Assembly (NCBI RefSeq): GCF_011734195.1
Contig: NZ_JAANTH010000001.1
Span: 124,001 to 188,000 of the forward strand
Direction of reading: 5' to 3'
Source: Halobacterium sp. R2-5
GTDB taxonomy: Archaea; Halobacteriota; Halobacteria; Halobacteriales; Halobacteriaceae
DNA: 64,000 nt
Position 1 is the first letter of the stretch. Each line of letters starts with the position of its first letter. Of the stretch, positions 1-64,000 are shown in pieces. Position numbers and translations under genes: made by a program. The notes under the pieces are model-generated. The model had not been told where the DNA came from, searched no databases, and saw only the letters and a program-made list of their open reading frames with translations.

Positions 1-75
1 CACCACCATCTCCTCGTGGCGGGCGCGGCGGCTCCGCTCGTCCGGCGGCTGGCGGCGCTTCGTGGAGGGACTCAT
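1..75 (-). CDS. Hypothetical protein, N-terminal fragment cut by window edge
   Basis: An open frame on the minus strand starts with ATG at 75 and runs off the left edge. It encodes 25 residues beginning MSPSTKRRQPPDERSRRARH, very basic and without a recognisable domain. An A/T-rich stretch (about 100-120) upstream could hold its promoter, divergent from the next gene. Too little is visible to name it, and it could be a chance frame. Confidence 0.4.
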   Translation of the reverse strand, partial: MSPSTKRRQPPDERSRRARHEEMVV

Positions 76-252
76 ACTGCAGTGTTGGCGCCGCAGACGC
101 CTAAACCCCGCAAAAACGCGGTGGCTTTACGGCTTCGCGACCGCCTAGTTCGGACGCGGAGCGCCGCTGCAGGGCGCACAGAGACCGCGGTGACTCCCGC
201 CGTCCGCGGCGGCTTCGAAGCGCTTTTGCCGGGGCCGACGAAAGCCCGGGGT

Positions 253-456
253 ATGTCTGAAGGGCCCGACGCCCGCGTCGAAGCGGGTATCGCCATCCTG
301 TCTACTCTCGTCTTCATCGCCATCCTCGTGGCCGCCGGCACGACGAGCGAGGGGTTCGGGGAGACGGGCGCCTACGGCGTCATCACCGCGGTCGTCGTCT
401 TCATTCTCGTGATGGCGGGCGTCGGCTACTGGCTGTCCGGCAAGCAGGGCGAGTGA
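253..456 (+). CDS. Small two-helix membrane protein (67 aa)
   Basis: The ATG at 253 is preferred over an upstream in-frame start at 16 because the extra residues are low-complexity arginine-rich sequence, while MSEGPDARVEAG followed by a hydrophobic helix looks like a genuine haloarchaeal N-terminus. Two membrane segments are visible (about residues 12-29 and 38-58), with a short loop between and a charged tail. A T-rich box (GCGCTTTTGCC, about 219-229) about 25-30 bases upstream suggests a leaderless transcript. It resembles small haloarchaeal integral membrane DUF proteins of unknown role. Confidence 0.7.
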   Translation: MSEGPDARVEAGIAILSTLVFIAILVAAGTTSEGFGETGAYGVITAVVVFILVMAGVGYWLSGKQGE

Positions 457-502
457 CGCCAGCCCGCGGCGGGTTCCTCGCTCACCGATACTGAACGACC
501 GG

Positions 503-661
503 TCACTCGCTACGTCTGGAGACGCGGGCCGCGTGTCCCGTCTTCGCTCCGTGTTCTCGGACGACGTCGGCGGGCGACTCGTCGTCTCCCTCGCGCACCG
601 TCCTGGAGAACGGGCACTGCGGACACTCCACTACAATCGGGGTCGATTCCTCGGTAGTCAC
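503..661 (-). CDS. Small zinc-ribbon-like protein
   Basis: About 52 residues containing the pair CPQC followed by a conserved-looking block ending in HGAKTGHAARV; two Cys plus His residues suggest a small metal site, as in many tiny haloarchaeal zinc-finger proteins. The GTG at 661 is chosen because a TATA-like TTATGCGTA lies about 20-27 bases upstream; an ATG at 688 would overlap that box but remains possible. It lies 78 bases downstream of priL on the same strand. Function unknown. Confidence 0.6.
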   Translation of the reverse strand: MTTEESTPIVVECPQCPFSRTVREGDDESPADVVREHGAKTGHAARVSRRSE

Positions 662-739
662 GTCAGCGTGTTGCGGCCGAATACGCATAAGAACTCAGGA
701 GAGTCCGAGTCGAGAGTTCCACCCACCGACGCCCCGCAG

Positions 740-1828
740 TCAGGCTTCCGCGTCCGCCTCGCGGTCCTCGTCCTCGCGCTCGCGCCAGTCGTCCAGGTCG
801 TCGTCCTCCTCGTCGTCGAGTTTCGCCTCGTAGTACGACAGCGGGTGGTTGATGGCGTCGCAGAGGTCGTCGGGGTTCACGCAGTCCCCGTAGGCTTTCA
901 TCGTCGCACACGACGGCGCCGTGTACTCCGTGGGGCTGGACTCCCCGCGGATGTGGTCGGTCTGGTACCGGGTCATCTCCTCGCCGAACCCCGGGTTCAC
1001 CTTGTAGATGTCGACGATCTCGTCGGTCGTCAGCCCGATGTTCGCGAGGAACGTGGTGATGGCGAAGCGGCTGTGGTGCGGGAGGTGTTCGCCGCGCTGC
1101 ACCTGGTCGAGGAGGTGTTTCATGCACGGCGGGAACAGCTCCGGGACGACGGTGTCGATCTCCCGCGTCAGGTCCATCTCGGAGAGCACGTCCCGGACCG
1201 CCGCCACGGGGCCTTCGAGGGCGTCGGCGACCGCCTCGGGGACGTTCAGCGGGAGGCCCTCCGCGACCCGCTCGCGGACCGCCTCGCGCAGGAGCGTGTC
1301 GAGTTCGGCCTCGCTGACGGGGACGCGGCCGTCGTCGAGCGCGCGGTTGACCAGCCGCCACTTCTCCGGGCGCAGCGACGACGACAGCAGCAGGTACGTC
1401 GCGACGTTCACGTCGTAGCCGTCCGTCGTCGCGTGGACGTTGCTCGCGAGGTCGAATTCCCGCAGGAGGTCCTCCCGGGAGAGGCTGCCGTCGTCGCCGA
1501 CGCTCTTGAACTCCGAGTCGTCGGTCTCGTCGGCCGTGAATCGCTCGTAGGCGGCCTCGGCCTCGGCCTCCGCGTACTTCCGGACGAGGACGTGCTCGTC
1601 GACGACGGAGACGAGCACGCGCGCCACGGGGTACGAGAGCAGTTCCACGCGGTCCGAGCGCGCGCGTTCGCCGACCTCGCCGCTGGTGAGCGCGCCGGCG
1701 ACGCGCTCGCGGGCGCGCTCGACGACCGCGTCGTCCTCGGCGACGACGGCCCCGAGGTCGACGCCCGCCTCCTCGACTGCCTGCCGGGATTCGCCGAGGA
1801 ACGGGTAGCGAGCGTGACGCGCGTTCAT
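740..1828 (-). CDS. priL: DNA primase large subunit PriL
   Basis: Non-catalytic, iron-sulfur subunit of the archaeal/eukaryal-type primase that makes RNA primers with PriS. The 362-residue protein begins MNARHARYPFLGES, typical of haloarchaeal PriL. Four cysteines expected to bind the 4Fe-4S cluster are visible at about C235 (CMKHLL), C307, C316 and C323 (CVNPDDLC), followed by the conserved NHPLSYYE. An in-frame ATG lies at 1837, but the TATA-like TGTTTATC at about 1855-1863 would place transcription start near 1833, favouring 1828. The acidic C-terminal tail is haloarchaeal. The catalytic subunit is not in this window. Confidence 0.95.
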   Translation of the reverse strand: MNARHARYPFLGESRQAVEEAGVDLGAVVAEDDAVVERARERVAGALTSGEVGERARSDRVELLSYPVARVLVSVVDEHVLVRKYAEAEAEAAYERFTADETDDSEFKSVGDDGSLSREDLLREFDLASNVHATTDGYDVNVATYLLLSSSLRPEKWRLVNRALDDGRVPVSEAELDTLLREAVRERVAEGLPLNVPEAVADALEGPVAAVRDVLSEMDLTREIDTVVPELFPPCMKHLLDQVQRGEHLPHHSRFAITTFLANIGLTTDEIVDIYKVNPGFGEEMTRYQTDHIRGESSPTEYTAPSCATMKAYGDCVNPDDLCDAINHPLSYYEAKLDDEEDDDLDDWREREDEDREADAEA

Positions 1829-1920
1829 CGCCTCCATGCTTGCGAGCGGACGCCGATAAACACCCCGGTCGGGAGCGCCCGGACCGAAGGGCTATCGGTC
1901 CGGCCGTCCACAGTGGGTGT

Positions 1921-2571
1921 ATGTTCGCGCGTGGCCCCTGGAAGTGGATGTACGCGCTCCCGTCGGCCGTCGTCGGCGCGGCGCTGCTGGCGCTGTCGTC
2001 GCTGTGGGGCGTCGTCGCGCTCGCGCTCTCGGGATTCGTCGCGTGGTTCCACCGCGACCCCGACCGGTCGCCGGAGGGCGCTGGCGCCGTCTCGCCCGCC
2101 GACGGCAAAGTGTCCGTGATTCGCGAGACCGAGGACGGCCGCCTCCGCGTGGGCGTGTTCATGAACGTCCACGACGTGCACGTGAACCGCGCGCCGCTCG
2201 CCGGCACCGTCGACGCGGTCGACCACCGACCCGGGGGCAACCGGCCAGCCTTCGACAAGGAGTCCGAGCACAACGAGCGCGTCCGCGTCACGTTCGAGGA
2301 GCACGAGGTCGTGCTCATCGCGGGCGCGTTCGCCCGCCGCATCCACCCCTACGTGGAGGCGGGCGACGACGTCGCGCGCGCCGACCGCATCGGCCACATC
2401 TCCTTCGGTAGCCGCGCGGACGTCGTCCTCCCCGAGGCGTACGACCGCGCGGACCTCGAAGTGGAGAAGGGCGAGAAGGTCACCGCGGGCGAGACGGTGC
2501 TCGCGAGCCGCGACGAGAGCGACGCGTGGCCGACGGCGAGCGCGGTGCGGCCGGCCGAGACCGACAACTGA
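1921..2571 (+). CDS. pssD: Archaetidylserine decarboxylase (protein-sorting PssD type)
   Basis: Phosphatidylserine-decarboxylase family enzyme (216 aa) converting archaetidylserine to archaetidylethanolamine at the membrane. It begins with a hydrophobic segment (about residues 8-35), then DPDR and VSPADGKVSVIRE motifs of the family. The self-cleavage site giving the pyruvoyl group is probably the Ser of HISFGSRADVVLP near the C-terminus. In haloarchaea this enzyme is linked to archaeosortase-dependent C-terminal lipid anchoring (established for PssA/PssD with ArtA). The ATG at 1921 is preceded by a small inverted repeat (CGGACCG...CGGTCCG, 1880-1902). Confidence 0.88.
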   Translation: MFARGPWKWMYALPSAVVGAALLALSSLWGVVALALSGFVAWFHRDPDRSPEGAGAVSPADGKVSVIRETEDGRLRVGVFMNVHDVHVNRAPLAGTVDAVDHRPGGNRPAFDKESEHNERVRVTFEEHEVVLIAGAFARRIHPYVEAGDDVARADRIGHISFGSRADVVLPEAYDRADLEVEKGEKVTAGETVLASRDESDAWPTASAVRPAETDN

Positions 2572-2598
2572 CTTCTCCCCGCGGGAGCAAGGCGCCGT

Positions 2599-3273
2599 AT
2601 GACCGACAGCGACGACGCGCTGTTCGACCGAGTGGCCGCCGAGATGGCCGCTCACCTCGACGGAGACGCCTCTGGCCACGACGTCCACCACGCGTGGCGT
2701 GTACACCGTCTCGGCGTCCGCATCGCCGACGAAGAGGGCGCCGACCCGCGCGTGGTCGGCGTCGTCGCGCTCGTCCACGACCTCCACCGCGTGCGCGGCG
2801 ACGGCTTCACGCACCCCGAGGAGACGATTCCGGAGGTGCGCGAGATTCTCGCGGACGCCGCGGTCCCCGACGGGCTCCGCGACCCGGTGTGTCACTGCGT
2901 CGCCGTCCACGAGGAGTACGGCTTCGAGGACGACCCGACGGCAGCCGAGACGGTCGAAGCCGAGGTCCTGCAGGACGCGGACAACCTCGACGCGATCGGC
3001 GCGGTCGGCGTCGCTCGCGCGTTCCAGTTCGGCGGCGCGCACGGCAACCTCCTCTGGGACCCGGAGCGGCCGCTTCCCGACGCCGACGACGCCTACGAGA
3101 AAGACGACCACGAGGACGAGCAGGCGAGCACGTACCACCACATCCACGCGAAACTGCTGCGCCTCCACGAGAACATGAACACGGAGACCGGGAGCGACAT
3201 CGCGGCGGAACGCCACGCGTTCTTAGAGGAGTTCGCGGAGCGCTTCGAGGCGGAGTGGTACGGAGAGCGGTAG
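2599..3273 (+). CDS. HD-domain metal-dependent phosphohydrolase
   Basis: The 224-residue protein carries an HD superfamily core: H and HAW near residues 30-36, LVHDLHRV with the defining HD pair, and later HEEYGFE and DADNLDAIGA. This pattern matches the YedJ-like subfamily of predicted nucleotide phosphohydrolases. It starts 27 bases after the decarboxylase stop and is probably co-transcribed with it. The substrate cannot be inferred. Confidence 0.85.
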   Translation: MTDSDDALFDRVAAEMAAHLDGDASGHDVHHAWRVHRLGVRIADEEGADPRVVGVVALVHDLHRVRGDGFTHPEETIPEVREILADAAVPDGLRDPVCHCVAVHEEYGFEDDPTAAETVEAEVLQDADNLDAIGAVGVARAFQFGGAHGNLLWDPERPLPDADDAYEKDDHEDEQASTYHHIHAKLLRLHENMNTETGSDIAAERHAFLEEFAERFEAEWYGER

Positions 3274-3315
3274 TCCGGTCGCTCGTCGAACCGACGAAGG
3301 GCGAACAGGCGGCAG

Positions 3316-3423
3316 CGTTGCGGCTACGCCGTCCTCAGAAACGCTCCGCGTTTCTGATGGGCTACAGGAGAGTTCCGCTCTCCTGAACGCAACGTCATTC
3401 GGCGGTCGGCGTAGCCGACCGCC
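3316..3423. repeat. Cluster of perfect short palindromes, branched arrangement
   Basis: Part of the 440-base spacer between the convergent HD gene and pcn, which holds no credible gene. Hairpin 1: CAGAAACGC/GCGTTTCTG at 3336-3356. Hairpin 2: CAGGAGAG/CTCTCCTG at 3365-3385. An outer 7-base stem CGTTGCG/CGCAACG (3316-3322 and 3388-3394) encloses both. Hairpin 3: GGCGGTCGGC/GCCGACCGCC at 3401-3423 follows. Loops are 3-5 bases. The rest of the spacer (3424-3544) shows nothing recognisable before the 3'-end element next to pcn. Confidence 0.8.
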
Positions 3424-3544
3424 CAGCTCGCGTTCGCAGGCCGGCACGCCGCACCACAGCCTCGACCAGACCTGCGCGGTCGACTACGTCACGCCACGGG
3501 GTGGTCTCGTTCTCCTACTTGAACCTACGCAGCCGGTAGAAACA

Positions 3545-3710
3545 AGCATCCGCGAGCGAGTGGCTCGGAGGGCCCGAGGCGAGCGGTTCACTCGCGGCTT
3601 CGCCGCGAGGCCGACGACTGAGGGACGCGAAGCGGACCGAAGGAGGAGTGCTTTTAGCGTAGCTTTTGCCGAGTGAGGCGCGCTTCGCGCGCCTCACGCA
3701 GCGCAAAAGG
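3545..3710 (-). repeat. 3'-end palindromic mosaic element, copy 1 (after pcn)
   Basis: Read on the minus strand it starts 3 bases after the pcn stop with CCTTTTGCGCTGCG, continues into a perfect 11-bp hairpin (GTGAGGCGCGC with TTC loop, 3673-3697), then CGGCAAAAG and AAAAGCACTCCTC, a GC-rich palindromic body, and ends with CTCGCGGATGCT. The same order of blocks is present at 11443, 41001, 45208, 46383 and 51400. The T-run plus hairpin may end transcription of pcn; the body is an unexplained mosaic. Confidence 0.8.
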
Positions 3711-3713
3711 TAC

Positions 3714-4457
3714 TTAGTCGGACTGAATCCGCGGCGCGAGCATGTAGGTGACCCGTCCCTGCGCTTCGGCGATGTCGAAGTGAATCTTGACGGGGTACTC
3801 GTCGCCGAGTTCGAGTTCGACCTCGGCGTCTTTCGGGATGGCCTTGTTCATGTCCTTGAGGTAGTCGAGACTGAACAGGCTGTGGGCGTCGCCCGCCTCT
3901 AAGTCGATGAGGTCGTCGCGGGTGAGTTCGAGGTGGACGTCGTCGGTGTCGCCTTCCGCGTCGACGTAGAACAGTTCGTCTGCGGCGTCGACGCCGAGCG
4001 CGATGTGGTCGGAGACCATGTCGGCGGCGCGGACGGAGCGGTCGATGTCGGCGCCCTCGATGACGACGTTCGCGGAGAGGTCGAGGTCGGGGATGTCGGG
4101 CTCCTGGCGGATGGAGTCGGGGTCGATGAGCGCGAGCGTGTACTCGAGGCCGTCGATCTGGATGTGGAGCTTGCGGGTCTCCTCGTCGAGTTCGAGCTGG
4201 ACGAGCTGGTCGGAGTCGGCCATCCCGGCGATGTCTTCGAGCCGGGAGAGGTTGACGCCGATGATGCCGCCGTCGGCTTCGTAGGATTCGAACGCTGCGG
4301 CCCCGAGGTCGAGGTTGACCATGCCGACGTTCGCGGGGTCGACAGCGCGGATGGAGAGGCCGTCTTCGTCGAGGTGGATCTTGCATTCGTCCACCAGCAC
4401 GCTCACGGAGTCGAGCGTTTCCCGGAGCGTGTCGGCGCTCACAATCGCCTTGAACAT
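3714..4457 (-). CDS. pcn: DNA polymerase sliding clamp PCNA
   Basis: Homotrimeric ring clamp (247 aa) that tethers DNA polymerases, FEN1, ligase and other partners to DNA. The start [18 protein letters not shown] and the interdomain-connector and C-terminal regions (LAPRIQSD end) match haloarchaeal PCNA over the full length; acidic surface substitutions are evident. ATG at 4457 is preferred over an in-frame start 18 bases upstream because of the TATA box at 4481-4490 and the conserved N-terminus. It is followed at once by a palindromic 3'-end element. Confidence 0.97.
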
Positions 4458-4480
4458 ATGGGATTCGCTACGCAATCAGG

Positions 4481-4490
4481 GACTAAAAAG
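4481..4490 (-). promoter_or_regulatory. TATA box of pcn
   Basis: On the minus strand the bases read CTTTTTAGTC, centred about 28 bases upstream of the pcn ATG. That spacing puts transcription start at or next to the start codon, as in a typical leaderless haloarchaeal gene. Confidence 0.6.
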
Positions 4491-4600
4491 CCCCACGTTC
4501 CGCGTGCGCGCGTAAATCGGGAGACGGCGTCCGGGCGCCGGGAGCGGGCGGCCGCCGGCGGGGATATAGGTGCGCGCGGCGTGTCGCGGTCACGGGACGA

Positions 4601-4622
4601 CGCTCGTCGGGTTCGACGAGCG
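4601..4622. repeat. Perfect 9-bp hairpin upstream of the lipoprotein gene
   Basis: CGCTCGTCG and CGACGAGCG pair perfectly around a 4-base loop (GGTT). It lies in the 277-base divergent spacer between pcn and the lipoprotein gene, upstream of the tandem 10-mers at 4654. It may be an operator or a structural element. Confidence 0.5.
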
Positions 4623-4653
4623 CCTCGGCGGCACGCGAGACGGACAACCCGAG

Positions 4654-4673
4654 TTAATCCGGCTTAATCCGGC
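4654..4673 (+). promoter_or_regulatory. Tandem 10-bp direct repeat upstream of the lipoprotein gene
   Basis: TTAATCCGGC occurs twice head to tail. The pair ends 61 bases before the lipoprotein ATG and about 25 bases before a TATA-like CCTTTAGG (about 4699-4706). Repeat length near one helical turn and this position suit an activator site, but the binding protein is unknown. Confidence 0.5.
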
Positions 4674-4734
4674 GCGTGACCGCCTTTACGGCTTGACCCC
4701 TTTAGGTGGGTGGGACTCCTGGGGTCGGACGCAC

Positions 4735-6192
4735 ATGAGACGCACCGCAGCCAGTCTAGTCGTGGCAGCGCTCGTGATGCTCGCCGGGTGTGCCGGCGGC
4801 ATCGCGGGCCCGAACGGGGCACAGACGGACGACAGCGAGAACAGCGGCACCGTGTCGTTCTACGTGAGCGACGAGGAGAACGCGATTAGCCAGTTCGAAC
4901 ACCTGAACGTCACGGTGACGAAGGTCGGGTTCGCGCAGAGCGCCGACGCTGCCGTGAACGCGTCCGGCGAGTGGGAGGCCGAGTCCGAGAGCGAGAACGG
5001 CCTCGAGCTCGCCGTCGACGGGAACGTCACGGCCGGCGAGAACGCCACCGTGACGCTCACACACGACGGCGAGGCCGTCGCGAACGGCACCGTCGTGGTC
5101 TCGGCGGGCGACACGGAGACGACGGTGACGACGGACGCCGACGGCACTGCGACCGTGCAGGTGCCTGACGACGCCGAGGAGTTCACGCTCGAATCCGAGA
5201 CCGACTCGGACAGCGAGTACGGAGAGAGCGAAGCCGAACTGGAGTTCGAGTACGAGAGCGAATCGGACGACGAGTCCGAGACCGAGTGGGTCGAACACGA
5301 CGTCGACAACCGGACCGTCGACCTGACGGAGCTCCAGGGCGCGAACGCGACCCAGCTCGGGAACATGAGCGTCCCCGCGGGCGAGTACGAGAAGGTGTTC
5401 GTGCACGTCGGCGAGGTCGAGGGGACGCTGCACTCCGGCGAGAAGGTGAACGTGAAGCTGCCGAGCCAGAAGCTCCACCTCAACGAGGACTTCACGGTCG
5501 ACCAGAGCGGTAACGTCGACTTCGTCTTCGACATCACGGTGTTCGAAGCCGGCAACAGCGGGAAGTACATCCTGAAGCCGGTCGCCAGCGAGTCCGGGAC
5601 CGACGTCCCCATCGAGCGCGTGGACGTCGAGTCCGACGGCGACGGCCTGGAAGCCAACTTCGTCGGGAACGTGACCGCCGGCGAGAACGCCACGGTGCGT
5701 GTCACGCAGGACGGCGAAGCCGTCGAGAACGCGACGGTCACCGTCAACGAGGACGTCGAAGTGACGACCGACGCGAACGGCACCGCGACCGTCGAGGTGC
5801 CCGACGACGCCGAGGAGTTCGAACTGAAGGCACAGACCGAGGAAGGGAGCGCGTACGGCGAGGGCGAAGCCGAACTCGAAGTCGAGTTCGAGGAGTCCGA
5901 AGACAGCGACGACAGCGACAGCGAGTCCGAGGCTAGCGCCGAACTCGGCGCGACCGTCGACGGCAGCCTCGCGCCCGGCGAGAACGCCACCGTCGTCGTG
6001 ACCGACGGCGAGGGCGAAGTCGTCGAGGACGCCACGGTCGCCGTGGACGGCGAGGTCGTCGGCGAGACGAACGAGGACGGCGAACTGACGTTCGCAGTGC
6101 CCGAGGACGTGAGCCTCGACACCGAGGTGACGGTGACGTCGGACGGCGAGACGATTACGCTGGACTCGACGACGGTCGCGACGGCGAACTGA
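4735..6192 (+). CDS. Lipoprotein with DUF4382 domain interrupted by an Ig-like repeat
   Basis: Exported lipoprotein of 485 residues. A signal peptide with lipobox L16-A17-G18-C19 follows an Arg-Arg start. DUF4382 begins at about residue 36 (VSFYVSDEENAISQFEHLNV) but breaks off near residue 75; its C-terminal half resumes at about 190 (TVDLTELQGANATQLGNM) and ends near 300 (SGKYILKPV). The gap holds a beta-sandwich-like repeat with signature NVTAGENATV. Two more copies follow at about 305-390 and 405-485, so three repeats are present, separated by Asp/Glu/Ser-rich linkers. The repeats resemble carboxypeptidase-regulatory or Ig-like folds. Probably a cell-surface protein; ligand unknown. Confidence 0.85.
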   Translation: MRRTAASLVVAALVMLAGCAGGIAGPNGAQTDDSENSGTVSFYVSDEENAISQFEHLNVTVTKVGFAQSADAAVNASGEWEAESESENGLELAVDGNVTAGENATVTLTHDGEAVANGTVVVSAGDTETTVTTDADGTATVQVPDDAEEFTLESETDSDSEYGESEAELEFEYESESDDESETEWVEHDVDNRTVDLTELQGANATQLGNMSVPAGEYEKVFVHVGEVEGTLHSGEKVNVKLPSQKLHLNEDFTVDQSGNVDFVFDITVFEAGNSGKYILKPVASESGTDVPIERVDVESDGDGLEANFVGNVTAGENATVRVTQDGEAVENATVTVNEDVEVTTDANGTATVEVPDDAEEFELKAQTEEGSAYGEGEAELEVEFEESEDSDDSDSESEASAELGATVDGSLAPGENATVVVTDGEGEVVEDATVAVDGEVVGETNEDGELTFAVPEDVSLDTEVTVTSDGETITLDSTTVATAN

Positions 6193-6308
6193 ACCGACGG
6201 GGGCCGCTGACTGCGGGCGACTCTTCTCTGCGATTTTCGCGGCGCTGCGGCGTAGCACCCACAACGACGCGGTTTTCAGTCCGGGCGCCGTAGGTTCCGT
6301 AACTAATC

Positions 6309-7088
6309 ATGGGGAACGGCAAGGACCACTACTACAACAAGTCCAAACAGGAGGGCTACCGGACGCGGGCGGCGTACAAGCTACAGCAGATCGACGACGA
6401 GTTCGACGTGCTGTTCGGCGGCGCGACGGTCGTCGACCTCGGCGCGGCGCCGGGCGGCTGGCTGCAGGTCGCCGCCGAGGAGGCCGGCGCGCGCGGGAAG
6501 GTCGTCGGCGTGGACTTCCAGCGCATCGACCCGCTCGACGACCCCGACGCGGGCGTCGAGACCATCAAGGGCGACATGACCGAGACGGACACCCGCGAGG
6601 ACATCAAACGCGCGGCCGCGCCGGGCGGCGTCGACGTCGTGATTTCGGACATGGCGCCGAACATGACCGGCGAGTACAACCTCGACCACGCGCGCTCCGT
6701 GCACCTCGCGCGGATGGCGCTGGAGACCGCCAAAGAAGTGCTGCGGGACGGCGGGCACTTCGTCGTGAAGGTCTTCGACGGCCAGGACTTCGAGGACTAC
6801 CTCGCGGACGTCGAGGAGGAGTTCGCGTTCACGCGGACGTACACGCCCGACGCCTCCCGGGATTCGTCCTCGGAGCTGTACGTGGTCGCGAAGAACCGCG
6901 TGAACGCGCCCGTCGAGGAAGGCGACACGCTCGAAGTGGAGGTCGTCAACGAGGGCGACGAGGGCGACGGCGTCGCGAAGGTCGAGGGGTACACGCTGTT
7001 CGTCGCGGACGCCGACGAGGGCGAGACCGTCGAGGTCGAGGTGACGGACGTGAAGCCGAACTTCGGGTTCGCCGAGCGCCGCGACTAG
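6309..7088 (+). CDS. rlmE: 23S rRNA 2'-O-methyltransferase RlmE (FtsJ/RrmJ) with TRAM domain
   Basis: SAM-dependent methyltransferase (259 aa) of the RrmJ family, which methylates the 2'-OH of a uridine in the large-subunit rRNA. Visible: AAYKL catalytic Lys region near residue 24, SAM motif DLGAAPGGW (43-51), the DMAPNMTG Asp motif, and GGHFVVKVFDG with the catalytic Lys. After about residue 197 there is a C-terminal TRAM domain (GDTLEVEV... GYTLFV...), an archaeal addition for RNA binding. The last bases overlap the end of the convergent transporter gene. Confidence 0.93.
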   Translation: MGNGKDHYYNKSKQEGYRTRAAYKLQQIDDEFDVLFGGATVVDLGAAPGGWLQVAAEEAGARGKVVGVDFQRIDPLDDPDAGVETIKGDMTETDTREDIKRAAAPGGVDVVISDMAPNMTGEYNLDHARSVHLARMALETAKEVLRDGGHFVVKVFDGQDFEDYLADVEEEFAFTRTYTPDASRDSSSELYVVAKNRVNAPVEEGDTLEVEVVNEGDEGDGVAKVEGYTLFVADADEGETVEVEVTDVKPNFGFAERRD

Positions 7089-7774
7089 GCGGGCCGGGCG
7101 AGCAGGCTGCGGACGCCGTAGACGAACGGCGTGTCCGCGATTGCGATGGCGAGCTTGAGGACGTACTGGCCGACGATGAGCGAGAGAATCTGGTTCTGTC
7201 CGTAGACCGGTCCGACCCCGAGCACCTGCGGCGCCACCCAGAACGCGACGGTGACGAAGATGACGGTGTCGATGGCCTGGCTGGTGGCCGTGGAGCCGAC
7301 GTTGCGCAGCCAGAGGTGCGCGCCGTCGGTGCGCTCGCGGATGGCGTGGAACGCGAGCACGTCCCAGTTCTGGCTGACGAGGTACGCCAGCAGACTCCCC
7401 GCGACGATGTTCGCGCTCGACCAGAGGACGCGCGCGAACTCCGTCTCGCCGACCCCGGAGAACGGCGCGGTGGGGGCTTCGATGGTGGTGTAGACGAGCG
7501 CGAGCATCACGAGCGTCATCGCGAACCCGACGTTCACGAGCACCTGCGCGGCGCGCTTGCCGTACAGCTCCGAGTAGCAGTCCGAGGCGAAGAACGTCAG
7601 CGCGTACGCCAGCGCCGCGCCCGGCATCACGAGCGCCGACCCCGTGAACGGCAGCTCGAACGGGATCTGGAAGATGAGCAGCTTCGACGCCGTGAGCTGG
7701 GCGGTCACGAGCGCGGTGACGAACAGCCCGACGATCGCGACCTGGCCGGCGACGAGCCGGTCCTCACTCCGCAT
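7085..7774 (-). CDS. Queuosine-precursor-type transporter (YhhQ/DUF165 family)
   Basis: Integral membrane protein of 229 residues with about six helices. It matches the YhhQ vitamin-uptake-like family: LTASKLLIF near the start, FASDCYSELYGKRAAQ, and late VSQNWDVLAFHAIRERT and STATSQAIDTVIF. Bacterial members import preQ0/preQ1; in archaea a role in supplying the precursor of archaeosine (tRNA G15) is plausible but inferred. The start overlaps by 11 bases the end of the upstream RHH gene, suggesting translational coupling. Confidence 0.88.
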   Translation of the reverse strand: MRSEDRLVAGQVAIVGLFVTALVTAQLTASKLLIFQIPFELPFTGSALVMPGAALAYALTFFASDCYSELYGKRAAQVLVNVGFAMTLVMLALVYTTIEAPTAPFSGVGETEFARVLWSSANIVAGSLLAYLVSQNWDVLAFHAIRERTDGAHLWLRNVGSTATSQAIDTVIFVTVAFWVAPQVLGVGPVYGQNQILSLIVGQYVLKLAIAIADTPFVYGVRSLLARPA

Positions 7775-7943
7775 CGTCGTCGAGCCTCCCGTGGCGGTCG
7801 TCGATGTCGTCGAGCAGGTCGAGGGTCTTCCGGATGGACGCGCGCACGGCGTCGCTGCGGTTCACGAACTTGCCGTCGTCGCCGACGTGCTCGTCGAGGT
7901 CTCTGAGGAGCTCCTCGGGAATCTCGACGCTTATCTTGGGCAT
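7764..7943 (-). CDS. Ribbon-helix-helix (CopG-like) DNA-binding protein, 59 aa
   Basis: A short frame starts MPKISVEIPEELLRDLDEHV, the classic beta-strand plus first helix of an RHH fold, and continues FVNRSDAVRASIRKTLDLL, the second helix with the RSDAVR signature. It ends 11 bases inside the transporter gene. A TATA-like box (read TTAAGATAATC, about 7962-7972) lies 20-29 bases upstream and overlaps the tatC2 stop. Its position suggests that it regulates the transporter operon; this is inference. Confidence 0.85.
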   Translation of the reverse strand: MPKISVEIPEELLRDLDEHVGDDGKFVNRSDAVRASIRKTLDLLDDIDDRHGRLDDDAE

Positions 7944-7968
7944 ACGCCGAGAATACCGGAGGATTATC

Positions 7969-10164
7969 TTAAGCCGTTCGAGTCGACTTCGCGGAGCCGC
8001 CGCGGCGCCCGCCGAGCGTGATGACGGTGAGGATGGCGAGCCCGACGAAGTACATCACGACGATGGGGATGGCGATGACCAGCATCGTGTAGAGGCTGTC
8101 CGGGGTGACGAGCGCGCCGAACGCGAACGACGAGATGACGGGGACGCGCCAGCGCCGCCGCATCGTCTCGTAGGAGACGAGCCCGCCGAGGTGGAACAGC
8201 ACCATCGTCACGGGGACGTCGATGAGCAGCCCGATGCCCGCGGTCAGCAGGAACACCATCCACGCGAACGTGCTGACGGTGAAGCTGATGATCATCCCGG
8301 ACTCCAGGGCGTCGTAGACGAGGAACGAGATGACCTCCGGGGCGACGTAGTTGTACCCGAGGTAGCTGCCGAGGAACAGCCCGCCGACGAGGCCGCCCCC
8401 CCACACGAGGATGGTGCGGCGGTCACCGGTCACCCAGCCGCGGTCCTGGAGCGCCGGCCAGACGTAGTAGATGACGATGGGGAGCGTCCCGATGATAGCC
8501 AGCACGACGGAGATCTTCACCTGGAAGACGAGCGCCTCGACGGGGTGGAGCGTGATTGGCCACTCGCCGCCGGTCGCCAGCGGCTGGATGTCCTGGGGAA
8601 TGCGTGCGACGAAGTTGTCCCGGAGCTGGCCGAACCCGCCGTAGTACAGCCACCCGAAGATGCTCACCATCAGCAGCATGAACGTCCCGACGATGCGGAA
8701 CGCCCGCGAGCGCAGCGTGTCGAGTACGAACCGGATGTCGTAGTAGTAGCCGCCGATGTCGTCCTCGGTGGTCTCCTCCTCGGTGAACGCGTCCATCATC
8801 CCCGCGGCCGTGCTCTGGACGGTGTCCGTCGGGTCGTCCTCGCTCTCGGCGTCACCCTCCTCGTCGGCCTGCGCTTCGAGTTGCGCCTGCACCTCGTCGT
8901 ACCGGTCGAGGACGGCCTGGGCCTTCTCGTCGTCGCCGTCTTCGAGCGCGCGGTTCGCCGTCGCGAGCGCCTCGTCTTCGCTCAGGGACGCGAACGCCTC
9001 CGCGGGCGCCGCCCGCACGCCGTCCGCGTCGAGGGCGTCGAGGTCGATGTCCGCGGGGTCCTGCGAGTAGGCGACGCGCTCGGCCGCGACCTGCTTGGCG
9101 GCGCGCTCGACGGCCACGTAGCCGTAGTACAGCAGCGCGAACGCGAGCGCGACGACGGCGAAGACGGCGCCGAGCAGCAGGTAGCCGGTCGCCGCGTCGA
9201 CGCCGAGCGCGGCGCCGACCGTGGGCACGCGGACGGACGACCCGATGAGCGCGAGGGCGCTGTTGAACCGCTCGATACCGCCGTACTGGCCGAACGCGTA
9301 GCCCGCCGCGAACCCGAGCACGCCGACGCCGAGCACGCGGTTCCAGTACTCGCGGAGCACGCCGCGGACGTCGACGTGCTCGCGGCCGCGCTTCATCGTC
9401 ACGACGACCTTCGCGCAGTACAGCGAGAGACCGTACAGGAGAATGAGCGGGGACGCCCACAGGATCTGGGTGAACGGGTCCGGCGGCGAGAAGAACGCGC
9501 CGAACGCGAAGATGCCGACGACCGCGTACTTCCACTTGTCGCGGAACGTCTCGTAGGGGACGATGCCGGAGTACGAGAGCGCGGACACCGCGAGCGGGAG
9601 CTGGGCCGCGAGCGCGAACGACAGCGCGAGGAAGAGGATGAACTCCGTCCACTTCACGATGGAGTACTTCGGCGCGAGCCCCGCGCCGACGGCGTTGCCC
9701 GCGAGGAAGTCGAACATCAGCGGGAAGAACAGGAAGTACGCGTACGCCACGCCGGCCGCCGCCAGCACGATGCAGACGAGGACGACGAGCGCGACGTTGA
9801 GCCGGGAGACCTCGACGTCCGGGATGATCTCGCGCTCGACGAGCGGCTGCCGGGCGTGGTAGAGGAGGACGGGGATGGCGAGCGCGACGCCCGCGAACAG
9901 GCCGATCTTCACCTGCATCAGGATGACGTCGAACGGCGTCTGCGCGATGACGTCCGCCGACTCCACGAGGAGGTCCTCCTCGAACTCCGGCCAGACGTAC
10001 AGCCGCATCGTCATGATGCCGGCGAGCAGCCCCACGACGAACGCGATGAAGACGTGCTGGAGCTGGGACTGGGCGGTCCGGAGCATCACACCGAGCGTCT
10101 GTCGGCCGGACTCGATGCTGCGGGCCGTACTGGGGTCTATCGGGCCCGAACCGGTGCTACTCAT
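7969..10164 (-). CDS. tatC2: Double-domain Sec-independent translocase protein TatC2 (TatCt)
   Basis: Twin-arginine translocase component of 731 residues made of two TatC domains, the haloarchaeal TatCt architecture. Domain 1 (about 22-290) contains FVVGLLAGIMTMRLYVWPEFEEDLL and a block of helices; domain 2 (about 470-715) repeats the scheme with FQVKISVVLAIIGTLPIVIYY and ends in a basic tail. A linker of about 110 acidic residues joins them. Haloarchaea send most secreted proteins through Tat, so both Tat genes here are expected to be essential. The gene is divergent from tatC1, 92 bases away, with AT-rich boxes for both promoters in the spacer. Confidence 0.93.
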   Translation of the reverse strand: MSSTGSGPIDPSTARSIESGRQTLGVMLRTAQSQLQHVFIAFVVGLLAGIMTMRLYVWPEFEEDLLVESADVIAQTPFDVILMQVKIGLFAGVALAIPVLLYHARQPLVEREIIPDVEVSRLNVALVVLVCIVLAAAGVAYAYFLFFPLMFDFLAGNAVGAGLAPKYSIVKWTEFILFLALSFALAAQLPLAVSALSYSGIVPYETFRDKWKYAVVGIFAFGAFFSPPDPFTQILWASPLILLYGLSLYCAKVVVTMKRGREHVDVRGVLREYWNRVLGVGVLGFAAGYAFGQYGGIERFNSALALIGSSVRVPTVGAALGVDAATGYLLLGAVFAVVALAFALLYYGYVAVERAAKQVAAERVAYSQDPADIDLDALDADGVRAAPAEAFASLSEDEALATANRALEDGDDEKAQAVLDRYDEVQAQLEAQADEEGDAESEDDPTDTVQSTAAGMMDAFTEEETTEDDIGGYYYDIRFVLDTLRSRAFRIVGTFMLLMVSIFGWLYYGGFGQLRDNFVARIPQDIQPLATGGEWPITLHPVEALVFQVKISVVLAIIGTLPIVIYYVWPALQDRGWVTGDRRTILVWGGGLVGGLFLGSYLGYNYVAPEVISFLVYDALESGMIISFTVSTFAWMVFLLTAGIGLLIDVPVTMVLFHLGGLVSYETMRRRWRVPVISSFAFGALVTPDSLYTMLVIAIPIVVMYFVGLAILTVITLGGRRGGSAKSTRTA

Positions 10165-10256
10165 TGCGTCCGGCTAACCCGTTCGCAATTATCAATCTTC
10201 CCGTCCACGCCCAAAAGAAAGCCTATAACGCCCCCGTCGCCAAAGCACGGACACGA

Positions 10257-11438
10257 ATGGCCGAGGAACCGGACGGCAGGCGCGACCGCGACCTCGACTG
10301 GGAGGGTGTCGTGTCCGCCGTCCGCCGCGTCGACGACGAGGACGACGGCGGGGACGACCTCACGCCAGTAGTCCGTCGTGTCGACGCCCAGGCCGACGCA
10401 GGCGACGACTGGAGCGACCTGACGCCGGCAGTCGAACAGGTCGCCGACCAGCGGTGGCCCGACCTCACGCCCGCCGTCGAGCGCGTCGAGGACGACGACG
10501 GCGACGAGTGGGACTGGGACACCGACGCCGTCGCGGCCGCCGGCGACAGCGCCGACCCCGCGTCCGGCGGCGAACCGCAGCTCCTCGCCGACGACGAACA
10601 CCAGGCCGACGAGCCAGAGCGCGGCCCCGACGACGACGCGCTCGACCCGCGGGAGAACTCCGTCATCGACGCCGACGAGACGCCGTCGTCGCCCGACGAC
10701 GGCCTCGGCATGGACGCCCCGGAGTCCGACGTCGAACAGCCGCTGGCCGTCCACGTCGAGGAGATGGTCAAGCGGCTCGCCATCGTCATCGCCATCGCCG
10801 GGCTCGTCAGCGTCGCCGTCTTCCCGCTCACCGAGGAGCTCATCACCACCATCTGGAACTACGTCCTCCCCGGCGGCGAGGCCGTCGACCCCCGCGTCTA
10901 CCAGCCGCTCGAACTCGTCATCACCCAGCTGAAGGTCGCCAGCCTCGCCGGCCTCGTCATCGCGCTCCCCGTCTTCGTCTACGAGTCCTACGCGTTCATG
11001 CGCCCCGGGCTCTACCGGAACGAGCGCCGCTACTACCTCGCCGCCGTCCCCACCAGCCTCGTCCTCGCCGTGCTCGGCGTCCTCTTCGCGTACCTCCTCG
11101 TCCTCCCGTACACGATGGACTACTTCCAGGGGTACACCGAGCCCACCGCGGACGTCGCGTTCGCGCTCGGCTCCACGTTCAACCTCATCCTCATGGTGAT
11201 GGGGTACCTCGCGGTGGTCTTCCAGATTCCCCTGTTCATCATGCTCGCCATCATGCTCGGCGTCACCACCCGCCAGTGGCTCGAAGACCGCCGCCTGCTG
11301 TTCTGGGCGGCGTTCGCCGGCATCTCGTTCACGTTCGGCGCCATCGACCCCACGGGCGTCGTCCCCATCATCGTCGCCATCACCATGATCGCGCTCTTCG
11401 AGGGGACGCTCGCGCTGCTGCGGTGGACTGGGAACTAG
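10257..11438 (+). CDS. tatC1: Sec-independent translocase protein TatC1 with acidic repeat extension
   Basis: Single-domain TatC of 393 residues; the TatC core spans about residue 160 to the end (HVEEMVKRLAIVIAIAGL, YQPLELVITQLKVASLAG, SYAFMRPGLYRNERRYY) with six helices. Residues 1-155 are an acidic extension with a repeated motif: DLTPVVRRV (34-42), DLTPAVEQV (54-62), DLTPAVERV (69-77), and a degenerate first copy at 15-25. The ATG at 10257 is chosen because CCTATAAC lies about 28-35 bases upstream. A 3'-end palindromic element begins just after the stop. Confidence 0.93.
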   Translation: MAEEPDGRRDRDLDWEGVVSAVRRVDDEDDGGDDLTPVVRRVDAQADAGDDWSDLTPAVEQVADQRWPDLTPAVERVEDDDGDEWDWDTDAVAAAGDSADPASGGEPQLLADDEHQADEPERGPDDDALDPRENSVIDADETPSSPDDGLGMDAPESDVEQPLAVHVEEMVKRLAIVIAIAGLVSVAVFPLTEELITTIWNYVLPGGEAVDPRVYQPLELVITQLKVASLAGLVIALPVFVYESYAFMRPGLYRNERRYYLAAVPTSLVLAVLGVLFAYLLVLPYTMDYFQGYTEPTADVAFALGSTFNLILMVMGYLAVVFQIPLFIMLAIMLGVTTRQWLEDRRLLFWAAFAGISFTFGAIDPTGVVPIIVAITMIALFEGTLALLRWTGN

Positions 11439-11442
11439 AACG

Positions 11443-11670
11443 CACTTTTTGCGCTGCGTGGGGCGCCTGCGGCGCCCCACTCGGCAAAAACTTGCGGAAA
11501 AAGCACTCCTCGCTCCAGCGCGCCTTCGGCGCTTAGTCGCTCGTCGGCCTGCGCTCACTCGCTTCGCTCGTTCGCGCAGTGAACCGCTCGCGCCTCGCGG
11601 CTCACGGGTCGCTTCGCTCCCCGTTCGCACAAACCGAGGCGCGTAGCGCCTCGCGGCGCTCGCGGATGCT
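11443..11670 (+). repeat. 3'-end palindromic mosaic element, copy 2 (after tatC1)
   Basis: Starts 4 bases after the tatC1 stop with CACTTTTTGCGCTGC, then a perfect 10-bp hairpin GTGGGGCGCC/GGCGCCCCAC (11458-11480), CGGCAAAAA, AAAAAGCACTCCTCGCTC, a palindromic body, and the end box CGCTCGCGGATGCT. It holds a 21-base block (11634-11654) identical to 51543-51563, and a 27-base block (11601-11627) identical to bases inside the gene at 22965-24014. No gene is seen in 11439-11733. Confidence 0.85.
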
Positions 11671-11733
11671 ACTCCCGCAGCGGCGACCGGGGTTCGCGTA
11701 AGACCTTTGGCACGGGCCACGTAAGCCCGGGCG

Positions 11734-13734
11734 ATGGAGTTAGAGGCGATTCCGGGCGTGGGCGCGAAGACCGCGGAGTCGCTGCGGGCGCTCGACGACC
11801 CCGAGGACGCACTACAGCGGGGGGACGTGTCGGCGGTCGCTCGCGCGCCGGGGGTGACGGACGGCCGGGCCGCGCGCATCGTCCGCGGGGCGATTCGCGC
11901 GCGCCACGACGACCCGGGCGGGTTTCTGGCGACGGACCGCGCGAGCGAGGTGTACGAGCGCGTGCTCGCGCTGCTGCAGGAGCGCGCGGTCACCGACTAC
12001 GCGAGCCAGCGCCTGCGGACGTTCTACCCGAGCGCGACCGAATCCCGCATCGCGGAGGTCAACGAGTTCGCGGAGGACGCGATGGCCCGGGACCCCGACC
12101 CGGAGGTCCTGAACGCGCTGGCAGGCGTCGAGCCGCTGTCGCGGCCGGACGGGCTGGCGGTCCGGGACCGCTGTCTCGCGACGACGGACGCGGAGACGTA
12201 CAGCGCCGCGCAGGACGCGTTCCCCGAGCTCTCGGTGGAAGTCGTGGAGGACACGCGGGGGCTGGCGGACCTCGCGCGGGGCTACTCGACGGTCGTCGCG
12301 CTCGACGAGGCGTTCGCGGGCGTCGAGGTCGACGGCGACGTGCGCGTCGAACCGGACGCCCTGGAACGCCCGGAGGAGGTCGTCCCGGAGCGCGTGCTCT
12401 CCTTTTTCGCGACGAACCGGGACCCGATACGCGCGGCGGTCGCGGTCCACGAGGTCGCGGGGCTCGAAACCGACGTCGACCTCGAAGCGCTGGATTCGGC
12501 GCTCGCGCAGCTCGACTCGGAGGGAGCAGTCGCGGGCGACGAGGAGCTCGACCGGCTCTCGACGGCGGTCGACGACCTCGACGCGGCGGTGTCGACGGCG
12601 GAGTCCGTGGCGAACGATCGGCTCCGGGAGGCCATCCAGGAGCAGGACGTCACCATCGAGGGCGCGGACCTCCTGAGCCTCGTGGAGCGCGGCGCGGGCG
12701 TGGACAGCCTGCTGTCGCGGGAGCTCGCCGACGAGTACGCCGAAGCTGTGGACGCCGCCCGCGACCACCTCGTGGACGCCCTCGGGCTGCGGGAGGGTGA
12801 GGCGAGCATCGCGCGGCAGGCGTTCGACGACTCGCCGACGTTCCCCGTCGACCACGACCCGGAGGCGGTCTCGCGGCTGCGCGAGGAGCTCACCGCGGCC
12901 CGCGACCGCCGGAGCGCGGAGCGCAAGCGCGAGCTCGCGGCGACGCTCGCGGACCTCCGGGAGCCCACGCGGGGGCTCGTCGAGCGCGCGCTCGAACTCG
13001 ACGTGGAGCTGGCGGTCGCGCGGTTCGCCGACGACTTCGACTGCGTGCTCGCCGATCGCGGCGGCCGCGGGTTCGACATCGAGGGCGGGCGCTCCCCGAT
13101 TCTGGACGTCGGCTTCGAGGCGGTCGAGCCCGTGGACTACGGCGTCGACGGCGTGGCGCTGCTCTCCGGCGTGAACTCCGGCGGGAAGACGAGCACGCTC
13201 GATTTGGTGGCTGTCGTGGTCGTGCTCGCGCACATGGGCCTGCCCGTTCCGGCGGAGTCCGCCAGAGTGCCCGAAGTGGAGGAACTGCACTACTACGCGA
13301 AGTCCCAGGGGACGCTGGACGCTGGCGCGTTCGAGGCGACGCTGCGGGACTTCGCGGGCCTGACCGAGGGCGCGGCGCGCAAGCTCGTCCTCGTGGACGA
13401 ACTGGAGTCCATCACGGAGCCGGGGGCGTCCGCGAAGATCGTCGCGGGCATCCTCGAAGAGCTCCACGAGGCGGGGGCGTCCGGGGTGTTCGTCTCCCAC
13501 CTCGCGGGCGAGATACGCGACCAGTGCGGGTTCGACGTTACCGTCGACGGAATCCGCGCGCGCGGGCTGGAGGACGGCGAGCTGGTCGTCGAGCGCTCCC
13601 CGGTGAAAGACCACCTGGCGCGCTCGACCCCGGAGCTCATCGTGGAGAAGCTCGCCACCGAGGGCGGAGAATCGGAGGGCGAGGCGGGCGCGTCCGCGGG
13701 GTCGTTCTACGACCGGCTGCTCGGGAAGTTCTGA
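11734..13734 (+). CDS. MutS-family ATPase with N-terminal helix-hairpin-helix
   Basis: The 666-residue protein starts with a helix-hairpin-helix segment (IPGVGAKTAESLRAL). The middle is a long helical region like the MutS core and clamp. The C-terminal ATPase has Walker A GVNSGGKT (479-486), Walker B KLVLVDELESITEPG and a late VSHLAGEI switch. There is no mismatch-recognition domain I and no Smr nuclease domain, so it resembles the archaeal MutS5-like group rather than canonical MutS. A role in DNA structure processing is likely; mismatch repair is unproven. Confidence 0.85.
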   Translation: MELEAIPGVGAKTAESLRALDDPEDALQRGDVSAVARAPGVTDGRAARIVRGAIRARHDDPGGFLATDRASEVYERVLALLQERAVTDYASQRLRTFYPSATESRIAEVNEFAEDAMARDPDPEVLNALAGVEPLSRPDGLAVRDRCLATTDAETYSAAQDAFPELSVEVVEDTRGLADLARGYSTVVALDEAFAGVEVDGDVRVEPDALERPEEVVPERVLSFFATNRDPIRAAVAVHEVAGLETDVDLEALDSALAQLDSEGAVAGDEELDRLSTAVDDLDAAVSTAESVANDRLREAIQEQDVTIEGADLLSLVERGAGVDSLLSRELADEYAEAVDAARDHLVDALGLREGEASIARQAFDDSPTFPVDHDPEAVSRLREELTAARDRRSAERKRELAATLADLREPTRGLVERALELDVELAVARFADDFDCVLADRGGRGFDIEGGRSPILDVGFEAVEPVDYGVDGVALLSGVNSGGKTSTLDLVAVVVVLAHMGLPVPAESARVPEVEELHYYAKSQGTLDAGAFEATLRDFAGLTEGAARKLVLVDELESITEPGASAKIVAGILEELHEAGASGVFVSHLAGEIRDQCGFDVTVDGIRARGLEDGELVVERSPVKDHLARSTPELIVEKLATEGGESEGEAGASAGSFYDRLLGKF

Positions 13735-13819
13735 GGAATCCGGGGCGCTGGCGCCTCGACGCCGCGAATCCGCGGACTGTGGCGAAGGGTTAAGTGGTTG
13801 CCCGAGCGTGGTGAAAGTG

Positions 13820-14944
13820 ATGAGCGACGACCCCGAGGAGGGGATGCTGGGCTGGGACGAGTCCGTCTTCCGGGACGAGCACGTCTTCGAGATCGACTAC
13901 GTCCCGGAGGCGTTCGAACACCGGGAGTCCCAGCTCCAGACGCTGCAGTACGCGCTCCGGCCGGCCGTCCGCGGGAATCGGCCGCTGAACGTGATGGTTC
14001 GGGGGCCGCCGGGCACGGGGAAGACGACGGCCGTCCAGAAGCTGTTCGGCGAGCTCGGCGGCCAGCCCGGGGTCCGCACGGTGCGCGTGAACTGCCAGGT
14101 CGACTCCACGCGGTACGCGGTCTTCTCGCGGGTCTTCGAGGAGATATTCGACTACGAGCCGCCCTCCTCGGGCATCTCGTTCAAGAAGCTGTTCGGGCAG
14201 GTCGCCGAGCGCATCGCCGACGAGGAGGAGGTGCTGGTGGTCGCGCTCGACGACGTGAACTACCTCTTCTACGAGGACGAGGCCTCCGACACGCTGTACT
14301 CGCTGCTGCGCGCCCACGAGACGCACTCGGGCGCGAAGGTCGGCGTCATCGTGGTGTCCTCGGACCTCGAACTGGACGTCATCGAGAACCTCGACGGCCG
14401 CGTGCAGTCGGTGTTCCGGCCGGAGGAGGCGTACTTCCCGTCGTACGACCGGGGCGAGATCACGGACATCCTGCGGAACCGCGTGGAGGTCGGGTTCCGG
14501 GAGGACGCGGTGCCGACGACGGTGCTGGACCGCGTCGCTGAGCTCACGGACGAGGCCGGCGACCTCCGCGTGGGCATCGACCTGCTGCGCCGCGCGGGCC
14601 TACACGCCGAGTCCCGCGCGAGCACCACCGTCGAACTGGAGGACGTCGAGGCGGTCTCCGAGGAGGCCAAGCACATCCACCTCTCGCGGAGCCTGCGCGC
14701 GCTCTCGGACACGGAGCGGGCGCTCGTGGAGACGGTCGCGGACTGCGACGGCGAGCAGGCCGGCGACGTCTACGACGCGTTCAACGACCGCACCGGCCTC
14801 GGGTACACGCGGTACACGGAGATCGTGAACAAGCTCGACAAGCTCGGGCTCATCGACGCGGAGTACGAGCAACTCGACGGCCGCGGCCGGTCGCGGACGC
14901 TCCGCCTCACGCACGACCCCGAGGCCGTCAAAGAACAGCTCTAG
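13820..14944 (+). CDS. Orc1/Cdc6-family replication initiator
   Basis: AAA+ protein of 374 residues with Walker A GPPGTGKT (62-69), Walker B VVALDDVNYLFY, sensor and lid regions, and a C-terminal winged helix (about 285-374, GLGYTRYTEIVNKLDKLGLI). Members bind origin recognition boxes and load MCM. Two in-frame GTG codons and the ATG compete as starts; MSDDPEEGMLGWDES matches family N-termini. No origin-box-like repeats or AT-rich unwinding region are visible on either side, so this copy does not look origin-linked. Its stop abuts the convergent neighbour. Confidence 0.93.
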   Translation: MSDDPEEGMLGWDESVFRDEHVFEIDYVPEAFEHRESQLQTLQYALRPAVRGNRPLNVMVRGPPGTGKTTAVQKLFGELGGQPGVRTVRVNCQVDSTRYAVFSRVFEEIFDYEPPSSGISFKKLFGQVAERIADEEEVLVVALDDVNYLFYEDEASDTLYSLLRAHETHSGAKVGVIVVSSDLELDVIENLDGRVQSVFRPEEAYFPSYDRGEITDILRNRVEVGFREDAVPTTVLDRVAELTDEAGDLRVGIDLLRRAGLHAESRASTTVELEDVEAVSEEAKHIHLSRSLRALSDTERALVETVADCDGEQAGDVYDAFNDRTGLGYTRYTEIVNKLDKLGLIDAEYEQLDGRGRSRTLRLTHDPEAVKEQL

Positions 14945-15469
14945 CTACGTTTCTACGGAGAGCACGCCGTCGAACAGCCCGGCGAGCCGTTCGAGCGCGG
15001 CGTCGTCGTGGGCGGCGGGGTCGGCGTGGCAGTGGACGGTGCCACCGGCGGCGCGCACGCGCCCGCAGAGCACCTGCAGGAAGCGGTACGCGCGCTCGGG
15101 CTCGGCGAACTGGAGGAGCGTCGTCAGCGAGTCCAGGCAGACGGCGGGCTCGGCGTCGCCGGGGAGGTCGCCGAGGTACTCGGAGACGGCGATACCGATG
15201 CCGGTGAGGTCGCCGGGGTCGGCGACGGCACGGACGCTGCCCGGGTGCGAGTCGGTGGTGACGAAGCCCGTCGGCGGGAGCGGGCCGTCGCGGGCGGCCT
15301 GCCAGTTCCGTGGCGTGCGACGCAGCGAGACGACGAGCGCGGCGTCTGCGGCGGCGAGGCGGTCGGCGCAGACGCGCGCGTCCTCGGTGGATACGCCGGG
15401 TGCGAGCACGAGCGCGGCGGCGCCGTCGGGGTCGCCACGGGCGTCGACGGCGCGGCTGGCGTCGGACAT
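14945..15469 (-). CDS. RecA-like fold protein without Walker A (DUF7504-like)
   Basis: The 174-residue protein resembles haloarchaeal DUF7504 proteins, which look like degenerate RecA/KaiC domains. Visible: [20 protein letters not shown], a strand-turn [11 protein letters not shown], and [23 protein letters not shown], which aligns with the Walker B/H-motif region of RecA-like ATPases. The usual GxxxxGKT loop is absent, so ATP hydrolysis is unlikely. It may be a regulatory protein; function unknown. Confidence 0.75.
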
Positions 15470-15570
15470 ACGCGAGCCGTACAGCGACGCCGGCTATAGT
15501 TACGAGCCGGATAACTGCCCGCGAGCGGGCTACAAGTGGGTTTTTGGGCGGCCGGGGTGACGCTGTAGGC

Positions 15571-16245
15571 ATGAAGAACACGGGCGGCGGCGACGCGGCG
15601 AAGCGGCGCGCGGGCGAGGCGGCGGCCGACGACGTCGAGGAAGGGATGGTCGTCGGGCTCGGCACCGGGAGCACGGCGGCGCACGCGATTCGCGCCGTCG
15701 GCGAGCGCAGCCTCGACGTCGAGGGCGTGCCGACGTCGTTCCAGTCGCGGCAGCTCGCCATCGAGGCGGGGATTCCGCTGACGACGCTGGAGGAGGCGTC
15801 CGTGGACCTCGCCATCGACGGCGCCGACCAGGTGGCGGGCGGCGACCTCGTGAAAGGCGGCGGCGCGGCCCACGCCCGCGAGAAGTACGTGGACGCGAGC
15901 GCGGACCGCTTCGTGGTGGTCGCGGACCCCAGCAAGGAGGTCGAGGCGCTGGACTACCCGGTTCCAGTCGAAGTGCTGCCGGACGCGCGGCCGGTGGTCG
16001 CCGAGCGCGTGCGCGGGCTCGGCGGGAAGCCCGAACTCCGTGCGGCCGAACGGAAGGATGGCCCCGTGGTGACGGACAACGGCAACCTCGTGCTGGACTG
16101 CGAGTTCGGCTCGATGCAGGACCCCGAGGCGCTAGCGGCGTCGCTGTCGGCGCTGCCGGGCGTCGTCGAGCACGGGCTGTTCGTCGGGCTGGCGGACGCG
16201 GTCTACGTCGGCACCGACGGCGGCGTGCGGGTCACGGACGCGTAG
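15571..16245 (+). CDS. rpiA: Ribose-5-phosphate isomerase A
   Basis: Interconverts ribose-5-phosphate and ribulose-5-phosphate, supplying ribose for nucleotide synthesis. The 224-residue protein shows the phosphate-binding GLGTGSTA (29-36), [20 protein letters not shown] with catalytic Asp residues, and the conserved Glu of the REKYV segment. Length and ending ([18 protein letters not shown]) match RpiA. The ATG at 15571 gives the standard N-terminus. Confidence 0.95.
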
Positions 16246-16289
16246 CTACGGGGCGTCGCGTCGCAAAAAACTGGAGGGATCGAACCTAG

Positions 16290-16457
16290 TTACAGGTCGC
16301 GCGGCTGGACGGTCTTCCGACCGTTGGACTCGGCGCGAGCCGCCGCGTCTTCGAGGAGTTCCGAGACTTCCTCGTCGAGCGCCTCGTAGAAGTCGGAGGC
16401 AACGTTCTTGTCGTCGAGTTCTTCCTTCACAGCGGCCTTGACGATGAGGTCTGCCAT
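16290..16457 (-). CDS. DUF1931 histone-fold-like small protein (55 aa)
   Basis: MADLIVKAAVKEELDDKNVA followed by a helix rich in Glu/Leu and the ending NGRKTVQPRDL matches DUF1931, a small archaeal family related to the histone fold. The ATG at 16457 is selected over upstream in-frame starts because of the strong TATA box at 16481-16490. Such proteins may bind DNA or act as scaffolds; direct function is not established. Confidence 0.88.
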   Translation of the reverse strand: MADLIVKAAVKEELDDKNVASDFYEALDEEVSELLEDAAARAESNGRKTVQPRDL

Positions 16458-16480
16458 ACGGCCTGGTTTTTTCCGCGCCA

Positions 16481-16490
16481 CCTTATAAGG
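16481..16490 (-). promoter_or_regulatory. TATA box of the DUF1931 gene
   Basis: CCTTATAAGG is centred 28 bases upstream of the ATG at 16457, fitting a leaderless transcript. The box is palindromic, so it gives no strand information by itself. Confidence 0.7.
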
Positions 16491-16704
16491 CTTCCCATAA
16501 TACGCCGCCGTTGCGGCCACTGACGGCTTCGTACGGTCGAAATCCGGATGAATCCTGTCGGGACGAGGCAACGATATCGGTCGCGTCCGCAGTGAGCGAA
16601 CTATGATTCGAGTTCGGCCAAATTTTGTTCGAAATTGGGAAAACCCATTTATTCGTGTGCGGTGTACTCACACACGCTGGCCACCCGCGCCGGCGAACAC
16701 GTCC

Positions 16705-16854
16705 ATGCCCCGTTGTAACCACTGCGACACCCACGTCTCCGAGAACTTCGCGCGCGTGTTCGCGGACGAGGACGGTCGCCTCCACGCGTGCCCGAACTGT
16801 GCGGCGAACGTCGGCATCGCCGAGGTGTCGAAGGACCGCGCCCGTCGGGCCTGA
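16705..16854 (+). CDS. Small four-cysteine zinc-finger protein (49 aa)
   Basis: [20 protein letters not shown] and [10 protein letters not shown] give two CxxC knuckles spaced as in a zinc ribbon; it matches a common haloarchaeal family of tiny zinc-finger proteins (DUF7563-like). An AT-rich stretch with CCCATTTATTCG (about 16645-16656) is its likely promoter, which leaves a leader of about 20-30 bases. Role unknown. Confidence 0.8.
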
Positions 16855-16892
16855 CCGAAACGCAGTCCACCCCGCGTCCCGTCGTCCCGGGC

Positions 16893-17153
16893 GTGCACTA
16901 CGTCTACGTGCTGGAGTGCAGCGACGGCTCCTACTACACTGGCTACACCACGGACGTCGAGCGCCGCGTCGCGGAACACGACGCCGGCGACGGCGCGAAG
17001 TATACGCGCGGCCGCACCCCGGTGACGCTCCAGTACGTCGAGTCCTACGAGTCGAAGTCCGCCGCGATGAGCCGCGAGTACGAACTCAAGCAGCTCTCCC
17101 GCCCGCAGAAGGAAGCGCTCGTCGCCGAGCAGGACGACCCGTGGCCGCGGTAG
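16893..17153 (+). CDS. GIY-YIG domain nuclease
   Basis: Small GIY-YIG domain (86 aa) like the UvrC N-terminal and SLX1/YhbQ group. The two signature strands are [17 protein letters not shown], followed by [12 protein letters not shown] with a conserved Arg, and a basic helix [21 protein letters not shown] at 16893 is chosen; an upstream ATG at 16788 would overlap the preceding gene by 67 bases. Likely structure-specific DNA cleavage; substrate unknown. Confidence 0.8.
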
Positions 17154-17732
17154 TCAGTCGTCCGCGCTCGGGGACGCCGCCTCGTCGGCGAGGTCGCGCC
17201 GCCGCGCCGCCTCGACGACCGCTTCGGCGACGCCGTTCACGCGCTCGGCGAGCGATCGGTCGGTGAGCGCGCCGTCCTCGAAGTACCGGGAGGCGTTCCG
17301 GATGCCGACCTGCTCGGGGACGACCTCGGCGTGGACGCCGCGCATCGTGATGCGCAGGTGGTCGAGTGGCGACCCGATGGTGCCGCCGCCGGCGACGACG
17401 ACGAGGCCGACGACGGTGTCCTCGTACTCGTCGTAGCCGCAGTAGTCGTGGAAGTTGTGGAGCGTCGAGGAGAACGTGCTGTGGTAGTTCGGGGAGCCGA
17501 CGACGACGCCGTCCGCGGCCCGTACTCGGGCGAGCAACTCCTCGGCGTCGCCGGAGTCCGCGTCGTCGCGGTCGGGGTGGTACAGCGGGAGGTCGACGCT
17601 CCCGAGGTCGACGTGGTCGGTGTCGGCGCCGGCGCGTTCGGCGGCGGCGAGCGCGTGCTCGATGGCCTGCCGGGTGTAGCTGCCGTCGCGGCGGCTGCCC
17701 GTAACGCCGACGACGAGAGGCGGGGAACCCAT
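17154..17732 (-). CDS. NADPH-dependent FMN reductase family protein
   Basis: Flavodoxin-fold reductase of 192 residues. The N-terminal strand and phosphate loop read VVGVTGSRRDGSYTRQAI, followed by GVVVGSPNYHSTFSSTLHNF, the flavin-contact SPxYHxxxS motif. The ATG at 17732 fits the family start; a longer version would add a non-conserved tail. It is convergent with the GIY-YIG gene, with abutting stops. Likely an NAD(P)H:flavin or quinone reductase. Confidence 0.85.
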   Translation of the reverse strand: MGSPPLVVGVTGSRRDGSYTRQAIEHALAAAERAGADTDHVDLGSVDLPLYHPDRDDADSGDAEELLARVRAADGVVVGSPNYHSTFSSTLHNFHDYCGYDEYEDTVVGLVVVAGGGTIGSPLDHLRITMRGVHAEVVPEQVGIRNASRYFEDGALTDRSLAERVNGVAEAVVEAARRRDLADEAASPSADD

Positions 17733-17863
17733 ACCGCGAGTTCGGGACGAACGGGTAAATTCGGCGTGGTCGCACACGCAACCACCGCCGGCAGTTCGAG
17801 TAGTGCGAGCGACGGGTTTCGCCGACCACAGGGGTTTTGATGCGACGCAGCGACCGTGTACGC

Positions 17864-19234
17864 ATGGACGCCATCTCCTTCGGGACGGACGGCTGGCGCG
17901 CGACCCTGGACGTGTTCACGAGCGAGCGCGTCCGCGCGGTCGCGCAGGCCACCGCGGACTACCTCGACAGCGAGGGCCACGTGGGAGAGACGGTCGCGGT
18001 CGGCTACGACGCCCGCGAGACCTCGTCGGGGTTCGCCGAGGACATCGCGGACGTGCTCGCGGCGAACGGCTTCGACGTCCTGCTGCCCGAGCGGGACCGC
18101 CCGACGCCGCTGGTCGCGCACGCCATCGTCGAGCGCGACCTCGCGGGCGCGCTCGTGGTGACGGCCTCGCACAACCCCCCGGAGTACAACGGCGTGAAGT
18201 TCATCCCGGAGGACGGCGCGCCCGCGCTCCCCGAGGTGACGGAGACAATCGAGGCGAACCTCCGCGAGCCCGTGGAGGGCGACGAGCGCGGCGAAATCAG
18301 CGAGGTGGACTTCGTGACACCGCACGCCGAGCACTGCCGCGACCTGATAGACGCCGACCTCTCTGGGCTGACCGTGGTGTACGACGCGATGCACGGCAGC
18401 GGCCGCGGCGTCACGGACGAACTCCTCGAAGCCGCGGGCGCCGAGGTGATTCGCGAGCGCTGCGAGCGCGACGCGGACTTCGGCGGCACGCCCCCCGAGC
18501 CCGACGAGGCGAACCTCCAGGGGCTGGCGCTCGCCGTCGACGAGCACGACGCGGACTTCGGCGTCGCGAACGACGGTGACGCCGACCGCGTCGCCGTCGT
18601 CACCCCCGAGCGGGGCGTTCTCGACGGCAACCGGTTCTACGCGCTCGCGTACGACTACCTGCTGGAGGACGACTCCGGGCCCGCGGTTCGCACGGTGTCG
18701 ACGACGTTCCTCGTGGACCGCCTCGCGGACGCCCACGGCTGCGAGGTCGTCGAGACCCCGGTCGGCTTCAAGTGGGTCGCGGCGGCGATGGGCGAACACG
18801 ACGCGCTCTTCGCCGGCGAGGAGTCCGGCGGGTACACGATGCGTGGACACGTCCGCGAGAAGGACGGCGTGCTGATGGCGCTGCTGGCGGCCGCCGCGGC
18901 CAGCGAGCGCCCCATCGACGAGCGCCTCGACGCCATCACGGCGGAGTTCGGCGACATCCACCAGGACAAGGTGAGCGTCGACTGCCCGGACGACCGCAAG
19001 CCCGCGGTCCTCGACGAGCTCGAATCCCGGCTCCCCGCGGAAGTCGCCGGGGTGAGCGTCGAGCGCGTCAACGACGCGGACGGCTTCAAAATCCTCCTGG
19101 CGGACGGCTCGTGGCTGCTCGTCCGCCCCTCGGGCACGGAGCCGAAGATGCGGGTGTACGCTGAAGCCGACGGCCCCGACCGCGTCGAAGAACTGCTGTC
19201 GGCGGGCCGCGACCTCGTCGAGCCCCTAGTCTAA
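17864..19234 (+). CDS. Phosphoglucomutase/phosphomannomutase
   Basis: Alpha-D-phosphohexomutase of 456 residues. All four family motifs are visible: active-site serine TASHNP (100-105), metal-binding DGDADR, sugar-binding GEESGG, and phosphate-binding RPSGTEPK near the C-terminus. The ATG at 17864 (MDAISFGTDGWRA) is favoured over an ATG 27 bases upstream. It makes hexose-1-phosphates for nucleotide-sugar, glycoprotein and S-layer glycan synthesis. Glucose versus mannose preference cannot be read from the sequence. Confidence 0.92.
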   Translation: MDAISFGTDGWRATLDVFTSERVRAVAQATADYLDSEGHVGETVAVGYDARETSSGFAEDIADVLAANGFDVLLPERDRPTPLVAHAIVERDLAGALVVTASHNPPEYNGVKFIPEDGAPALPEVTETIEANLREPVEGDERGEISEVDFVTPHAEHCRDLIDADLSGLTVVYDAMHGSGRGVTDELLEAAGAEVIRERCERDADFGGTPPEPDEANLQGLALAVDEHDADFGVANDGDADRVAVVTPERGVLDGNRFYALAYDYLLEDDSGPAVRTVSTTFLVDRLADAHGCEVVETPVGFKWVAAAMGEHDALFAGEESGGYTMRGHVREKDGVLMALLAAAAASERPIDERLDAITAEFGDIHQDKVSVDCPDDRKPAVLDELESRLPAEVAGVSVERVNDADGFKILLADGSWLLVRPSGTEPKMRVYAEADGPDRVEELLSAGRDLVEPLV

Positions 19235-19630
19235 GACGCCGCGGTAGCGCTCCCCTCGCTTCTCGCAGTCGAAGCCCAGCGACTCGTAGAACGGCTTCAC
19301 GTCCGGGTCGAAGTCCGCGGTGAGCGGCGTCCACTGCTCCGCGGCGAACTCCACGAGCGCGCTGCCGACGCCGTTCGCGCGGCGGCGCCGCCGCACCGCG
19401 ATTGCCTCGACGTGCGCTCCGTCGTCACGGCGGACGGCGACGAGCGCGCCGACGATGCGGTTGTCGTGGTCGGCGACGACGGCGGTGCCGGCGTCGATGC
19501 GGCGCTCGGCGGTCTCGGCGCTCAGTTCCAGGTTCGCGCCGTCGAGGACGCGCATCACGCCGAGGTGGTCGCGGGGGGACGCCCGCCGGACGAGCACGTC
19601 CCCGGGACCCTCGACCGGCACGCTACCCAC
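19226..19630 (-). CDS. GNAT-family N-acetyltransferase
   Basis: The 134-residue protein has the GNAT layout: LVRRASPRDHLGVMRVLDG at the start, the VGALVAVRRDDGAHVEAIAV strands, the acetyl-CoA loop RRRRRANGVGSALV, and PFYESLGF near the end. The start overlaps the end of samp2 by 8 bases, so the two are probably translated together. Its acceptor is unknown; the coupling hints at a link to the ubiquitin-like modifier. Confidence 0.88.
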   Translation of the reverse strand: MGSVPVEGPGDVLVRRASPRDHLGVMRVLDGANLELSAETAERRIDAGTAVVADHDNRIVGALVAVRRDDGAHVEAIAVRRRRRANGVGSALVEFAAEQWTPLTADFDPDVKPFYESLGFDCEKRGERYRGVLD

Positions 19631-19820
19631 CCCGAATGAGCCGCAGCACCCGCACGTGCTCGGCGTCGACCGGCTGGTCCTCCGGGACGGGCGCGCCGTC
19701 GACCATCACGGAGACCTCGTGCGGGCTCAGGTCGACTTCCGCGAGGAGGTCGGCGTACGTCTCGTCGGTCACGTCGAACTCGTGGGTGTCCTCGCCGACA
19801 ACCTCGACGGTCACGCGCAT
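19623..19820 (-). CDS. samp2: Ubiquitin-like small archaeal modifier protein SAMP2
   Basis: Beta-grasp protein of 65 residues beginning MRVTVEVVGEDTHEFDV and ending LRLIRGG. The C-terminal di-glycine is exactly at the end, as needed for adenylation by the E1-like UbaA. SAMP2 is established in haloarchaea both as a protein modifier and as a sulfur carrier for tRNA thiolation. SPHEVSVMVDGAPVPEDQPV is the family hallmark. Confidence 0.93.
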   Translation of the reverse strand: MRVTVEVVGEDTHEFDVTDETYADLLAEVDLSPHEVSVMVDGAPVPEDQPVDAEHVRVLRLIRGG

Positions 19821-19888
19821 ACTCGAGACAAGCGCGCGAGCCGCCTTAGGCGCCGCGATTGGAGTGATCGAGCGGCAGCCGTCGGCGG

Positions 19889-20950
19889 TCAGGCGGCAGG
19901 CGCGGCGTCACTGCGGCGGCGACGCTGGAAGTGTCGGTAGGCCGCGATGGCGACGCCGCCGATGCCGAACAGGAGGACGACGAGCTCCACGAGCTCGCCG
20001 AGCACGGGAATGTAGCCGAGGAGGTGGACGACGAGCACGCCGACGAACAGCGCGACCCAGCGGTTCGCGCGGTCGGCGAGCGAGAGCAGCCACGCGCCGA
20101 CGGCGTACGACCCCCAGACGAACCCGAGCAACAACAGGAGGACGTAGAGGAAGATGCCGAAGAGCGCGACGGGGATGCCGACGATGGTGAACACGAGGAG
20201 GACGAGGACGAACGGCGTCCCGACGAGCGTGAGGAAGCCGGCGCCGAGCGCGTGCAGCGGCGAGTTCGCGGTGGCGTCGGCGACGGTCGCGGACACGCCG
20301 GGGAGCGCGACGAGCAGGAGCGCGCCGACGAACAGCGTGAGCGCGAGGAGGTACAGCGTCAGCAGCCAGTTCGCGATGCTGGGCAGCGGGGAGACGTGCA
20401 TCGAGCCGAGGTCCGGGTCGTGGCGGATTTCGCCGTCGACGGTGGCGCCCTCGGCCTGCGTGAACTCGCCGTCGTAGACGAAGTCCCCGCCGACCGACGC
20501 GGTCGGCGTCAGCGAGACGCTGCCCGCGCCGACCCGGACCGTGCCGTCGACGGTGCCGGCGAGCGTGAACGACCCGGCGCCGGCGCGGACGTCCCCGGTG
20601 ACCGTGCCGGACTCGGTAACGACGATACTGCCCCCGGCGACGTCGACGTCCTCCTCGACCGTGCCGGCGATGCGTATGGACCCGGCGGCACCGCCGACGT
20701 CGCCGGTGACGGTACCCGATTCAGTGATTTCGACGGAGCCGGCGAACGCTTCGAGGTCGCCTTCGACGGTCCCGCGGACGACGACCGTGCCGCCGGTCGC
20801 CTGCAGGCCGTTCGTGACGGTTTCGCCTTCCTCGACGACGATGGTGCCGCCGGCGCGTTCGTCGGCGGCGGCGACGCCAGCGAACGTAGAGACGGCGAGG
20901 GCGACGACGAGGACGGCCGCGAGCGCGCGGCGGAGGGCGGGCGAGCGCAT
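19889..20950 (-). CDS. Bactofilin-like polymer-forming protein with membrane domain
   Basis: Protein of 353 residues with a signal peptide or first helix (1-30, ends VAAADERAG), then a region of about 150 residues of short repeated beta units such as GTVTGDVGGAAGSIRIAGTV, characteristic of polymer-forming right-handed beta helices. The C-terminal half has five or six membrane helices and ends in a basic cytoplasmic tail. The beta domain is expected outside the cell. It may form a surface scaffold; no direct function is known. Confidence 0.82.
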   Translation of the reverse strand: MRSPALRRALAAVLVVALAVSTFAGVAAADERAGGTIVVEEGETVTNGLQATGGTVVVRGTVEGDLEAFAGSVEITESGTVTGDVGGAAGSIRIAGTVEEDVDVAGGSIVVTESGTVTGDVRAGAGSFTLAGTVDGTVRVGAGSVSLTPTASVGGDFVYDGEFTQAEGATVDGEIRHDPDLGSMHVSPLPSIANWLLTLYLLALTLFVGALLLVALPGVSATVADATANSPLHALGAGFLTLVGTPFVLVLLVFTIVGIPVALFGIFLYVLLLLLGFVWGSYAVGAWLLSLADRANRWVALFVGVLVVHLLGYIPVLGELVELVVLLFGIGGVAIAAYRHFQRRRRSDAAPAA

Positions 20951-21101
20951 GCGAGAGATGACAGCGGACGCGAACTTAAATCTGCGTGTCAGGCGGTGGG
21001 CGCGGCGAACGGCGGGCCGGAGCCGGGAGAGCGAGCGGAGTGGCCGAGCGGTCGGACGCGGTCTCGCGGAGTTTAAGGCCGGGTAGCCTCTGGGTCGACG
21101 C

Positions 21102-22073
21102 ATGGCAGACGCCGCGGGCGGCCGGCAGGAAATCTGGGTGGAGAAGTACCGACCGCAGAGCCTCGAGGACATCGTCGGGCACCCCTCCATCACGGACCGA
21201 CTGGAGAGCTACGTCGCCCGCGACGACCTCCCGCACCTCCTGTTCGCGGGGCCCGCGGGCACCGGGAAGACGACCGCCAGCATCGCCATCGCGAAGGAGA
21301 TCTACGGCGACGACTGGCAGGACAACTTCCTCGAACTGAACGCCAGCGACGAGCGCGGCATCGACGTCGTCCGCGACCGCATCAAGGACTTCGCGCGCAC
21401 CTCCTTCGGCGGCTACGACCACCGCATCATCTTCCTCGACGAGGCCGACGCGCTCACCGACGACGCACAATCAGCGCTCCGCCGCACGATGGAGCAGTTC
21501 TCGGACAACACCCGCTTCATCCTCTCGTGTAACTACTCCTCGAAGATCATCGACCCGATCCAGTCGCGGTGTGCGGTGTTCCGGTTCTCGCCCATCGACG
21601 ACGACGCGGTCGCCGCCCACCTCCGCGATATCGCGGGCCGCGAGGACCTCGAATACACGGAGGACGGCATCGACGCGCTCGTGTACGCCGCGGACGGCGA
21701 CATGCGCCGCGCCATCAACGCCCTGCAGGCGGCCTCCGCGACGGGCGACGTCGTCGACGAGGAGACCGTCTTCGCCATCACGGCGACCGCCCGCCCCGAG
21801 GAGATCGAGGACATGGTGACGGAGGCCATCGCGGGCGACTTCACGGCCGCGCGCTCGACGCTCGACGACCTCATCTCGAAGCGCGGGCTCGCCGGCGGCG
21901 ACATCATCGACCAAGTACATCGCTCCATCTGGGAGTTCGACGTCGAGGAGGCGGCCGCCGTCCGGCTGCTCGACCGCCTCGGCGAGGCCGACTACCGCAT
22001 CGCGGAGGGCGCCAACGAGCGCGTCCAGCTCGAAGCGCTGCTCGCGTCGGTGGCGCTGAACGCGCGGGAGTAG
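21102..22073 (+). CDS. rfcS: Replication factor C small subunit
   Basis: AAA+ clamp-loader subunit (323 aa) that opens PCNA on primed DNA. Visible: [15 protein letters not shown] box, Walker A GPAGTGKT (50-57), Walker B with DEAD (113-116), sensor 1 SCNYSSKI and the arginine-finger SRC (155-157). No intein interrupts the Walker A site, although inteins are common in haloarchaeal RFC genes. The gene is preceded by a 150-base divergent spacer. Confidence 0.96.
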
Positions 22074-22119
22074 TCGACGCGAAGGCGGGGTTCTTCCCGC
22101 TGTGCCCGCACGAGCGAGT

Positions 22120-22434
22120 ATGGCAGACCTCACCGAGTACCAGGAGAAGGTCATCGAGGCCATCTCGACGTTCGACGACGTGCCGATGGCGCTTTTGTAC
22201 TACGCGCCGAACGGCCCGGAGATGTTCCTCCAGAACGACTACCGGGACCGCGACGACGTCTCCCCGCACGTCGGCCTGCTGGCGGCGTACACCATCCAGG
22301 TCGCCCGGGACAGCGGCCACGACACCAGCGAGATTCTGCGCGCGGCCGACGACAAGATCCACGAGTGGGCCGAGGAGGGCGTCGCCATCACCGCCGAGGA
22401 GCGCGGCGGCCCGGACTTCGACGCAGAGGACTAG
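22120..22434 (+). CDS. Conserved haloarchaeal hypothetical protein (104 aa)
   Basis: MADLTEYQEKVIEAISTFDD starts a predominantly helical acidic protein with ALLYYAPNGPEMFLQNDYRD and a helical C-terminus. ATG at 22120 is preferred over one 18 bases upstream because of its likely position relative to transcription start. It follows rfcS by 46 bases and may be co-transcribed. No recognised domain. Confidence 0.75.
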   Translation: MADLTEYQEKVIEAISTFDDVPMALLYYAPNGPEMFLQNDYRDRDDVSPHVGLLAAYTIQVARDSGHDTSEILRAADDKIHEWAEEGVAITAEERGGPDFDAED

Positions 22435-22910
22435 TTCAGCGCCCAGTACGCGTAGTTCAGGTACGACGCGAACGCCACCCACGCGAGGTACGGGACGAGC
22501 AGCGCGCCGGCTGCGGGCCGCACGCGCCAGAACGCCGCGAGCGTGGCGGCGATGAGCGCGAGCAGCGCGGCGATGACGGCGAGCCCGCCCGCGATGTTCT
22601 GGTCGCCGAAGAAGACGAGCGTCCACGCGACGTTGAGCACGTACTGCGCGAGGAACAGCCCGAACGCCAGTTTCCGCCGGCGGCCGCGGCCGTCGCGGAG
22701 CACGAGGTAGACGGCGACGCCGAGCAGCGTGAACAGCGCCGTCCACACCGGCCCGAACACCCAGCTCGGCGGCGCGAACGCCGGCTGGACGAGCGTGTCG
22801 TACCACGTGCCGCTGCCGGTGGCGGTGACGAGCGCGGGGGAGGCGCCGACGGCGTTACAGACGACGACGGCGAGCGCGACGCCCGGGAGGTCGTCCCGCG
22901 AGAGGTCCAT
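22431..22910 (-). CDS. TspO/MBR family membrane protein
   Basis: Five-helix protein of 159 residues with family features: WYDTLVQPAFAPPSWVFGPVW, YVLNVAWTLVFFG and the end WVAFASYLNYAYWALN. TspO proteins bind tetrapyrroles and sense oxygen or stress in bacteria; in haloarchaea the ligand is not known. The end overlaps the convergent upstream gene by 4 bases. Confidence 0.92.
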   Translation of the reverse strand: MDLSRDDLPGVALAVVVCNAVGASPALVTATGSGTWYDTLVQPAFAPPSWVFGPVWTALFTLLGVAVYLVLRDGRGRRRKLAFGLFLAQYVLNVAWTLVFFGDQNIAGGLAVIAALLALIAATLAAFWRVRPAAGALLVPYLAWVAFASYLNYAYWALN

Positions 22911-22964
22911 ACGGGCCGTTCGGCGGCCAGCGACTAAACTGCTCGCAGCAGCAGTCGAGCGGCG

Positions 22965-24014
22965 CTACTCCCGGAGCGCTTCGGGCGGGCCGCCCGGGAG
23001 TTCGTCCCGGTCGTGGGGCGCGAAGAAGTCGGGGCCGGGGCCGACGGGCACGAGCCGCTTGGGGTTGAGGTGGTCGTGGCTGCGGTAGTAGTGCTGCTTG
23101 ACGTGGTCCATGTTGAGGGTGTCCTCGACGACCGACGACTCACGGGTCGCTTCGCTCCCCGTTCGTTCGTTCGGCGCCCCCTCACTTGGTCCGGCGGCGC
23201 CCAGCTGGCAGAGTTCGCGGAGGTACGGCCAGAGGTTGTCGTAGTCGACGATGCGCTTGCGGTTGCACTTGAAGTGCGTGTGGTAGACCTCGTCGAAGCG
23301 GTACAGCGTGGTGAACATCGCGACGTCAGCCTCCGTGAGCACGTCGCCCGCGAGGTAGCGCTGGTCGGCGAGCACGTCGTCGTAGTGGTCGAGCGCCTCG
23401 AAGAGGTCGGAGACGGCGTCGTCGTAGGCTTCCTGGGTGTCCGCGAAGCCGGCGCGGTAGACGCCGTTGTTGATGGGGTCGTAGATGTCGTCGACGAGTC
23501 GGTCGACGTCTTCTTGGTAGCCCTCGGGGTAGAGGTCGACGTCGCGCTCGGCGTAGTCGTCGAACGCCACGTCGAGCATCCGCATGATCTCCTCGCTCTC
23601 GTTGTTGACGATCGTGTCGGCCTCCGTGTCGTACAGCACCGGTACCGTGACGCGGCCCGTGTACTCGGGGTCCGCTTGGGCGTACACCTCGCGGAGGTAG
23701 TCGGAGCCGAAGAGGTGGTCGGGGGTGGCGCCGGGCTTGTCAGCGTCGAACTCCCAGCCCTGGTCGTAGCGCACGGGGTCGACGACGCTCACGGAGACGG
23801 CGTCGTCGAGTCCCTTGAGCTTGCGCGTGACGAGCGTGCGGTGCGCCCACGGGCACGCGTAGGAGACGTAGAGGTGGTAGCGCCCGGATTCGGCGGGGAA
23901 GTCCTCGCCGACCCAGTCGCGGAACGACGTCTCCTCGCGCTCGAACTCGCCGCCCTCGCCGTGGTCTATCATCTCCGCCTCGGTTCGCCACTCGCCGTCG
24001 ACCATGCGTCCCAT
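22965..24014 (-). CDS. Glutathionyl-hydroquinone reductase-like (ECM4/YqjG) with in-frame palindromic insertion
   Basis: Glutathione-transferase-fold enzyme (349 aa). Thioredoxin-like domain motif [20 protein letters not shown] carries the catalytic Cys; the helical domain has [20 protein letters not shown] and [13 protein letters not shown], then the conserved [13 protein letters not shown] and [10 protein letters not shown]. Haloarchaea usually use gamma-glutamylcysteine rather than glutathione, so the physiological thiol is open. Between LREL and NMDH an extra block of roughly 20 residues (about 277-296) is present where relatives have a few; residues 284-292 derive exactly from bases also found in the spacer element at 11601-11627. 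ATG at 24014 is the family start. Confidence 0.9.
23139..23165 (-). repeat. 27-bp fragment of the 3'-end element inside a coding gene
   Basis: Bases 23139-23165 are identical to 11601-11627 in the spacer after tatC1. In the gene they encode nine residues, RTGSEATRE, in frame. The central part is a CGGGTCGCTTCGCTCCCCG near-palindrome. Confidence 0.85.
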
Positions 24015-24156
24015 ACCCGGGGAGAGGCACGCCGGCCGTTTAGCCGTTGAGGGCGCGGCCCGACTCGCCGGGTGCGCGGGCCCCGAATCCCCCGAATCCG
24101 GGCTCGCGAGTTCGCCCCGGAACTGTTTTACTCGTCGGTCGGCCACAATACTGGTA

Positions 24157-26940
24157 ATGAGCGACCTCGAGTCGGCGTACCGCCTCGACTACTTCGAGGA
24201 CGAAGGCTTCCACCGACGGGAGTGTACCGAGTGCGGCGCGCACTTCTGGACGCGCGATCCCGACCGCGAAACGTGCGGCGAACCGCCCTGCGAGGACTAC
24301 CAGTTCATCGACGACCCCGGATTCGACGAGGAGTACACGCTCGAGGAGATGCGCGAGCGCTTCCTCTCCTTCTTCGAGGACCACGGTCACGAGCGCATCG
24401 ACCCGTACCCGGTCGCGGCGAACCGGTGGCGCGACGACGTGCTGCTGACGCAGGCCTCGATTTACGACTTCCAGCCGCTGGTGACCTCCGGCCAGACGCC
24501 GCCGCCCGCGAACCCCCTCACGGTCAGCCAGCCCTGCATCCGGATGCAGGACATCGACAACGTCGGGAAGACGGGCCGGCACACGATGGCGTTCGAGATG
24601 ATGGCCCACCACGCGTTCAACACGCGGGAGGACGCCGAAGAGGAGTACGCCTACGAGGGCGAGGTGTACTGGAAGGACGAGACCGTCGAGTACTGCGACG
24701 AGTTCTTCGCGGACATGGGCGTCGACCCCGAGGCCATCACGTACATCGAGGACCCGTGGGTCGGCGGCGGCAACGCCGGGCCCGCCTTCGAAGTCATCTA
24801 CAAGGGCGCGGAGCTGGCGACGCTGGTCTTCATGTCGATGGAGCAGGACCCCGACGGCGAGTACGAGATGAAGGACGGCAACCGCTACAGCCCGATGGAC
24901 ACGTACATCGTGGACACCGGCTACGGGCTGGAGCGCTGGACGTGGGTCAGTCAGGGGACGCCCACGGTCTACGAGGCCATCTACCCGGAGACCATCGAGT
25001 TCCTGAAAGCGCAGGCGGGCATCGAGCACACCGAGGAAGAAGAGGAGCTCATCCACCGCTCGGCGAAGCTCGCGGGCAACCTCGACATCGACGAGGCCGA
25101 GGACATCGAGGCCGCCCGGGACAACATCGCCGACCAGCTCGGCGTCGAGACCGAGCGCCTGCTGGAGCTCGTGCGCCCGCTAGAGGACATCTACGCCATC
25201 GCCGATCACTCCCGCGTGCTCGCGTACATGTTCGGCGACGGCATCGTGCCGTCGAACGTCGGCACGGGCTACCTCGCTCGCATGGTGCTGCGCCGCACCA
25301 AGCGCCTCGTCGACAACGTCGGCGCGGACGTGCCGCTGGACGAGCTCGTGGACATGCAGGCCGAGCGCCTCGGCTACGAGAACCGCGACACCATCCGGAA
25401 CATCGTCCGCAGCGAGGTCGAGAAGTACGCTGAGACGCTCGAGCGCGGCGGCCGGCGGGTGCGCCAGCTCGCCGAGGAGTACGCCGAACGCGGCGACCCC
25501 ATCCCGGCCTCCGAGCTCATCGAGCTGTACGACTCCCACGGCATCCAGCCGGACATGGTCGAGGACATCGCGAGCGAGGTCGGCGCGACCGTGGACGCGC
25601 CCGACGACTTCTACTCGCTGGTCGCCGAGCGCCACGACACGGGCGGCGCGCTCGCGGAGGCCGAGCAGACGGACGACCGGCTGGACGACCTCCCGGAGAC
25701 GGAGCCGCTGTACTACGACGACCCGTACCGCTCGGAGTTCGAGGCGGTCGTGCTCGACGTCTTCGAGCGCGAGGACGACGGCGAGACGGTGTACGACGTG
25801 GTGCTCGACCAGACGATGTTCTACCCGGAGGGCGGCGGTCAGCCCGCCGACCACGGGACGCTCGCGACGGACGACCAGTCGGTCGACGTGGTCGACGTCC
25901 AGAAGCGCGACGACGTGGTGCTCCACCGCACCACCGACGACCCCGGGAAGGGCGAGTTCGTGCGCGGCCAGATCGACATGGAGCGCCGCCAGCGCCTGAT
26001 GGCCCACCACACGGCGACGCACGTCGTGATTCACGCGGCGCGACAGGTGCTCGGCGAGCACGTCCGGCAGGCCGGCGCCCAGAAGGGCACGGACAGCTCC
26101 CGCATCGACGTGCGCCACTACGAGCGCATCGACCGGGAGACCGAGAAGCAGATCGAGCGCGTCGCCAACGAGGTCGTGCGGGAGAACACGAGCGTCCAGC
26201 GCGAGTGGCCCCACCGCCACGAGGCCGAGGAGAAGTTCGGCTTCGACCTCTACCAGGGCGGGATTCCGGCGGGCGAGAACATCCGCCTGATCCACGTCGG
26301 CGACGACGTGCAGGCCTGCGGCGGGACGCACGTCAATCGCACGGGCGAAATCGGCTCCATCAAGATTCTGAACACCGAGCGCGTGCAGGACGGCGTCGAA
26401 CGCATCACCTTCGCCGCCGGTCCCGCCGCAATCGAGCACACGCAAGAAATCGAGGACGACCTGCTGGCGGCCGCGGAGACGTTCGACGTGGCGCCCGACG
26501 AGGTGCCGGAGACGGCCGAGCGCTTCTTCACGGAGTGGAAGGAGCGCGGGAAGACCATCGAAGACCTCAAAGAGCAGGTCGCGGAGGCCCGCGCGTCCGG
26601 CGGCGGCGACGGCGAAGAGGTCGAGGTCGGCGACGTCACGGCGGTCGTCCAGCGACTCGACGGCGACATGGACGAGCTGCAGGCGACCGCGAACGCGCTC
26701 GTCGACTCCGGGAAGATCGCGGTCGTCGGCTCCGGACAGGACGGCGCGCAGTTCGTCGTCGCGGTGCCCGACGGCGCCCCCGTGAACGCGGGCGAGGTCG
26801 TCGCCGAGCTCGCGGGCGTGGTCGGCGGCGGCGGCGGCGGCCCGCCGGACTTCGCGCAGGGCGGCGGCCCCGACACCGAGAGCCTCGACGACGCGCTGGA
26901 GCGCGCGCCCGAGATTCTGCGGGAAGTCGCGAGCGCGTAA
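24157..26940 (+). CDS. alaS: Alanyl-tRNA synthetase
   Basis: Class II synthetase of 927 residues that charges tRNA-Ala. The archaeal-type N-terminus has a zinc-binding segment [16 protein letters not shown] and GEPPCEDY; motif regions include [11 protein letters not shown] and [18 protein letters not shown]. The editing domain carries [17 protein letters not shown] and [13 protein letters not shown], and a C-terminal Ala domain with a Gly-rich turn (VVGGGGGG) ends the protein. The ATG at 24157 lies 27-33 bases after CTGTTTTACTC, a likely TATA box. Confidence 0.97.
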
Positions 26941-28122
26941 CTACTCGCTGGTGTCGCCGACGCCTTCGAGGCCGAGCACGCGCTCGGCGGCGGCGGCGAC
27001 CTCCGGGACGTGTTCGTCGGGCGCGTAGACGCCGAAGCGCCACTGCACGCGCTGGGACTCCTGTAACCCCTGCACGAGCGGGGACTGCTCGCTGAGCGTG
27101 CGGGCGTCCCCGTTGACTTCGACGCGCACGGAGGACTCGGGCATCGACGGCTGGCCGGGGTTGTCGACGACGACGTCGCGCTCGGGGACGCCGGCGGTGT
27201 CCGCGATCTTGCGCTCGAACCCGCGGGTGGCGTCGTAGTCGGCGGCCACGATGTCGTCGGGGACATCGCCGCGTTCGGCCCAGACGGCGCGCTTGTAGAG
27301 GTCGCGCTCGGTGACGCGGCGGGCGGCGTCGGCGGTGGCGTCGTGTTCGCGGAGCGCGCCGAGCAGTTCGGCGTCGGTCATGCGAGCGAACGTCTCGGGG
27401 TCGACGGCGGCGGTGTCGAGGAGGCGCTCGCCGGCGCGGTCGAGCATCGCGCCCGCGATGCGGGCGACGTGGTGGCGGTAGACGGTCGCGTTCATGAGCG
27501 CGCGCCCGACGAGCAGCGACTCGGCGGTGGGGACGTTGCCCTCGGCGAGCACGAGGTCGTCGCCGCGGAACGCGAGCGCGCGCAGCAGGCGGCCGTAGTC
27601 GATGGTGCCGTAGGGGACGCCGGTGTGGTGGGCGTCCCGCACGAGGTAGTCCATGCGGTCGACGTCCAGCTCCCCGGCGACGAGCTGGCCGAGCTTGCCG
27701 TCACCGCGGACGGTAGCGGCGACCCGGTCGGGGTCGAGGCCGTGATCGCGGAGCACGGCTCCGATTTCGCCGTCCGCGACGAGGTGGCCGACCTCGTCGT
27801 GGTGGCGGCCGAGGTGGCGCTGGATGATGCCCTCGGTCTGGTGGCCGTACGGGCCGTGGCCGACGTCGTGGAGGAGTGCGGCGGCGCGGACGGTGTCGGC
27901 GCGCGCGCCGGTGACGCCGAGGTGGTCGAGCGCGCGGTCGGCGAGGTGGTAGACGCCCAGCGAGTGCTCGAAGCGCGTGTGGTTCGCGGAGGGGTAGACG
28001 AGCCGGATGGTAGAGAGCTGTTTGATGTGGCGGAGCCGCTGGACGGCCGGCGCGTCCAGCAGCGCCTCGGCGACCCCCGCGACCTCGATGTAGTCGTGGA
28101 CGCTGTCCTTGATGGCGCGCAT
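26941..28122 (-). CDS. HD-superfamily phosphohydrolase (dNTPase-like)
   Basis: Protein of 393 residues with the SAMHD1/dGTPase-like HD core: RLRHIKQLS, NHTRFEHSLGVYHLA, AALLHDVGHGPYGH (the HD pair) and DVDRMDYLVRDAHHTG. Members hydrolyse dNTPs or act as related phosphohydrolases. It ends immediately after the alaS stop on the opposite strand. The C-terminal quarter is haloarchaea-specific. Confidence 0.9.
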   Translation of the reverse strand: MRAIKDSVHDYIEVAGVAEALLDAPAVQRLRHIKQLSTIRLVYPSANHTRFEHSLGVYHLADRALDHLGVTGARADTVRAAALLHDVGHGPYGHQTEGIIQRHLGRHHDEVGHLVADGEIGAVLRDHGLDPDRVAATVRGDGKLGQLVAGELDVDRMDYLVRDAHHTGVPYGTIDYGRLLRALAFRGDDLVLAEGNVPTAESLLVGRALMNATVYRHHVARIAGAMLDRAGERLLDTAAVDPETFARMTDAELLGALREHDATADAARRVTERDLYKRAVWAERGDVPDDIVAADYDATRGFERKIADTAGVPERDVVVDNPGQPSMPESSVRVEVNGDARTLSEQSPLVQGLQESQRVQWRFGVYAPDEHVPEVAAAAERVLGLEGVGDTSE

Positions 28123-28214
28123 CCCTACCCCGAGGAGGGGGCGACCGCACCAAAGGTGGTTCGGAGACGCCGCGAACGTTTGCAGGCATCCGTGGAGTTA
28201 TGGCGTTCCGTGCG

Positions 28215-28290
28215 AATTATTAGCACGCAGCGAGGAGCACAGACCCACCACCGACGGGAGAGGCGGAGACGGCTGTCATCCCCGTCTCCG
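28215..28290 (+). other. Possible small non-coding transcript or hairpin in 230-bp spacer
   Basis: Spacer between divergent genes. AATTATTAG (28215-28223) is the only TATA-like site in it apart from the one just before the GATase gene. A perfect hairpin CGGAGACGG/CCGTCTCCG (28264-28290, 9-base loop) lies about 45 bases downstream. No open frame with a credible product is present. Confidence 0.3.
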
Positions 28291-28352
28291 ACGTCGCGAC
28301 ACGACGTGCTGCGGGCGAAACGCCTTTTGACTCCGACCGACTTGACGGGTGC

Positions 28353-29042
28353 ATGAGCCGGCCACGCGTCGCGTTGCTGAACGCGGCCCACGACCCCGCC
28401 GACACGACGCGGAACTTCCGCCGGGAGCTCGACGCGGAGCTCGTGGAGTTCCACGTCACGGACAGCGACCTCCCCGCCGACCACGACTTCGAGGGCGTGG
28501 TCGTGACGGGGTCGCGGTCGTCGGTGTACTGGGACGAGGACTGGATCGACCCGCTGGTGGCGTACGTCGCGGGCTGCCACGAGGCGGGCGTCCCCGTCCT
28601 CGGCGTCTGTTTCGGCCACCAGGTCGTCGCAGCGGCGCTCGGCGGCGACGTCGACAGCATGGGCGAGTACGAGATCGGCTACCGGGACGTCGAGCAGGTC
28701 GCCGACGACCCGCTGTTCGACGGCGTCGACGAGACGTTCACGGCGTTCACCACGCACTCGGACGCGGTGACGGAGCTGCCGCGGGGCGCGGAGCTGCTCG
28801 CGGAGAACGACTACGGCGTCCACGCGTTCCGCGTCGGGCAGTCCGTCGGCGTCCAGTTCCACCCCGAGTACGACCCCGAGACCGCCGAGTCCGTCACGAA
28901 GCGGAAGAACGACCTCGCGCCCGACCGCAAGGAAGCGGTGCTGGAGGGCATCACGCCGGAGAACTACTCGGCGGCCTGTGAGGCCAAGCAGCTGTTCGAG
29001 AACTTCACGCAGTCGCTCGTCGAGCCGAAGGCCGCGGACTGA
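28353..29042 (+). CDS. Class I glutamine amidotransferase-like protein
   Basis: The 229-residue protein is similar to stand-alone GMP-synthase-type amidotransferases. The catalytic nucleophile is in GVCFGHQVV, and FHPEYD supplies the His and Glu of the triad. No synthetase domain is adjacent, so it may belong to the gamma-glutamyl hydrolase-like stand-alone group. A T-rich box CCTTTTGAC (28323-28331) about 25 bases upstream suggests a leaderless start. Confidence 0.88.
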   Translation: MSRPRVALLNAAHDPADTTRNFRRELDAELVEFHVTDSDLPADHDFEGVVVTGSRSSVYWDEDWIDPLVAYVAGCHEAGVPVLGVCFGHQVVAAALGGDVDSMGEYEIGYRDVEQVADDPLFDGVDETFTAFTTHSDAVTELPRGAELLAENDYGVHAFRVGQSVGVQFHPEYDPETAESVTKRKNDLAPDRKEAVLEGITPENYSAACEAKQLFENFTQSLVEPKAAD

Positions 29043-29047
29043 GCCTG

Positions 29048-29419
29048 TTACTGGCGCGCCGGCGGGTCGTCGCGGACGATTTTCCCGAGGAGAACGCGGT
29101 TGTCCGCGCCCCAGCGGTAGAGCCGCTCGCGGAGCGGCGCGTACCCCGGTACCTCGCGCAGCGCCGCGAACACGGGCGCGAGTTCGGGGAAGTCGCGGGC
29201 GAGCGCGCGCTCGATAGCGGCGCCGCCGGAGTAGACGGCGTCGTCCGTGAGGAGGTGCGCGGAGCGCTCGTAGTCGTCGGGGAGGCGGGCGAGCTGGTCG
29301 GGCGAGAGGTCGGTGAAGCCGACGATGTCGATGTCGCCGTGGCGCTCGGCGAAGTGCGCACACCACGTGCAGAACCCGCAGTCGTCGTCGAAGACGAGCC
29401 GCGGCGGATGCTCGGTCAT
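29048..29419 (-). CDS. DCC-family thiol-disulfide oxidoreductase
   Basis: The 123-residue protein starts LVFDDDCGFCTWCAHFA, the DxDCxFCxxC signature that names the DCC (YuxK) family, and continues with DQLARLPDDYERSAHLL and WGADNRVLLG. Likely a small redox protein. ATG at 29419 is preferred because sequence further upstream is low-complexity. Lies between two genes with little space; probably independently promoted. Confidence 0.85.
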   Translation of the reverse strand: MTEHPPRLVFDDDCGFCTWCAHFAERHGDIDIVGFTDLSPDQLARLPDDYERSAHLLTDDAVYSGGAAIERALARDFPELAPVFAALREVPGYAPLRERLYRWGADNRVLLGKIVRDDPPARQ

Positions 29420-29462
29420 GCCGTTGGGTACGGGTGGGGGTGTGAGAAAAGCGTCGGCCGCG

Positions 29463-29972
29463 TCAGTCGAAGCGCCCGGTGACCGAGCCGCAGGACTCAC
29501 AGATGGTACGGATCTCCGAGCGGTCGTCTGCGAGCTCGATGGCCTGCGTGGTCGTCTCACCGCACTCGCCGCACTCCCGGAGGATTTCGGTGTCGCCGGC
29601 GTCCTGGGGGGCGCCGATTGCGAGCGCGCGGACGCGGTCGCTGCCGCGGTTGACGCCGCGCTGGAACTCGCCGGGACCGAAGCGCGCGAGTTCGCCCGCG
29701 GAGACCTCGGTCTCGTCGGTGCTGGCGGCGTCGCCGTCCGCGTCCGCGGACTGCTGGACGTCCAGCGTCTCGAAGGTGACCGTCCCCTCGACCACGTAGA
29801 AGAACTCCTCCTGGCTCTGGTGGGCGTGGACGCCGTACGCGAAGCTGTCGCCCTCGTCGAGCTCGTAGTAGTTGAGCGCGGCGTTCGCGGCGCCGAGCGC
29901 GTCCGTCAGCGGGACGTTCCTGTCTGCGGGCCCCATCCGTGAGTCGAAGTCGTCGAGCGCAACCGTTCGCAT
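29463..29972 (-). CDS. Cupin-domain protein with C-terminal zinc ribbon
   Basis: Residues 1-115 form a cupin barrel: YELDEGDSFAYGVHAHQSQEEFFYVVEGTV has the first metal-binding motif (H, H, E) and the second half is GELARFGPGEFQRGVNRG. Residues 130-169 hold CGECG and CESCG, a zinc ribbon. ATG at 29972 gives MRTVALDDFDSRM, the usual start. Substrate unknown; the cupin-plus-ribbon fusion suggests a regulatory or RNA/DNA-linked role. Confidence 0.85.
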   Translation of the reverse strand: MRTVALDDFDSRMGPADRNVPLTDALGAANAALNYYELDEGDSFAYGVHAHQSQEEFFYVVEGTVTFETLDVQQSADADGDAASTDETEVSAGELARFGPGEFQRGVNRGSDRVRALAIGAPQDAGDTEILRECGECGETTTQAIELADDRSEIRTICESCGSVTGRFD

Positions 29973-30007
29973 GCGGGAAGCGACGGCGCGAGTTCTGATA
30001 AGCCTGA

Positions 30008-30385
<378 letters not shown>

Positions 30386-30413
30386 GAGGAGGGCTAGTTC
30401 TCGGCGCGGGTCG

Positions 30414-30575
30414 CTACGACCGTTCGATCTCGAGCTGCTCTCGGAGCTGCTGGAGGGCGTCGCTGTCGGAGAGTTCGTCGAGCCGCTCCTGGAAGTGCTC
30501 CTCGCAGACACCGACCTTCAGGCCGCCCTTCTCGACGGTGAGGTCGGCGTCCCGGTCGCAGTAGTGACACTGCAT
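30414..30575 (-). CDS. Small CxxC zinc-finger protein (53 aa, DUF6757-like)
   Basis: MQCHYCDRDADLTVEKGG with a second half VCEEHFQERLDEL. Cys at 3, 6 and 24 plus His 27 could bind zinc. Ends in a helical acidic tail (QQLREQLEIERS). It matches a tiny haloarchaeal family. It lies 28 bases from the convergent ferredoxin gene. Confidence 0.8.
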   Translation of the reverse strand: MQCHYCDRDADLTVEKGGLKVGVCEEHFQERLDELSDSDALQQLREQLEIERS

Positions 30576-30636
30576 GGGTCCCAGTTGGACCCACAAGTAC
30601 CTGAACCTCACGGCACCGGCACGCGCCAGTGGCCCC

Positions 30637-31437
30637 TTACAGGCGCTCGCGGAATGGCTCGTAGGCGGCCTCGTCGAGACCGGCTTTCCCGAGTTCTCGG
30701 CCGTGGGCGTCGCTACCGCCCGCGGGCAGGAGGTCGTACGCCTCGATTGCGTCCTCGACGAGTTCCCGGCCGCCGTCGGCGGAGCCCTCGCCGACGGGGC
30801 GGTCGTAGGGGTAGTCGAGCTCGACGGCGTCGAGGGCGCCACAGCGCGCGAGCGCCGCCTCCGGATCGGGGTAGCGCAGCGGGTGGGCGAGCCCGACCAC
30901 GCCGCAGGCGTCGGCGAGCAGCTCGGCGCCGGCCTCGAAGTCGGGGACGTCGCGGGCGACGAAGCACGGGCCGCCGTTGCCGATGAGGTCCACGAAGACG
31001 GCCCCGGGGTCGTCGTAGCCGGTGTCGGGGTGGGCGACGACGCTGCGGGCGACGTGCGGGCGGCCGAGGCCTTCGCGGGGTTCGACGTCGAGCGTGACGC
31101 CGAGCGCGTCCTCGACGTTCTCGATGATGGCGCGGCCGCGGGCGACGCGGTCGCGCTGGATGCGCTCGGTCTCGGCGACGAGGTCGTCCGTGGGGGTGAC
31201 GCCGTAGCCGAGCAGGTCGAGGCGCTGGTCGCCGGCGTCGACGCGGAGTTCGATGCCGGCGACGACCTCGACGCCGTCGCGCTCGGTGACGGGGGCGTCG
31301 AGGTCGGGGTGGAGGCGGTCGTGGTCGGTGACGGCGACGACTTCGACGTCGGCCTCGCGGGCGGCCGCGGGGACCTCGTCGAGCGTGAGCGTGCCGTCGG
31401 AGCGCTGAGTGTGGACGTGGAGGTCCGCGTACACCAT
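30637..31437 (-). CDS. PHP-domain metal-dependent phosphoesterase
   Basis: The 266-residue protein opens with YADLHVHTQRSDGTLTLDEV (the DLHxHT motif), followed by AVTDHD, GIELR and, late, GLAHPLRY and GGSDAHG, the four metal-ligand blocks of the PHP superfamily. Stand-alone PHP proteins are often phosphatases of nucleotides or small phosphates. ATG at 31437 gives the conserved start. Confidence 0.9.
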   Translation of the reverse strand: MVYADLHVHTQRSDGTLTLDEVPAAAREADVEVVAVTDHDRLHPDLDAPVTERDGVEVVAGIELRVDAGDQRLDLLGYGVTPTDDLVAETERIQRDRVARGRAIIENVEDALGVTLDVEPREGLGRPHVARSVVAHPDTGYDDPGAVFVDLIGNGGPCFVARDVPDFEAGAELLADACGVVGLAHPLRYPDPEAALARCGALDAVELDYPYDRPVGEGSADGGRELVEDAIEAYDLLPAGGSDAHGRELGKAGLDEAAYEPFRERL

Positions 31438-31573
31438 ACGGGAAGGCGTCGGCGCCGCCACCTAAACCGCCCGGTGTGTGTCGCTGTGTGATGGAAGCGT
31501 CCCTAGAGACATTAAATTCTTCACTATCGTTCATGCGAAACACTCTTGTATATCGTGAAAGTTCGTGAGGGTG

Positions 31574-31858
31574 ATGACACTCCGCGAGACCGCAACGCTG
31601 CTCGAAACCCAGGACTACCCGCTGACCGCCGACGAGCTCGCCGACGCCGTCGGGGACCACGACCTCGCCTACCCGGACGGCGAGGAGCCGCTCGAAGCGG
31701 TCATCCGGCGCTGCGGCGAACAGCGCTTCGAGGACGCCCAGGACGCGACGTTCGCGGTGTACAGCGCCCTCGACGCCGATGCGGTCGGCCGTGTCGGGTA
31801 CAGCGACCGTGACCCGACGCCGATGGGCGTCGACGGCCCCCCGCAGGTCTCGTTCTGA
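31574..31858 (+). CDS. DUF5789 family protein (94 aa)
   Basis: MTLRETATLLETQDYPLTAD, then a helix-turn-helix-like middle and the ending GYSDRDPTPMG, match the haloarchaeal DUF5789 family. TATA box TGTATATC (31548-31555) ends 18 bases before the ATG. The fold suggests a small winged-helix-like protein; role unknown. Confidence 0.82.
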   Translation: MTLRETATLLETQDYPLTADELADAVGDHDLAYPDGEEPLEAVIRRCGEQRFEDAQDATFAVYSALDADAVGRVGYSDRDPTPMGVDGPPQVSF

Positions 31859-31923
31859 GCGCGTGGGGTGTGAGCGTCCGTTACATTCATGGTGGCAAAT
31901 CCCGTACCGTGCGTATTGTTGCC

Positions 31924-32097
31924 ATGTCAATGGGTGCCTATGACGACGACGAGCACGAACGCCGCGAGGCGAAGACGAACAACGTCGAGGTGTCCGACGA
32001 CGACACTCGGACGACGTACGAAGGGTCCGTCGAGTTCGACTCCGGCGACTCCGCCGAGGACCTCATCGACCAGTTCCAGCAGCTGCAGTCGAACTAG
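31924..32097 (+). CDS. DUF5786 family small acidic protein (57 aa)
   Basis: MSMGAYDDDEHERREAKTNN and SVEFDSGDSAEDLIDQFQQL identify DUF5786, a conserved haloarchaeal protein of unknown role. ATG at 31924 is preferred to the upstream in-frame codon at 31870. The stop overlaps the convergent membrane-protein gene by 4 bases. Confidence 0.85.
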   Translation: MSMGAYDDDEHERREAKTNNVEVSDDDTRTTYEGSVEFDSGDSAEDLIDQFQQLQSN

Positions 32098-32804
32098 GAC
32101 CTCTGTTCTACCGCGAGCAGCGCGGCGGTCGTCACCGTGACGACTGCCGCGACGTGCCCCCCGACGGCGACGGCGAGCGGCGGGTGCGTCCAGACGAACG
32201 GGAGCAACGCGGTCTGCAGGGCGCCGAACGCCAGCGTCCGGTAGCCGACCGAGCGCGCCGCGTCGGCGGTGTCGGCGTCGAACTCGTGGGTGAGCGACAG
32301 CCAGAGCCCGACGACCGACGCCCACCACCCCGTCCCGATGCGGTAGCAGACGTCCCAGAGCACGAGCAGCGCGAACGCCGCGGGCAGCAGCGGCGGCGAG
32401 TCGCCGAGCAGCCCGGCGAACAGCGTCGCGCCGTCCCGCGGGTCGTAGACGAAGAGGTACGTCAGCAGCACGACGTACGCGACGACGCCGAGCACCACTT
32501 CGAGGCTGGACGCGAACAGCAGGCGCCGGTAGCGGACCGGGAGCCTCGACCGGCGCGCGCGCTTTCCGATGGCGAGCATGAACGCGCTACCGCCGGCCGC
32601 GACGACGACGGCCACCGTCCCCGGCAGCACCGCCTCCGGCAGGTCGTAAGCGAGCGCGAGCGCGAGCAGAACCGCCTCGAAGCCGGCGAACTGCACGAGG
32701 ACCGCGGTCCGCTCGGCGACGTCGACGCCGGGGATCGCGCCGACGATGCTCTCGTACACCCACGCCTCGCCGTAGACCGTCCCGTCGGGGCCGGCCTCAC
32801 CCAT
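32094..32804 (-). CDS. Haloarchaeal multi-pass membrane protein (DUF7530-like)
   Basis: The 236-residue protein has about six membrane helices with conserved-looking loops DVAERTAVLVQFAGFEAVLL, YDPRDGATLFAGLLGDSPPLL and WDVCYRIGTGWWASVVGL. No enzymatic motif is visible. The start overlaps the end of the upstream NAD(P)-binding gene by 8 bases, so they form an operon. Confidence 0.75.
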   Translation of the reverse strand: MGEAGPDGTVYGEAWVYESIVGAIPGVDVAERTAVLVQFAGFEAVLLALALAYDLPEAVLPGTVAVVVAAGGSAFMLAIGKRARRSRLPVRYRRLLFASSLEVVLGVVAYVVLLTYLFVYDPRDGATLFAGLLGDSPPLLPAAFALLVLWDVCYRIGTGWWASVVGLWLSLTHEFDADTADAARSVGYRTLAFGALQTALLPFVWTHPPLAVAVGGHVAAVVTVTTAALLAVEQRS

Positions 32805-33696
32805 CGGTCGCCTCCCCGCCGCGGAGCGCGCGCCGTGCGGCGTCAGCGAACGGGGTCAGCTCCACGGGCACCACGTCCCGAATGCGGTCGTCCGTGACGA
32901 CGACGGGGTTCTTCAGGCCGTGAATCAGCGGGTGGACGACCGACCGCGGCACGTCGGTGACGAGGTCCACCCAGTACGTCGACAGCCGCGGCGACAGCAC
33001 GGGCACCGGGACGACGAAGAGGCGCTCGCCCGCGAGTACGGCGGTGCGTTCGAGCATCGCCTGGTAGGACAGCACCTCCGGGCCGCCGACCTCGTACGTC
33101 TCGCCCGCGGTCTCCGGGTGGTCGAGGACGCCGACGAGGTACGCGACGACGTCCGAGACGGCGATGGGCTGACAGGGCGTCCGCACCCACCTCGGCGCGA
33201 CCATCACGGGGAGTTTGGCGACGAGCTGGTGGACCACCTCGAAGCTCGCGCTCCCCGCGCCGACGATGACGGCCGCGCGCAGCGTCGTGAGGTCGAAGTC
33301 GCCGTCGGCGAGGACGGCCTCGACTTCGCGGCGCGAGGCGAGGTGCGGGGAGAGGTCGTCGCCGGTCTCTCCGAGGCCGCCGAGGTAGATCACCCGGGAG
33401 ACGCCCGCGGCGTCGGCGGCCGCGACGAAGTTCCGTGCGGCGCGGCGGTCGCGCTCGGCGAAGTCGCCGCCCGACCCCATCGAGTGGACGAGGTAGTACG
33501 CCGCGTCGACGCCGTCGAAGGCGACGGACAGCGAGTCCGCGTCGAGCAGGTCGCCCGCGACGACCTCGACGCCGTCGGGCTGGTCGTACCGCTTCGGATC
33601 GCGGACGAGCGCCTGGACGTCGTGGCCGGCGTCGACGAGCGCCGGGACGAGGTTGCCGCCGACGAAGCCGGAAGCGCCGGTGACGAGTACGCGCAT
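32797..33696 (-). CDS. NAD(P)-binding protein, NmrA/atypical SDR family
   Basis: Rossmann-fold protein of 299 residues starting MRVLVTGASGFVGGNLVPAL, with DLLDADSLSVAFDGVDAAYY and YLVHSMG at the positions typical of complex-I-assembly-like (NDUFA9/YcaC) SDRs. The Tyr-x-x-x-Lys catalytic pair is not evident. The C-terminal half contains TDVPRSVVHPLIHGLKNPVV. It overlaps the membrane gene downstream. Confidence 0.85.
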   Translation of the reverse strand: MRVLVTGASGFVGGNLVPALVDAGHDVQALVRDPKRYDQPDGVEVVAGDLLDADSLSVAFDGVDAAYYLVHSMGSGGDFAERDRRAARNFVAAADAAGVSRVIYLGGLGETGDDLSPHLASRREVEAVLADGDFDLTTLRAAVIVGAGSASFEVVHQLVAKLPVMVAPRWVRTPCQPIAVSDVVAYLVGVLDHPETAGETYEVGGPEVLSYQAMLERTAVLAGERLFVVPVPVLSPRLSTYWVDLVTDVPRSVVHPLIHGLKNPVVVTDDRIRDVVPVELTPFADAARRALRGGEATDG

Positions 33697-33721
33697 AGCC
33701 GCCACGTGGGCGCCCGGCGGC

Positions 33722-34645
33722 TTAACTGTCGAGGGCGCCCCAGCCCGGTGTCGGGGGCGCACCCCGCGCTTCTTCGACCGCCCCGCCCAGTCCGGGGTCG
33801 GGGTCGTCGGACCCGGCGCGCTCGGCCCACTCGCGGGCAGCGGCGCCGACCCACGAGTCCGCGTCCAGGGCGGTCTCGTAGGCCTGCTCCCGCTTGTTCG
33901 GTTCGACCGCGGTGGTGCCGGGTGCGCTCGCCGCGGTGACCGCGACGAAGCGCGCGCGGTCCTCCGCCGTGAGGGCGCCCTCGGCGAGGCGTTCGAGGAC
34001 GCCGGTGGACGCGACGCGTCCACCGTGCTCCCGGTCGCTTCCGCTCCCGGGAGTGCCGTCCGCGAGGTCGTCCGGGTCGGGGTACGCGAACACCTTCTCG
34101 CCGACCGCCTGCGGGCCGAACAGCAGCGACGACTGCTCGTCGGGAGGTTCGCCGTCGAGCAGGCGGTCGCCGCCGACGTCGCGCTCGACGCGTTCGCACT
34201 CCGTGTCCACGTCGAGCGCGAGGTTGTGGCCGGGGTACTCCGCGCACTCCTCGGGGTAGACGTCGCTGTCGTGGACGCGACACTGGAGCGTCTCGGGGTC
34301 GAGGAACGCACAGGTCGGCAGCCACGACGCGTCGGCGTCGAACGGCGCGACGGGCTTCGGGAGCTTCCGGATGCCGACGAAGAACGCGGGCTTCCCGGCG
34401 ATGGCGGCGACCTCGTGGCCGTCGATTTCGACGCTCGGGCCGTCGCTCGCTTCCCACAGACGAGGCGTGAGCGCGTCGGCGAGCCCCGCGTCGAGAAAGC
34501 CACGTACGTCCTCGCGGGTCAGTGGCACGAGGTTGTACGTGTCGTCGAGCGGGCGCTGGGGGCCGCGGCGCTCGTGTTCGGGGACGTCCGCGAGCGGGCG
34601 CCAGTCCACGCAGCAGCCAGCGCAGTTCTCGCAGTCGACCTCCAT
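33722..34645 (-). CDS. YkgJ-family cysteine-cluster protein
   Basis: The 307-residue protein opens with VDCENCAGCCVDW and later has PTCAFLDPETLQCRVHDSD and YPEECAEYPG, the Cys pattern of the YkgJ/Fe-S (or zinc) family. Residues about 198-214 (TPGSGSDREHGGRVASTGV region) are encoded by two perfect palindromes at 34004-34054 and look like an insertion into a DPDDLA...LERLAEGALT helical stretch. Function unknown. Confidence 0.82.
   Translation of the reverse strand: MEVDCENCAGCCVDWRPLADVPEHERRGPQRPLDDTYNLVPLTREDVRGFLDAGLADALTPRLWEASDGPSVEIDGHEVAAIAGKPAFFVGIRKLPKPVAPFDADASWLPTCAFLDPETLQCRVHDSDVYPEECAEYPGHNLALDVDTECERVERDVGGDRLLDGEPPDEQSSLLFGPQAVGEKVFAYPDPDDLADGTPGSGSDREHGGRVASTGVLERLAEGALTAEDRARFVAVTAASAPGTTAVEPNKREQAYETALDADSWVGAAAREWAERAGSDDPDPGLGGAVEEARGAPPTPGWGALDS
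34004..34054. repeat. Two adjacent palindromes inside the YkgJ coding sequence
   Basis: CGGTGGACGC/GCGTCCACCG (34004-34026, 3-base loop) is a perfect 10-bp hairpin. CTCCCGG/CCGGGAG (34029-34054) follows 2 bases later with a 12-base loop whose TCGCTTC resembles the element body at 11609. Both are read through in frame. Confidence 0.75.
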
Positions 34646-34703
34646 ACCCGGAAGTGGGGCGCGCGAGCCGAAAGCGTTTGCCCGCGCGCACCCAAGCAGG
34701 GGT

Positions 34704-34904
34704 ATGAGCGAGCGCTGTGAGGGCTGCGGGGACGCCGTCCGGGTCGCGGGCGGCATCGGCGACATCTGGACGATGGACCCCGCGGGGACGGGCGGGATGA
34801 CCCTGGAGTTCGCCGACGACTCGGAGTTCTTCCTCTGTTTCGACTGCATCGACGGCCTCCCGGACGAGCCGCGGGCCGCGGACGTCGCGGCGCTCGGCGA
34901 CTAG
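34704..34904 (+). CDS. Small four-cysteine protein (66 aa, DUF7561-like)
   Basis: CEGCGDAVRVAGGIGDIWTM and LCFDCIDGL give two CxxC pairs. It matches a haloarchaeal small zinc-finger family. Starts 58 bases from the divergent YkgJ gene; its stop overlaps the convergent XRE gene by 4 bases. Confidence 0.8.
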   Translation: MSERCEGCGDAVRVAGGIGDIWTMDPAGTGGMTLEFADDSEFFLCFDCIDGLPDEPRAADVAALGD

Positions 34905-35134
34905 TCGAGGTCGCCGACGGTCGCGTCGAGGTCGACGTCCGGGCTGAACAGCTCCTCGACGGGCACCTCGAAGAACACCGCGAGCTTGAACACGAGCTCG
35001 ACGGAGGGGTCGTAGCGGTCGCCCTCGACGGCGTTGATGGTCTGACGGGTGACTTCGACGCGCTCGGCGAGCTCGCGCTGGCTGAGGCCGTGACGCTCGC
35101 GGTGGTCGCGCAGCGAGTTCTCCACCGCGGTCAC
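34901..35134 (-). CDS. XRE-family HTH transcriptional regulator
   Basis: 77-residue helix-turn-helix protein. NSLRDHRERHGLSQRELAER and VTRQTINAVEGDRYDPSVEL are the HTH and its flanking helix, ending with VPVEELFSPD as in small Xre repressors. The GTG at 35134 overlaps the DUF2178 stop (GTGA). Translationally coupled to it, and probably autoregulates the operators at 35626-35668. Confidence 0.9.
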   Translation of the reverse strand: MTAVENSLRDHRERHGLSQRELAERVEVTRQTINAVEGDRYDPSVELVFKLAVFFEVPVEELFSPDVDLDATVGDLD

Positions 35135-35523
35135 CTCCGCCGCCGGACCGCGAACAGCAGGCCCGCGTACGTGAGGTACAGCACGGCGACCGAGAGCGCG
35201 ACCGCGCTGGTGGCGGGCCCCCACTCGAAGCGGCCGAGCCCCCACGCGACGGTGAGCGCGGGAAACACGACGGCGGACGCCCACCCGAAGACGGTCAGCG
35301 TGAGCTGGGCGGCCTCCTCCGCGATGGCCTCGTCGCGCTCGTCGAAGACGGTCGTCTCCGCGCGGGACTGGACGGCGACCACGCCGACCATGGCGACGGC
35401 GTAGATGCCGACCCCGACGAGCGGACGGTCTGCGGCGGTGAGAACGCCGAGCGCGAGGCCGGCGACGACGGCCAACCCGGTGACGGTCCTGCGGACGCTC
35501 CGCGCGTCGGCGAGAGCGTTCAC
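35131..35523 (-). CDS. DUF2178 membrane protein
   Basis: 130-residue protein with four membrane helices; the cytoplasmic middle FDERDEAIAEEAAQLTLTVFGW is the DUF2178 signature. It is commonly paired with a small XRE repressor, as here. The start GTG at 35523 overlaps the stop of a 23-codon frame upstream. The pair may be a membrane-anti-repressor module; not proven. Confidence 0.88.
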   Translation of the reverse strand: MNALADARSVRRTVTGLAVVAGLALGVLTAADRPLVGVGIYAVAMVGVVAVQSRAETTVFDERDEAIAEEAAQLTLTVFGWASAVVFPALTVAWGLGRFEWGPATSAVALSVAVLYLTYAGLLFAVRRRR

Positions 35524-35591
35524 GACGCGCTCACCTCGGTGGGCGCGTCGGTTCCCGCGGGCGGTGCGTGCGTGGAGTGCGTGCCAGTCAT
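35520..35591 (-). CDS. Possible 23-residue leader peptide of the DUF2178-XRE operon
   Basis: ATG at 35591 opens MTGTHSTHAPPAGTDAPTEV and ends with a TGA that overlaps the DUF2178 GTG (GTGA). Its sequence is Thr/Pro/His-rich with no known domain. The exact overlap suggests translational coupling from a leader, but chance cannot be excluded. Confidence 0.45.
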   Translation of the reverse strand: MTGTHSTHAPPAGTDAPTEVSAS

Positions 35592-35625
35592 CTGAATCAC
35601 CGGTCGAACGCTCGATGGAAAGAGC

Positions 35626-35668
35626 GTTTTACAGTAAAACGTACTTTACACCGTAAAATAAGTTTTAC
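35626..35668. promoter_or_regulatory. Twin GTTTTAC-type operators between XRE operon and helicase
   Basis: Perfect palindrome GTTTTACAGTAAAAC (35626-35640), then TTTACACCGTAAA (35645-35657) and GTTTTAC (35662-35668). They are in the divergent spacer, over the AT-rich promoter of the XRE operon and about 70 bases upstream of the helicase start. The repeated half-site fits a dimeric HTH repressor, presumably the neighbouring XRE protein. Confidence 0.7.
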
Positions 35669-35737
35669 GCCGGTGCCCGCGGTGTCGACTGACCGCGAGC
35701 GGTGGCGTTAACCCCCCGGCGCGTCTGCCTCCGGACA

Positions 35738-37564
35738 GTGAATCCCGAGCGCATCGTCGCGGAGTTCCCCGCCCCCGAGTTCCGGGGCGCCCAGGAGCAG
35801 GCGCTGCGGGACGTCCGCGAGGCGTTCGAGGCGGGCAACGACGTGGTGCTCGTACGCGCGCCCACCGGCAGCGGGAAGAGCCTCATCGCGCGCGCCATCA
35901 TGGGCTGCGCGCGCCGCGTCGCGGACGCCGACCCCGTGGACGCGACGGGCGCGTACTACACGACGCCGCAGGTCTCCCAGCTCGACGACGTCGCCGAGGA
36001 CGACCTGCTCGACGACCTGAAGCTCATCCGCGGGAAGTCCAACTACACGTGCATCCTCCCCGGCGAGGAGGACACCCCGGTCGACCGCGCGCCCTGCGCC
36101 CGCGAGCGCGGCTACGACTGCGCGGTCAAGCACCGCTGCCCGTACTTCTCGGACCGCGCCATCGCCTCCTCGCGGGAGTTCGCCGCGATGACGCTGGCGT
36201 ACTTCATGCGAACTGCGGGGTCGGAGGTCTTCCGCAAGCGCGACGTCTGCGTCGTCGACGAAGCCCACGGGCTCGCGGAGTGGGCGGAGATGTACGCCAC
36301 CATCGACCTGAACGAGCACACTGTCCCCGTCTGGGAGGACGTCCGCGTGCCCGACGTGGACGGCGACCCCGACGGCGCGGTGAACTTCGCCGAACACCTC
36401 ACGCGGGTCTGCGAGAGCCGCAAGGACGAACTCCTCGGACAGGACGAGCTCACGCCCGAAGAAGCCGGGGAGCGCGACCGCCTCCAGGAGCTCATCTCCG
36501 AGCTGAACTGGTTCGTCGAGGACTACGAGGACCCCGAGTCCGCGACCACGTGGGTCGTGGACGCCGACGAGCAGTCGGTGACGGTGAAGCCGATGGACCC
36601 CGAGCGCTACCTCAAGCACACCGTCTGGGACCGCGCGAACAAGCACGCGCTCCTCTCCGCGACGATCCTGAACAAGGAGGCGTTCTGCCGGAGCGTCGGC
36701 CTCGACCCGTCGAACGTCGCGCTCGTCGACGTCGAGCACACGTTTCCACTGGAGAACCGTCCGCTGTACGACGTCACGCAGGGGAAGATGACCTACGAGG
36801 AACGCGACCGGACGCTCCCGAAGGTCGCGGAGACCGTCGTGCGCGTGATGGCCCACCACCCCGACGAGAAGGGCATCGTCCACGCTCACTCCTACGACAT
36901 CGCGGAGAAGCTCGCGGGCCACCTCGACGAGTTCGGGGTCGGCGACCGCGTGCGCACGCACGACTCCGACACGCGGGACGCCGAACTGGAGCGCTGGAAG
37001 GAAAGCGACGACCCCGAGGTGTTCGTCGCCGTGAAGATGGAGGAAGCGCTCGATCTGGCCTACGACCTCGGCCGCTGGCAGGTGCTCTGCAAGGCGCCGT
37101 TCCTGAACACGAACGACTCCCGGGTGGCCGCGCGCCTCGCTGACGGCCAGTGGGCGTGGTACTACCGCACTGCGCTCCGCACCGTGATTCAGGGCTGCGG
37201 GCGCGTCGTCCGCGCGCCCGACGACCACGGGGCCACGTACGTCGCTGACTCGAGCATCCTCGACCTCTTCGACCGCGCGCGCACCGACATGCCGCCGTGG
37301 TTCCGCGACCAGGTCGACGCGATGACCGTTCCCGACCTGCCGGAGCCCGACGCGGCCGGCGCGCTCGCCGATCTCTCGGGCGAAATCGACCAGGTCGAAC
37401 CGACGTACACGAGCAGCACGTCGAGCAACGCGTCGAGTAGCGGGTCGACCGCGAGCACGGACACGAGCGAAGGAGGCAACGGGAGCAGCGGACGCGGCGG
37501 TCGGGACGACGGCCGCAGTTCCGGCTCGGGGAGCCCACTCGCGGACGTCTGGGACGCCGAGTAG
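35738..37564 (+). CDS. XPD/Rad3-like DNA helicase with iron-sulfur cysteines
   Basis: Superfamily 2 helicase of 608 residues with Walker A APTGSGKS (41-48), DEAH (174-177) and C-terminal helicase motifs (HAHSYDIAEKL, QGCGRVVRAPDD). Four cysteines (about 105, 120, 128, 134) sit between motifs I and II as in XPD, where they bind a 4Fe-4S cluster. Residues after about 540 are a Ser/Gly-rich tail. GTG at 35738 is preferred to an upstream GTG. Likely a 5'-3' helicase in repair. Confidence 0.9.
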   Translation: MNPERIVAEFPAPEFRGAQEQALRDVREAFEAGNDVVLVRAPTGSGKSLIARAIMGCARRVADADPVDATGAYYTTPQVSQLDDVAEDDLLDDLKLIRGKSNYTCILPGEEDTPVDRAPCARERGYDCAVKHRCPYFSDRAIASSREFAAMTLAYFMRTAGSEVFRKRDVCVVDEAHGLAEWAEMYATIDLNEHTVPVWEDVRVPDVDGDPDGAVNFAEHLTRVCESRKDELLGQDELTPEEAGERDRLQELISELNWFVEDYEDPESATTWVVDADEQSVTVKPMDPERYLKHTVWDRANKHALLSATILNKEAFCRSVGLDPSNVALVDVEHTFPLENRPLYDVTQGKMTYEERDRTLPKVAETVVRVMAHHPDEKGIVHAHSYDIAEKLAGHLDEFGVGDRVRTHDSDTRDAELERWKESDDPEVFVAVKMEEALDLAYDLGRWQVLCKAPFLNTNDSRVAARLADGQWAWYYRTALRTVIQGCGRVVRAPDDHGATYVADSSILDLFDRARTDMPPWFRDQVDAMTVPDLPEPDAAGALADLSGEIDQVEPTYTSSTSSNASSSGSTASTDTSEGGNGSSGRGGRDDGRSSGSGSPLADVWDAE

Positions 37565-37648
37565 CTAGAAGAACGAGAGGCCGTAGACGAGCGACGACCC
37601 CAGCATCAGGACGACGAGGAAGACTGCGAGCAGCTGCTCTCGTGTCAT
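37565..37648 (-). CDS. Tiny single-helix membrane protein (27 aa)
   Basis: MTREQLLAVFLVVLMLGSSL followed by VYGLSFF: one membrane helix with a charged start and an aromatic end. Begins 38 bases downstream of taw2 on the same strand and its stop abuts the helicase stop. Similar peptides occur in haloarchaea but no function is assigned. Confidence 0.55.
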   Translation of the reverse strand: MTREQLLAVFLVVLMLGSSLVYGLSFF

Positions 37649-37686
37649 ACCCGAGCCGTGGGGTTCGCCCGGCAAAGCCGTACTGG

Positions 37687-38730
37687 TTACGCAACCCGGG
37701 CGTCCAGCACGACGTGCTCGACACCCGCGCTGTGGGACTTCACCCGCCGCCGGTTCTCGACTTCGACCGGGCGGCCCGCGCGCTCGCAGCCAGCGCGGAG
37801 CCGCGACTCGGGGCGCTCCCAGAGTTCGGCCTCGGGGACGGCGCTGTGGACGTGCAAGACACCGCCGGGGACGAGGTTGTCGAGCGCGGCGTCGAGGTAG
37901 CCCGGGCCGCCCGCCGTCGTCTCGACGTCGTCGACGGGGCCGCCGCCGAGGGCGTCGTAGTAGCCCATGACGACGCGGTCGGCCTCGCTGTCGACGTCCC
38001 GGCAGTCCCCGAGCACGCAGTCAAGATTCCGGCTAACGCCGTTCAGTTGGGCGTTCTCGGCGAGGTAGCGGAACGACTCGGGGTTCTTCTCGACGGCGGT
38101 GACGCGGGCGCCCGCCCGGGCCATCGGGAGCGCGAAGTAGCCGATGCCGGCGAACATGTCGAGGACGCGCTCGCCCTCGCTCGCGACGTCGCCCATGCGG
38201 GCGCGCTCGGCCTTGTTCCCCGGCGCGAACATCACGCGCGAGAGGTCGAGGGCGTACTTCGTGCCGTGCTCGGTGTGGACGGTCTCGGTGTCGCCCTCGC
38301 CGGCGACAACGGAGACGTCGGGCTCCCGATGCTCTCCGTCGATGCCGCCGCGCGCGAGCACGGTGTCGGCCTCGCTGTGGAGGTCGAGCAGGGCCTCGCC
38401 GACCTCCGCGGGCCGCGGGCAGTCGGTGAAGTCCGCGAGAATTACGGTACCGACGACCGCCCACGACGAGGGCGCGCGGTCGCGCTCGGCCTCGGTCCAC
38501 CCGCGCTCGCGGAGCAAGTCGTCGAGACCGGGCGCGCGCAGCTCGGGGTCGTCCTGCTCGATCACGCGCTCGAATTCCGTCTCGCGGGGGCGCTCCGTGA
38601 CCGGGAGTTCGACGCTGTCGGCGTCGTGCTCCCGGACCTTCCGGGCGTCGTCGTAGACGCCCTCGGCTTCGAGGCCGGCGATGCGGGTTTCCGAGTCGGG
38701 CTTCGGGACGACGACGGCGAGGGCCGTCAC
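37687..38730 (-). CDS. taw2: tRNA wyosine-pathway transferase Taw2 (Trm5/TYW2 family)
   Basis: SAM-dependent enzyme of 347 residues. DMFAGIGYFALPMARAGARVTAVEKNPESF (motif I region, split here: DMFAGIGYFALP) and LGDCRDVDSEADRVVMGYY resemble TYW2/Taw2 rather than Trm5; Taw2 transfers the aminocarboxypropyl group of SAM to the wyosine base in tRNA-Phe. The late GVLHVHSAVPEAELWERP and VKSHSAGVEHVVLDARV also resemble archaeal TYW2. GTG at 38730 overlaps the NMD3 stop (GTGA). Confidence 0.82.
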   Translation of the reverse strand: MTALAVVVPKPDSETRIAGLEAEGVYDDARKVREHDADSVELPVTERPRETEFERVIEQDDPELRAPGLDDLLRERGWTEAERDRAPSSWAVVGTVILADFTDCPRPAEVGEALLDLHSEADTVLARGGIDGEHREPDVSVVAGEGDTETVHTEHGTKYALDLSRVMFAPGNKAERARMGDVASEGERVLDMFAGIGYFALPMARAGARVTAVEKNPESFRYLAENAQLNGVSRNLDCVLGDCRDVDSEADRVVMGYYDALGGGPVDDVETTAGGPGYLDAALDNLVPGGVLHVHSAVPEAELWERPESRLRAGCERAGRPVEVENRRRVKSHSAGVEHVVLDARVA

Positions 38731-39824
38731 GCCTCGGGGAGGACGTGGAGGCCGGCGCGGGACTTCAGCGCGGGGACGGTGGCGGCGTCGTCGTCGACGT
38801 AGTCCGGCCGCGGCACGGTCTTCGACTCGTACGTCTCCGGATCGAGAATCTGGACGGCGTTGTCGTCCTCGACGGTGACGACCGTGGCGTCCGTGGCGTC
38901 CTCGGTCGTCCCGAGTTTGCGCGCGTCGGGCGCGTCGCCCTCCTCGTAGCTCGCCTCGTAGGGCTCGCCCGTGGTGACGCGAACGCCCTTGAGGTTGCCG
39001 TGGACCGAGCGCACGAGTACCGGGCCGCCGTCGTCGTCCGCGAGGTCGATGACGTCCCCGGGCTTGAACTCGGGGAGGCGGACGGCGTACGTCACGCGGT
39101 ACACCTCGTTGCCGTCCTCGTCCTCCGTGACGAGCTTCTCGTGGTCCTCGAAGCTCCCACCGAACTCCTCGATGAGCTTGCGCGCGAGCTTCAGCCCGAT
39201 CTTGTTCGTCGAGAGCTTGAGGTCGACGCCGGACTCGGCCTCCGAGACGTCCGTGACGAACGCGTTCCGGTCGCCCGTGTCCTCCATCTCCGCGACGATC
39301 TGGTGGGCGAGCTCGGTGGCGCGCTCGGTCTCCTCGCTGGTCGGGTCCCGGCCGACCGCCCGCACCTGCACGATGGACGCGAACGAGTCGCCCGCGATGC
39401 GGCCGCAGCGCTTGCACGTCTGGCGGCTCACCTTCACCGGGACGACGACCTCCTCGGTCTGGACTTCGTCGCGCACGACCCCCGAGAACAGGCAGTGCAT
39501 CCGAATCGTGTTCTGGTCGACCTGCTCGGGGCGGACCTCCCAGTCGACGTCCTCGGCCTCCACGTGGACCGCCAGCGCCTCGCTGACCTCCTCGATGGCG
39601 ACGTCGGTGTAGTCGTCGGCGTCGACGTCCACCCAGCGGTTCCCGCGGTGGACCGCGCCGCAGCGCGCGCACACCATCACTTCGATGCGCTCGGGCGCGT
39701 CCACGAACTCGAAGTCCTCGAAGTAGCAGGCGTCACACAGCGAGCGCTCGCGGCGGGTGACCCCTTCCGTGTCGCTGTCGATGGGGTCGCCACAGCGGGG
39801 GCAGAACGTGCCTGCGTCAGTCAT
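38727..39824 (-). CDS. nmd3: NMD3-family ribosome assembly protein
   Basis: The 365-residue protein opens with FCPRCGDPI and CDACYFEDF, then [10 protein letters not shown] and [12 protein letters not shown], the four CxxC pairs of NMD3. The middle holds [24 protein letters not shown]. In eukaryotes NMD3 is the 60S export adaptor; in archaea it is thought to act in large-subunit maturation. First gene of the nmd3-taw2 pair with overlapping codons. Confidence 0.93.
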
Positions 39825-39966
39825 ACCCCGGCGTAGGCCGCGCCGCCTGTTAAGTTGCCCGTCACGGGACGAGCGAAGCGATATCGGCCGTCGCCGTCGG
39901 CCACTTCCACTTTCACTACGGTGTATACGAGGGTTTATGGGGTGGAGGGACCAAGCGAGGAAGTAC

Positions 39967-40998
39967 ATGCCCGAAGCAGACCTCGAGGAACTCCCCGGCG
40001 TCGGCCCCGCGACCGCGGAGAAACTCCGAGAGAACGGATTCGAGTCGTTCCAGAGCATCGCCGTCGCGTCCGCCGGCGAGCTCTCCAACACCGCGGACAT
40101 CGGCGACAGCACCGCCGCAGACGTCATCCAGGGCGCCCGCGAGGCCGCCGACGTCGGCGGCTTCGAGACCGGCGCCACCGTCCTCGAACGCCGCGAACAG
40201 ATCGGGAAGCTCACGTGGAACATCCCAGACATCGACGACATGCTCGGCGGCGGCGTCGAGACCCAGTCCATCACGGAAGTGTACGGCGAGTTCGGCGCCG
40301 GCAAGTCCCAGGTCACCCACCAGCTCTCCGTGAACGTCCAGCTCCCCCAGGAGCAGGGCGGGCTGCGCGGCCGCGCCATCTTCATCGACTCCGAGGACAC
40401 CTTCCGCCCCGAGCGCATCGACGACATGGTCCGCGGGCTCACCGACGAACAGCTCCAGGCCGCCATGGACGACCGCGACATCGAGGGCACCCCCGACGAC
40501 GAGGACGCCATGGAGGAACTCGTCGAGGACTTCCTCGACAAGATCCACGTCGCGAAGGGGTTCAACTCCAACCACCAGATGCTCCTCGCCGAGAAGGCCC
40601 AGGAGATCGCCTCCGAGTACGAGGACGACGAGTACCCCGTCCGCCTGCTCTGCGTCGACTCCCTCACCGCGCACTTCCGCGCCGAGTACGTCGGCCGCGG
40701 CGAACTCGCCGACCGCCAGCAGAAACTCAACAAACACCTCCACGACCTCGACAAGGTCGGCAACCTCTACAACGCCGCCGTCGTCGTCACTAACCAGGTC
40801 CAGTCCAACCCGGACTCGTTCTTCGGCGACCCCACCAAGCCCATCGGTGGCAACATCCTCGGCCACAAGTCGACGTTCCGGATGTACCTCAAGAAGTCCA
40901 AGAACGACAAGCGCATCGTCAAGCTCGTCGACGCGCCCAACCTCGCCGACGGCGAAGCCGTCATGCGCGTCCAGGACGCCGGCCTGAAGCCGGAATAA
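39967..40998 (+). CDS. radA: DNA repair and recombination protein RadA
   Basis: Archaeal RecA/Rad51 recombinase of 343 residues. N-terminal helix-hairpin-helix ([17 protein letters not shown]), Walker A GEFGAGKS (107-114), Walker [15 protein letters not shown] and the L2 loop region [13 protein letters not shown] are all present. No intein. A TATA-like GGTTTATGG lies at about 39931-39939, about 28-36 bases upstream. ATG at 39967 is chosen; an upstream in-frame start at 39937 overlaps the TATA box. A 3'-end element follows. Confidence 0.96.
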
Positions 40999-41000
40999 GA

Positions 41001-41177
41001 CGCACTTTTTGCGCTGTCGTTCGAGAGAGCGAAGCTCTCTCGTGATGACGAGAGACGCCCCCGACGTCTCTCGAACCACGAGAGGCGCGCTCCGCGCGCC
41101 TCACTCGGCAAAACTTGGGGGAAAGCGCTCACTCGCTACGCTCGGTCGCGCAGTGAACCGCTCGGCTCGCGGATGCT
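41001..41177 (+). repeat. 3'-end palindromic mosaic element, copy 3 (after radA)
   Basis: Starts 2 bases after the radA stop with CGCACTTTTTGCGCTG. In place of the single hairpin seen elsewhere it has three: CGAGAGAGC/GCTCTCTCG (41022-41042), CGAGAGACG/CGTCTCTCG (41049-41073), and GAGGCGCGC/GCGCGCCTC (41082-41102). Then CTCGGCAAAAC, the CGCAGTGAACCGCTCG block and the terminal GGCTCGCGGATGCT. Confidence 0.85.
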
Positions 41178-41260
41178 CGCCCGTGTTCTCTCGTTCTGTA
41201 TCGGTTCCCGGTCGCTATCCGGCCGGTAGCTTTTCCGGGGTTCGCGGCGAACAGTCGAAT

Positions 41261-41659
41261 ATGTCACGAGGCAGTCCCTTCGACGAACTGGAACGGTTGC
41301 TCGACAAGATGAACGACGCTCGCGAGCGCGCGGGCGGCGGGCTCGCCGTGGACGTCAGGGACGACGACGAGCAGTTCGTGGTGGTTACGGACCTCCCGGG
41401 CTTCGAGAAGGACGACATCGACGTGGAGGTCCGCGACCGGACGCTGCGAATCGACGCGCGCCACGACGAGGAGTTCGGGGTCGACGAGAGCGACTACGTC
41501 CGCCAGGAGCGCAGCAAGCGCTCGCTCTCGCGGAGCGTCTCCCTGCCCGAGGACGTCGACGACGACGGCGCGGCCGCGTCCTTCGAGAACGGCGTGCTCA
41601 CCGTCGAGCTGCCGAAGCTGCACACGAGCGAGGAGTCCACGAGCGTCGACATCGAGTGA
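41261..41659 (+). CDS. Hsp20/alpha-crystallin small heat-shock protein
   Basis: 132-residue protein with an alpha-crystallin domain (about residues 27-120): VVVTDLPGFEKDDIDVEV, SVSLPEDVDDDGAAASFENG and the C-terminal GVLTVELPK motif. No C-terminal IxI/V motif is obvious. It prevents aggregation of unfolded proteins. A leader of about 80 bases separates it from the preceding element. Confidence 0.92.
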   Translation: MSRGSPFDELERLLDKMNDARERAGGGLAVDVRDDDEQFVVVTDLPGFEKDDIDVEVRDRTLRIDARHDEEFGVDESDYVRQERSKRSLSRSVSLPEDVDDDGAAASFENGVLTVELPKLHTSEESTSVDIE

Positions 41660-41679
41660 CCCGGCCGCGGCGCTGATTC

Positions 41680-42147
41680 TCAGATACGCTCGTCGACGCG
41701 GTCGGCGGCGTTTGCGACGGCGTCCTGCCAGCCCTCCGGCGGGTCGTCGCCGCGGACCGGCGGCGAGAGCGACAGGTCGACGGCGCGGTAGTCGAAGCCG
41801 GCGAGCGAATCAGTAGCGAGTCCGCCGACGAACTCCGCGTTCTCGCGCTTCGAGGACGCGGCGCCGTCCGCGAGCGCGTAGTAGCCGCTGAACAGTTGCA
41901 CGAGCACGACGGGGGCGTCGAAAGCGTCCTCGGCGGCGTGGCGCGCGAGCTTCACGGGGTTGTTCGCAGGGTCGGCGCGCCGCATCTCCACCTCGACGAG
42001 CACCAGCGGCGCGTCGCCGGCCGGGACGCCCGCGACGTCGACGGCCGTGCGCCCGACGTACCACTCGGTCGTCCACTCGCGATGGGGGCGGCGAGCGGCG
42101 AGCGCGTCCCGGAGGTGCGCGTGTACGTCGTCGGCGAACTCGCCCAC
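41680..42147 (-). CDS. Hypothetical protein with possible PD-(D/E)XK nuclease core
   Basis: The 155-residue protein has AVDVAGVPAGDAPLVLVEVE followed by MRRADPANNPVKLARHA, in which an Asp and the Glu of LVEVE could be the D...ExE of a PD-(D/E)XK-like fold. The rest (LVQLFSGYYALADG, GFDYRAVDLSL) is consistent with a nuclease-like alpha/beta core, but the final Lys is missing. Convergent with hsp20. Confidence 0.6.
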   Translation of the reverse strand: MGEFADDVHAHLRDALAARRPHREWTTEWYVGRTAVDVAGVPAGDAPLVLVEVEMRRADPANNPVKLARHAAEDAFDAPVVLVQLFSGYYALADGAASSKRENAEFVGGLATDSLAGFDYRAVDLSLSPPVRGDDPPEGWQDAVANAADRVDERI

Positions 42148-42173
42148 GAGCTGGGCGAGCCCCGGGACTCACT

Positions 42174-44822
42174 TCAACCTTCGTGGACGTGAATCGCGGG
42201 CCGACCGGGCTCGGCCTTGCTCGCGAGGTCGTCGTCGGCCTCGTCCGCGGCGAGCACGCGAACGGGCGCGTCGAACTCCGACTCGACGAGCCACGCCGCC
42301 CGCTCCAGGGTCGCGCGCTCGCGCTCCGGGGGGAGCGCGTCCGGGAGCGCGGGCGCCTGCGCGGCGAGGTCCTTCGCGTAGTCGGCGGCGTCCTCGCCGC
42401 GCTGCCGGAGGTCCTCGTCGCCCATCACCGTGCCGACGACGTCGCCGTCGGCGTCGCGGGCGATCTCGAGCGCGTCGTACATCCACTCGGGCGCGGTGAC
42501 CACGTCGACGCCGGTCGGCTCCTCGATGCCGGCGGTGTCGACGATGTCGCGGACGTCCTCGCGGGTGCGCTCGACCAGCCGGGACGTGCGGTCGTGGTCG
42601 CTGACGTCGCGGTCGGGCGTCGGCCACTCGGCCTCCGTGACGAAGCCGTCGCCGTCCAGCGCCGCCCAGGACTCCTCGCACGCGTGGGGCGCGATGGGCG
42701 CGAGCAGTTTCACGGCGACCTCGACGCCGCGCGCGACGACACCGGGGTCGGCGTCCTCGCGGCCGCGGTACCGCACCAGCAGCGACACCATCTCGTCGAC
42801 GGCCTGGACCGCGCGGTTGAACTCCATCGCCTCGTAGTGCTCGGTGGCCGCATCGACGGTGGCGGCGACCTCGCGGGCGACGTACTCGGCGGCCGGGTCG
42901 GCGTCGTCGACCGCCGCGTCGGGGTCGACGCCGCGGGCCAGTCTGAGCAGGCGCTCCAGGAACGCGTTGCTGGAGCGGACGCCCTCCTGGCTCCACGGGA
43001 AGTCCTTGTCGGGGCGGGCGGCCCGCAGCACGAACAGGCGCGCGGTGTCGGCGCCGTACTCCTCGACGATGCGCTCCGGGGAGACGCCGTTGCCCTTCGA
43101 CTTGGACATCTTCGTGCCGTCCTCGCCGAGCACCATCCCCTGCGTGGTGAGCGACTCGAACGGCTCGCGGTGGTCGAGTAGGTCGAGGTCCGCCAGCACC
43201 TTCGTGAAGAAGCGCGAGTACAGCAGGTGCATCACGGCGTGCTCGACGCCGCCGACGTACTCGTCGACGGGCATCCAGTCGTTCGCGCGCTCGACGTCGA
43301 ACGGCGCGTCGTCGAGGTCGGGCGACGTGAAGCGCAGGAAGTACCACGAGGAGTCGACGAACGTGTCCATCGTGTCGGTCTCGCGGACCGCGGGACCGCC
43401 GCACTCGGGGCACTCCGTGTGCTTCCACTCCTCGGCGGCGTCCAGCGGATTGCCGGTGGTGTGGACGAACTCCGGTAGCTCCACGGGGAGGTCCTCGTCG
43501 GGCACCGACACCGGGCCGCAGTCCTCGCAGTGCACGACCGGAATGGGCGTCCCCCAGTAGCGCTGCCGGGAGATGCCCCAGTCGCGGAGCTGGTACTGGA
43601 CGGCGGACTCCGCGCCGTCGATGTCCTCGGTGAGCCGCTCGCGGCCCTCTTCGCTCGTCAGGCCGTCGTAGTCGCCGGAGTTCACGAGGACGCCGTCCTC
43701 CGTGTACGGCTCCTCCTGAACGTCGACTTCGTCGTCGCCCTCCGGGGCGACGACCTGCTCGATGGGGAGGTCGTGGCTCTGCGCGAACGCGTGGTCGCGC
43801 TCGTCGTGGCCGGGGACCGCCATCAGCGCGCCGGTGCCGACGTCCGAGAGCACGAAGTCCGCGACGAACACCGGAATCTCCTCGCCGGTCGCGGGGTTCG
43901 TCGCCGTGATGTCCGTCTCGACGCCCTGGGGCTCGTCGCCGTCCGGGTCCGCGACGTGCTCGACGAAGTGCGCGACGTCGTCGTCGCGCTCGGCCGCGGC
44001 CTCCGCCAGCGGGTGGTCGGGCGCCAGCGCGAAGAACGTCGCGCCGTGGATGGTGTCCAGCCGGGTCGTGAACGCGACGACGTCCTCGTCGCCGTCCGGC
44101 GCGTGCAGCGTGAACGGCACCTCCGCGCCGTCCGTTCGGCCGATCCAGTTGCGCTGCATGTCCCGGACGTTCGTCGGCCAGCCGTCCAGGTCGTCGATGC
44201 TGTCCAGCAGCTCGTCGGCGTACGCCGTCGTCTCGAAGAACCACTGGTCGAGGTCGCGCTCGGTGACGGGCGTGTCACACCGCCAGCACAGCTCCTCCTC
44301 GCCCTCGACCTGCTCGTCGGCGAGCACCGTCTCGCAGGACGGACACCAGTTCACCGCGGCGGTCTGTTGCTCCACGAGACCGGCGTCCCGGAACTCGTTG
44401 AACAGCCACTGGTTCCACCGGTAGTAGTCGGGGTCGCAGGTGGTGACCTCGCGCTCCCAGTCGTAGCCGAAGCCCAGCGCCTCGAACTGGTCGCGCATCT
44501 GCTCGATGCAGCGCTCGGTCCACTCCCGGGGGTTGGTGTCGCGCTCCTCGGCGGCGTTCTCCGCGGGCAGCCCGAACGAGTCCCACCCCATCGGGTGGAG
44601 CACTTCGTCGCCGTCCATCCGGCGGTACCGCGCGAGCGCGTCCGTGATCGCGTAGTTCCGGACGTGGCCCATGTGGAGCTGGCCGGACGTGTACGGGAAC
44701 ATCGCCAGCACGTACTCCGGGTCGTCGGCGTCGTCGGGCACCCGGAACACGTCGGCGTCGTCCCACTCGCGCTGCCAACGTCGCTCTATCTCGCCGTGGT
44801 CGTAGCCGTCGTTTCCTCCCAT
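42174..44822 (-). CDS. leuS: Leucyl-tRNA synthetase, bacterial type
   Basis: Class I synthetase (882 aa) that charges tRNA-Leu. HIGH motif variant HMGH is at 50-53 and KMSKS at 571-575; two zinc knuckles are visible ([10 protein letters not shown] and LCWRCDTPV). The editing CP1 insertion has [20 protein letters not shown] and [12 protein letters not shown]. Gene organisation of CP1 and length resemble bacterial LeuRS, known for haloarchaea and unlike the longer archaeal/eukaryal form. Confidence 0.95.
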
Positions 44823-45001
44823 GCGTGTCTCTTACAGGGACGTAGAGAGTCGAACGGCAAATGCCTTTCAATACGCCAGTTCCGCTGTCGGACAGCCCGC
44901 CCCGGCGCGACCCCCGCGGTCCCGTTCCGGCCGGTATCCGAACCGCATCCGGCTTCTAGTTGGCCTAGTGATTTTTTCGGGCGTGCGACCAATAGACGAC
45001 T

Positions 45002-45190
45002 ATGAGCGAAACCGAGAGCGAGCCGCCACGAAGCGTCTACCGACGCAAGGAGGCGGGCTCGAACGCCTCCATGAGCCTCGTCGGCTACGTGATGATGGGC
45101 GGCATGCTCATCCTGATTCTGCCCGTGCTCCCCTTCCTCGTCGTCATCTGGGCGCTCGGGAAAATCACCGACTCTACTAGCTCCGAGTAG
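45002..45190 (+). CDS. Small single-helix membrane protein (62 aa, DUF7535-like)
   Basis: N-terminal 20 residues are charged (MSETESEPPRSVYRRKE), followed by a single membrane helix (about 27-52: VGYVMMGGMLILILPVLPFL). Common in haloarchaea, no known role. It starts 179 bases from the divergent leuS gene; a T-run GTGATTTTTTCGGG (about 44968-44981) precedes it. Confidence 0.75.
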   Translation: MSETESEPPRSVYRRKEAGSNASMSLVGYVMMGGMLILILPVLPFLVVIWALGKITDSTSSE

Positions 45191-45207
45191 CGGTGTAGCC
45201 GACGGAA

Positions 45208-45270
45208 AGCATCCGCGAGCGAGCGGCCGAAGGCCGCGAGCGCAGCAAAAAGTGCGTAATAAAGTGCGTG
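45208..45270 (-). repeat. 3'-end palindromic mosaic element, copy 4, minimal form
   Basis: Read on the minus strand, 3'-proximal to the alanine-dehydrogenase-type gene: GCACTTTTTGCTGCGCTCGC, a short hairpin CGGCC/GGCCG (45224-45236), and the terminal GCTCGCGGATGCT. The body seen in other copies is missing. A partial duplicate of the GCACTTTAT start precedes it. This is also the spacer of two convergent genes. Confidence 0.75.
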
Positions 45271-45271
45271 C

Positions 45272-46258
45272 TTAGACCCCGAGCAGGTCGAACGCGTAGC
45301 CGTTGTCGTGTTCGTCGGCGTGTTCGTAGGCGACGTGGGCGGCAGCGACGTCCTGGATGGCGAGCCCGGTGGAGTCGAAGACGGTGACGCCGTCGTCGGG
45401 GGTGCGCCCGTCCTTGCGGCCGGTGACGAGTTCGCCGACCTGGCCGTAGATGTCGTCGTCGTCGAGGACGCCCGCGTTGTAGGGGACGTTGATTTCGCCG
45501 GAGTGCGTGGTCTGGGCGTGGTCGTCGATGACGAGCTTGCAGTCGAGGAGGAGCTGGTCGGCGAGCTCGTGTTTGCCTTCGGCGTCGGCGCCCATGGCGT
45601 TGACGTGGGTGTGGTCGGCGACGTCCTCGCGGGAGACGATAGGGTCCTCGACGGGCGTGACCGTCGAGAGGACGTCGCAGTGGCCGGCGTCGCTGATGGA
45701 GCCCTCGCGGACGTCGAAGCGGTCCTCGAAGTGCTCGACGAACGCGCGGACGGCGTCCTCGGAGACGTCGCTGACGACGACTTCCTCGATGTCGCGAACG
45801 GTCGAGATGGCCTCTAACTGGGTGTACGACTGGACGCCGGCGCCGATAACGCCGAAACTACTGGCGTCTTCGATCGCGAGGTAGTCGGTGGCGACGGCGG
45901 CAGCGGCGCCCGTGCGCTGCATCGTGAGCTCGGTGCCGTCCATGATGGCGAGGGGGTAGGCGTTCTCGGGGTCGGAGTACACCATCGTCCCCATCACGGT
46001 CGGGAGGTCGTAGCGGTCGGGGTTGTCGGGGTGGACGTTCACCCACTTGATGCCGGCGGCGTCCCACTCGCCCGCGTCCAGATAGGCGGGCATCGAGCGG
46101 AAGTCCCCGTTGTACTGCGGAAGGTCGATGTACGACTTCGACGGCATCTGGGCGTCGCCGTTCTCGTAGGCGGCGAAGGCGTCCTCGACGGCGGGAATCA
46201 GGTCCGCCATCTGGACGTTCTCGGCGACGTCGTCCTTGTTGAGCAGCAGCGTCTCCAT
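45272..46258 (-). CDS. Ornithine cyclodeaminase/alanine dehydrogenase (archaeal AlaDH family)
   Basis: Protein of 328 residues with the NAD-binding motif FGVIGAGVQSYTQLEAI and MDGTELTMQRTGAAAAVATDYLA, the substrate-binding block of the OCD/mu-crystallin family. Ornithine cyclodeaminase and archaeal alanine dehydrogenase cannot be told apart here. Promoter-like TTCTAAG lies 25-32 bases upstream (46283-46290). Likely links amino acid and central carbon metabolism. Confidence 0.88.
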   Translation of the reverse strand: METLLLNKDDVAENVQMADLIPAVEDAFAAYENGDAQMPSKSYIDLPQYNGDFRSMPAYLDAGEWDAAGIKWVNVHPDNPDRYDLPTVMGTMVYSDPENAYPLAIMDGTELTMQRTGAAAAVATDYLAIEDASSFGVIGAGVQSYTQLEAISTVRDIEEVVVSDVSEDAVRAFVEHFEDRFDVREGSISDAGHCDVLSTVTPVEDPIVSREDVADHTHVNAMGADAEGKHELADQLLLDCKLVIDDHAQTTHSGEINVPYNAGVLDDDDIYGQVGELVTGRKDGRTPDDGVTVFDSTGLAIQDVAAAHVAYEHADEHDNGYAFDLLGV

Positions 46259-46382
46259 GACGCAAAAATTGCGGGGCCGGCACTTAGAACCTCCTTTGTC
46301 TCGCCAGCAGGCGCTAATCGCGCAGCGTCGAAAGAACGTCGCGAGTCGGTGAGCGGGCGGTACGAGGCGGGTCAGCAGGGGG

Positions 46383-46533
46383 CTAGCATTCGGCGGCCTT
46401 CGGCCGCCGATTCGCCGAGCGCGGAGTGCTCGGGCGCCGAGGACCCCCGAAGGGGGTCCGACGGCGCTTTTTAGCGTAGCTTTTTCCAGCGAACGAGGGC
46501 GCGATAGCGCCCGAGTGAGTGCAGGAAAAAGGT
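46383..46533 (-). repeat. 3'-end palindromic mosaic element, copy 5 (after thermosome)
   Basis: On the minus strand: ACCTTTTTCCTGCACTCACT after the stop, hairpin GGGCGC/GCGCCC (46498-46512, 3-base loop), CTGGAAAAAGCTACGC, hairpin GGACCCCC/GGGGGTCC with a 4-base loop (46441-46459) and CGGCGGCC/GGCCGCCG with TTC loop (46391-46409), ending GAATGCTA instead of GGATGCT. A more diverged copy; TAGCGTAGC plus T-runs recall copy 1. Confidence 0.75.
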
Positions 46534-46534
46534 A

Positions 46535-48220
46535 CTACATCATGCCGCCCATGCCGCCGCCCATGCCGCCCATGCCGCCGGCGCCGCCGGGGCCGCCGGC
46601 CGGCGGGCCCTCGTCGCCGCCGTCGTCGTCGCCGACCTGGCCGCCTGCGAGGTCGCCCGCGGCGATGACGTCGTCGATGCGGAGGATCATCGTCGCCGCT
46701 TCGGTGGCGGACTCGATGGCCTGGGTCTTCACGCGGAGCGGCTCGACGACGCCTTCGGCGTTCATGTCGATGACTTCGCCGGTGTAGGCGTCGAGCCCGG
46801 CGCCGGCTTCACCGGCGTCGTGCTGGCTGCGGAGGTCCACGAGGGAGTCGATGGGGTCGTGGCCCGCGTTCTCCGCGAGGGTGCGCGGGATGACTTCGAG
46901 CGCGTCGGCGAACGACTCGACGGCGAGCTGCTCGCGGCCGCCGACGGAGTCGGCGAACTGGCGCAGCTCCATGGCGAGCTCGGTCTCGGGGGCACCGCCG
47001 CCGGGCAGCACCTTGCCGTCCTCGAGGGTGACGCGGACGACGCCGAGGGCGTCGTCGATGGCGCGCTCGACCTCGTCGACGACGTGCTCGGTGCCGCCGC
47101 GGAGGATGAGCGTGACGGACTTGGCCTCTTCGACGTCCTCGACGAAGATGCGTTCGTCGCCGCCGATGTCCTTCTGGGCGACGCTACCGGCTTCGCCGAG
47201 GTCGCCGGCTTCGATGTCGTTGACGTTGGAGACGGGCGTCGCACCCGTGGAACGGGAGAGACGGGTGAAGTCGTCGGACTTCACGCGGCGGACGGCGAGG
47301 ATGCCCTCCTGCGCGAGGTAGTGCTGGGCCATGTCGTCGATGCCGCCGTCGACGAAGACGACGTTCGCGCCGGCGTCGGCGAGCGAGTCGGCCATCTCCT
47401 CGAGCTGTTCCTCTTCCTGGTCGAGGAACTGCTGGAGCTGGTCGGGGTCGGTGACGTTGACCTCGGTGTCGATCTCGGTCTCCTTGACCTCGAGGCCGTC
47501 GTCGACGAGCGCGATCTTGGCGTCCTCGACGGCGTAGGGCATGTTCTCGTTGACGCGCTCCTTGTCGACGATGACGCCCTCGACGAGCTCGGAGTTCTCG
47601 ATGGCGCCGCCGGTGACCTTCTCGACCTTGACGTTGTCCGTGTCGACGCTGTCGCCGTCGGCGACGGACTGGACGGCGCGCACGACGAGGCTGGAGAGGA
47701 CGTCCTTGGCGTTCTCCGCGCCCTTGCCGGTCATGGAGGTCGCGGCGAGCTTCTCGAGCTCCTCCGTGTCGTCGGGGGAGATGTCGACGGCCTTGTCCTC
47801 GAGGAGTTCGCGAGCCTGCTCGGCGGCCTGTCGGTAGCCCTGCGCGAGCGTGGTCGCGTGGATGTCCTGGTCGAGGAGGGTCTCGGCCTCGGAGAGGAGT
47901 TCACCGGCGACGACGACGGCGGACGTGGTGCCGTCGCCGACCTCGGTCTCCTGGGTCTCGGCGACCTCGACGATCATGTTGGCCGCCGGGTGCTCGATGT
48001 CCATCTCCTTGAGGATGGTGACGCCGTCGTTCGTGACGACGACGTTGCCCGTGGAGTCCACGAGCATCTTGTCCATGCCCTTCGGACCGAGTGTGGTCCG
48101 GGCCGCCTCGGAGACGGCTTTCCCGGCGGTGATGTTCATCGACTGTGCGTCCTCTCCGGAGGTGCGCTGGCTGTCCTCGGAGAGTACAATAAGTGGCTGA
48201 TTGCCCATCTGCTGCGCCAT
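46535..48220 (-). CDS. Thermosome (group II chaperonin) subunit
   Basis: Subunit of the ATP-dependent archaeal chaperonin, 561 residues. Motifs: [41 protein letters not shown], and [14 protein letters not shown]; the C-terminal tail is a Gly-Met repeat ([14 protein letters not shown]), typical of the cavity tail. ATG at 48220 gives [10 protein letters not shown]. The TATA box at 48247-48255 is strong, in line with high expression and heat induction. Confidence 0.96.
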
Positions 48221-48246
48221 AGTCACTCATTGATTGAATGCGATTC

Positions 48247-48255
48247 TATTTAAAT
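48247..48255 (-). promoter_or_regulatory. TATA box of the thermosome gene
   Basis: ATTTAAATA on the minus strand, about 27-35 bases upstream of the ATG at 48220. The upstream sequence (about 48256-48262) may hold the BRE. Confidence 0.7.
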
Positions 48256-48421
48256 CTTGTGTGCGACGGAGTAACGTGCCTTGGGAGACGGTCTCAGACG
48301 CCGGTACGCGCCAAATGAGAAACTTCCGGGCCGGGTATTTATGCCTGAGACCCGGCGAGCGGCGCCAGCCGACCGGTGCGCCGCTGCGAGCGCGAAGAGA
48401 GCGCGGAGAAGAGAGGGTCGA

Positions 48422-48973
48422 TCAGCCCGTGAACTCGTGGTACTCCATGCCCTGCTGCTTGAGCTCCTCGGCGCGCTTGCGCTCGAGGAACGAGTAGACG
48501 GAGCCGTGGGGGGCGCCGTCGAGCAGCATCTCGGCGGCCGAGCGGGCGACGTCGACCTCGTTCGGCTGACCGATGACGCCGAACGTCGACCCGTAGATGA
48601 CGACGTTCGCGCCGGTGAGCTCCTCCATCAGCTCGCGCGTGCGGCCGTTCTCGCCGATGAGCCGGCCCTTCTTGCGGCGGAGGTCGTTGTCGTTGCGGGC
48701 GGCACGCTCGATGTCGACGGTCTCGAACATCCGCATCTCGTCGTCCAGGAGGCTGAGCGCGGCGTCCGGGTCGAACCCGCGGCCGATCGCGCGGACGATC
48801 TCGGGCGCCTGCATCCCCCGAATCGGGTCGCCGGTGCGTTCGATGGCGACCGACCCGTCCTCGGAGTCGACGTCGAGCCGGACCTCGGCGGCCTGCTCGA
48901 TGCGGCGCAGCGTCTCACCCCCCTCGCCGATGAGCGCGCCGATGCGGTCCTGCGGAATCTTCACGTGTTTCAT
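48422..48973 (-). CDS. KH-domain RNA-binding protein (Pno1/Dim2-like)
   Basis: 183-residue protein with two KH domains: KIPQDRIGALIGEGGETLRR, a GxxG loop, and later RRKKGRLIGENGRTRELMEE with the second GxxG. Ending HEFTG. Archaeal homologs of the ribosome-assembly factor Pno1/Dim2; probable role in 16S rRNA maturation. It precedes the thermosome gene on the same strand by about 200 bases; an isolated TATA-like GGTATTTATGCC is in that spacer. Confidence 0.9.
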   Translation of the reverse strand: MKHVKIPQDRIGALIGEGGETLRRIEQAAEVRLDVDSEDGSVAIERTGDPIRGMQAPEIVRAIGRGFDPDAALSLLDDEMRMFETVDIERAARNDNDLRRKKGRLIGENGRTRELMEELTGANVVIYGSTFGVIGQPNEVDVARSAAEMLLDGAPHGSVYSFLERKRAEELKQQGMEYHEFTG

Positions 48974-49031
48974 GATACACCAGAATACTCGACGCCCGCG
49001 TAAAAGCCTTCTCTCCCGCCGTGGGACCGCT

Positions 49032-49838
49032 TCACGCCCGTTCCGCCCCGCTGACGGACAGCGACTCGTCGACGGTGAGGGCCAGTTCGTCGCCGTCGAC
49101 GGCGACAGTCACGCGGGCCTCGTCGCCGTCCCACTCGGGTTGGGCGACCCAGTCCAGCTTCCAGACCGGGACCTCGCGGACGTCCCGGCCGTGCTCGCGG
49201 TAGAACGCGACGACGGCCGGGTGTTCGAGCGCGACCATCGACGCCGTGCCCTGGAACTCGCCGCCGCAGCGCCCGCACTCGAAGATCGCCTGCGGGCCGT
49301 AGTCGCTGACCGCCAGCCGTCCCGTCGTCGGCCCGCTGCACTCCGGACAGAACCCCGCGGTGCACTGGCGAATCTGGGTGCGGAGGTAGGCGTCGATGGC
49401 GGTCGCGAGGTCGTCCTCGCGGCCGTCGACGAACGCCGGCGGCACGCCGCCCATCACGACGTTCATGCCGCAGTCCGTGCACTCCACGTGCCCGTGTTCG
49501 TCCTCGTAGCGGGCTTCCAGGTCGCCGCCGCAGTCGAAACACGAGCCGTCGACGGGCGACGGTCCGACGGACGCGTCCTCCGTGTAGACGCCCGAGTACA
49601 GCGCGCTGACGAGCTGCTGGCCGGCGTACCGGAGCTCGTAGCCGTCGTCGGTCTGCTCGACGAACCGGCCGCGGAGCTTCCCGAGGTGGTAGTTGAACCG
49701 CCCGGAGTCCCGGACGTCGACGCGCTCGCGGAGCTCCGAGAACGCCAGCGCGCCCTCGGCGTCCCAGAGCTCGCGGAGGATGCGGACGCGGAGCTCGTCC
49801 GCGACCGCGCCGAACGCGGCCTCTGCGTCGCCGCTCAT
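49032..49838 (-). CDS. ArsR-like winged-helix regulator with zinc-ribbon domain
   Basis: 268-residue protein. An N-terminal ArsR-like winged helix (VADELRVRILRELWDAEGAL, RFNYHLGKLRGRFV) is followed by two zinc ribbons (CFDCGGDL...CTDCGMNV and CPECSGPT...CGRCGGEF). It belongs to a haloarchaeal regulator family; the target is not visible. ATG at 49838 is favoured over one 57 bases upstream. Confidence 0.85.
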   Translation of the reverse strand: MSGDAEAAFGAVADELRVRILRELWDAEGALAFSELRERVDVRDSGRFNYHLGKLRGRFVEQTDDGYELRYAGQQLVSALYSGVYTEDASVGPSPVDGSCFDCGGDLEARYEDEHGHVECTDCGMNVVMGGVPPAFVDGREDDLATAIDAYLRTQIRQCTAGFCPECSGPTTGRLAVSDYGPQAIFECGRCGGEFQGTASMVALEHPAVVAFYREHGRDVREVPVWKLDWVAQPEWDGDEARVTVAVDGDELALTVDESLSVSGAERA

Positions 49839-49917
49839 GTGGCTACGACGACACCGGACCGGCTTCAGCGTTGCCCCGGTGTGTGAGGGCTGCACTCACG
49901 CTCCCGACCGCAGTCGG

Positions 49918-50805
49918 TCACTCGTCGTCGGGCCGCTCGGTCTCCTCCTCGGAGCGCGGCGTCGCGTTCTCGACGACGTAGTCGTACAGCGACTCGGGGT
50001 CGACGTCCGCGCCCTGCCGCGCGAAGAAGTTCGCGACGTTCCGGCAGTCCCGCTGCAGGAACTGGTCGTGGTTGTTGTGGTGGATGGTGACCGCCTGCCC
50101 CACGTCGATGACGACGAGCTCGTTGTCGTACACCACGAGGTTGTACTCCGAGAGGTCGCCGTGGACCAGTCCCGCGTCGTACAGCCGCCGGATGTACTCC
50201 CGCACCACCTCGAACGCCGTCTCCGGGTTGTCCACGTTCACGTCGTTCAGCGTCGGCGCCGGGTCGCCCTCCTCGCCGATGAGCTCCATCACCAACACGT
50301 TCCGCTGGACCGCAATGGGCGTCGGCACCCTGACGCCCGCCTCCCGGGCGCGCTGGAGGTTCGAGAACTCCTTGCGCGTCCACGACAGCACCACCGCCTT
50401 CTTGTCGCCGCGGATCCCCTCGAAGCGCGGGTCGCCCTCCAGATAGGAGCGCATCTGCTGGAAGTTCGACGCGTTGATGCGGTAGACTTTGACGGCGACG
50501 TCGCCGCCGTCGTGGTCCAGGGCCTCGTAGACGTTCGCCTCCTTCCCCGTCGAAATCGGGCCACCGAACGCACCCACGTAGCCGTCCTCGACGAGCTTGT
50601 AGATCGCCGCGTACGTCGCGTCGTCGAACGCGCCGTCGTCGAGCTTGAACCGCTCGTTGTCCTTCAGGCGCTTGCGGAACTCCGCGAACTCCCGGTCCTG
50701 CCGGCGCGCGATGCGGTCGGCCTCCGTGTCCGAGACGTCGATCTCCTCGAACTCGTCGCCTGGCGCCTCCCCCGTGTCCTCGGCGAGACCGAACTCGTCG
50801 GTCAC
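49918..50805 (-). CDS. rio1: RIO1-family atypical serine/threonine kinase
   Basis: The 295-residue protein has GPISTGKEANVYEA (P-loop), VKVYRINASNFQQM, the catalytic LVHGDLSEYNLVVYD and VVIDVGQA (metal-binding Asp) of RIO kinases. RIO1 acts in small-subunit maturation in eukaryotes and archaea. GTG at 50805 (MTDEFGLAEDTGE) is the choice; no ATG is near. It is downstream of eif1A. Confidence 0.92.
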   Translation of the reverse strand: MTDEFGLAEDTGEAPGDEFEEIDVSDTEADRIARRQDREFAEFRKRLKDNERFKLDDGAFDDATYAAIYKLVEDGYVGAFGGPISTGKEANVYEALDHDGGDVAVKVYRINASNFQQMRSYLEGDPRFEGIRGDKKAVVLSWTRKEFSNLQRAREAGVRVPTPIAVQRNVLVMELIGEEGDPAPTLNDVNVDNPETAFEVVREYIRRLYDAGLVHGDLSEYNLVVYDNELVVIDVGQAVTIHHNNHDQFLQRDCRNVANFFARQGADVDPESLYDYVVENATPRSEEETERPDDE

Positions 50806-50818
50806 CGCCGGCCCACCG

Positions 50819-51106
50819 TCATTGGATGTGGCCTTCCTCCCGCAGCTGGTCGGCCTCCGATTTCTCGTAGCGCCACACCACGTCCGCCTTCTCGTCCTGC
50901 CAGTCCCACGGCTCCACCAGCACCACGTCGCCCTCCCGAATCCAGATGCGCTTCTGCATCCGCCCGGGGATGCGGGCGGTCCGCTCCTCCCCGTCCGCGC
51001 ACCGAACCTGCACCCGGTTCGCGCCGAGCATGTCAGTGACTTCAGCGAACACCTCGTCGTCCTCGGGCATCCGAAGGTTCTTGCGTCCACCTTCGTCGTC
51101 GCTCAT
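50819..51106 (-). CDS. eif1A: Translation initiation factor aIF-1A
   Basis: 95-residue OB-fold S1-like factor. [20 protein letters not shown] and [20 protein letters not shown] are the signature strands. It helps scan or position initiator tRNA on the small subunit. Its stop is 13 bases before the rio1 start; together they form an operon linked to translation initiation and ribosome maturation. Confidence 0.95.
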
Positions 51107-51219
51107 GGCCGCGAGTAGGCAACCGAGCGGTTTAAACCCTCACACTCCGGGGTGCACGGAACGCCCTCACGGCGTCCCGGACCAGTACGCTTACCCCAGT
51201 GGTGGCGCTCCACCCGCAC

Positions 51220-51396
51220 ATGCTCGACAAACTCGGTCCCACCGGACTGCTCGGCGTCCTGCTGCTGGTCGCCGGCATCGCCGTCGTCGCCTGGAACGCC
51301 CCGATCGTCGCCGCCGGCCTCGTCCTCGTCCTCCTCGGCCTCGGCCTCGTCGTCCGCAGCGCCGCCAAATCCGTCATGGGGATGTTCGGCTTCTGA
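51220..51396 (+). CDS. Two-helix membrane protein (58 aa, DUF7470-like)
   Basis: MLDKLGPTGLLGVLLLVAGI then AAGLVLVLLGLGLVVRSAAK: two membrane helices with a short basic end. A tiny haloarchaeal family of unknown role. The ATG at 51220 is preferred over an upstream GTG at 51199. A palindromic 3'-end element follows. Confidence 0.78.
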   Translation: MLDKLGPTGLLGVLLLVAGIAVVAWNAPIVAAGLVLVLLGLGLVVRSAAKSVMGMFGF

Positions 51397-51399
51397 GGG

Positions 51400-51675
51400 C
51401 GCTTTTGCGCTGCGGGGCGCCTTCGGCGCCCCTCGGCAAAACCGACACCAAAAGCACTCCTCGCTCACTTCGCTACGCTCCGTTCGCTCGTCAGCCCGAG
51501 CGCTCACTGCTCACGGCTCGCTTCGCTCGCCGCTCGCACGTTCCGAGGCGCGTAGCGCCTCGCACCGTTCGCGCTCGGTGAACCGCTTCGTCCTCGTGAG
51601 CGAAGCCAACGAGGGACAAGCAGACCGGAGGTCTGCTCAGTCTCGGGTCCTCCGGACCGCTCGCTCGCGGATGCT
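51400..51675 (+). repeat. 3'-end palindromic mosaic element, copy 6 (after the 58-aa gene)
   Basis: Occupies most of the 348-base spacer 51397-51744, which has no credible gene. After GCGCTTTTGCGCTG comes hairpin GGGGCGCC/GGCGCCCC (51414-51432), CTCGGCAAAACC, AAAAGCACTCCTCGCTCACT, the 21-base block shared with copy 2 (51543-51563; hairpin CGAGGCGC/GCGCCTCG), CGGTGAACCGCTTCG, and GCTCGCTCGCGGATGCT. The final 70 bases before tyrS show nothing. Confidence 0.85.
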
Positions 51676-51744
51676 CCTGTGCGGCTGTTAGTCTACGAAT
51701 AGCGCGATGTCCGCGGCTACCGCGGTTTAGAAGTGGAGTGGCGA

Positions 51745-52728
51745 TTACTCGCCGCGAAGCTCGCGCAGGCGCTCCCGGCCCGGCGCGATGAGTTCGTCGA
51801 GGTAGTCCGCGAGCGCGCCCTTCGCGTCCGCGGGGTGGAGCTCGCCGGATTCGAGGTCGGCGGCGAGGGCCTCGTAGTCGTCGTATTCGAGGTTCCCGCC
51901 GTACTCGTCGGGGCGCTCGACGACGACTGCCTCGAAGCGCGGGAAGACGTGGTACTGGAACAGCTCCAGCACGGGGTTGACGAGGTCGCCCTCGGGGTCG
52001 CGGGTCGGCGGGCAGAACGCCGAGTTCACCTTCTCCGCGAGGTCCTCGGTGGAGTCCTCCATGGAGATGGTGACGCCCTCGCTGGAGGACATCTTCCCCT
52101 CACCCGTGCCGAGGTCGCCGACGATGGGCGTGTGGATGGCGGGGCGCTTCTCGTAGCCCAGACTCGGCAGTTCCTCGCGGGCGAGCATGTGGACCTTCCG
52201 CTGGTCCATCCCGCCGATGGCGACGTCGACGTCGAGGTACTCGATGTCCAGCGCCTGCATCAGCGGGTAGACGACGTGGCTGACCTTCGCGGTCTCCCCG
52301 CTCTGAATCTCGGCCATCGCGCGCTGCGCGCGCTTCAGCGACGTCGAGAGTTCGAGCTCGTGGAGGTCCAGTTCGTAGTCGTCGTCGAGCTGGTAGTCGC
52401 TGCCGAGCACGAACTCCGTCTGCTCGTCGTCGAGCCCGTACGCGAGGAACTGCTCTTTCATCTGGTCGGCGGTCGCCCGAATCTCCTCGAAGGAGCCCTT
52501 CCCGTTGAGGTACGCGTGGACGTCCGCCAGGAGGACGACGACGTCGAGGCCGGCGTCCTGCAGGTCGATGAGCTTGTTCGCGGTGAGCAGGTGGCCGAGG
52601 TGGAGCACGCCGGAGGGCTCGTAGCCGACGTACGCTCGCTTCCCGTCGGGGTCGTCGGCGAGCGCTTCGAGTTCCTCCTCGGTCACGACTTCCGCCGCGT
52701 TCCGCGTGAGGAGTTCGTAGGTGTCCAT
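51745..52728 (-). CDS. tyrS: Tyrosyl-tRNA synthetase
   Basis: Class I synthetase of 327 residues. HLGH is at 43-46 and KMSSS at 212-216, with YVGYEPSG near the start and GGMDQRKVHMLAREELP as tyrosine-site elements; no C-terminal S4 domain, as in archaeal TyrRS. Charges tRNA-Tyr. Confidence 0.95.
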   Translation of the reverse strand: MDTYELLTRNAAEVVTEEELEALADDPDGKRAYVGYEPSGVLHLGHLLTANKLIDLQDAGLDVVVLLADVHAYLNGKGSFEEIRATADQMKEQFLAYGLDDEQTEFVLGSDYQLDDDYELDLHELELSTSLKRAQRAMAEIQSGETAKVSHVVYPLMQALDIEYLDVDVAIGGMDQRKVHMLAREELPSLGYEKRPAIHTPIVGDLGTGEGKMSSSEGVTISMEDSTEDLAEKVNSAFCPPTRDPEGDLVNPVLELFQYHVFPRFEAVVVERPDEYGGNLEYDDYEALAADLESGELHPADAKGALADYLDELIAPGRERLRELRGE

Positions 52729-52794
52729 ACGACAGCGGAGTCAGCGCTCGGGGTTAAGCGGTTTGGAAGTGTGCGAACCGTTGAGCCGTCGGCG

Positions 52795-53187
52795 TCAGGG
52801 GATGACGGTGACGGGGACGCGCTCGGCGTGCAGGACTTTCTCCGCGGCGCTCCCGAGGAGCGCGCGTTCGAGCGTCCCGGCGCCGTGGTGGCCCATGACG
52901 ACGTGGTCGTAGCCGCGGGCTTCGACGAGGTCGAGGATGTCGCCGCCGACGCCGTCGCTCAGCCGGAACTCCACCTCGACGTCCGTGTTGACCTCGGGTT
53001 CGGTGTCGACGCCCTGCGCGTCGAGGACGCGCTCGGCGCGGTCGACGACGGCGTCCGTACTCTCGGACTCGGACTCCGCGAAGTGGACGACGTCGAGACT
53101 GCCGTCGTAGCGGCCCGCCATCTCCGCGCCGAACCCGAGCGCGCGGAAGCTGCAGTCCGAGCCGTCGACGGGAACGAGAATCTCCAT
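52795..53187 (-). CDS. Universal stress protein (UspA family)
   Basis: 130 residues: MEILVPVDGSDCSFRAL at the start and the nucleotide-binding GHHGAGTLERALLGS near the C-terminus (G-x2-G-x9-G-S). Compact single-domain protein of the ATP-binding class. Probably binds ATP or AMP; role in stress adaptation is family knowledge. ATG at 53187 gives the classic start. Confidence 0.92.
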   Translation of the reverse strand: MEILVPVDGSDCSFRALGFGAEMAGRYDGSLDVVHFAESESESTDAVVDRAERVLDAQGVDTEPEVNTDVEVEFRLSDGVGGDILDLVEARGYDHVVMGHHGAGTLERALLGSAAEKVLHAERVPVTVIP

Positions 53188-53212
53188 ACGAGGGTACTGT
53201 GAGGCCTCCGGG

Positions 53213-53866
53213 TTACGCGTTGCGGCGGAGCGCGTCGAGCGCCTCGGCGGCCTCCCGGGCGGCTTCGAGGAACTCGCGGGCACGCCGCGGGTCGTCGGTG
53301 CCGGCGGCGCGGCGCGCGAGCGCGGCGATCGAGGATTCGAGCGCGGCCGCACCCTCCCCGGACGGCGCGCCGCCCGACTGGCCCGACTGCCGCGGCTGAT
53401 TCTGCGACGGGGGTGGAGATGCCGACTCGCGGCCTCCGGCTGCGCCAGCCGCGTCACCGGCCTGCTGTGCGGTCTCCTGGGGCTGCTGGGAGGTCTCGCG
53501 GACCTGCCGGGACGCCTCCGAGGCCTCCCGCACCTGCTGGTCGTTCGCTCGCGCGTCCGCGGACGGCTCCGGCTCGGGCTGCTGGCCGTCGGCCTGCTGC
53601 TGGCTCGTGTCCTGCTGTCCGGCCGTCTGCCCCTGTCCAGCAGCCTGTCCCTGCTCGGCGGCCTGCTGGCAGTTCGGGCAGAACGACTGCCCCTCGTACC
53701 GGAAGATGGGGTTGCCGCAGCGGTCGCAGTGCTGGTTCGTCATCGTCGCGCCCTGCAGGAGGAGTTCGCTCATGCGCTCGGTCTCCCCGCGGTCGTCGTC
53801 CTCGTACTTCTCGCGGAGTTCCTCGCGGACGGCCTCCTCGTCGAAGCCGTCGTCCGTGTCGCTCAT
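53213..53866 (-). CDS. Sjogren's syndrome/scleroderma autoantigen 1 (p27) family protein
   Basis: 217 residues. N-terminal acidic helix, then a zinc ribbon with [20 protein letters not shown] and PNCQQ. The middle is low-complexity Gln/Gly-rich (about residues 70-155), and a C-terminal helical segment ([15 protein letters not shown]) follows. Similar to archaeal SSSCA1-like proteins. Function unclear. It is followed by the universal stress gene in the same direction. Confidence 0.85.
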
Positions 53867-54026
53867 GGGCGTACGCAGGGCGGCAGGCCTCGAAAAGCCT
53901 GCGGAGCGTCGGCGGCGCGCTCCGGGGGGTTCACCGACCCGTCGCCCGCGCTCCGAGACCGACGGTTTCGGGCGCTGGCAGCCACCGAAGCGCTTAACGA
54001 GTCGCCGCCGGTTGGTCTTACGTGAC

Positions 54027-54941
54027 ATGTCGAAAGTCAGCATCGTGGGGGCCGCCGGCACCGTCGGCGCCGCCGCAGGCTACAACCTCGCGCTCCGCGA
54101 CGTCGTCGACGAGCTCGTGTTCGTGGACATTCCGGACAAGGAAGACGAGACCGTCGGGCAGGCCGCGGACGCGAACCACGGCGTCGCCTACGACGCCAAC
54201 ACGGAGGTCTACCAGGGATCTTACGAGGACACCGCGGGCTCGGACGTCGTCGTCATCACCGCGGGGATTCCCCGCCAGCCCGGCCAGACGCGCATCGACC
54301 TCGCGGGCGACAACGCGCCCATCATGGAGGACATCGGCTCCTCGCTCGCCGAGCACAACGACGACTTCGTGACGGTGACGACGTCGAATCCCGTCGACCT
54401 GCTGAACCGCCACCTCTACGAGGCGGGCGACCGGGACCGCCACAAAGTCGTCGGGTTCGGCGGCCGCCTCGACAGCGCGCGCTTCCGGTACGTGCTCAGC
54501 CAGCGCTTCGACGCGCCCGTCCAGAACGTCGAAGCCACCATCCTCGGCGAGCACGGGGACGCGCAGGTGCCCGTGTTCTCGAAAGTGCGCGTGAACGGCG
54601 CCGACCCCGAGTTCTCGGACGGCGAGCGCGAGGAGATCCTCGAGGAGCTCCAGCAGTCCGCGATGGACGTCATCGAGCGCAAGGGCGCGACCCAGTGGGG
54701 ACCCGCGACGGGCGTCGCGCACATGGTCGAAGCCATCCTCCGCGACACGGGCGAGGTGCTCCCCGGCTCCATCGTCCTCGACGGCGAGTTCGGGCTCGAC
54801 GACGTCGGCCTCGGCGTCCCCGTGAAACTCGGCTCCGACGGCGTCGAGGAGGTCGTGGAGTGGGACCTCACGGAGTACGAGCGCGACCAACTCGGCGAGG
54901 CCGCCGAGAAGCTCTCCGAACAGTACGAGAAAATCGCGTAA
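54027..54941 (+). CDS. mdh: Malate dehydrogenase
   Basis: NAD-dependent malate dehydrogenase (304 aa) of the lactate dehydrogenase-like group found in haloarchaea. Visible: dinucleotide-binding [13 protein letters not shown] (8-20), [17 protein letters not shown] with substrate-binding Arg, TTSNPVDLL, and the catalytic His region ILGEHGD. Length is typical. The ATG at 54027 is preferred, downstream of an AT-rich GCGCTTAACG (about 53991-54000). Confidence 0.95.
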
Positions 54942-54953
54942 TTCTGCGGGCGC

Positions 54954-55067
54954 TCAGGCCGGCGCGACTTCCTTCGCGACGTCGTCCGGTTCGTCGCTGT
55001 CCTCGGATTCGCGTTCGGCTTCCCCTTCGAGCTCCCGAATCGGCACCTCCTCCCAGTGGTGGCACAT
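54954..55067 (-). CDS. Very small acidic protein (37 aa)
   Basis: Starts MCHHWEEVPIRELEGEAERE and ends DDVAKEVAPA. Cys-His-His at the N-terminus is a hallmark of tiny haloarchaeal proteins with a MCHHW start. It lies convergent with mdh. The palindrome at 55080-55098, 13 bases upstream, is its likely regulatory site. Confidence 0.7.
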   Translation of the reverse strand: MCHHWEEVPIRELEGEAERESEDSDEPDDVAKEVAPA

Positions 55068-55079
55068 AACAGACGAGAG

Positions 55080-55098
55080 TATGCTATACGTTAGCATA
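55080..55098. promoter_or_regulatory. Palindrome TATGCTA-n5-TAGCATA upstream of the 37-aa gene
   Basis: Perfect 7-base arms with a 5-base spacer (TACGT) between the ferredoxin stop and the 37-aa ATG. The arrangement overlaps a TATA-like sequence (TTTATGC on minus) and fits a dimeric-regulator operator. Confidence 0.6.
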
Positions 55099-55124
55099 AA
55101 CCTTGCGCGGGGGAGAACGCCGCC

Positions 55125-55367
55125 TCAGACGAGTTGTTCGCCGTCGTCGTCGTAGACCTCGATAGCGTCGACCGGACACGCCCGCGCCGCGAACTTCGCG
55201 TCGAGCTCCGCGTCTTCGGGCACCTCGCGGACGAACAGGTCCTCCTCGGTCTCCTCGCTGTCCTGGAGAATGGCTTTGCCCGCGTCCGTGTCCTCCTCGA
55301 AGGCGTCCCACTCCGCGACACACTGGAACATCCCGATGCAGACGTCCCGGTCGAACTCGATTCGCAT
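55125..55367 (-). CDS. Small ferredoxin, three-cysteine motif
   Basis: 80-residue ferredoxin. Cys at 10 and 16 (CIGMFQC) and 64 (ACPVDAIEVYDDDG). The spacing CxxxxxC...CP is that of 3Fe-4S or atypical ferredoxins, with fewer Cys than usual. It is divergent from hel308 with the palindromic array between. It may supply electrons to an unlinked enzyme, for example a P450 or oxygenase. Confidence 0.85.
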   Translation of the reverse strand: MRIEFDRDVCIGMFQCVAEWDAFEEDTDAGKAILQDSEETEEDLFVREVPEDAELDAKFAARACPVDAIEVYDDDGEQLV

Positions 55368-55474
55368 ACTGTCACGTGGTGGCGCCCCGCGTATATCGTT
55401 GCCGGGCTAGGTAGAGTGGCAGCGCGTATCGAGAGTGCGACGGACATCGTTTCAAACACCTCGAAAGCCCCGGA

Positions 55475-55696
55475 CCGGTCGGCTGCTCCGGGACTCGCTG
55501 CGCGCTCCCTACGGTCGCGTGCTTACTTCGTCCGGGAGCAGCCGACCGGCCCGCCCCTTTCAGTCCGTCCATGACCGGTTGGACAGCCGGTAGCGGGGTG
55601 GACTGAAAGGGGCGAGGCTGTGGACGAAGGAAGGCGACGTAAGCACCGCAGGCCGAAGGCCAAGGAGCGCAACGAACCTCCCGAGTCCACAGCCTC
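55475..55696. repeat. Array of three long palindromes with mutually complementary loops
   Basis: Fills most of the 442-base divergent spacer 55368-55809, which shows no credible gene. Stem 1: 20-base arms at 55475-55494 and 55530-55549, one mismatch. Stem 2: 15-base perfect arms at 55552-55566 and 55600-55614 (CGCCCCTTTCAGTCC). Stem 3: 12-base perfect arms at 55614-55625 and 55685-55696 (GAGGCTGTGGAC). The stems are head to tail with almost no gap. Loop 1 contains GTGCTTAC (55519-55526) and loop 3 its exact complement GTAAGCAC (55639-55646). The remaining spacer on each side holds the promoters of ferredoxin (TATA near 55391-55399) and hel308 (CAGTTTAAACC, 55775-55785). Confidence 0.85.
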
Positions 55697-55809
55697 GGGG
55701 GTTTCTACGCGTTCGCAGAACAGTTCTCGGCGGCGGCCACACCAGCGAACGAAAACCACGTTCGGACGGTGCGACAGTTTAAACCCCGGGACGCGCCTAT
55801 CCCGGTGCA

Positions 55810-58164
55810 ATGAGAGTCGCGGACGTGCCCGGACTCCCCGACGGGGTCGCCGACCACCTCGAATCGGGGGGTATCGAGGAGTTGTACCCGCCGCAGGCCG
55901 AAGCCGTCGAGGCGGGCGTCGCGGAGGGCGAGAGCCTCGTCGCGAGCGTGCCGACCGCCAGCGGGAAGACGCTGATCGCGGAGCTGGCGATGCTGTCGGC
56001 GGTCGAGCGTGGCGGGAAAGCACTCTATATCGTGCCGCTGCGCGCCCTCGCCGGGGAGAAGGCCACCGAGTTCGAGGAGTTCGAACAGTTCGGGCTGTCC
56101 GTGGGCGTCTCCACGGGGAACTACGAGGACGACGGCTCGCGGCTGTCGGACAACGACGTCATCGTCGCCACTTCCGAGAAAGTCGACTCGCTCGTGCGCA
56201 ACGGCGCGGGCTGGATCGACGACCTCTCCTGCGTGGTCGCGGACGAGGTCCACCTCGTGGACGACGACCACCGGGGACCTACGCTCGAAGTGACGCTGGC
56301 GAAGCTCCGCCAGCGCGTGCAGGACTTGCAGGTCGTGGCGCTGTCCGCGACGGTCGGAAACGCCGACGAGATAGCCGAGTGGCTGGACGCCGAACTCGTG
56401 GACTCGACGTGGCGGCCCATCGACCTGCGGACGGGTGTCCACTACGGACAGGCGGTCCACTACGACGACGGCACGCAGGAGGAGCTCGCGACCGGCGGCA
56501 GCGACAGCCAGACCGCCGCCATCGTGGACGACACGCTCGCTGACGGCGGGTCGACGCTCGTGTTCGTGAATTCGCGGCGGAACGCGGAGGCCGCGGCGCG
56601 ACGGCTCGCCGACGTGACCAAGCAGGGCATCAGCGGCGAGGACCGCGAGCGCCTCCGGGAGGTCGCGGACGACATTCGGGGCGTCAGCGACACGGAGACC
56701 AGCGACGACCTCGCGGACGCCGTCGAGAAGGGCGCGGCGTTCCACCACGCCGGCCTGGCGCGCGAGCACCGCGAACTCGTCGAGGAGGCGTTCCGCGACC
56801 GCGCCATCAAAGTCGTGTCCGCGACACCCACCCTCGCGGCGGGCGTGAACACGCCGAGCCGCCGGGTCGTGGTGCGGGACTGGCAGCGCTACGACGGCAC
56901 CGCGGGCGGAATGCAGCCGCTGTCCGTGCTGGAAGTCCACCAGATGTTCGGGCGCGCGGGCCGCCCCGGCCGCGACCCGTACGGCGAGGCGGTGCTGCTC
57001 GCGAGCGGCCACGACGAACTGGAGGAGCTGTTCGACCGCTACATCTACGCGGAGCCCGAACCGGTGCGCTCGAAGCTCGCGGCCGAGCCGGCGCTCCGGA
57101 CGCACGTGCTCGCGGCGGTCGCGACGGGCTTCACGACCTCCGAGGACGCGCTCCACGAGTTCCTCGGGGAGACGCTGTACGCCACGCAGACCGACGACCC
57201 GACCCGGCTGGAGAGCGTGGCGCGGGACGTGCTCGCGTACCTCGACCGCAACGGGTTCGTGGAGCGCGAGGACGGCGTGCTGCGCGCGACCAGCACCGGC
57301 CACCTCGTGAGCCGGCTGTACGTCGACCCGATGAGCGCGGCGACGCTCGTCGACGGCTTACGGGCGGCGGGGGACAGCACGGCCGCGAACGGCGGTGGCC
57401 GGCCCGCCAGCGGAGACCCCGCTGACGCGGGCTTCCAGACGGCGAGCGAGATGCAGGACGACGCGGCCGAGACGGGCGACGGCGAGGCCGCGAGTCCGAC
57501 GCCGTTCGGGCTCTACCACCTCGTGAGCCGGACGCCGGACATGTACGAGCTCTACCTGCGCTCGGGCGACCGCGAGCAGTACACGGAGCTCGCATACGAG
57601 CGCGAGGACGAGCTACTCGGGCGCGCGCCCCGCGAGGAGGAAGCCGGCTTCGAGGACTGGCTGTCCGCGCTGAAGACCGCGAAGCTCCTCGAAGACTGGG
57701 CGTCCGAACTGGACGAGGACCGCATCGCGGAGCGCTACGACGTCGGGCCGGGCGACATCCGCGGGAAAGTCGAGACGGCGGAGTGGCTGCTGCACGCTGC
57801 CGAGCGGCTCGCGGGCGAGCTCGACGACGTGGAGTGCGCGGCCGCGGTCCGGGAGGCGCGCAAGCGCGTGGAGTACGGCGTGCGCGAGGAACTGCTGGAC
57901 CTCGCGGGCGTGCGGAACGTCGGCCGGAAGCGCGCGCGACGCCTCTACAACGCGGGCATCGAGTCCCGCGCGGACCTCCGGAACGCCGAGAAGAGCGTCG
58001 TACTCGGCGCGGTCCGTGGCCGCGAGCGGACGGCCGAGCGCATCCTGGAGAACGTCGGCCACCCGGACCCGGAGATGGACGCCGTGGACGCGGACGCGGA
58101 GACGGTGGCGGCGGCCGAGGAGCGCGACCGCGACGGGCAGGCGAATCTGGGGGACTTCTCGTGA
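55810..58164 (+). CDS. hel308: ATP-dependent DNA helicase Hel308
   Basis: Superfamily 2 helicase of 784 residues that unwinds lagging strands at stalled forks. Walker A PTASGKT (48-54), DEVH (145-148), [14 protein letters not shown], the [12 protein letters not shown] motif VI, and a C-terminal helix-hairpin-helix ([19 protein letters not shown]). An acidic loop of about 55 residues near 520-570 lies in the ratchet or winged-helix region and contains an imperfect palindromic stretch. Its TATA box is at about 55775-55785. Stop overlaps cgi121 (GTGA). Confidence 0.95.
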
Positions 58165-58664
58165 GACTCGTCGCGGGGACGGCCGACGTATCCGACGTCG
58201 ACGAGTTCGTCGCGGCGCTCCCGGGCGACTCGGAGACGGCCGTGCAGGCGTTCGACGCGGACTACGTCACGGGCCGCGGCCACCTCGCGGCGGCGGTCGA
58301 GCACGCCGACCGGGCGTTCGAGCGCGGGGAGAACGTCGCCAGCGACCGCGCGGTCGAAATCCTGCTGTACGCCGCGGGCCGCCGCCAGATTCGCGAGGCG
58401 CTCGAAATGGGCGTCGCGGCGGGCGAGCAGGACGTGGTAGTGGTCGTGGCGGGCGGCGACGAGGCGGACGCGGCGGCTGCCGTCGCGGCGTTCCTCGACG
58501 ACGGACGCGTACTGGACGGCGAGCCGCTGCCGGGCGCCGTCTCCGGCGACCGGGAGACGATTCGGGCGTTCTTCGACGTGAGCGAGGGGGAACTCGACGC
58601 GGCAGCGGACGACCTCCCGGGCGTCGTCCGGGAGCGCGTGGCGCTGCTGGACGTCGAGAAGTAG
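58161..58664 (+). CDS. cgi121: KEOPS complex subunit Cgi121
   Basis: 167-residue protein with the Cgi121/TPRKB fold ([43 protein letters not shown]). It binds Bud32 and tRNA in the KEOPS complex, which makes t6A37 in tRNAs that read ANN codons. GTG at 58161 overlaps the hel308 stop by GTGA. Only this KEOPS subunit is present in the window. Confidence 0.9.
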
Positions 58665-58724
58665 GGTAGCCGACCTCGAAGCGCGCGAGTCACCGCGACG
58701 AAAGGTTGTGGCGTGATATCACAC

Positions 58725-58852
58725 CCCGTTCCAGTCGAAACGAAGGGGTTGTGGGCGGACGCCGTCGGTGGATTTTCCCCACTAGAAGGTGGTGGGAGAG
58801 GATTCGAGCGTCGGAGGTGTCAGTCGGTTTTCCAGTCGAAACGCCGCCCGCG
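58725..58852. repeat. Origin-recognition-box-like repeats in a convergent spacer
   Basis: TTCCAGTCGAAACG occurs at 58729-58742 and again at 58830-58843, exactly 101 bases apart, in the same orientation. The first copy continues AAGGGGTTGTGG, a G-string like that of archaeal ORB elements, with CCCG in front. Between them lies TTTTCCCCACTAGAAGG (58773-58789), partly related. The sites sit between the 3' ends of cgi121 and a small zinc-finger gene (58665-58885), so they are not promoters for either. Confidence 0.7.
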
Positions 58853-58885
58853 AAGAGCGGACGGGCGTCTGACGCCGGGCGTATG

Positions 58886-59023
58886 TCACTGCCTGAGGTC
58901 CCGGCGTTCGTAGTGCTCGTCGCAGCTCCGGCAGTAGTAGCGGCCGTCGCGCTGCCGGCGCAGTCGCGTGTGGCCGCGCGGACACTTCACGCGCCAGCCC
59001 GCGTCGGAAGGGTGGTGGTCCAT
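58886..59023 (-). CDS. Small zinc-finger protein (45 aa)
   Basis: VKCPRGHTRLRRQRDGRYYC followed by RSCDEHY: three Cys plus His residues form a likely zinc knuckle in a highly basic protein. Resembles the many 40-60 residue zinc-finger proteins of haloarchaea. It begins at ATG 59023 and is convergent with cgi121, across the ORB-like repeats. Confidence 0.75.
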   Translation of the reverse strand: MDHHPSDAGWRVKCPRGHTRLRRQRDGRYYCRSCDEHYERRDLRQ

Positions 59024-59092
59024 GCGGCGCCATCGTCTGACGCGCGTCGCACACAAGAACGGAATCCTGCCGCGCGGTGAAACTGAAAGTGG

Positions 59093-59839
59093 TTACGCCA
59101 GCGAGACGAGGAACAGCAGGACCGCGACGGCGACGGAAGCCGCCGCCGCACCGCCCAACGAGGTGTCGTGGCTCTCGCGGAGGCCGTGCGTCCAGATGTA
59201 CGCCTGCCACCCGGCGGCGAGGAGCGCGCCGCCCGCGCCGACTGCGGTGCCCGTGGTGTCCGAGAGCCGCCGGAGCTGGTCGGCGAGCACCTCGGGGTCG
59301 CTCGCGAAGTCGACGCCGGACAGCAGGAAGACGAGCCCGACCACCCCGAGGACGGTCTGGACGAGCTGCACGGGCATCGCCCAGCCCGTGACCGACAGCG
59401 TCGCCCCGAACGGGCCGCTGTTGCCGGTGAACGCGCTCACCGCGTGGAGCGCGACGGCGACCAGTAGCCAGCCGACGAGCGTCCCGAAGAAGACGACGGG
59501 GACGCGCCGGACGACGGCGTCCTCGAGTGCGGCGCCGACCGACCGCTGCTCGGTCTGGGGTTCGTCGATAGTACACTGCTCGGGGACCGGACCGTCCATC
59601 TCCTCGAAGCTCCGGCAGGAGGAGTCGGGCCACGGCTCCATCGTCGTGACCGTGTAGGTGGCGTCTATCTGGGAGGCCATGTACGTCCCGACGGCGGCGA
59701 ACGCGACGGCCGTTAGCGCCGCGACGGCGACGACGACGAGCGCGGCGCTACCGAGCGAGTCCCCCGGCGGGTGCGACTGGAAGAACGACCGCGGGCGGAA
59801 CAGGAGCGTCCGCAGGTCGTGGAGGGCGTTGCGGAGCAT
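59093..59839 (-). CDS. YIP1-family membrane protein
   Basis: 248-residue protein with five or six membrane helices: RPRSFFQSHPPGDSLGSAAL at the start, VVFFGTLVGWLLVAVALHAV and GWAMPVQLVQTVLGVVGLVF match the YIP1 family. An extracellular or periplasmic loop (about 55-105) has three Cys. Transport role unproven. Bases 59840-60080 before the next gene show no credible ORF. Confidence 0.85.
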   Translation of the reverse strand: MLRNALHDLRTLLFRPRSFFQSHPPGDSLGSAALVVVAVAALTAVAFAAVGTYMASQIDATYTVTTMEPWPDSSCRSFEEMDGPVPEQCTIDEPQTEQRSVGAALEDAVVRRVPVVFFGTLVGWLLVAVALHAVSAFTGNSGPFGATLSVTGWAMPVQLVQTVLGVVGLVFLLSGVDFASDPEVLADQLRRLSDTTGTAVGAGGALLAAGWQAYIWTHGLRESHDTSLGGAAAASVAVAVLLFLVSLA

Positions 59840-60080
59840 GCGGGTGGCGAGATTCGCCCAGCAGTCGCTTCAACGTGTCGACGCCTCACAGCGCGTGCGA
59901 GGCTGCGCTCGCCCCCGGAAGCCCTCCTCGCAGAGTTCGCCGCCGCGCCACGTCCGCGGTCGGCACGCGACTGTGACGTCCCTCGGCGCTACGTCCAGGG
60001 GGTGCTGGCGGAGCCGGCGCTGATACCGTCGTACGGCGCCGAAAAACGTTTTTACGCGTCAGCGGCGTACCGTAGTCCAG

Positions 60081-60506
60081 ATGCCAGATTCGATGCGCGA
60101 CTACCTCCAGCGGGACATGGAGTGCGAGGGGCTGCTGGAGTGCTTCCACGGCCTCCGCGACCTCGACCGGCGCGTGTTCGCGCGGCTCGTCGACGGCGGC
60201 GAGCCGATGACCGTCGACGAGCTCAGCGAGCGCATCGACCGCGAGCGCTCGACCGCGTACCGCTCGGTCCAGCGCCTCATCGACGCCGACCTCGTCGAGA
60301 AGCGCCAGGTGAACTACGACCACGGCGGCTACTACCACGTCTACGAGCCCGCCGCCCCCGACGAGATCGCCGACGAGATGCAGCGCATGCTCAACGACTG
60401 GTACGCGAAGATGGGACAGCTCATCGGCGAGTTCCGCGAGGAGTACGGTCCAGGGGAGGACGGCGAGAATCAGCGCGGGGCTCCCGCGCCGCCTGCCGAC
60501 CAGTAG
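60081..60506 (+). CDS. TrmB-like helix-turn-helix regulator
   Basis: 141-residue protein. The winged helix spans about residues 20-80 (GLRDLDRRVFARLVDGGEPM, STAYRSVQRLIDADLVEKR), then a helical C-terminus (DEIADEMQRMLNDWYAKM) for dimerisation. A box AACGTTTTTACG (about 60045-60056) lies 25-36 bases upstream. It precedes the FNT gene by 65 bases, so may control it; this is inference. Confidence 0.85.
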   Translation: MPDSMRDYLQRDMECEGLLECFHGLRDLDRRVFARLVDGGEPMTVDELSERIDRERSTAYRSVQRLIDADLVEKRQVNYDHGGYYHVYEPAAPDEIADEMQRMLNDWYAKMGQLIGEFREEYGPGEDGENQRGAPAPPADQ

Positions 60507-60570
60507 CGCTCCCACCGGGGGAAACTTTCGAGGCCGTTCGGAGAGAGAGTACAGGTAGAGGCGTCCCCCA

Positions 60571-61371
60571 GTGTCCGACTCTGAATCAGACTCGACGGAA
60601 CAGAAGCCGTCTCGGAGCGTCCTCGACTCGCTCATCGAGAGCGGGCTCCACGAGATGAACCGCGAGCGCAGCGGCCTGCTGCTCTCGGGGCTCTCCGCGG
60701 GCCTCGACATCGGCTTCGGCCCGCTGCTGATGGCGGTGGTGTTGACGCTCTCCGAGGGCGGGTTCGGCGACCTCGTGACGGAGCTGCTGCTCGCGAGCGT
60801 CTACTCCATCGGTTTCATGCTCGTGATTCTCGGGCGCTCGGAGCTGTTCACGGAACACACCACGCTCGCGGTGATACCGGTGCTCGACGGGCAGGCGTCC
60901 CTCCGACAGTTAGGCCGGCTCTGGGGGCTGGTGTACGTCGGGAACATCGTCGGGGGCGCCGCGTTCACGCTGCTCGCGGTCCTCCTGATGCCCGGCCTCG
61001 GCGTCGTCGACACGGTCGCCTTCGAGACTATCGCGCTCAAGCTCGTCACCCACGACCTCCAGTGGCTGGTCGTCGCGGGCGTGTTCGCGGGCTGGCTGAT
61101 GGGCCTGCTCGCGTGGCTGATCGCCGCCGCCCAGGAGACCATCAGCCGGCTCGTCATCATCTGGGTCGTCACCGCCACCATCGGGATTCTGCACCTCCCG
61201 CACTCCATCGCCGGCAACGTCGAAGTGCTGTTCGGCCTGCTGATGTCGCCCGCCGTCACACTGGCGGACTACCTCGCGTTCCTCTCGCTCGCGACCATCG
61301 GAAATGCGCTCGGCGGCGGCGTCTTCGTCGCCCTCCTGAAGTACGGGCACGTCGTCCGCGGCGGGAGCTGA
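60571..61371 (+). CDS. Formate/nitrite transporter (FNT) family channel
   Basis: 266-residue protein of six membrane helices. [40 protein letters not shown] and [20 protein letters not shown] correspond to the FNT family, in particular the YfdC subgroup. The GTG at 60571 is the start. Probably a pentameric anion channel; the anion is not known. Downstream of the HTH regulator, likely same operon. Confidence 0.88.
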
Positions 61372-61416
61372 GAACGGGAGAGCAGTGGGTCGCTCTTCGA
61401 AGTGAATCAGTAGAAG

Positions 61417-61489
61417 TAGTCCATCCTGGATTCGAACCAGGGTCGAAGCCCCCAGAAGGCTTCAGGATTGGCCACTACCCCAATGGACT
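61417..61489 (-). tRNA. tRNA-Gln (anticodon CTG)
   Basis: A full cloverleaf on the minus strand. Acceptor AGTCCAT pairs with ATGGACT (7 bp, discriminator A); the anticodon stem AAGCC/GGCTT encloses the loop TTCTGGG with anticodon CTG, which reads CAG codons; T-arm is CCTGG-TTCGAAT-CCAGG. No CCA is encoded. A likely TATA box GATAAACG is about 40 bases upstream (about 61527-61534). Confidence 0.95.
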
Positions 61490-61612
61490 GCTCGCATCCG
61501 GGACAAAGCGATTGTCGTTTATCAGTGTTGCGAACCCCGGCGACGAGAGCGCTGTCCGGCGCTCGGCCCCCGCACGCCGCGAACGTGGACAGTTCGACGC
61601 CTATTTGCCGCC

Positions 61613-61630
61613 CGAGAATGCACGTTCTCG
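61613..61630. promoter_or_regulatory. Inverted repeat CGAGAA-n6-TTCTCG before purO
   Basis: 6-base arms CGAGAA and TTCTCG around TGCACG, ending 1 base before the purO ATG at 61632. A TATA-like CCTATTTG lies about 25-31 bases upstream of the ATG. The repeat spans the expected transcription start, so it could be an operator or a 5' hairpin. Confidence 0.5.
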
Positions 61631-61631
61631 T

Positions 61632-62216
61632 ATGTACGTCGGACGGTTCGTCGTCGTCGGTCCGGACGTGGCAGCGTACCGAGTGTCCTCGCGGTCGTTC
61701 CCGAACCGCCGGGTGGTCGAGCGCGAGGACGCGCTGACCGTCGCGCCCACGCCGGACGCGCCGGAGACGGACAACCCCTACGTGTCGTACAACTGCTACC
61801 GGACGGTGGCGGGCCACGCGGTCGTCGGGAACGGCAGCCACGTCGACCCGATTACGGAGAAACTCGGCCTCGGCTACCCGGCGCGGGACGCGCTCGCGGA
61901 GTCGCTGCTCGCGCTCGACTACGAGAAAGACGACTACGACACGCCACGCATCGCGGGCGTGTTGACACCCGACGGTGAGGCGTACGTCGGTACCGTGCGG
62001 AAGGACGCGCTGCTCGTGGAGGCAGTCGAGGAGCCGACGCTCGTCGCGACCTACGAGAAAGACGCTCCGGAGCCGATCGGCTTCGAGGCCGAGTCCGCGA
62101 GCGAGGCCGCCGAGGAGGCGTACAGCGCGGCGTTCGAGCACGCGGTCTGCGCGGTCGGCGTCGTGCGGGACGGCGACGGCTACGCGACGGCAGTCGAGAA
62201 CGGGCCGGAGAACTAA
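61632..62216 (+). CDS. purO: Archaeal IMP cyclohydrolase PurO
   Basis: Last enzyme of purine synthesis, closing the ring of FAICAR to give IMP. The 194-residue protein starts [20 protein letters not shown] and has [20 protein letters not shown] and [20 protein letters not shown], matching PurO, the archaeal enzyme unrelated to bacterial PurH. ATG at 61632 is within a palindrome-linked promoter. It is followed by the phosphoesterase after 25 bases. Confidence 0.92.
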
Positions 62217-62241
62217 GGGCGAGCGCGACCCACGGGAGGGC

Positions 62242-62901
62242 ATGAAGGTCGCCGTCCTCTCCGACATCCACTCGAACCTCGTGGCGCTGGAGACGGTGCT
62301 CGACGATATGCCGGACGTGGATGCGCTCGTCTGCGCGGGCGACGTGGTCGGGTACAACGCGTGGCCCGCGGAGTGCGTGGACGCGGTGCGCGAGCGCGAC
62401 GTGCCCACGGTGATGGGGAACCACGACCGGATGGTGGCGACCGACGGGAACTTCGGCGCGAACGGGATGGCGCAGGCGGGCGTCAGGCACGCCAAGCGAG
62501 AGCTGAACGACGTCCAGCTCGAGTGGGTGAAGCGGCTCCCCCGCGAGCGCACGCTGTTCGACGGCCGCGTGAAGGTCGTCCACGACCACCCGGAGGTGCA
62601 GGACCGGTACACGTACCCGGACGCGTTCGGCCCCCACTTGCTCGGCGACGAGGACGCCCTGATTCTCGGGCACACGCACGTCCAGCACCACGAGGTCTAC
62701 GACGACGGCGTCGTGTTGAACCCGGGGAGCGTCGGCCAGCCGCGTGACCGCGACCCGCGCGCGGCGTACGCGGTGCTGGACGTCGAAGAGCTGACCGTCG
62801 AGGAGCGCCGCGTCGAGTACGACATCGAGCGGGTCGCCGAGGCCGTGCGGGAGGCGGGGCTGCCGGACAACACCGCCTCGCGGCTCGCAGACGGCCGGTG
62901 A
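62242..62901 (+). CDS. Metallophosphoesterase (MJ0936/YfcE type)
   Basis: 219-residue calcineurin-like phosphoesterase with the metal motifs in order: VLSDIHSN, CAGDVVGYNAWP, MGNHD, then VVHDHPE and LGHTHVQHHE near the C-terminus. Members hydrolyse phosphodiesters. It is 25 bases after purO and probably in the same operon. The substrate is unknown. Confidence 0.92.
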   Translation: MKVAVLSDIHSNLVALETVLDDMPDVDALVCAGDVVGYNAWPAECVDAVRERDVPTVMGNHDRMVATDGNFGANGMAQAGVRHAKRELNDVQLEWVKRLPRERTLFDGRVKVVHDHPEVQDRYTYPDAFGPHLLGDEDALILGHTHVQHHEVYDDGVVLNPGSVGQPRDRDPRAAYAVLDVEELTVEERRVEYDIERVAEAVREAGLPDNTASRLADGR

Positions 62902-63065
62902 ACGTCACCGTAGAACTGTCCGAGGACGGAGAACGCCCAGACGAGGACGTGCGCGCCGACGACGGGAGCGAGCGTTCGGCGGCGGAGGTAGACGGCCGTG
63001 AACACCGCCGGGACTGCGGTGAGCCGGGAGCCCGAGTGCTGGCGGTCCGCGCCCATTGTCGCCAC
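62899..63065 (-). pseudogene. Possible remnant of a CPBP-family membrane protease
   Basis: A minus-strand frame from 63065 encodes SRLTAVPAVFTAVYLRRRTL, then APVVGAHVLVWAFSVLGQFY, resembling the final two helices of CAAX-protease (CPBP) proteins, in which an Arg-rich turn precedes a helix carrying a conserved His. The rest of the family domain is absent and the frame runs into the phosphoesterase gene. Only about 55 residues remain. The 251-base spacer 62902-63152 has no other gene candidate. Confidence 0.45.
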
Positions 63066-63152
63066 AATGTCGACACGACCGCATATAAGTCGCGTCGCGG
63101 TTGCTCCGCCTGCAAATCGGCGGTGCGCCGGAAGCCGGAGCGGGACGAGTCG

Positions 63153-64000
63153 CTACTGCGGAGACGTCGGCTCGCGGGCCGGGTCGACCGGCCGGAGCTC
63201 CGCGGAGAAGTGCCGGAGTTCGGGCATCGGCGGCTCGGAGACGACCTCGTACCCGGTGACCGCTTCGCCCTTCTCGCAGACCGCGGCGGCGGTGTCGGCG
63301 ACGTGTTCGAGGTGGTCGGGCCCGTACGTGCGTCGCGGGACGGCGAGCCGCACGAGGTCGTCGCGCTCGGTCTCGGGGAACGCGAACCGCCCGAGTTCGA
63401 CGGCGCGAACGCCGCCCTCGCGGTAGAGCTCGCAGACGAACGCCTGGCCGGGGAACGCCTCGCGTGGGAGGTGCGGGAGCGCCTCGTTGGCGTTCACGTA
63501 GACCGCGTGGCCGCCGGCGGGCTGATAGACGGGGATGCCGCGGTCGGCGAGCGCCTCGCAGAGCGCTTCCACTTGCGCGACGCGCTCCGCGACGTACGGG
63601 GGTTCGACGGCCTCACGGAGTCCGACGGCGAACGCCGCGAGGTCCCGTCCCGACATGCCGCCGTACGTGGAGAACCCCTCGTAGAGGATGCCGCGCTGGC
63701 GGCACTGCTGGTAGAGTTCTCCATCGTCCCGGAGCCCGACGAACCCGCCGACGTTCACGAGGCCGTCCTTCTTCCCGCTCATCACGCAGGCGTCGGCGTA
63801 CGAGAGCTGCTCGCGGGCGACGGCAGCGACGGACTCGTCGGCGAACTCGGGCTCGCGGCGCTGCACGAAGTGGGCGTTCTCCGCGAACCGGCAGGCGTCG
63901 ACGACGAACGTGGCGTCGATCTCCTGGGCGAACGCCGCGACCTCGCGCGTGTTCTGCACGCTGACGGGCTGGCCGGCCATCGAGTTGTTCGTGATCGTGA
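63153..64000 (-). CDS. tnaA: Tryptophanase/tyrosine phenol-lyase family, C-terminal part
   Basis: PLP-dependent beta-elimination lyase, about 280 residues visible, the start beyond the right edge. Reading in from the edge: TITNNSMAGQPVSVQNTREV, VVDACRFAENAHF, then VMSGKKDGLVNVGG with the PLP Lys, YEGFSTYGGMSGRDLAA, and PAGGHAVYVNANEALPHLP as in tryptophanase. Tryptophanase makes indole, pyruvate and ammonia; tyrosine phenol-lyase is closely related and cannot be excluded. Confidence 0.9.
   Translation of the reverse strand, partial: TITNNSMAGQPVSVQNTREVAAFAQEIDATFVVDACRFAENAHFVQRREPEFADESVAAVAREQLSYADACVMSGKKDGLVNVGGFVGLRDDGELYQQCRQRGILYEGFSTYGGMSGRDLAAFAVGLREAVEPPYVAERVAQVEALCEALADRGIPVYQPAGGHAVYVNANEALPHLPREAFPGQAFVCELYREGGVRAVELGRFAFPETERDDLVRLAVPRRTYGPDHLEHVADTAAAVCEKGEAVTGYEVVSEPPMPELRHFSAELRPVDPAREPTSPQ

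Follow-up and report, generated by a model that had tools for sequence, protein, structure and literature searches.

How archaeal transcripts end, and how dense convergent genes are insulated from one another, are still poorly resolved. Archaeal T-tract terminators lie directly 3' of the coding region; in Haloferax volcanii, where hairpins close to 3' ends can terminate as well, termination was 95% at a T5C tract and 59% at one tested hairpin (PMC7237163). Structured repeats at gene ends are known from other systems as well. Bacterial REP/BIME sequences are dispersed extragenic palindromes, many of them downstream of genes and some near stop codons (PMC12306157), and bacterial RTS, stable structures immediately 3' of stop codons, constitute a statistical folding signal (PMC7518266). 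In the haloarchaeon Haloquadratum, PATEs, MITEs and SMRs are short, transposase-free palindromic elements that occur in many copies with nested insertions (PMC3119063). Here we describe a family of repeats found in a 64-kb stretch of Halobacterium DNA (the window, by which we mean the whole stretch that was analysed) and in related genomes. Like the archaeal T-tract terminators, these repeats have T4-5 directly 3' of the coding region; unlike them, the T-tract is an arm of a covarying stem, belongs to a repeated element of 150-280 bp and has counterparts in the opposite direction.

Results

The window was assigned to Halobacterium by RadA, which shares 95-96% identity with its counterparts in Halobacterium sp. 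KA-4 and CBA1126. The first-pass annotation of the window had described six palindromic elements at the 3' ends of genes. By reading, all six are present, each directly 3' of a stop codon and on the gene's own strand (Table 1), and the 21-base block said to be shared by two of them (11634-11654 and 51543-51563) is exact. Five of the six sites were recovered with R1, a covariance model of the 5' module built from an alignment of 34 modules (A1); the sixth, at 45208-45270, is a collapsed copy without the (C)GGCAAAA/A-run half. Similarly, the single block order proposed for all of them is found in five as leader, T-run, hairpin, A-run and A-run, with the collapsed copy falling outside it and the thermosome copy being a variant with another end block: it reads TACCTTTTTCC and ends in GCCGCCGAATGCT in place of CTCGCGGATGCT, and has TTTTTCC where other copies have TTTTGCGCTG. 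The elements had been said to start 2-8 bases after the stop codon. Since the strand following the A-run is the pairing partner of the leader, the true start is the leader, 0-4 nt after the stop. The gene upstream of the collapsed copy, labelled AlaDH-type, belongs to the ornithine cyclodeaminase/mu-crystallin family, and its ortholog is followed by a full element in Halobacterium relative G002 and in another genus (L144). The thermosome gene of G002 also bears a copy at its 3' side. At radA, a nested double-hairpin cassette enlarges the 5' module, and orthologous radA spacers occur both with and without the element.

Table 1. Gene-end elements and the adjoining R2 repeat in the window (R1 and R2, models described in the text)
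Feature	Position (strand)	Upstream gene or stop	Model match	Parts
pcn (PCNA) element	3545-3716 (-)	stop TAA 3714-3716	R1, 3646-3716, 88.4 bits	leader GTACC, T4, apical hairpin, A4-GC-TAC, A4, hairpin body, end block CTCGCGGATGCT (3545-3556)
tatC element	11439-11670 (+)	stop TAG 11436-11438; TatC Pfam match	R1, 11439-11508, 83.6 bits	leader CGCAC, T5 at 11446-11450, apical hairpin with TGC loop, A5 + TTGCG, A5; two more hairpin modules, then end block 11659-11670
radA element	40999-41177 (+)	radA	R1, 40999-41130	end block 41166-41177
Collapsed copy	45208-45270 (-)	ornithine cyclodeaminase/mu-crystallin-family gene		leader, T5, one hairpin and end block only
Thermosome variant copy	46383-46538 (-)	thermosome Pfam match	R1, 46462-46538, weak, E 0.012	
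Element after short ORF	51395-51675 (+)	membrane-protein-like ORF, 51199-51396	R1, 51395-51459, 62.6 bits	leader GGCGC, T4, three extra hairpins, end block 51664-51675
R2 repeat copy	3412-3536 (-)		R2, E 1e-12	immediately 3' of pcn element, orientation shared

Within the window alone, degenerate 12-mer matches (2 mismatches) number 24 against a shuffled mean of 14 (∼2-fold), which is weak evidence; the proof of the family is genome-wide. Across the 2.98 Mb of the genome, there are 19 occurrences of the end block CTCGCGGATGCT compared with 0 for its reversed-pattern control, and 25 of TTTTGCGCTG compared with 1. As judged by R1, whose E-values are rough, the genome holds 48 copies at E<=0.1 and 39 at E<=0.001. 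The outcome named in the first-pass annotation as refuting it, no more copies than in shuffled controls, did not occur, and its count of six was far too low. End block counts are 4-20 in most congeners, 2 in one congener and 0-4 in most other genera. At E<=0.001, 11 of the 12 congeners have 13-44 R1 copies each, most other genera of the family have 8-31, and several further families of the order have 1-20. When 120 genomes from across the phylum were scanned, the 12 with R1 matches all belonged to the order Halobacteriales, and the sampled genomes outside the order gave no match. The spread within the order is patchy: one f5 genus has 0 copies among the genomes listed and its sister genus 22, and a 99% complete Halobacterium genome of 2.4 Mb (G007) has 0 R1 and 0 R2 copies. 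Because that genome and the listed genomes of the f5 genus have no copy, the element is dispensable. Rfam gave no match in the window and none that was relevant at 14 element loci, even below threshold, and a literature search, with most subscription papers outside its reach, found no description of this element family. A viral origin was rejected, as IMG/VR viral contigs gave 0 matches to the full 5' module pattern; a bare 14-mer gave many and was uninformative.

Read in the sense direction, the stop codon is followed after 0-4 nt by the leader (NNN(A)C or NNNCC), T4-5, GC(GC)TGCG, an apical hairpin, C(T)CGGC and A4-5. After a further ∼2 nt come an NNN complementary to the leader, another A4-5 and a GC-ACTCCTC...GTCGTCGGCC hairpin, and a third hairpin then precedes GTGAAYC-stem-GRATGCT, giving a typical copy length of ∼150-280 bp. 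T10-13, A57-60 and A70-73 are invariant in 34 of 34 training rows of R1. The sense direction has a single T-tract, whereas the opposite strand has two T4-5 tracts ('GCTTTTTCCGCAAGTTTTTGCC'). By reading, there are no terminal inverted repeats, the ends (leader-T-run-GCGCTG and GCGGATGCT) not being inverted copies of each other. The RNA fold z of the pcn element is -2.50 on the sense strand and -3.25 on the opposite strand; that of the tatC element is -2.07. A nested double-hairpin cassette, CGTTCGA-[hp]-TCTCTCGTGATG-CGAAAGRCG-[hp]-CTTTCGAACCAC, was seen at differing places within elements (window 41010-41100; L008; L083; L146), as if it were a mobile submodule.

Secondary-structure covariation, a check proposed at the outset, was found in shuffle tests of both the leader and the apical stem. 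Next to the stop codon, the leader changes in concert with the strand that follows the A-run, in 23 complementary solutions (CGCA/TGCG, CCCA/TGGG, GTA/TAC, CGA/TCG, GAA/TTC, GGA/TCC, CTAAA/TTTAG and others), the mean match being 3.35 compared with 2.35 when shuffled (maximum of 2000 shuffles, 2.68). In the apical stem, 38 double changes were counted compared with 13.1 when shuffled, a number reached in 0 of 500 shuffles, and pairing was 89% at zero slide compared with 41-55% when slid. Several sequences pair in the 3' stem as well (mean 4.73 versus 3.74 shuffled, shuffle maximum 4.10). The apical stems are perfect Watson-Crick stems yet varied, sometimes with the loop flipped on the same stem, and have a 3-nt loop in 114 of 122 cases. 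These loops follow a triloop rule: 90 of the 114 (79%) are TNC or GNA, with a C-G closing pair in nearly all, and each such triloop reads C-GNA-G on one of the two DNA strands. C-GNA-G DNA hairpins are an extraordinarily stable class of minihairpins (PMC4686876). The GNA loop is on the opposite strand more often (65 versus 25, p 3e-5), and among other hairpins in the window loops of these two kinds occur at the chance rate (6/48).

Placement was examined for copies found by sequence alone, blind to gene context. With genes called by a simple codon model and relatives' loci taken mostly from top matches, 103 of 142 copies begin their T-run 3-10 nt past the stop codon of a sense gene (own genome 29/40, congeneric 53/72, outgroup 21/30), compared with ∼1% expected by chance given that each strand of the 64-kb window has about 36 stops. 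Many of the remaining copies also have a stop codon there, the gene being too short for the caller. The T-rich tract at the gene 3' end that marks an archaeal intrinsic terminator is thus present (T4 in 34/34 rows; position in 103/142 copies). One copy abuts a tRNA-Ser gene, 3' of it (L129). In four Halobacterium genomes (L029, L050, L055 and L077), an element lies just upstream of rps12, and in L029 its T-run is 49 nt upstream of the ATG; given the orientation of these elements, transcription heading into the promoter would be stopped by the double T-tract. These copies and the one at tRNA-Ser led to the rejection of strict coupling to translation; both positions fit terminators or insulators rather than translation.

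Among 101 cases, 67 have a convergent downstream gene (67:34), compared with 38:34 (53%) in the window (p 0.007). Convergent genes frequently have a pair of elements facing one another between them, as near 444 kb on contig C1 and 210 kb on contig C2 in the own genome, and more such pairs were seen among other R1 matches. The upstream genes, mostly of core functions, encode PCNA, MetK, SurE, SAH hydrolase, EngB, PanB, DnaJ, KaiC-like, EF-2, FtsZ, TatC, EMC3-like, SufS-type, Cdc48-type and Lon proteins, polyprenyl synthetase, the EF-1 exchange factor, thermosome, RadA and, by reading, UvrA.

A second repeat, R2, is a 125-nt structured dispersed repeat (CTGCGTAGGTTCAAGTA...CGCCGCCTG; L356-L367) with 8-19 copies in most Halobacterium genomes as found with the model R2, and without an Rfam match. 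Of the 11 copies in the own genome, 7 immediately follow an R1 element and share its strand, for which the chance is 0.3% each. R2 is without a T-tract of its own. At 6 of 11 loci examined, exactly 6 nt separate its far end from the convergent gene's stop codon, and therefore on the other strand R2 looks like another gene-end element.

Comparison of orthologous sites revealed that structure and position are conserved while sequence turns over, and that losses, decay and nested cassettes occur. Assuming 3000 genes and treating genes as independent, the sharing of element genes is far from chance: 10 of 15 sampled from G012 match the 29 of G000 (p 4e-18), and 7 of 21 outgroup element genes match Halobacterium element genes (p 8e-8). 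At the same orthologous gene, leaders and hairpins usually differ. Leader type is common to 16 of 59 ortholog pairs (27%) compared with 11.6% of random pairs, only a weak signal, and vertical descent of leader type was therefore rejected. Between G000 and G002, the tatC elements share ends and flanks, with inner hairpins swapped as cassettes. At pcn, full elements were found in six species, none in three, a collapsed remnant in one, different hairpins in one and a copy lacking the 5' module in one; the pcn gene of G002 is 99% identical yet without an element, showing that same-gene presence varies between close species. At orthologous sites, entire cassettes of hairpins and leaders have been replaced, which rules out point mutation as the sole source of divergence there; such divergence would have spoken against a discrete mosaic family. 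Decayed copies such as the collapsed pcn copy of G004 also occur, however. The first-pass description of a discrete, sense-oriented mosaic family at gene 3' ends is therefore upheld. The same element with a small downstream ORF follows pcn in G010 (L082) and another gene in G004 (L092), and the element therefore lies at a genome-rearrangement junction. Long direct repeats (about 50-75 bp) of the convergent neighbour's 3' tail flank two elements, one in Haloferax marinum (L048, 12360-12760, from the sufS tail) and one in the own genome (L114, around 1440-1800, from another gene), resembling an outsized target duplication or a tandem duplication.

Discussion

On balance, we lean toward the view that these modular gene-3'-end elements, found across much of Halobacteriales, act as compact bidirectional terminators/insulators; of the roles first suggested for them, that of terminator probably fits best. 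In the sense direction, RNA polymerase would reach T4-5 within 3-10 nt of the stop codon and be released there, so that the 3' UTR would be very short. Polymerase travelling the other way, from a convergent gene or by read-through, would transcribe the GC-rich hairpin body and then meet two T4-5 tracts, so that antisense transcription into the gene would stop. The invariant T-tracts in both directions, the 3'-end placement (including the tRNA gene and the promoter border), the convergent bias and the strength of T5C in H. volcanii together point to such two-way termination. We infer from the sequences that, besides terminating transcripts and protecting genes from antisense transcription, the elements may change over time as hairpins are replaced and as cassettes are exchanged through ectopic recombination or gene conversion. 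Against terminators stand the absence of copies from G007 and the listed genomes of the f5 genus and the variable presence at the same gene; furthermore, the T-run alone would terminate, and sense termination leaves the 150-280 bp structured body unaccounted for.

The main rival reading is a non-autonomous mobile palindromic element, REP/MITE/PATE/SMR-like and possibly moved in trans by an HUH transposase recognising single-stranded DNA hairpins, which would enter or survive preferentially at gene 3' ends, where it is harmless. This reading is rather unlikely but serious: dozens of copies are dispersed per genome with shared leader subtypes (five GGCGC-type leaders in G000), their spread is patchy, orthologous sites differ in presence, cassettes are nested, the 79% of triloops that are C-TNC-G or C-GNA-G belong to the stable DNA minihairpin class on one strand (PMC4686876), haloarchaea have known transposase-free mobile repeats (PMC3119063), and gene-tail direct repeats surround two copies (L048, L114). 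However, the strictly sense-directed placement at 3-10 nt from stops, the strong sharing of positions between orthologs across families, the lack of terminal inverted repeats and the absence of the full 5' module pattern from viral contigs argue against it. The transposition-site role likewise finds no target duplication or precise empty site, none being definable because element-free orthologous spacers are too diverged or rearranged. Mobility could coexist with termination, as a mobile or exchangeable cassette retained because it terminates.

It is improbable, in our view, that the elements act instead as mRNA 3' structures, REP- or RTS-like, in which a stem beside the stop protects from 3' exonucleases or stalls or insulates ribosomes. 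The covarying stem base 0-4 nt after the stop would suit this role, as would the reported lowering of translation by E. coli REPs <16 nt from the stop (PMC12306157) and the bacterial RTS immediately 3' of stops (PMC7518266). Nevertheless, T4-5 lies in the 5' arm, and sense transcripts ending there would therefore be without the stem; no stop codon is available to the copies that adjoin the tRNA gene or precede the rps12 promoter; and the opposite strand of the pcn element folds at least as well as the sense strand. Still less credible, and indeed very improbable, is a by-product of DNA repair, whereby template switching makes hairpin-prone terminators perfectly palindromic, gene conversion in the polyploid cells copies them, and nothing but the T-tract is functional. 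The perfect stems with loops flipped on the same stem, the rearrangement junction between G010 and G004, and the efficient gene conversion reported in H. volcanii (PMC11276520) are consistent with it, but the multiblock anatomy is conserved with a leader that covaries across families, and the T- and A-runs are invariant in all training rows.

Returning to terminators/insulators, we raise the more speculative, and as a whole rather unlikely, proposal that Haloarchaea have dedicated, exchangeable two-way terminator cassettes, whose position at core genes would be kept over family-level time while the structured sequence is repeatedly swapped, its shape being under selection for hairpins that are C-GNA-G minihairpins on one DNA strand, and that the second, unrelated gene-end repeat R2 may serve the facing gene in convergent pairs. 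Repeated, structurally constrained elements at the ends of core genes offer many natural replicates for two-way termination and a case of conserved position with replaced sequence, and R1 provides an annotation model for the order Halobacteriales.

Comparison with known systems

Compared with REP/BIME, the elements are longer, modular and archaeal, with fixed sense orientation and stop distance, varying stems and GNA/TNC triloops. They are not classical REPs, which are 20-40 nt palindromes with a 5' GTAG/GGAG-type tetranucleotide, because of their length (∼150-280 bp) and because no tetranucleotide is fixed, there being >20 leader solutions. Streptococcal BOX elements are likewise modular hairpin repeats with variable inner modules, but they have other sequences and are not known to be tied to the 3' ends of genes with a single orientation. 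With RTS, the elements share a stable structure immediately 3' of stops, which most copies abut; RTS, however, are not a repeat family, and the elements described here also follow a tRNA-Ser gene and precede the rps12 promoter. With the Haloquadratum PATEs, MITEs and SMRs the elements have in common a short palindromic form, apparently without a transposase, high copy number and nested insertions; the near-terminal palindromes of the IS605-derived PATEs are related to IS605-type ends. The elements are not MITEs or SMRs because they have no terminal inverted repeats, and they differ from all three Haloquadratum groups in being placed at gene ends, at positions shared by orthologs across families.
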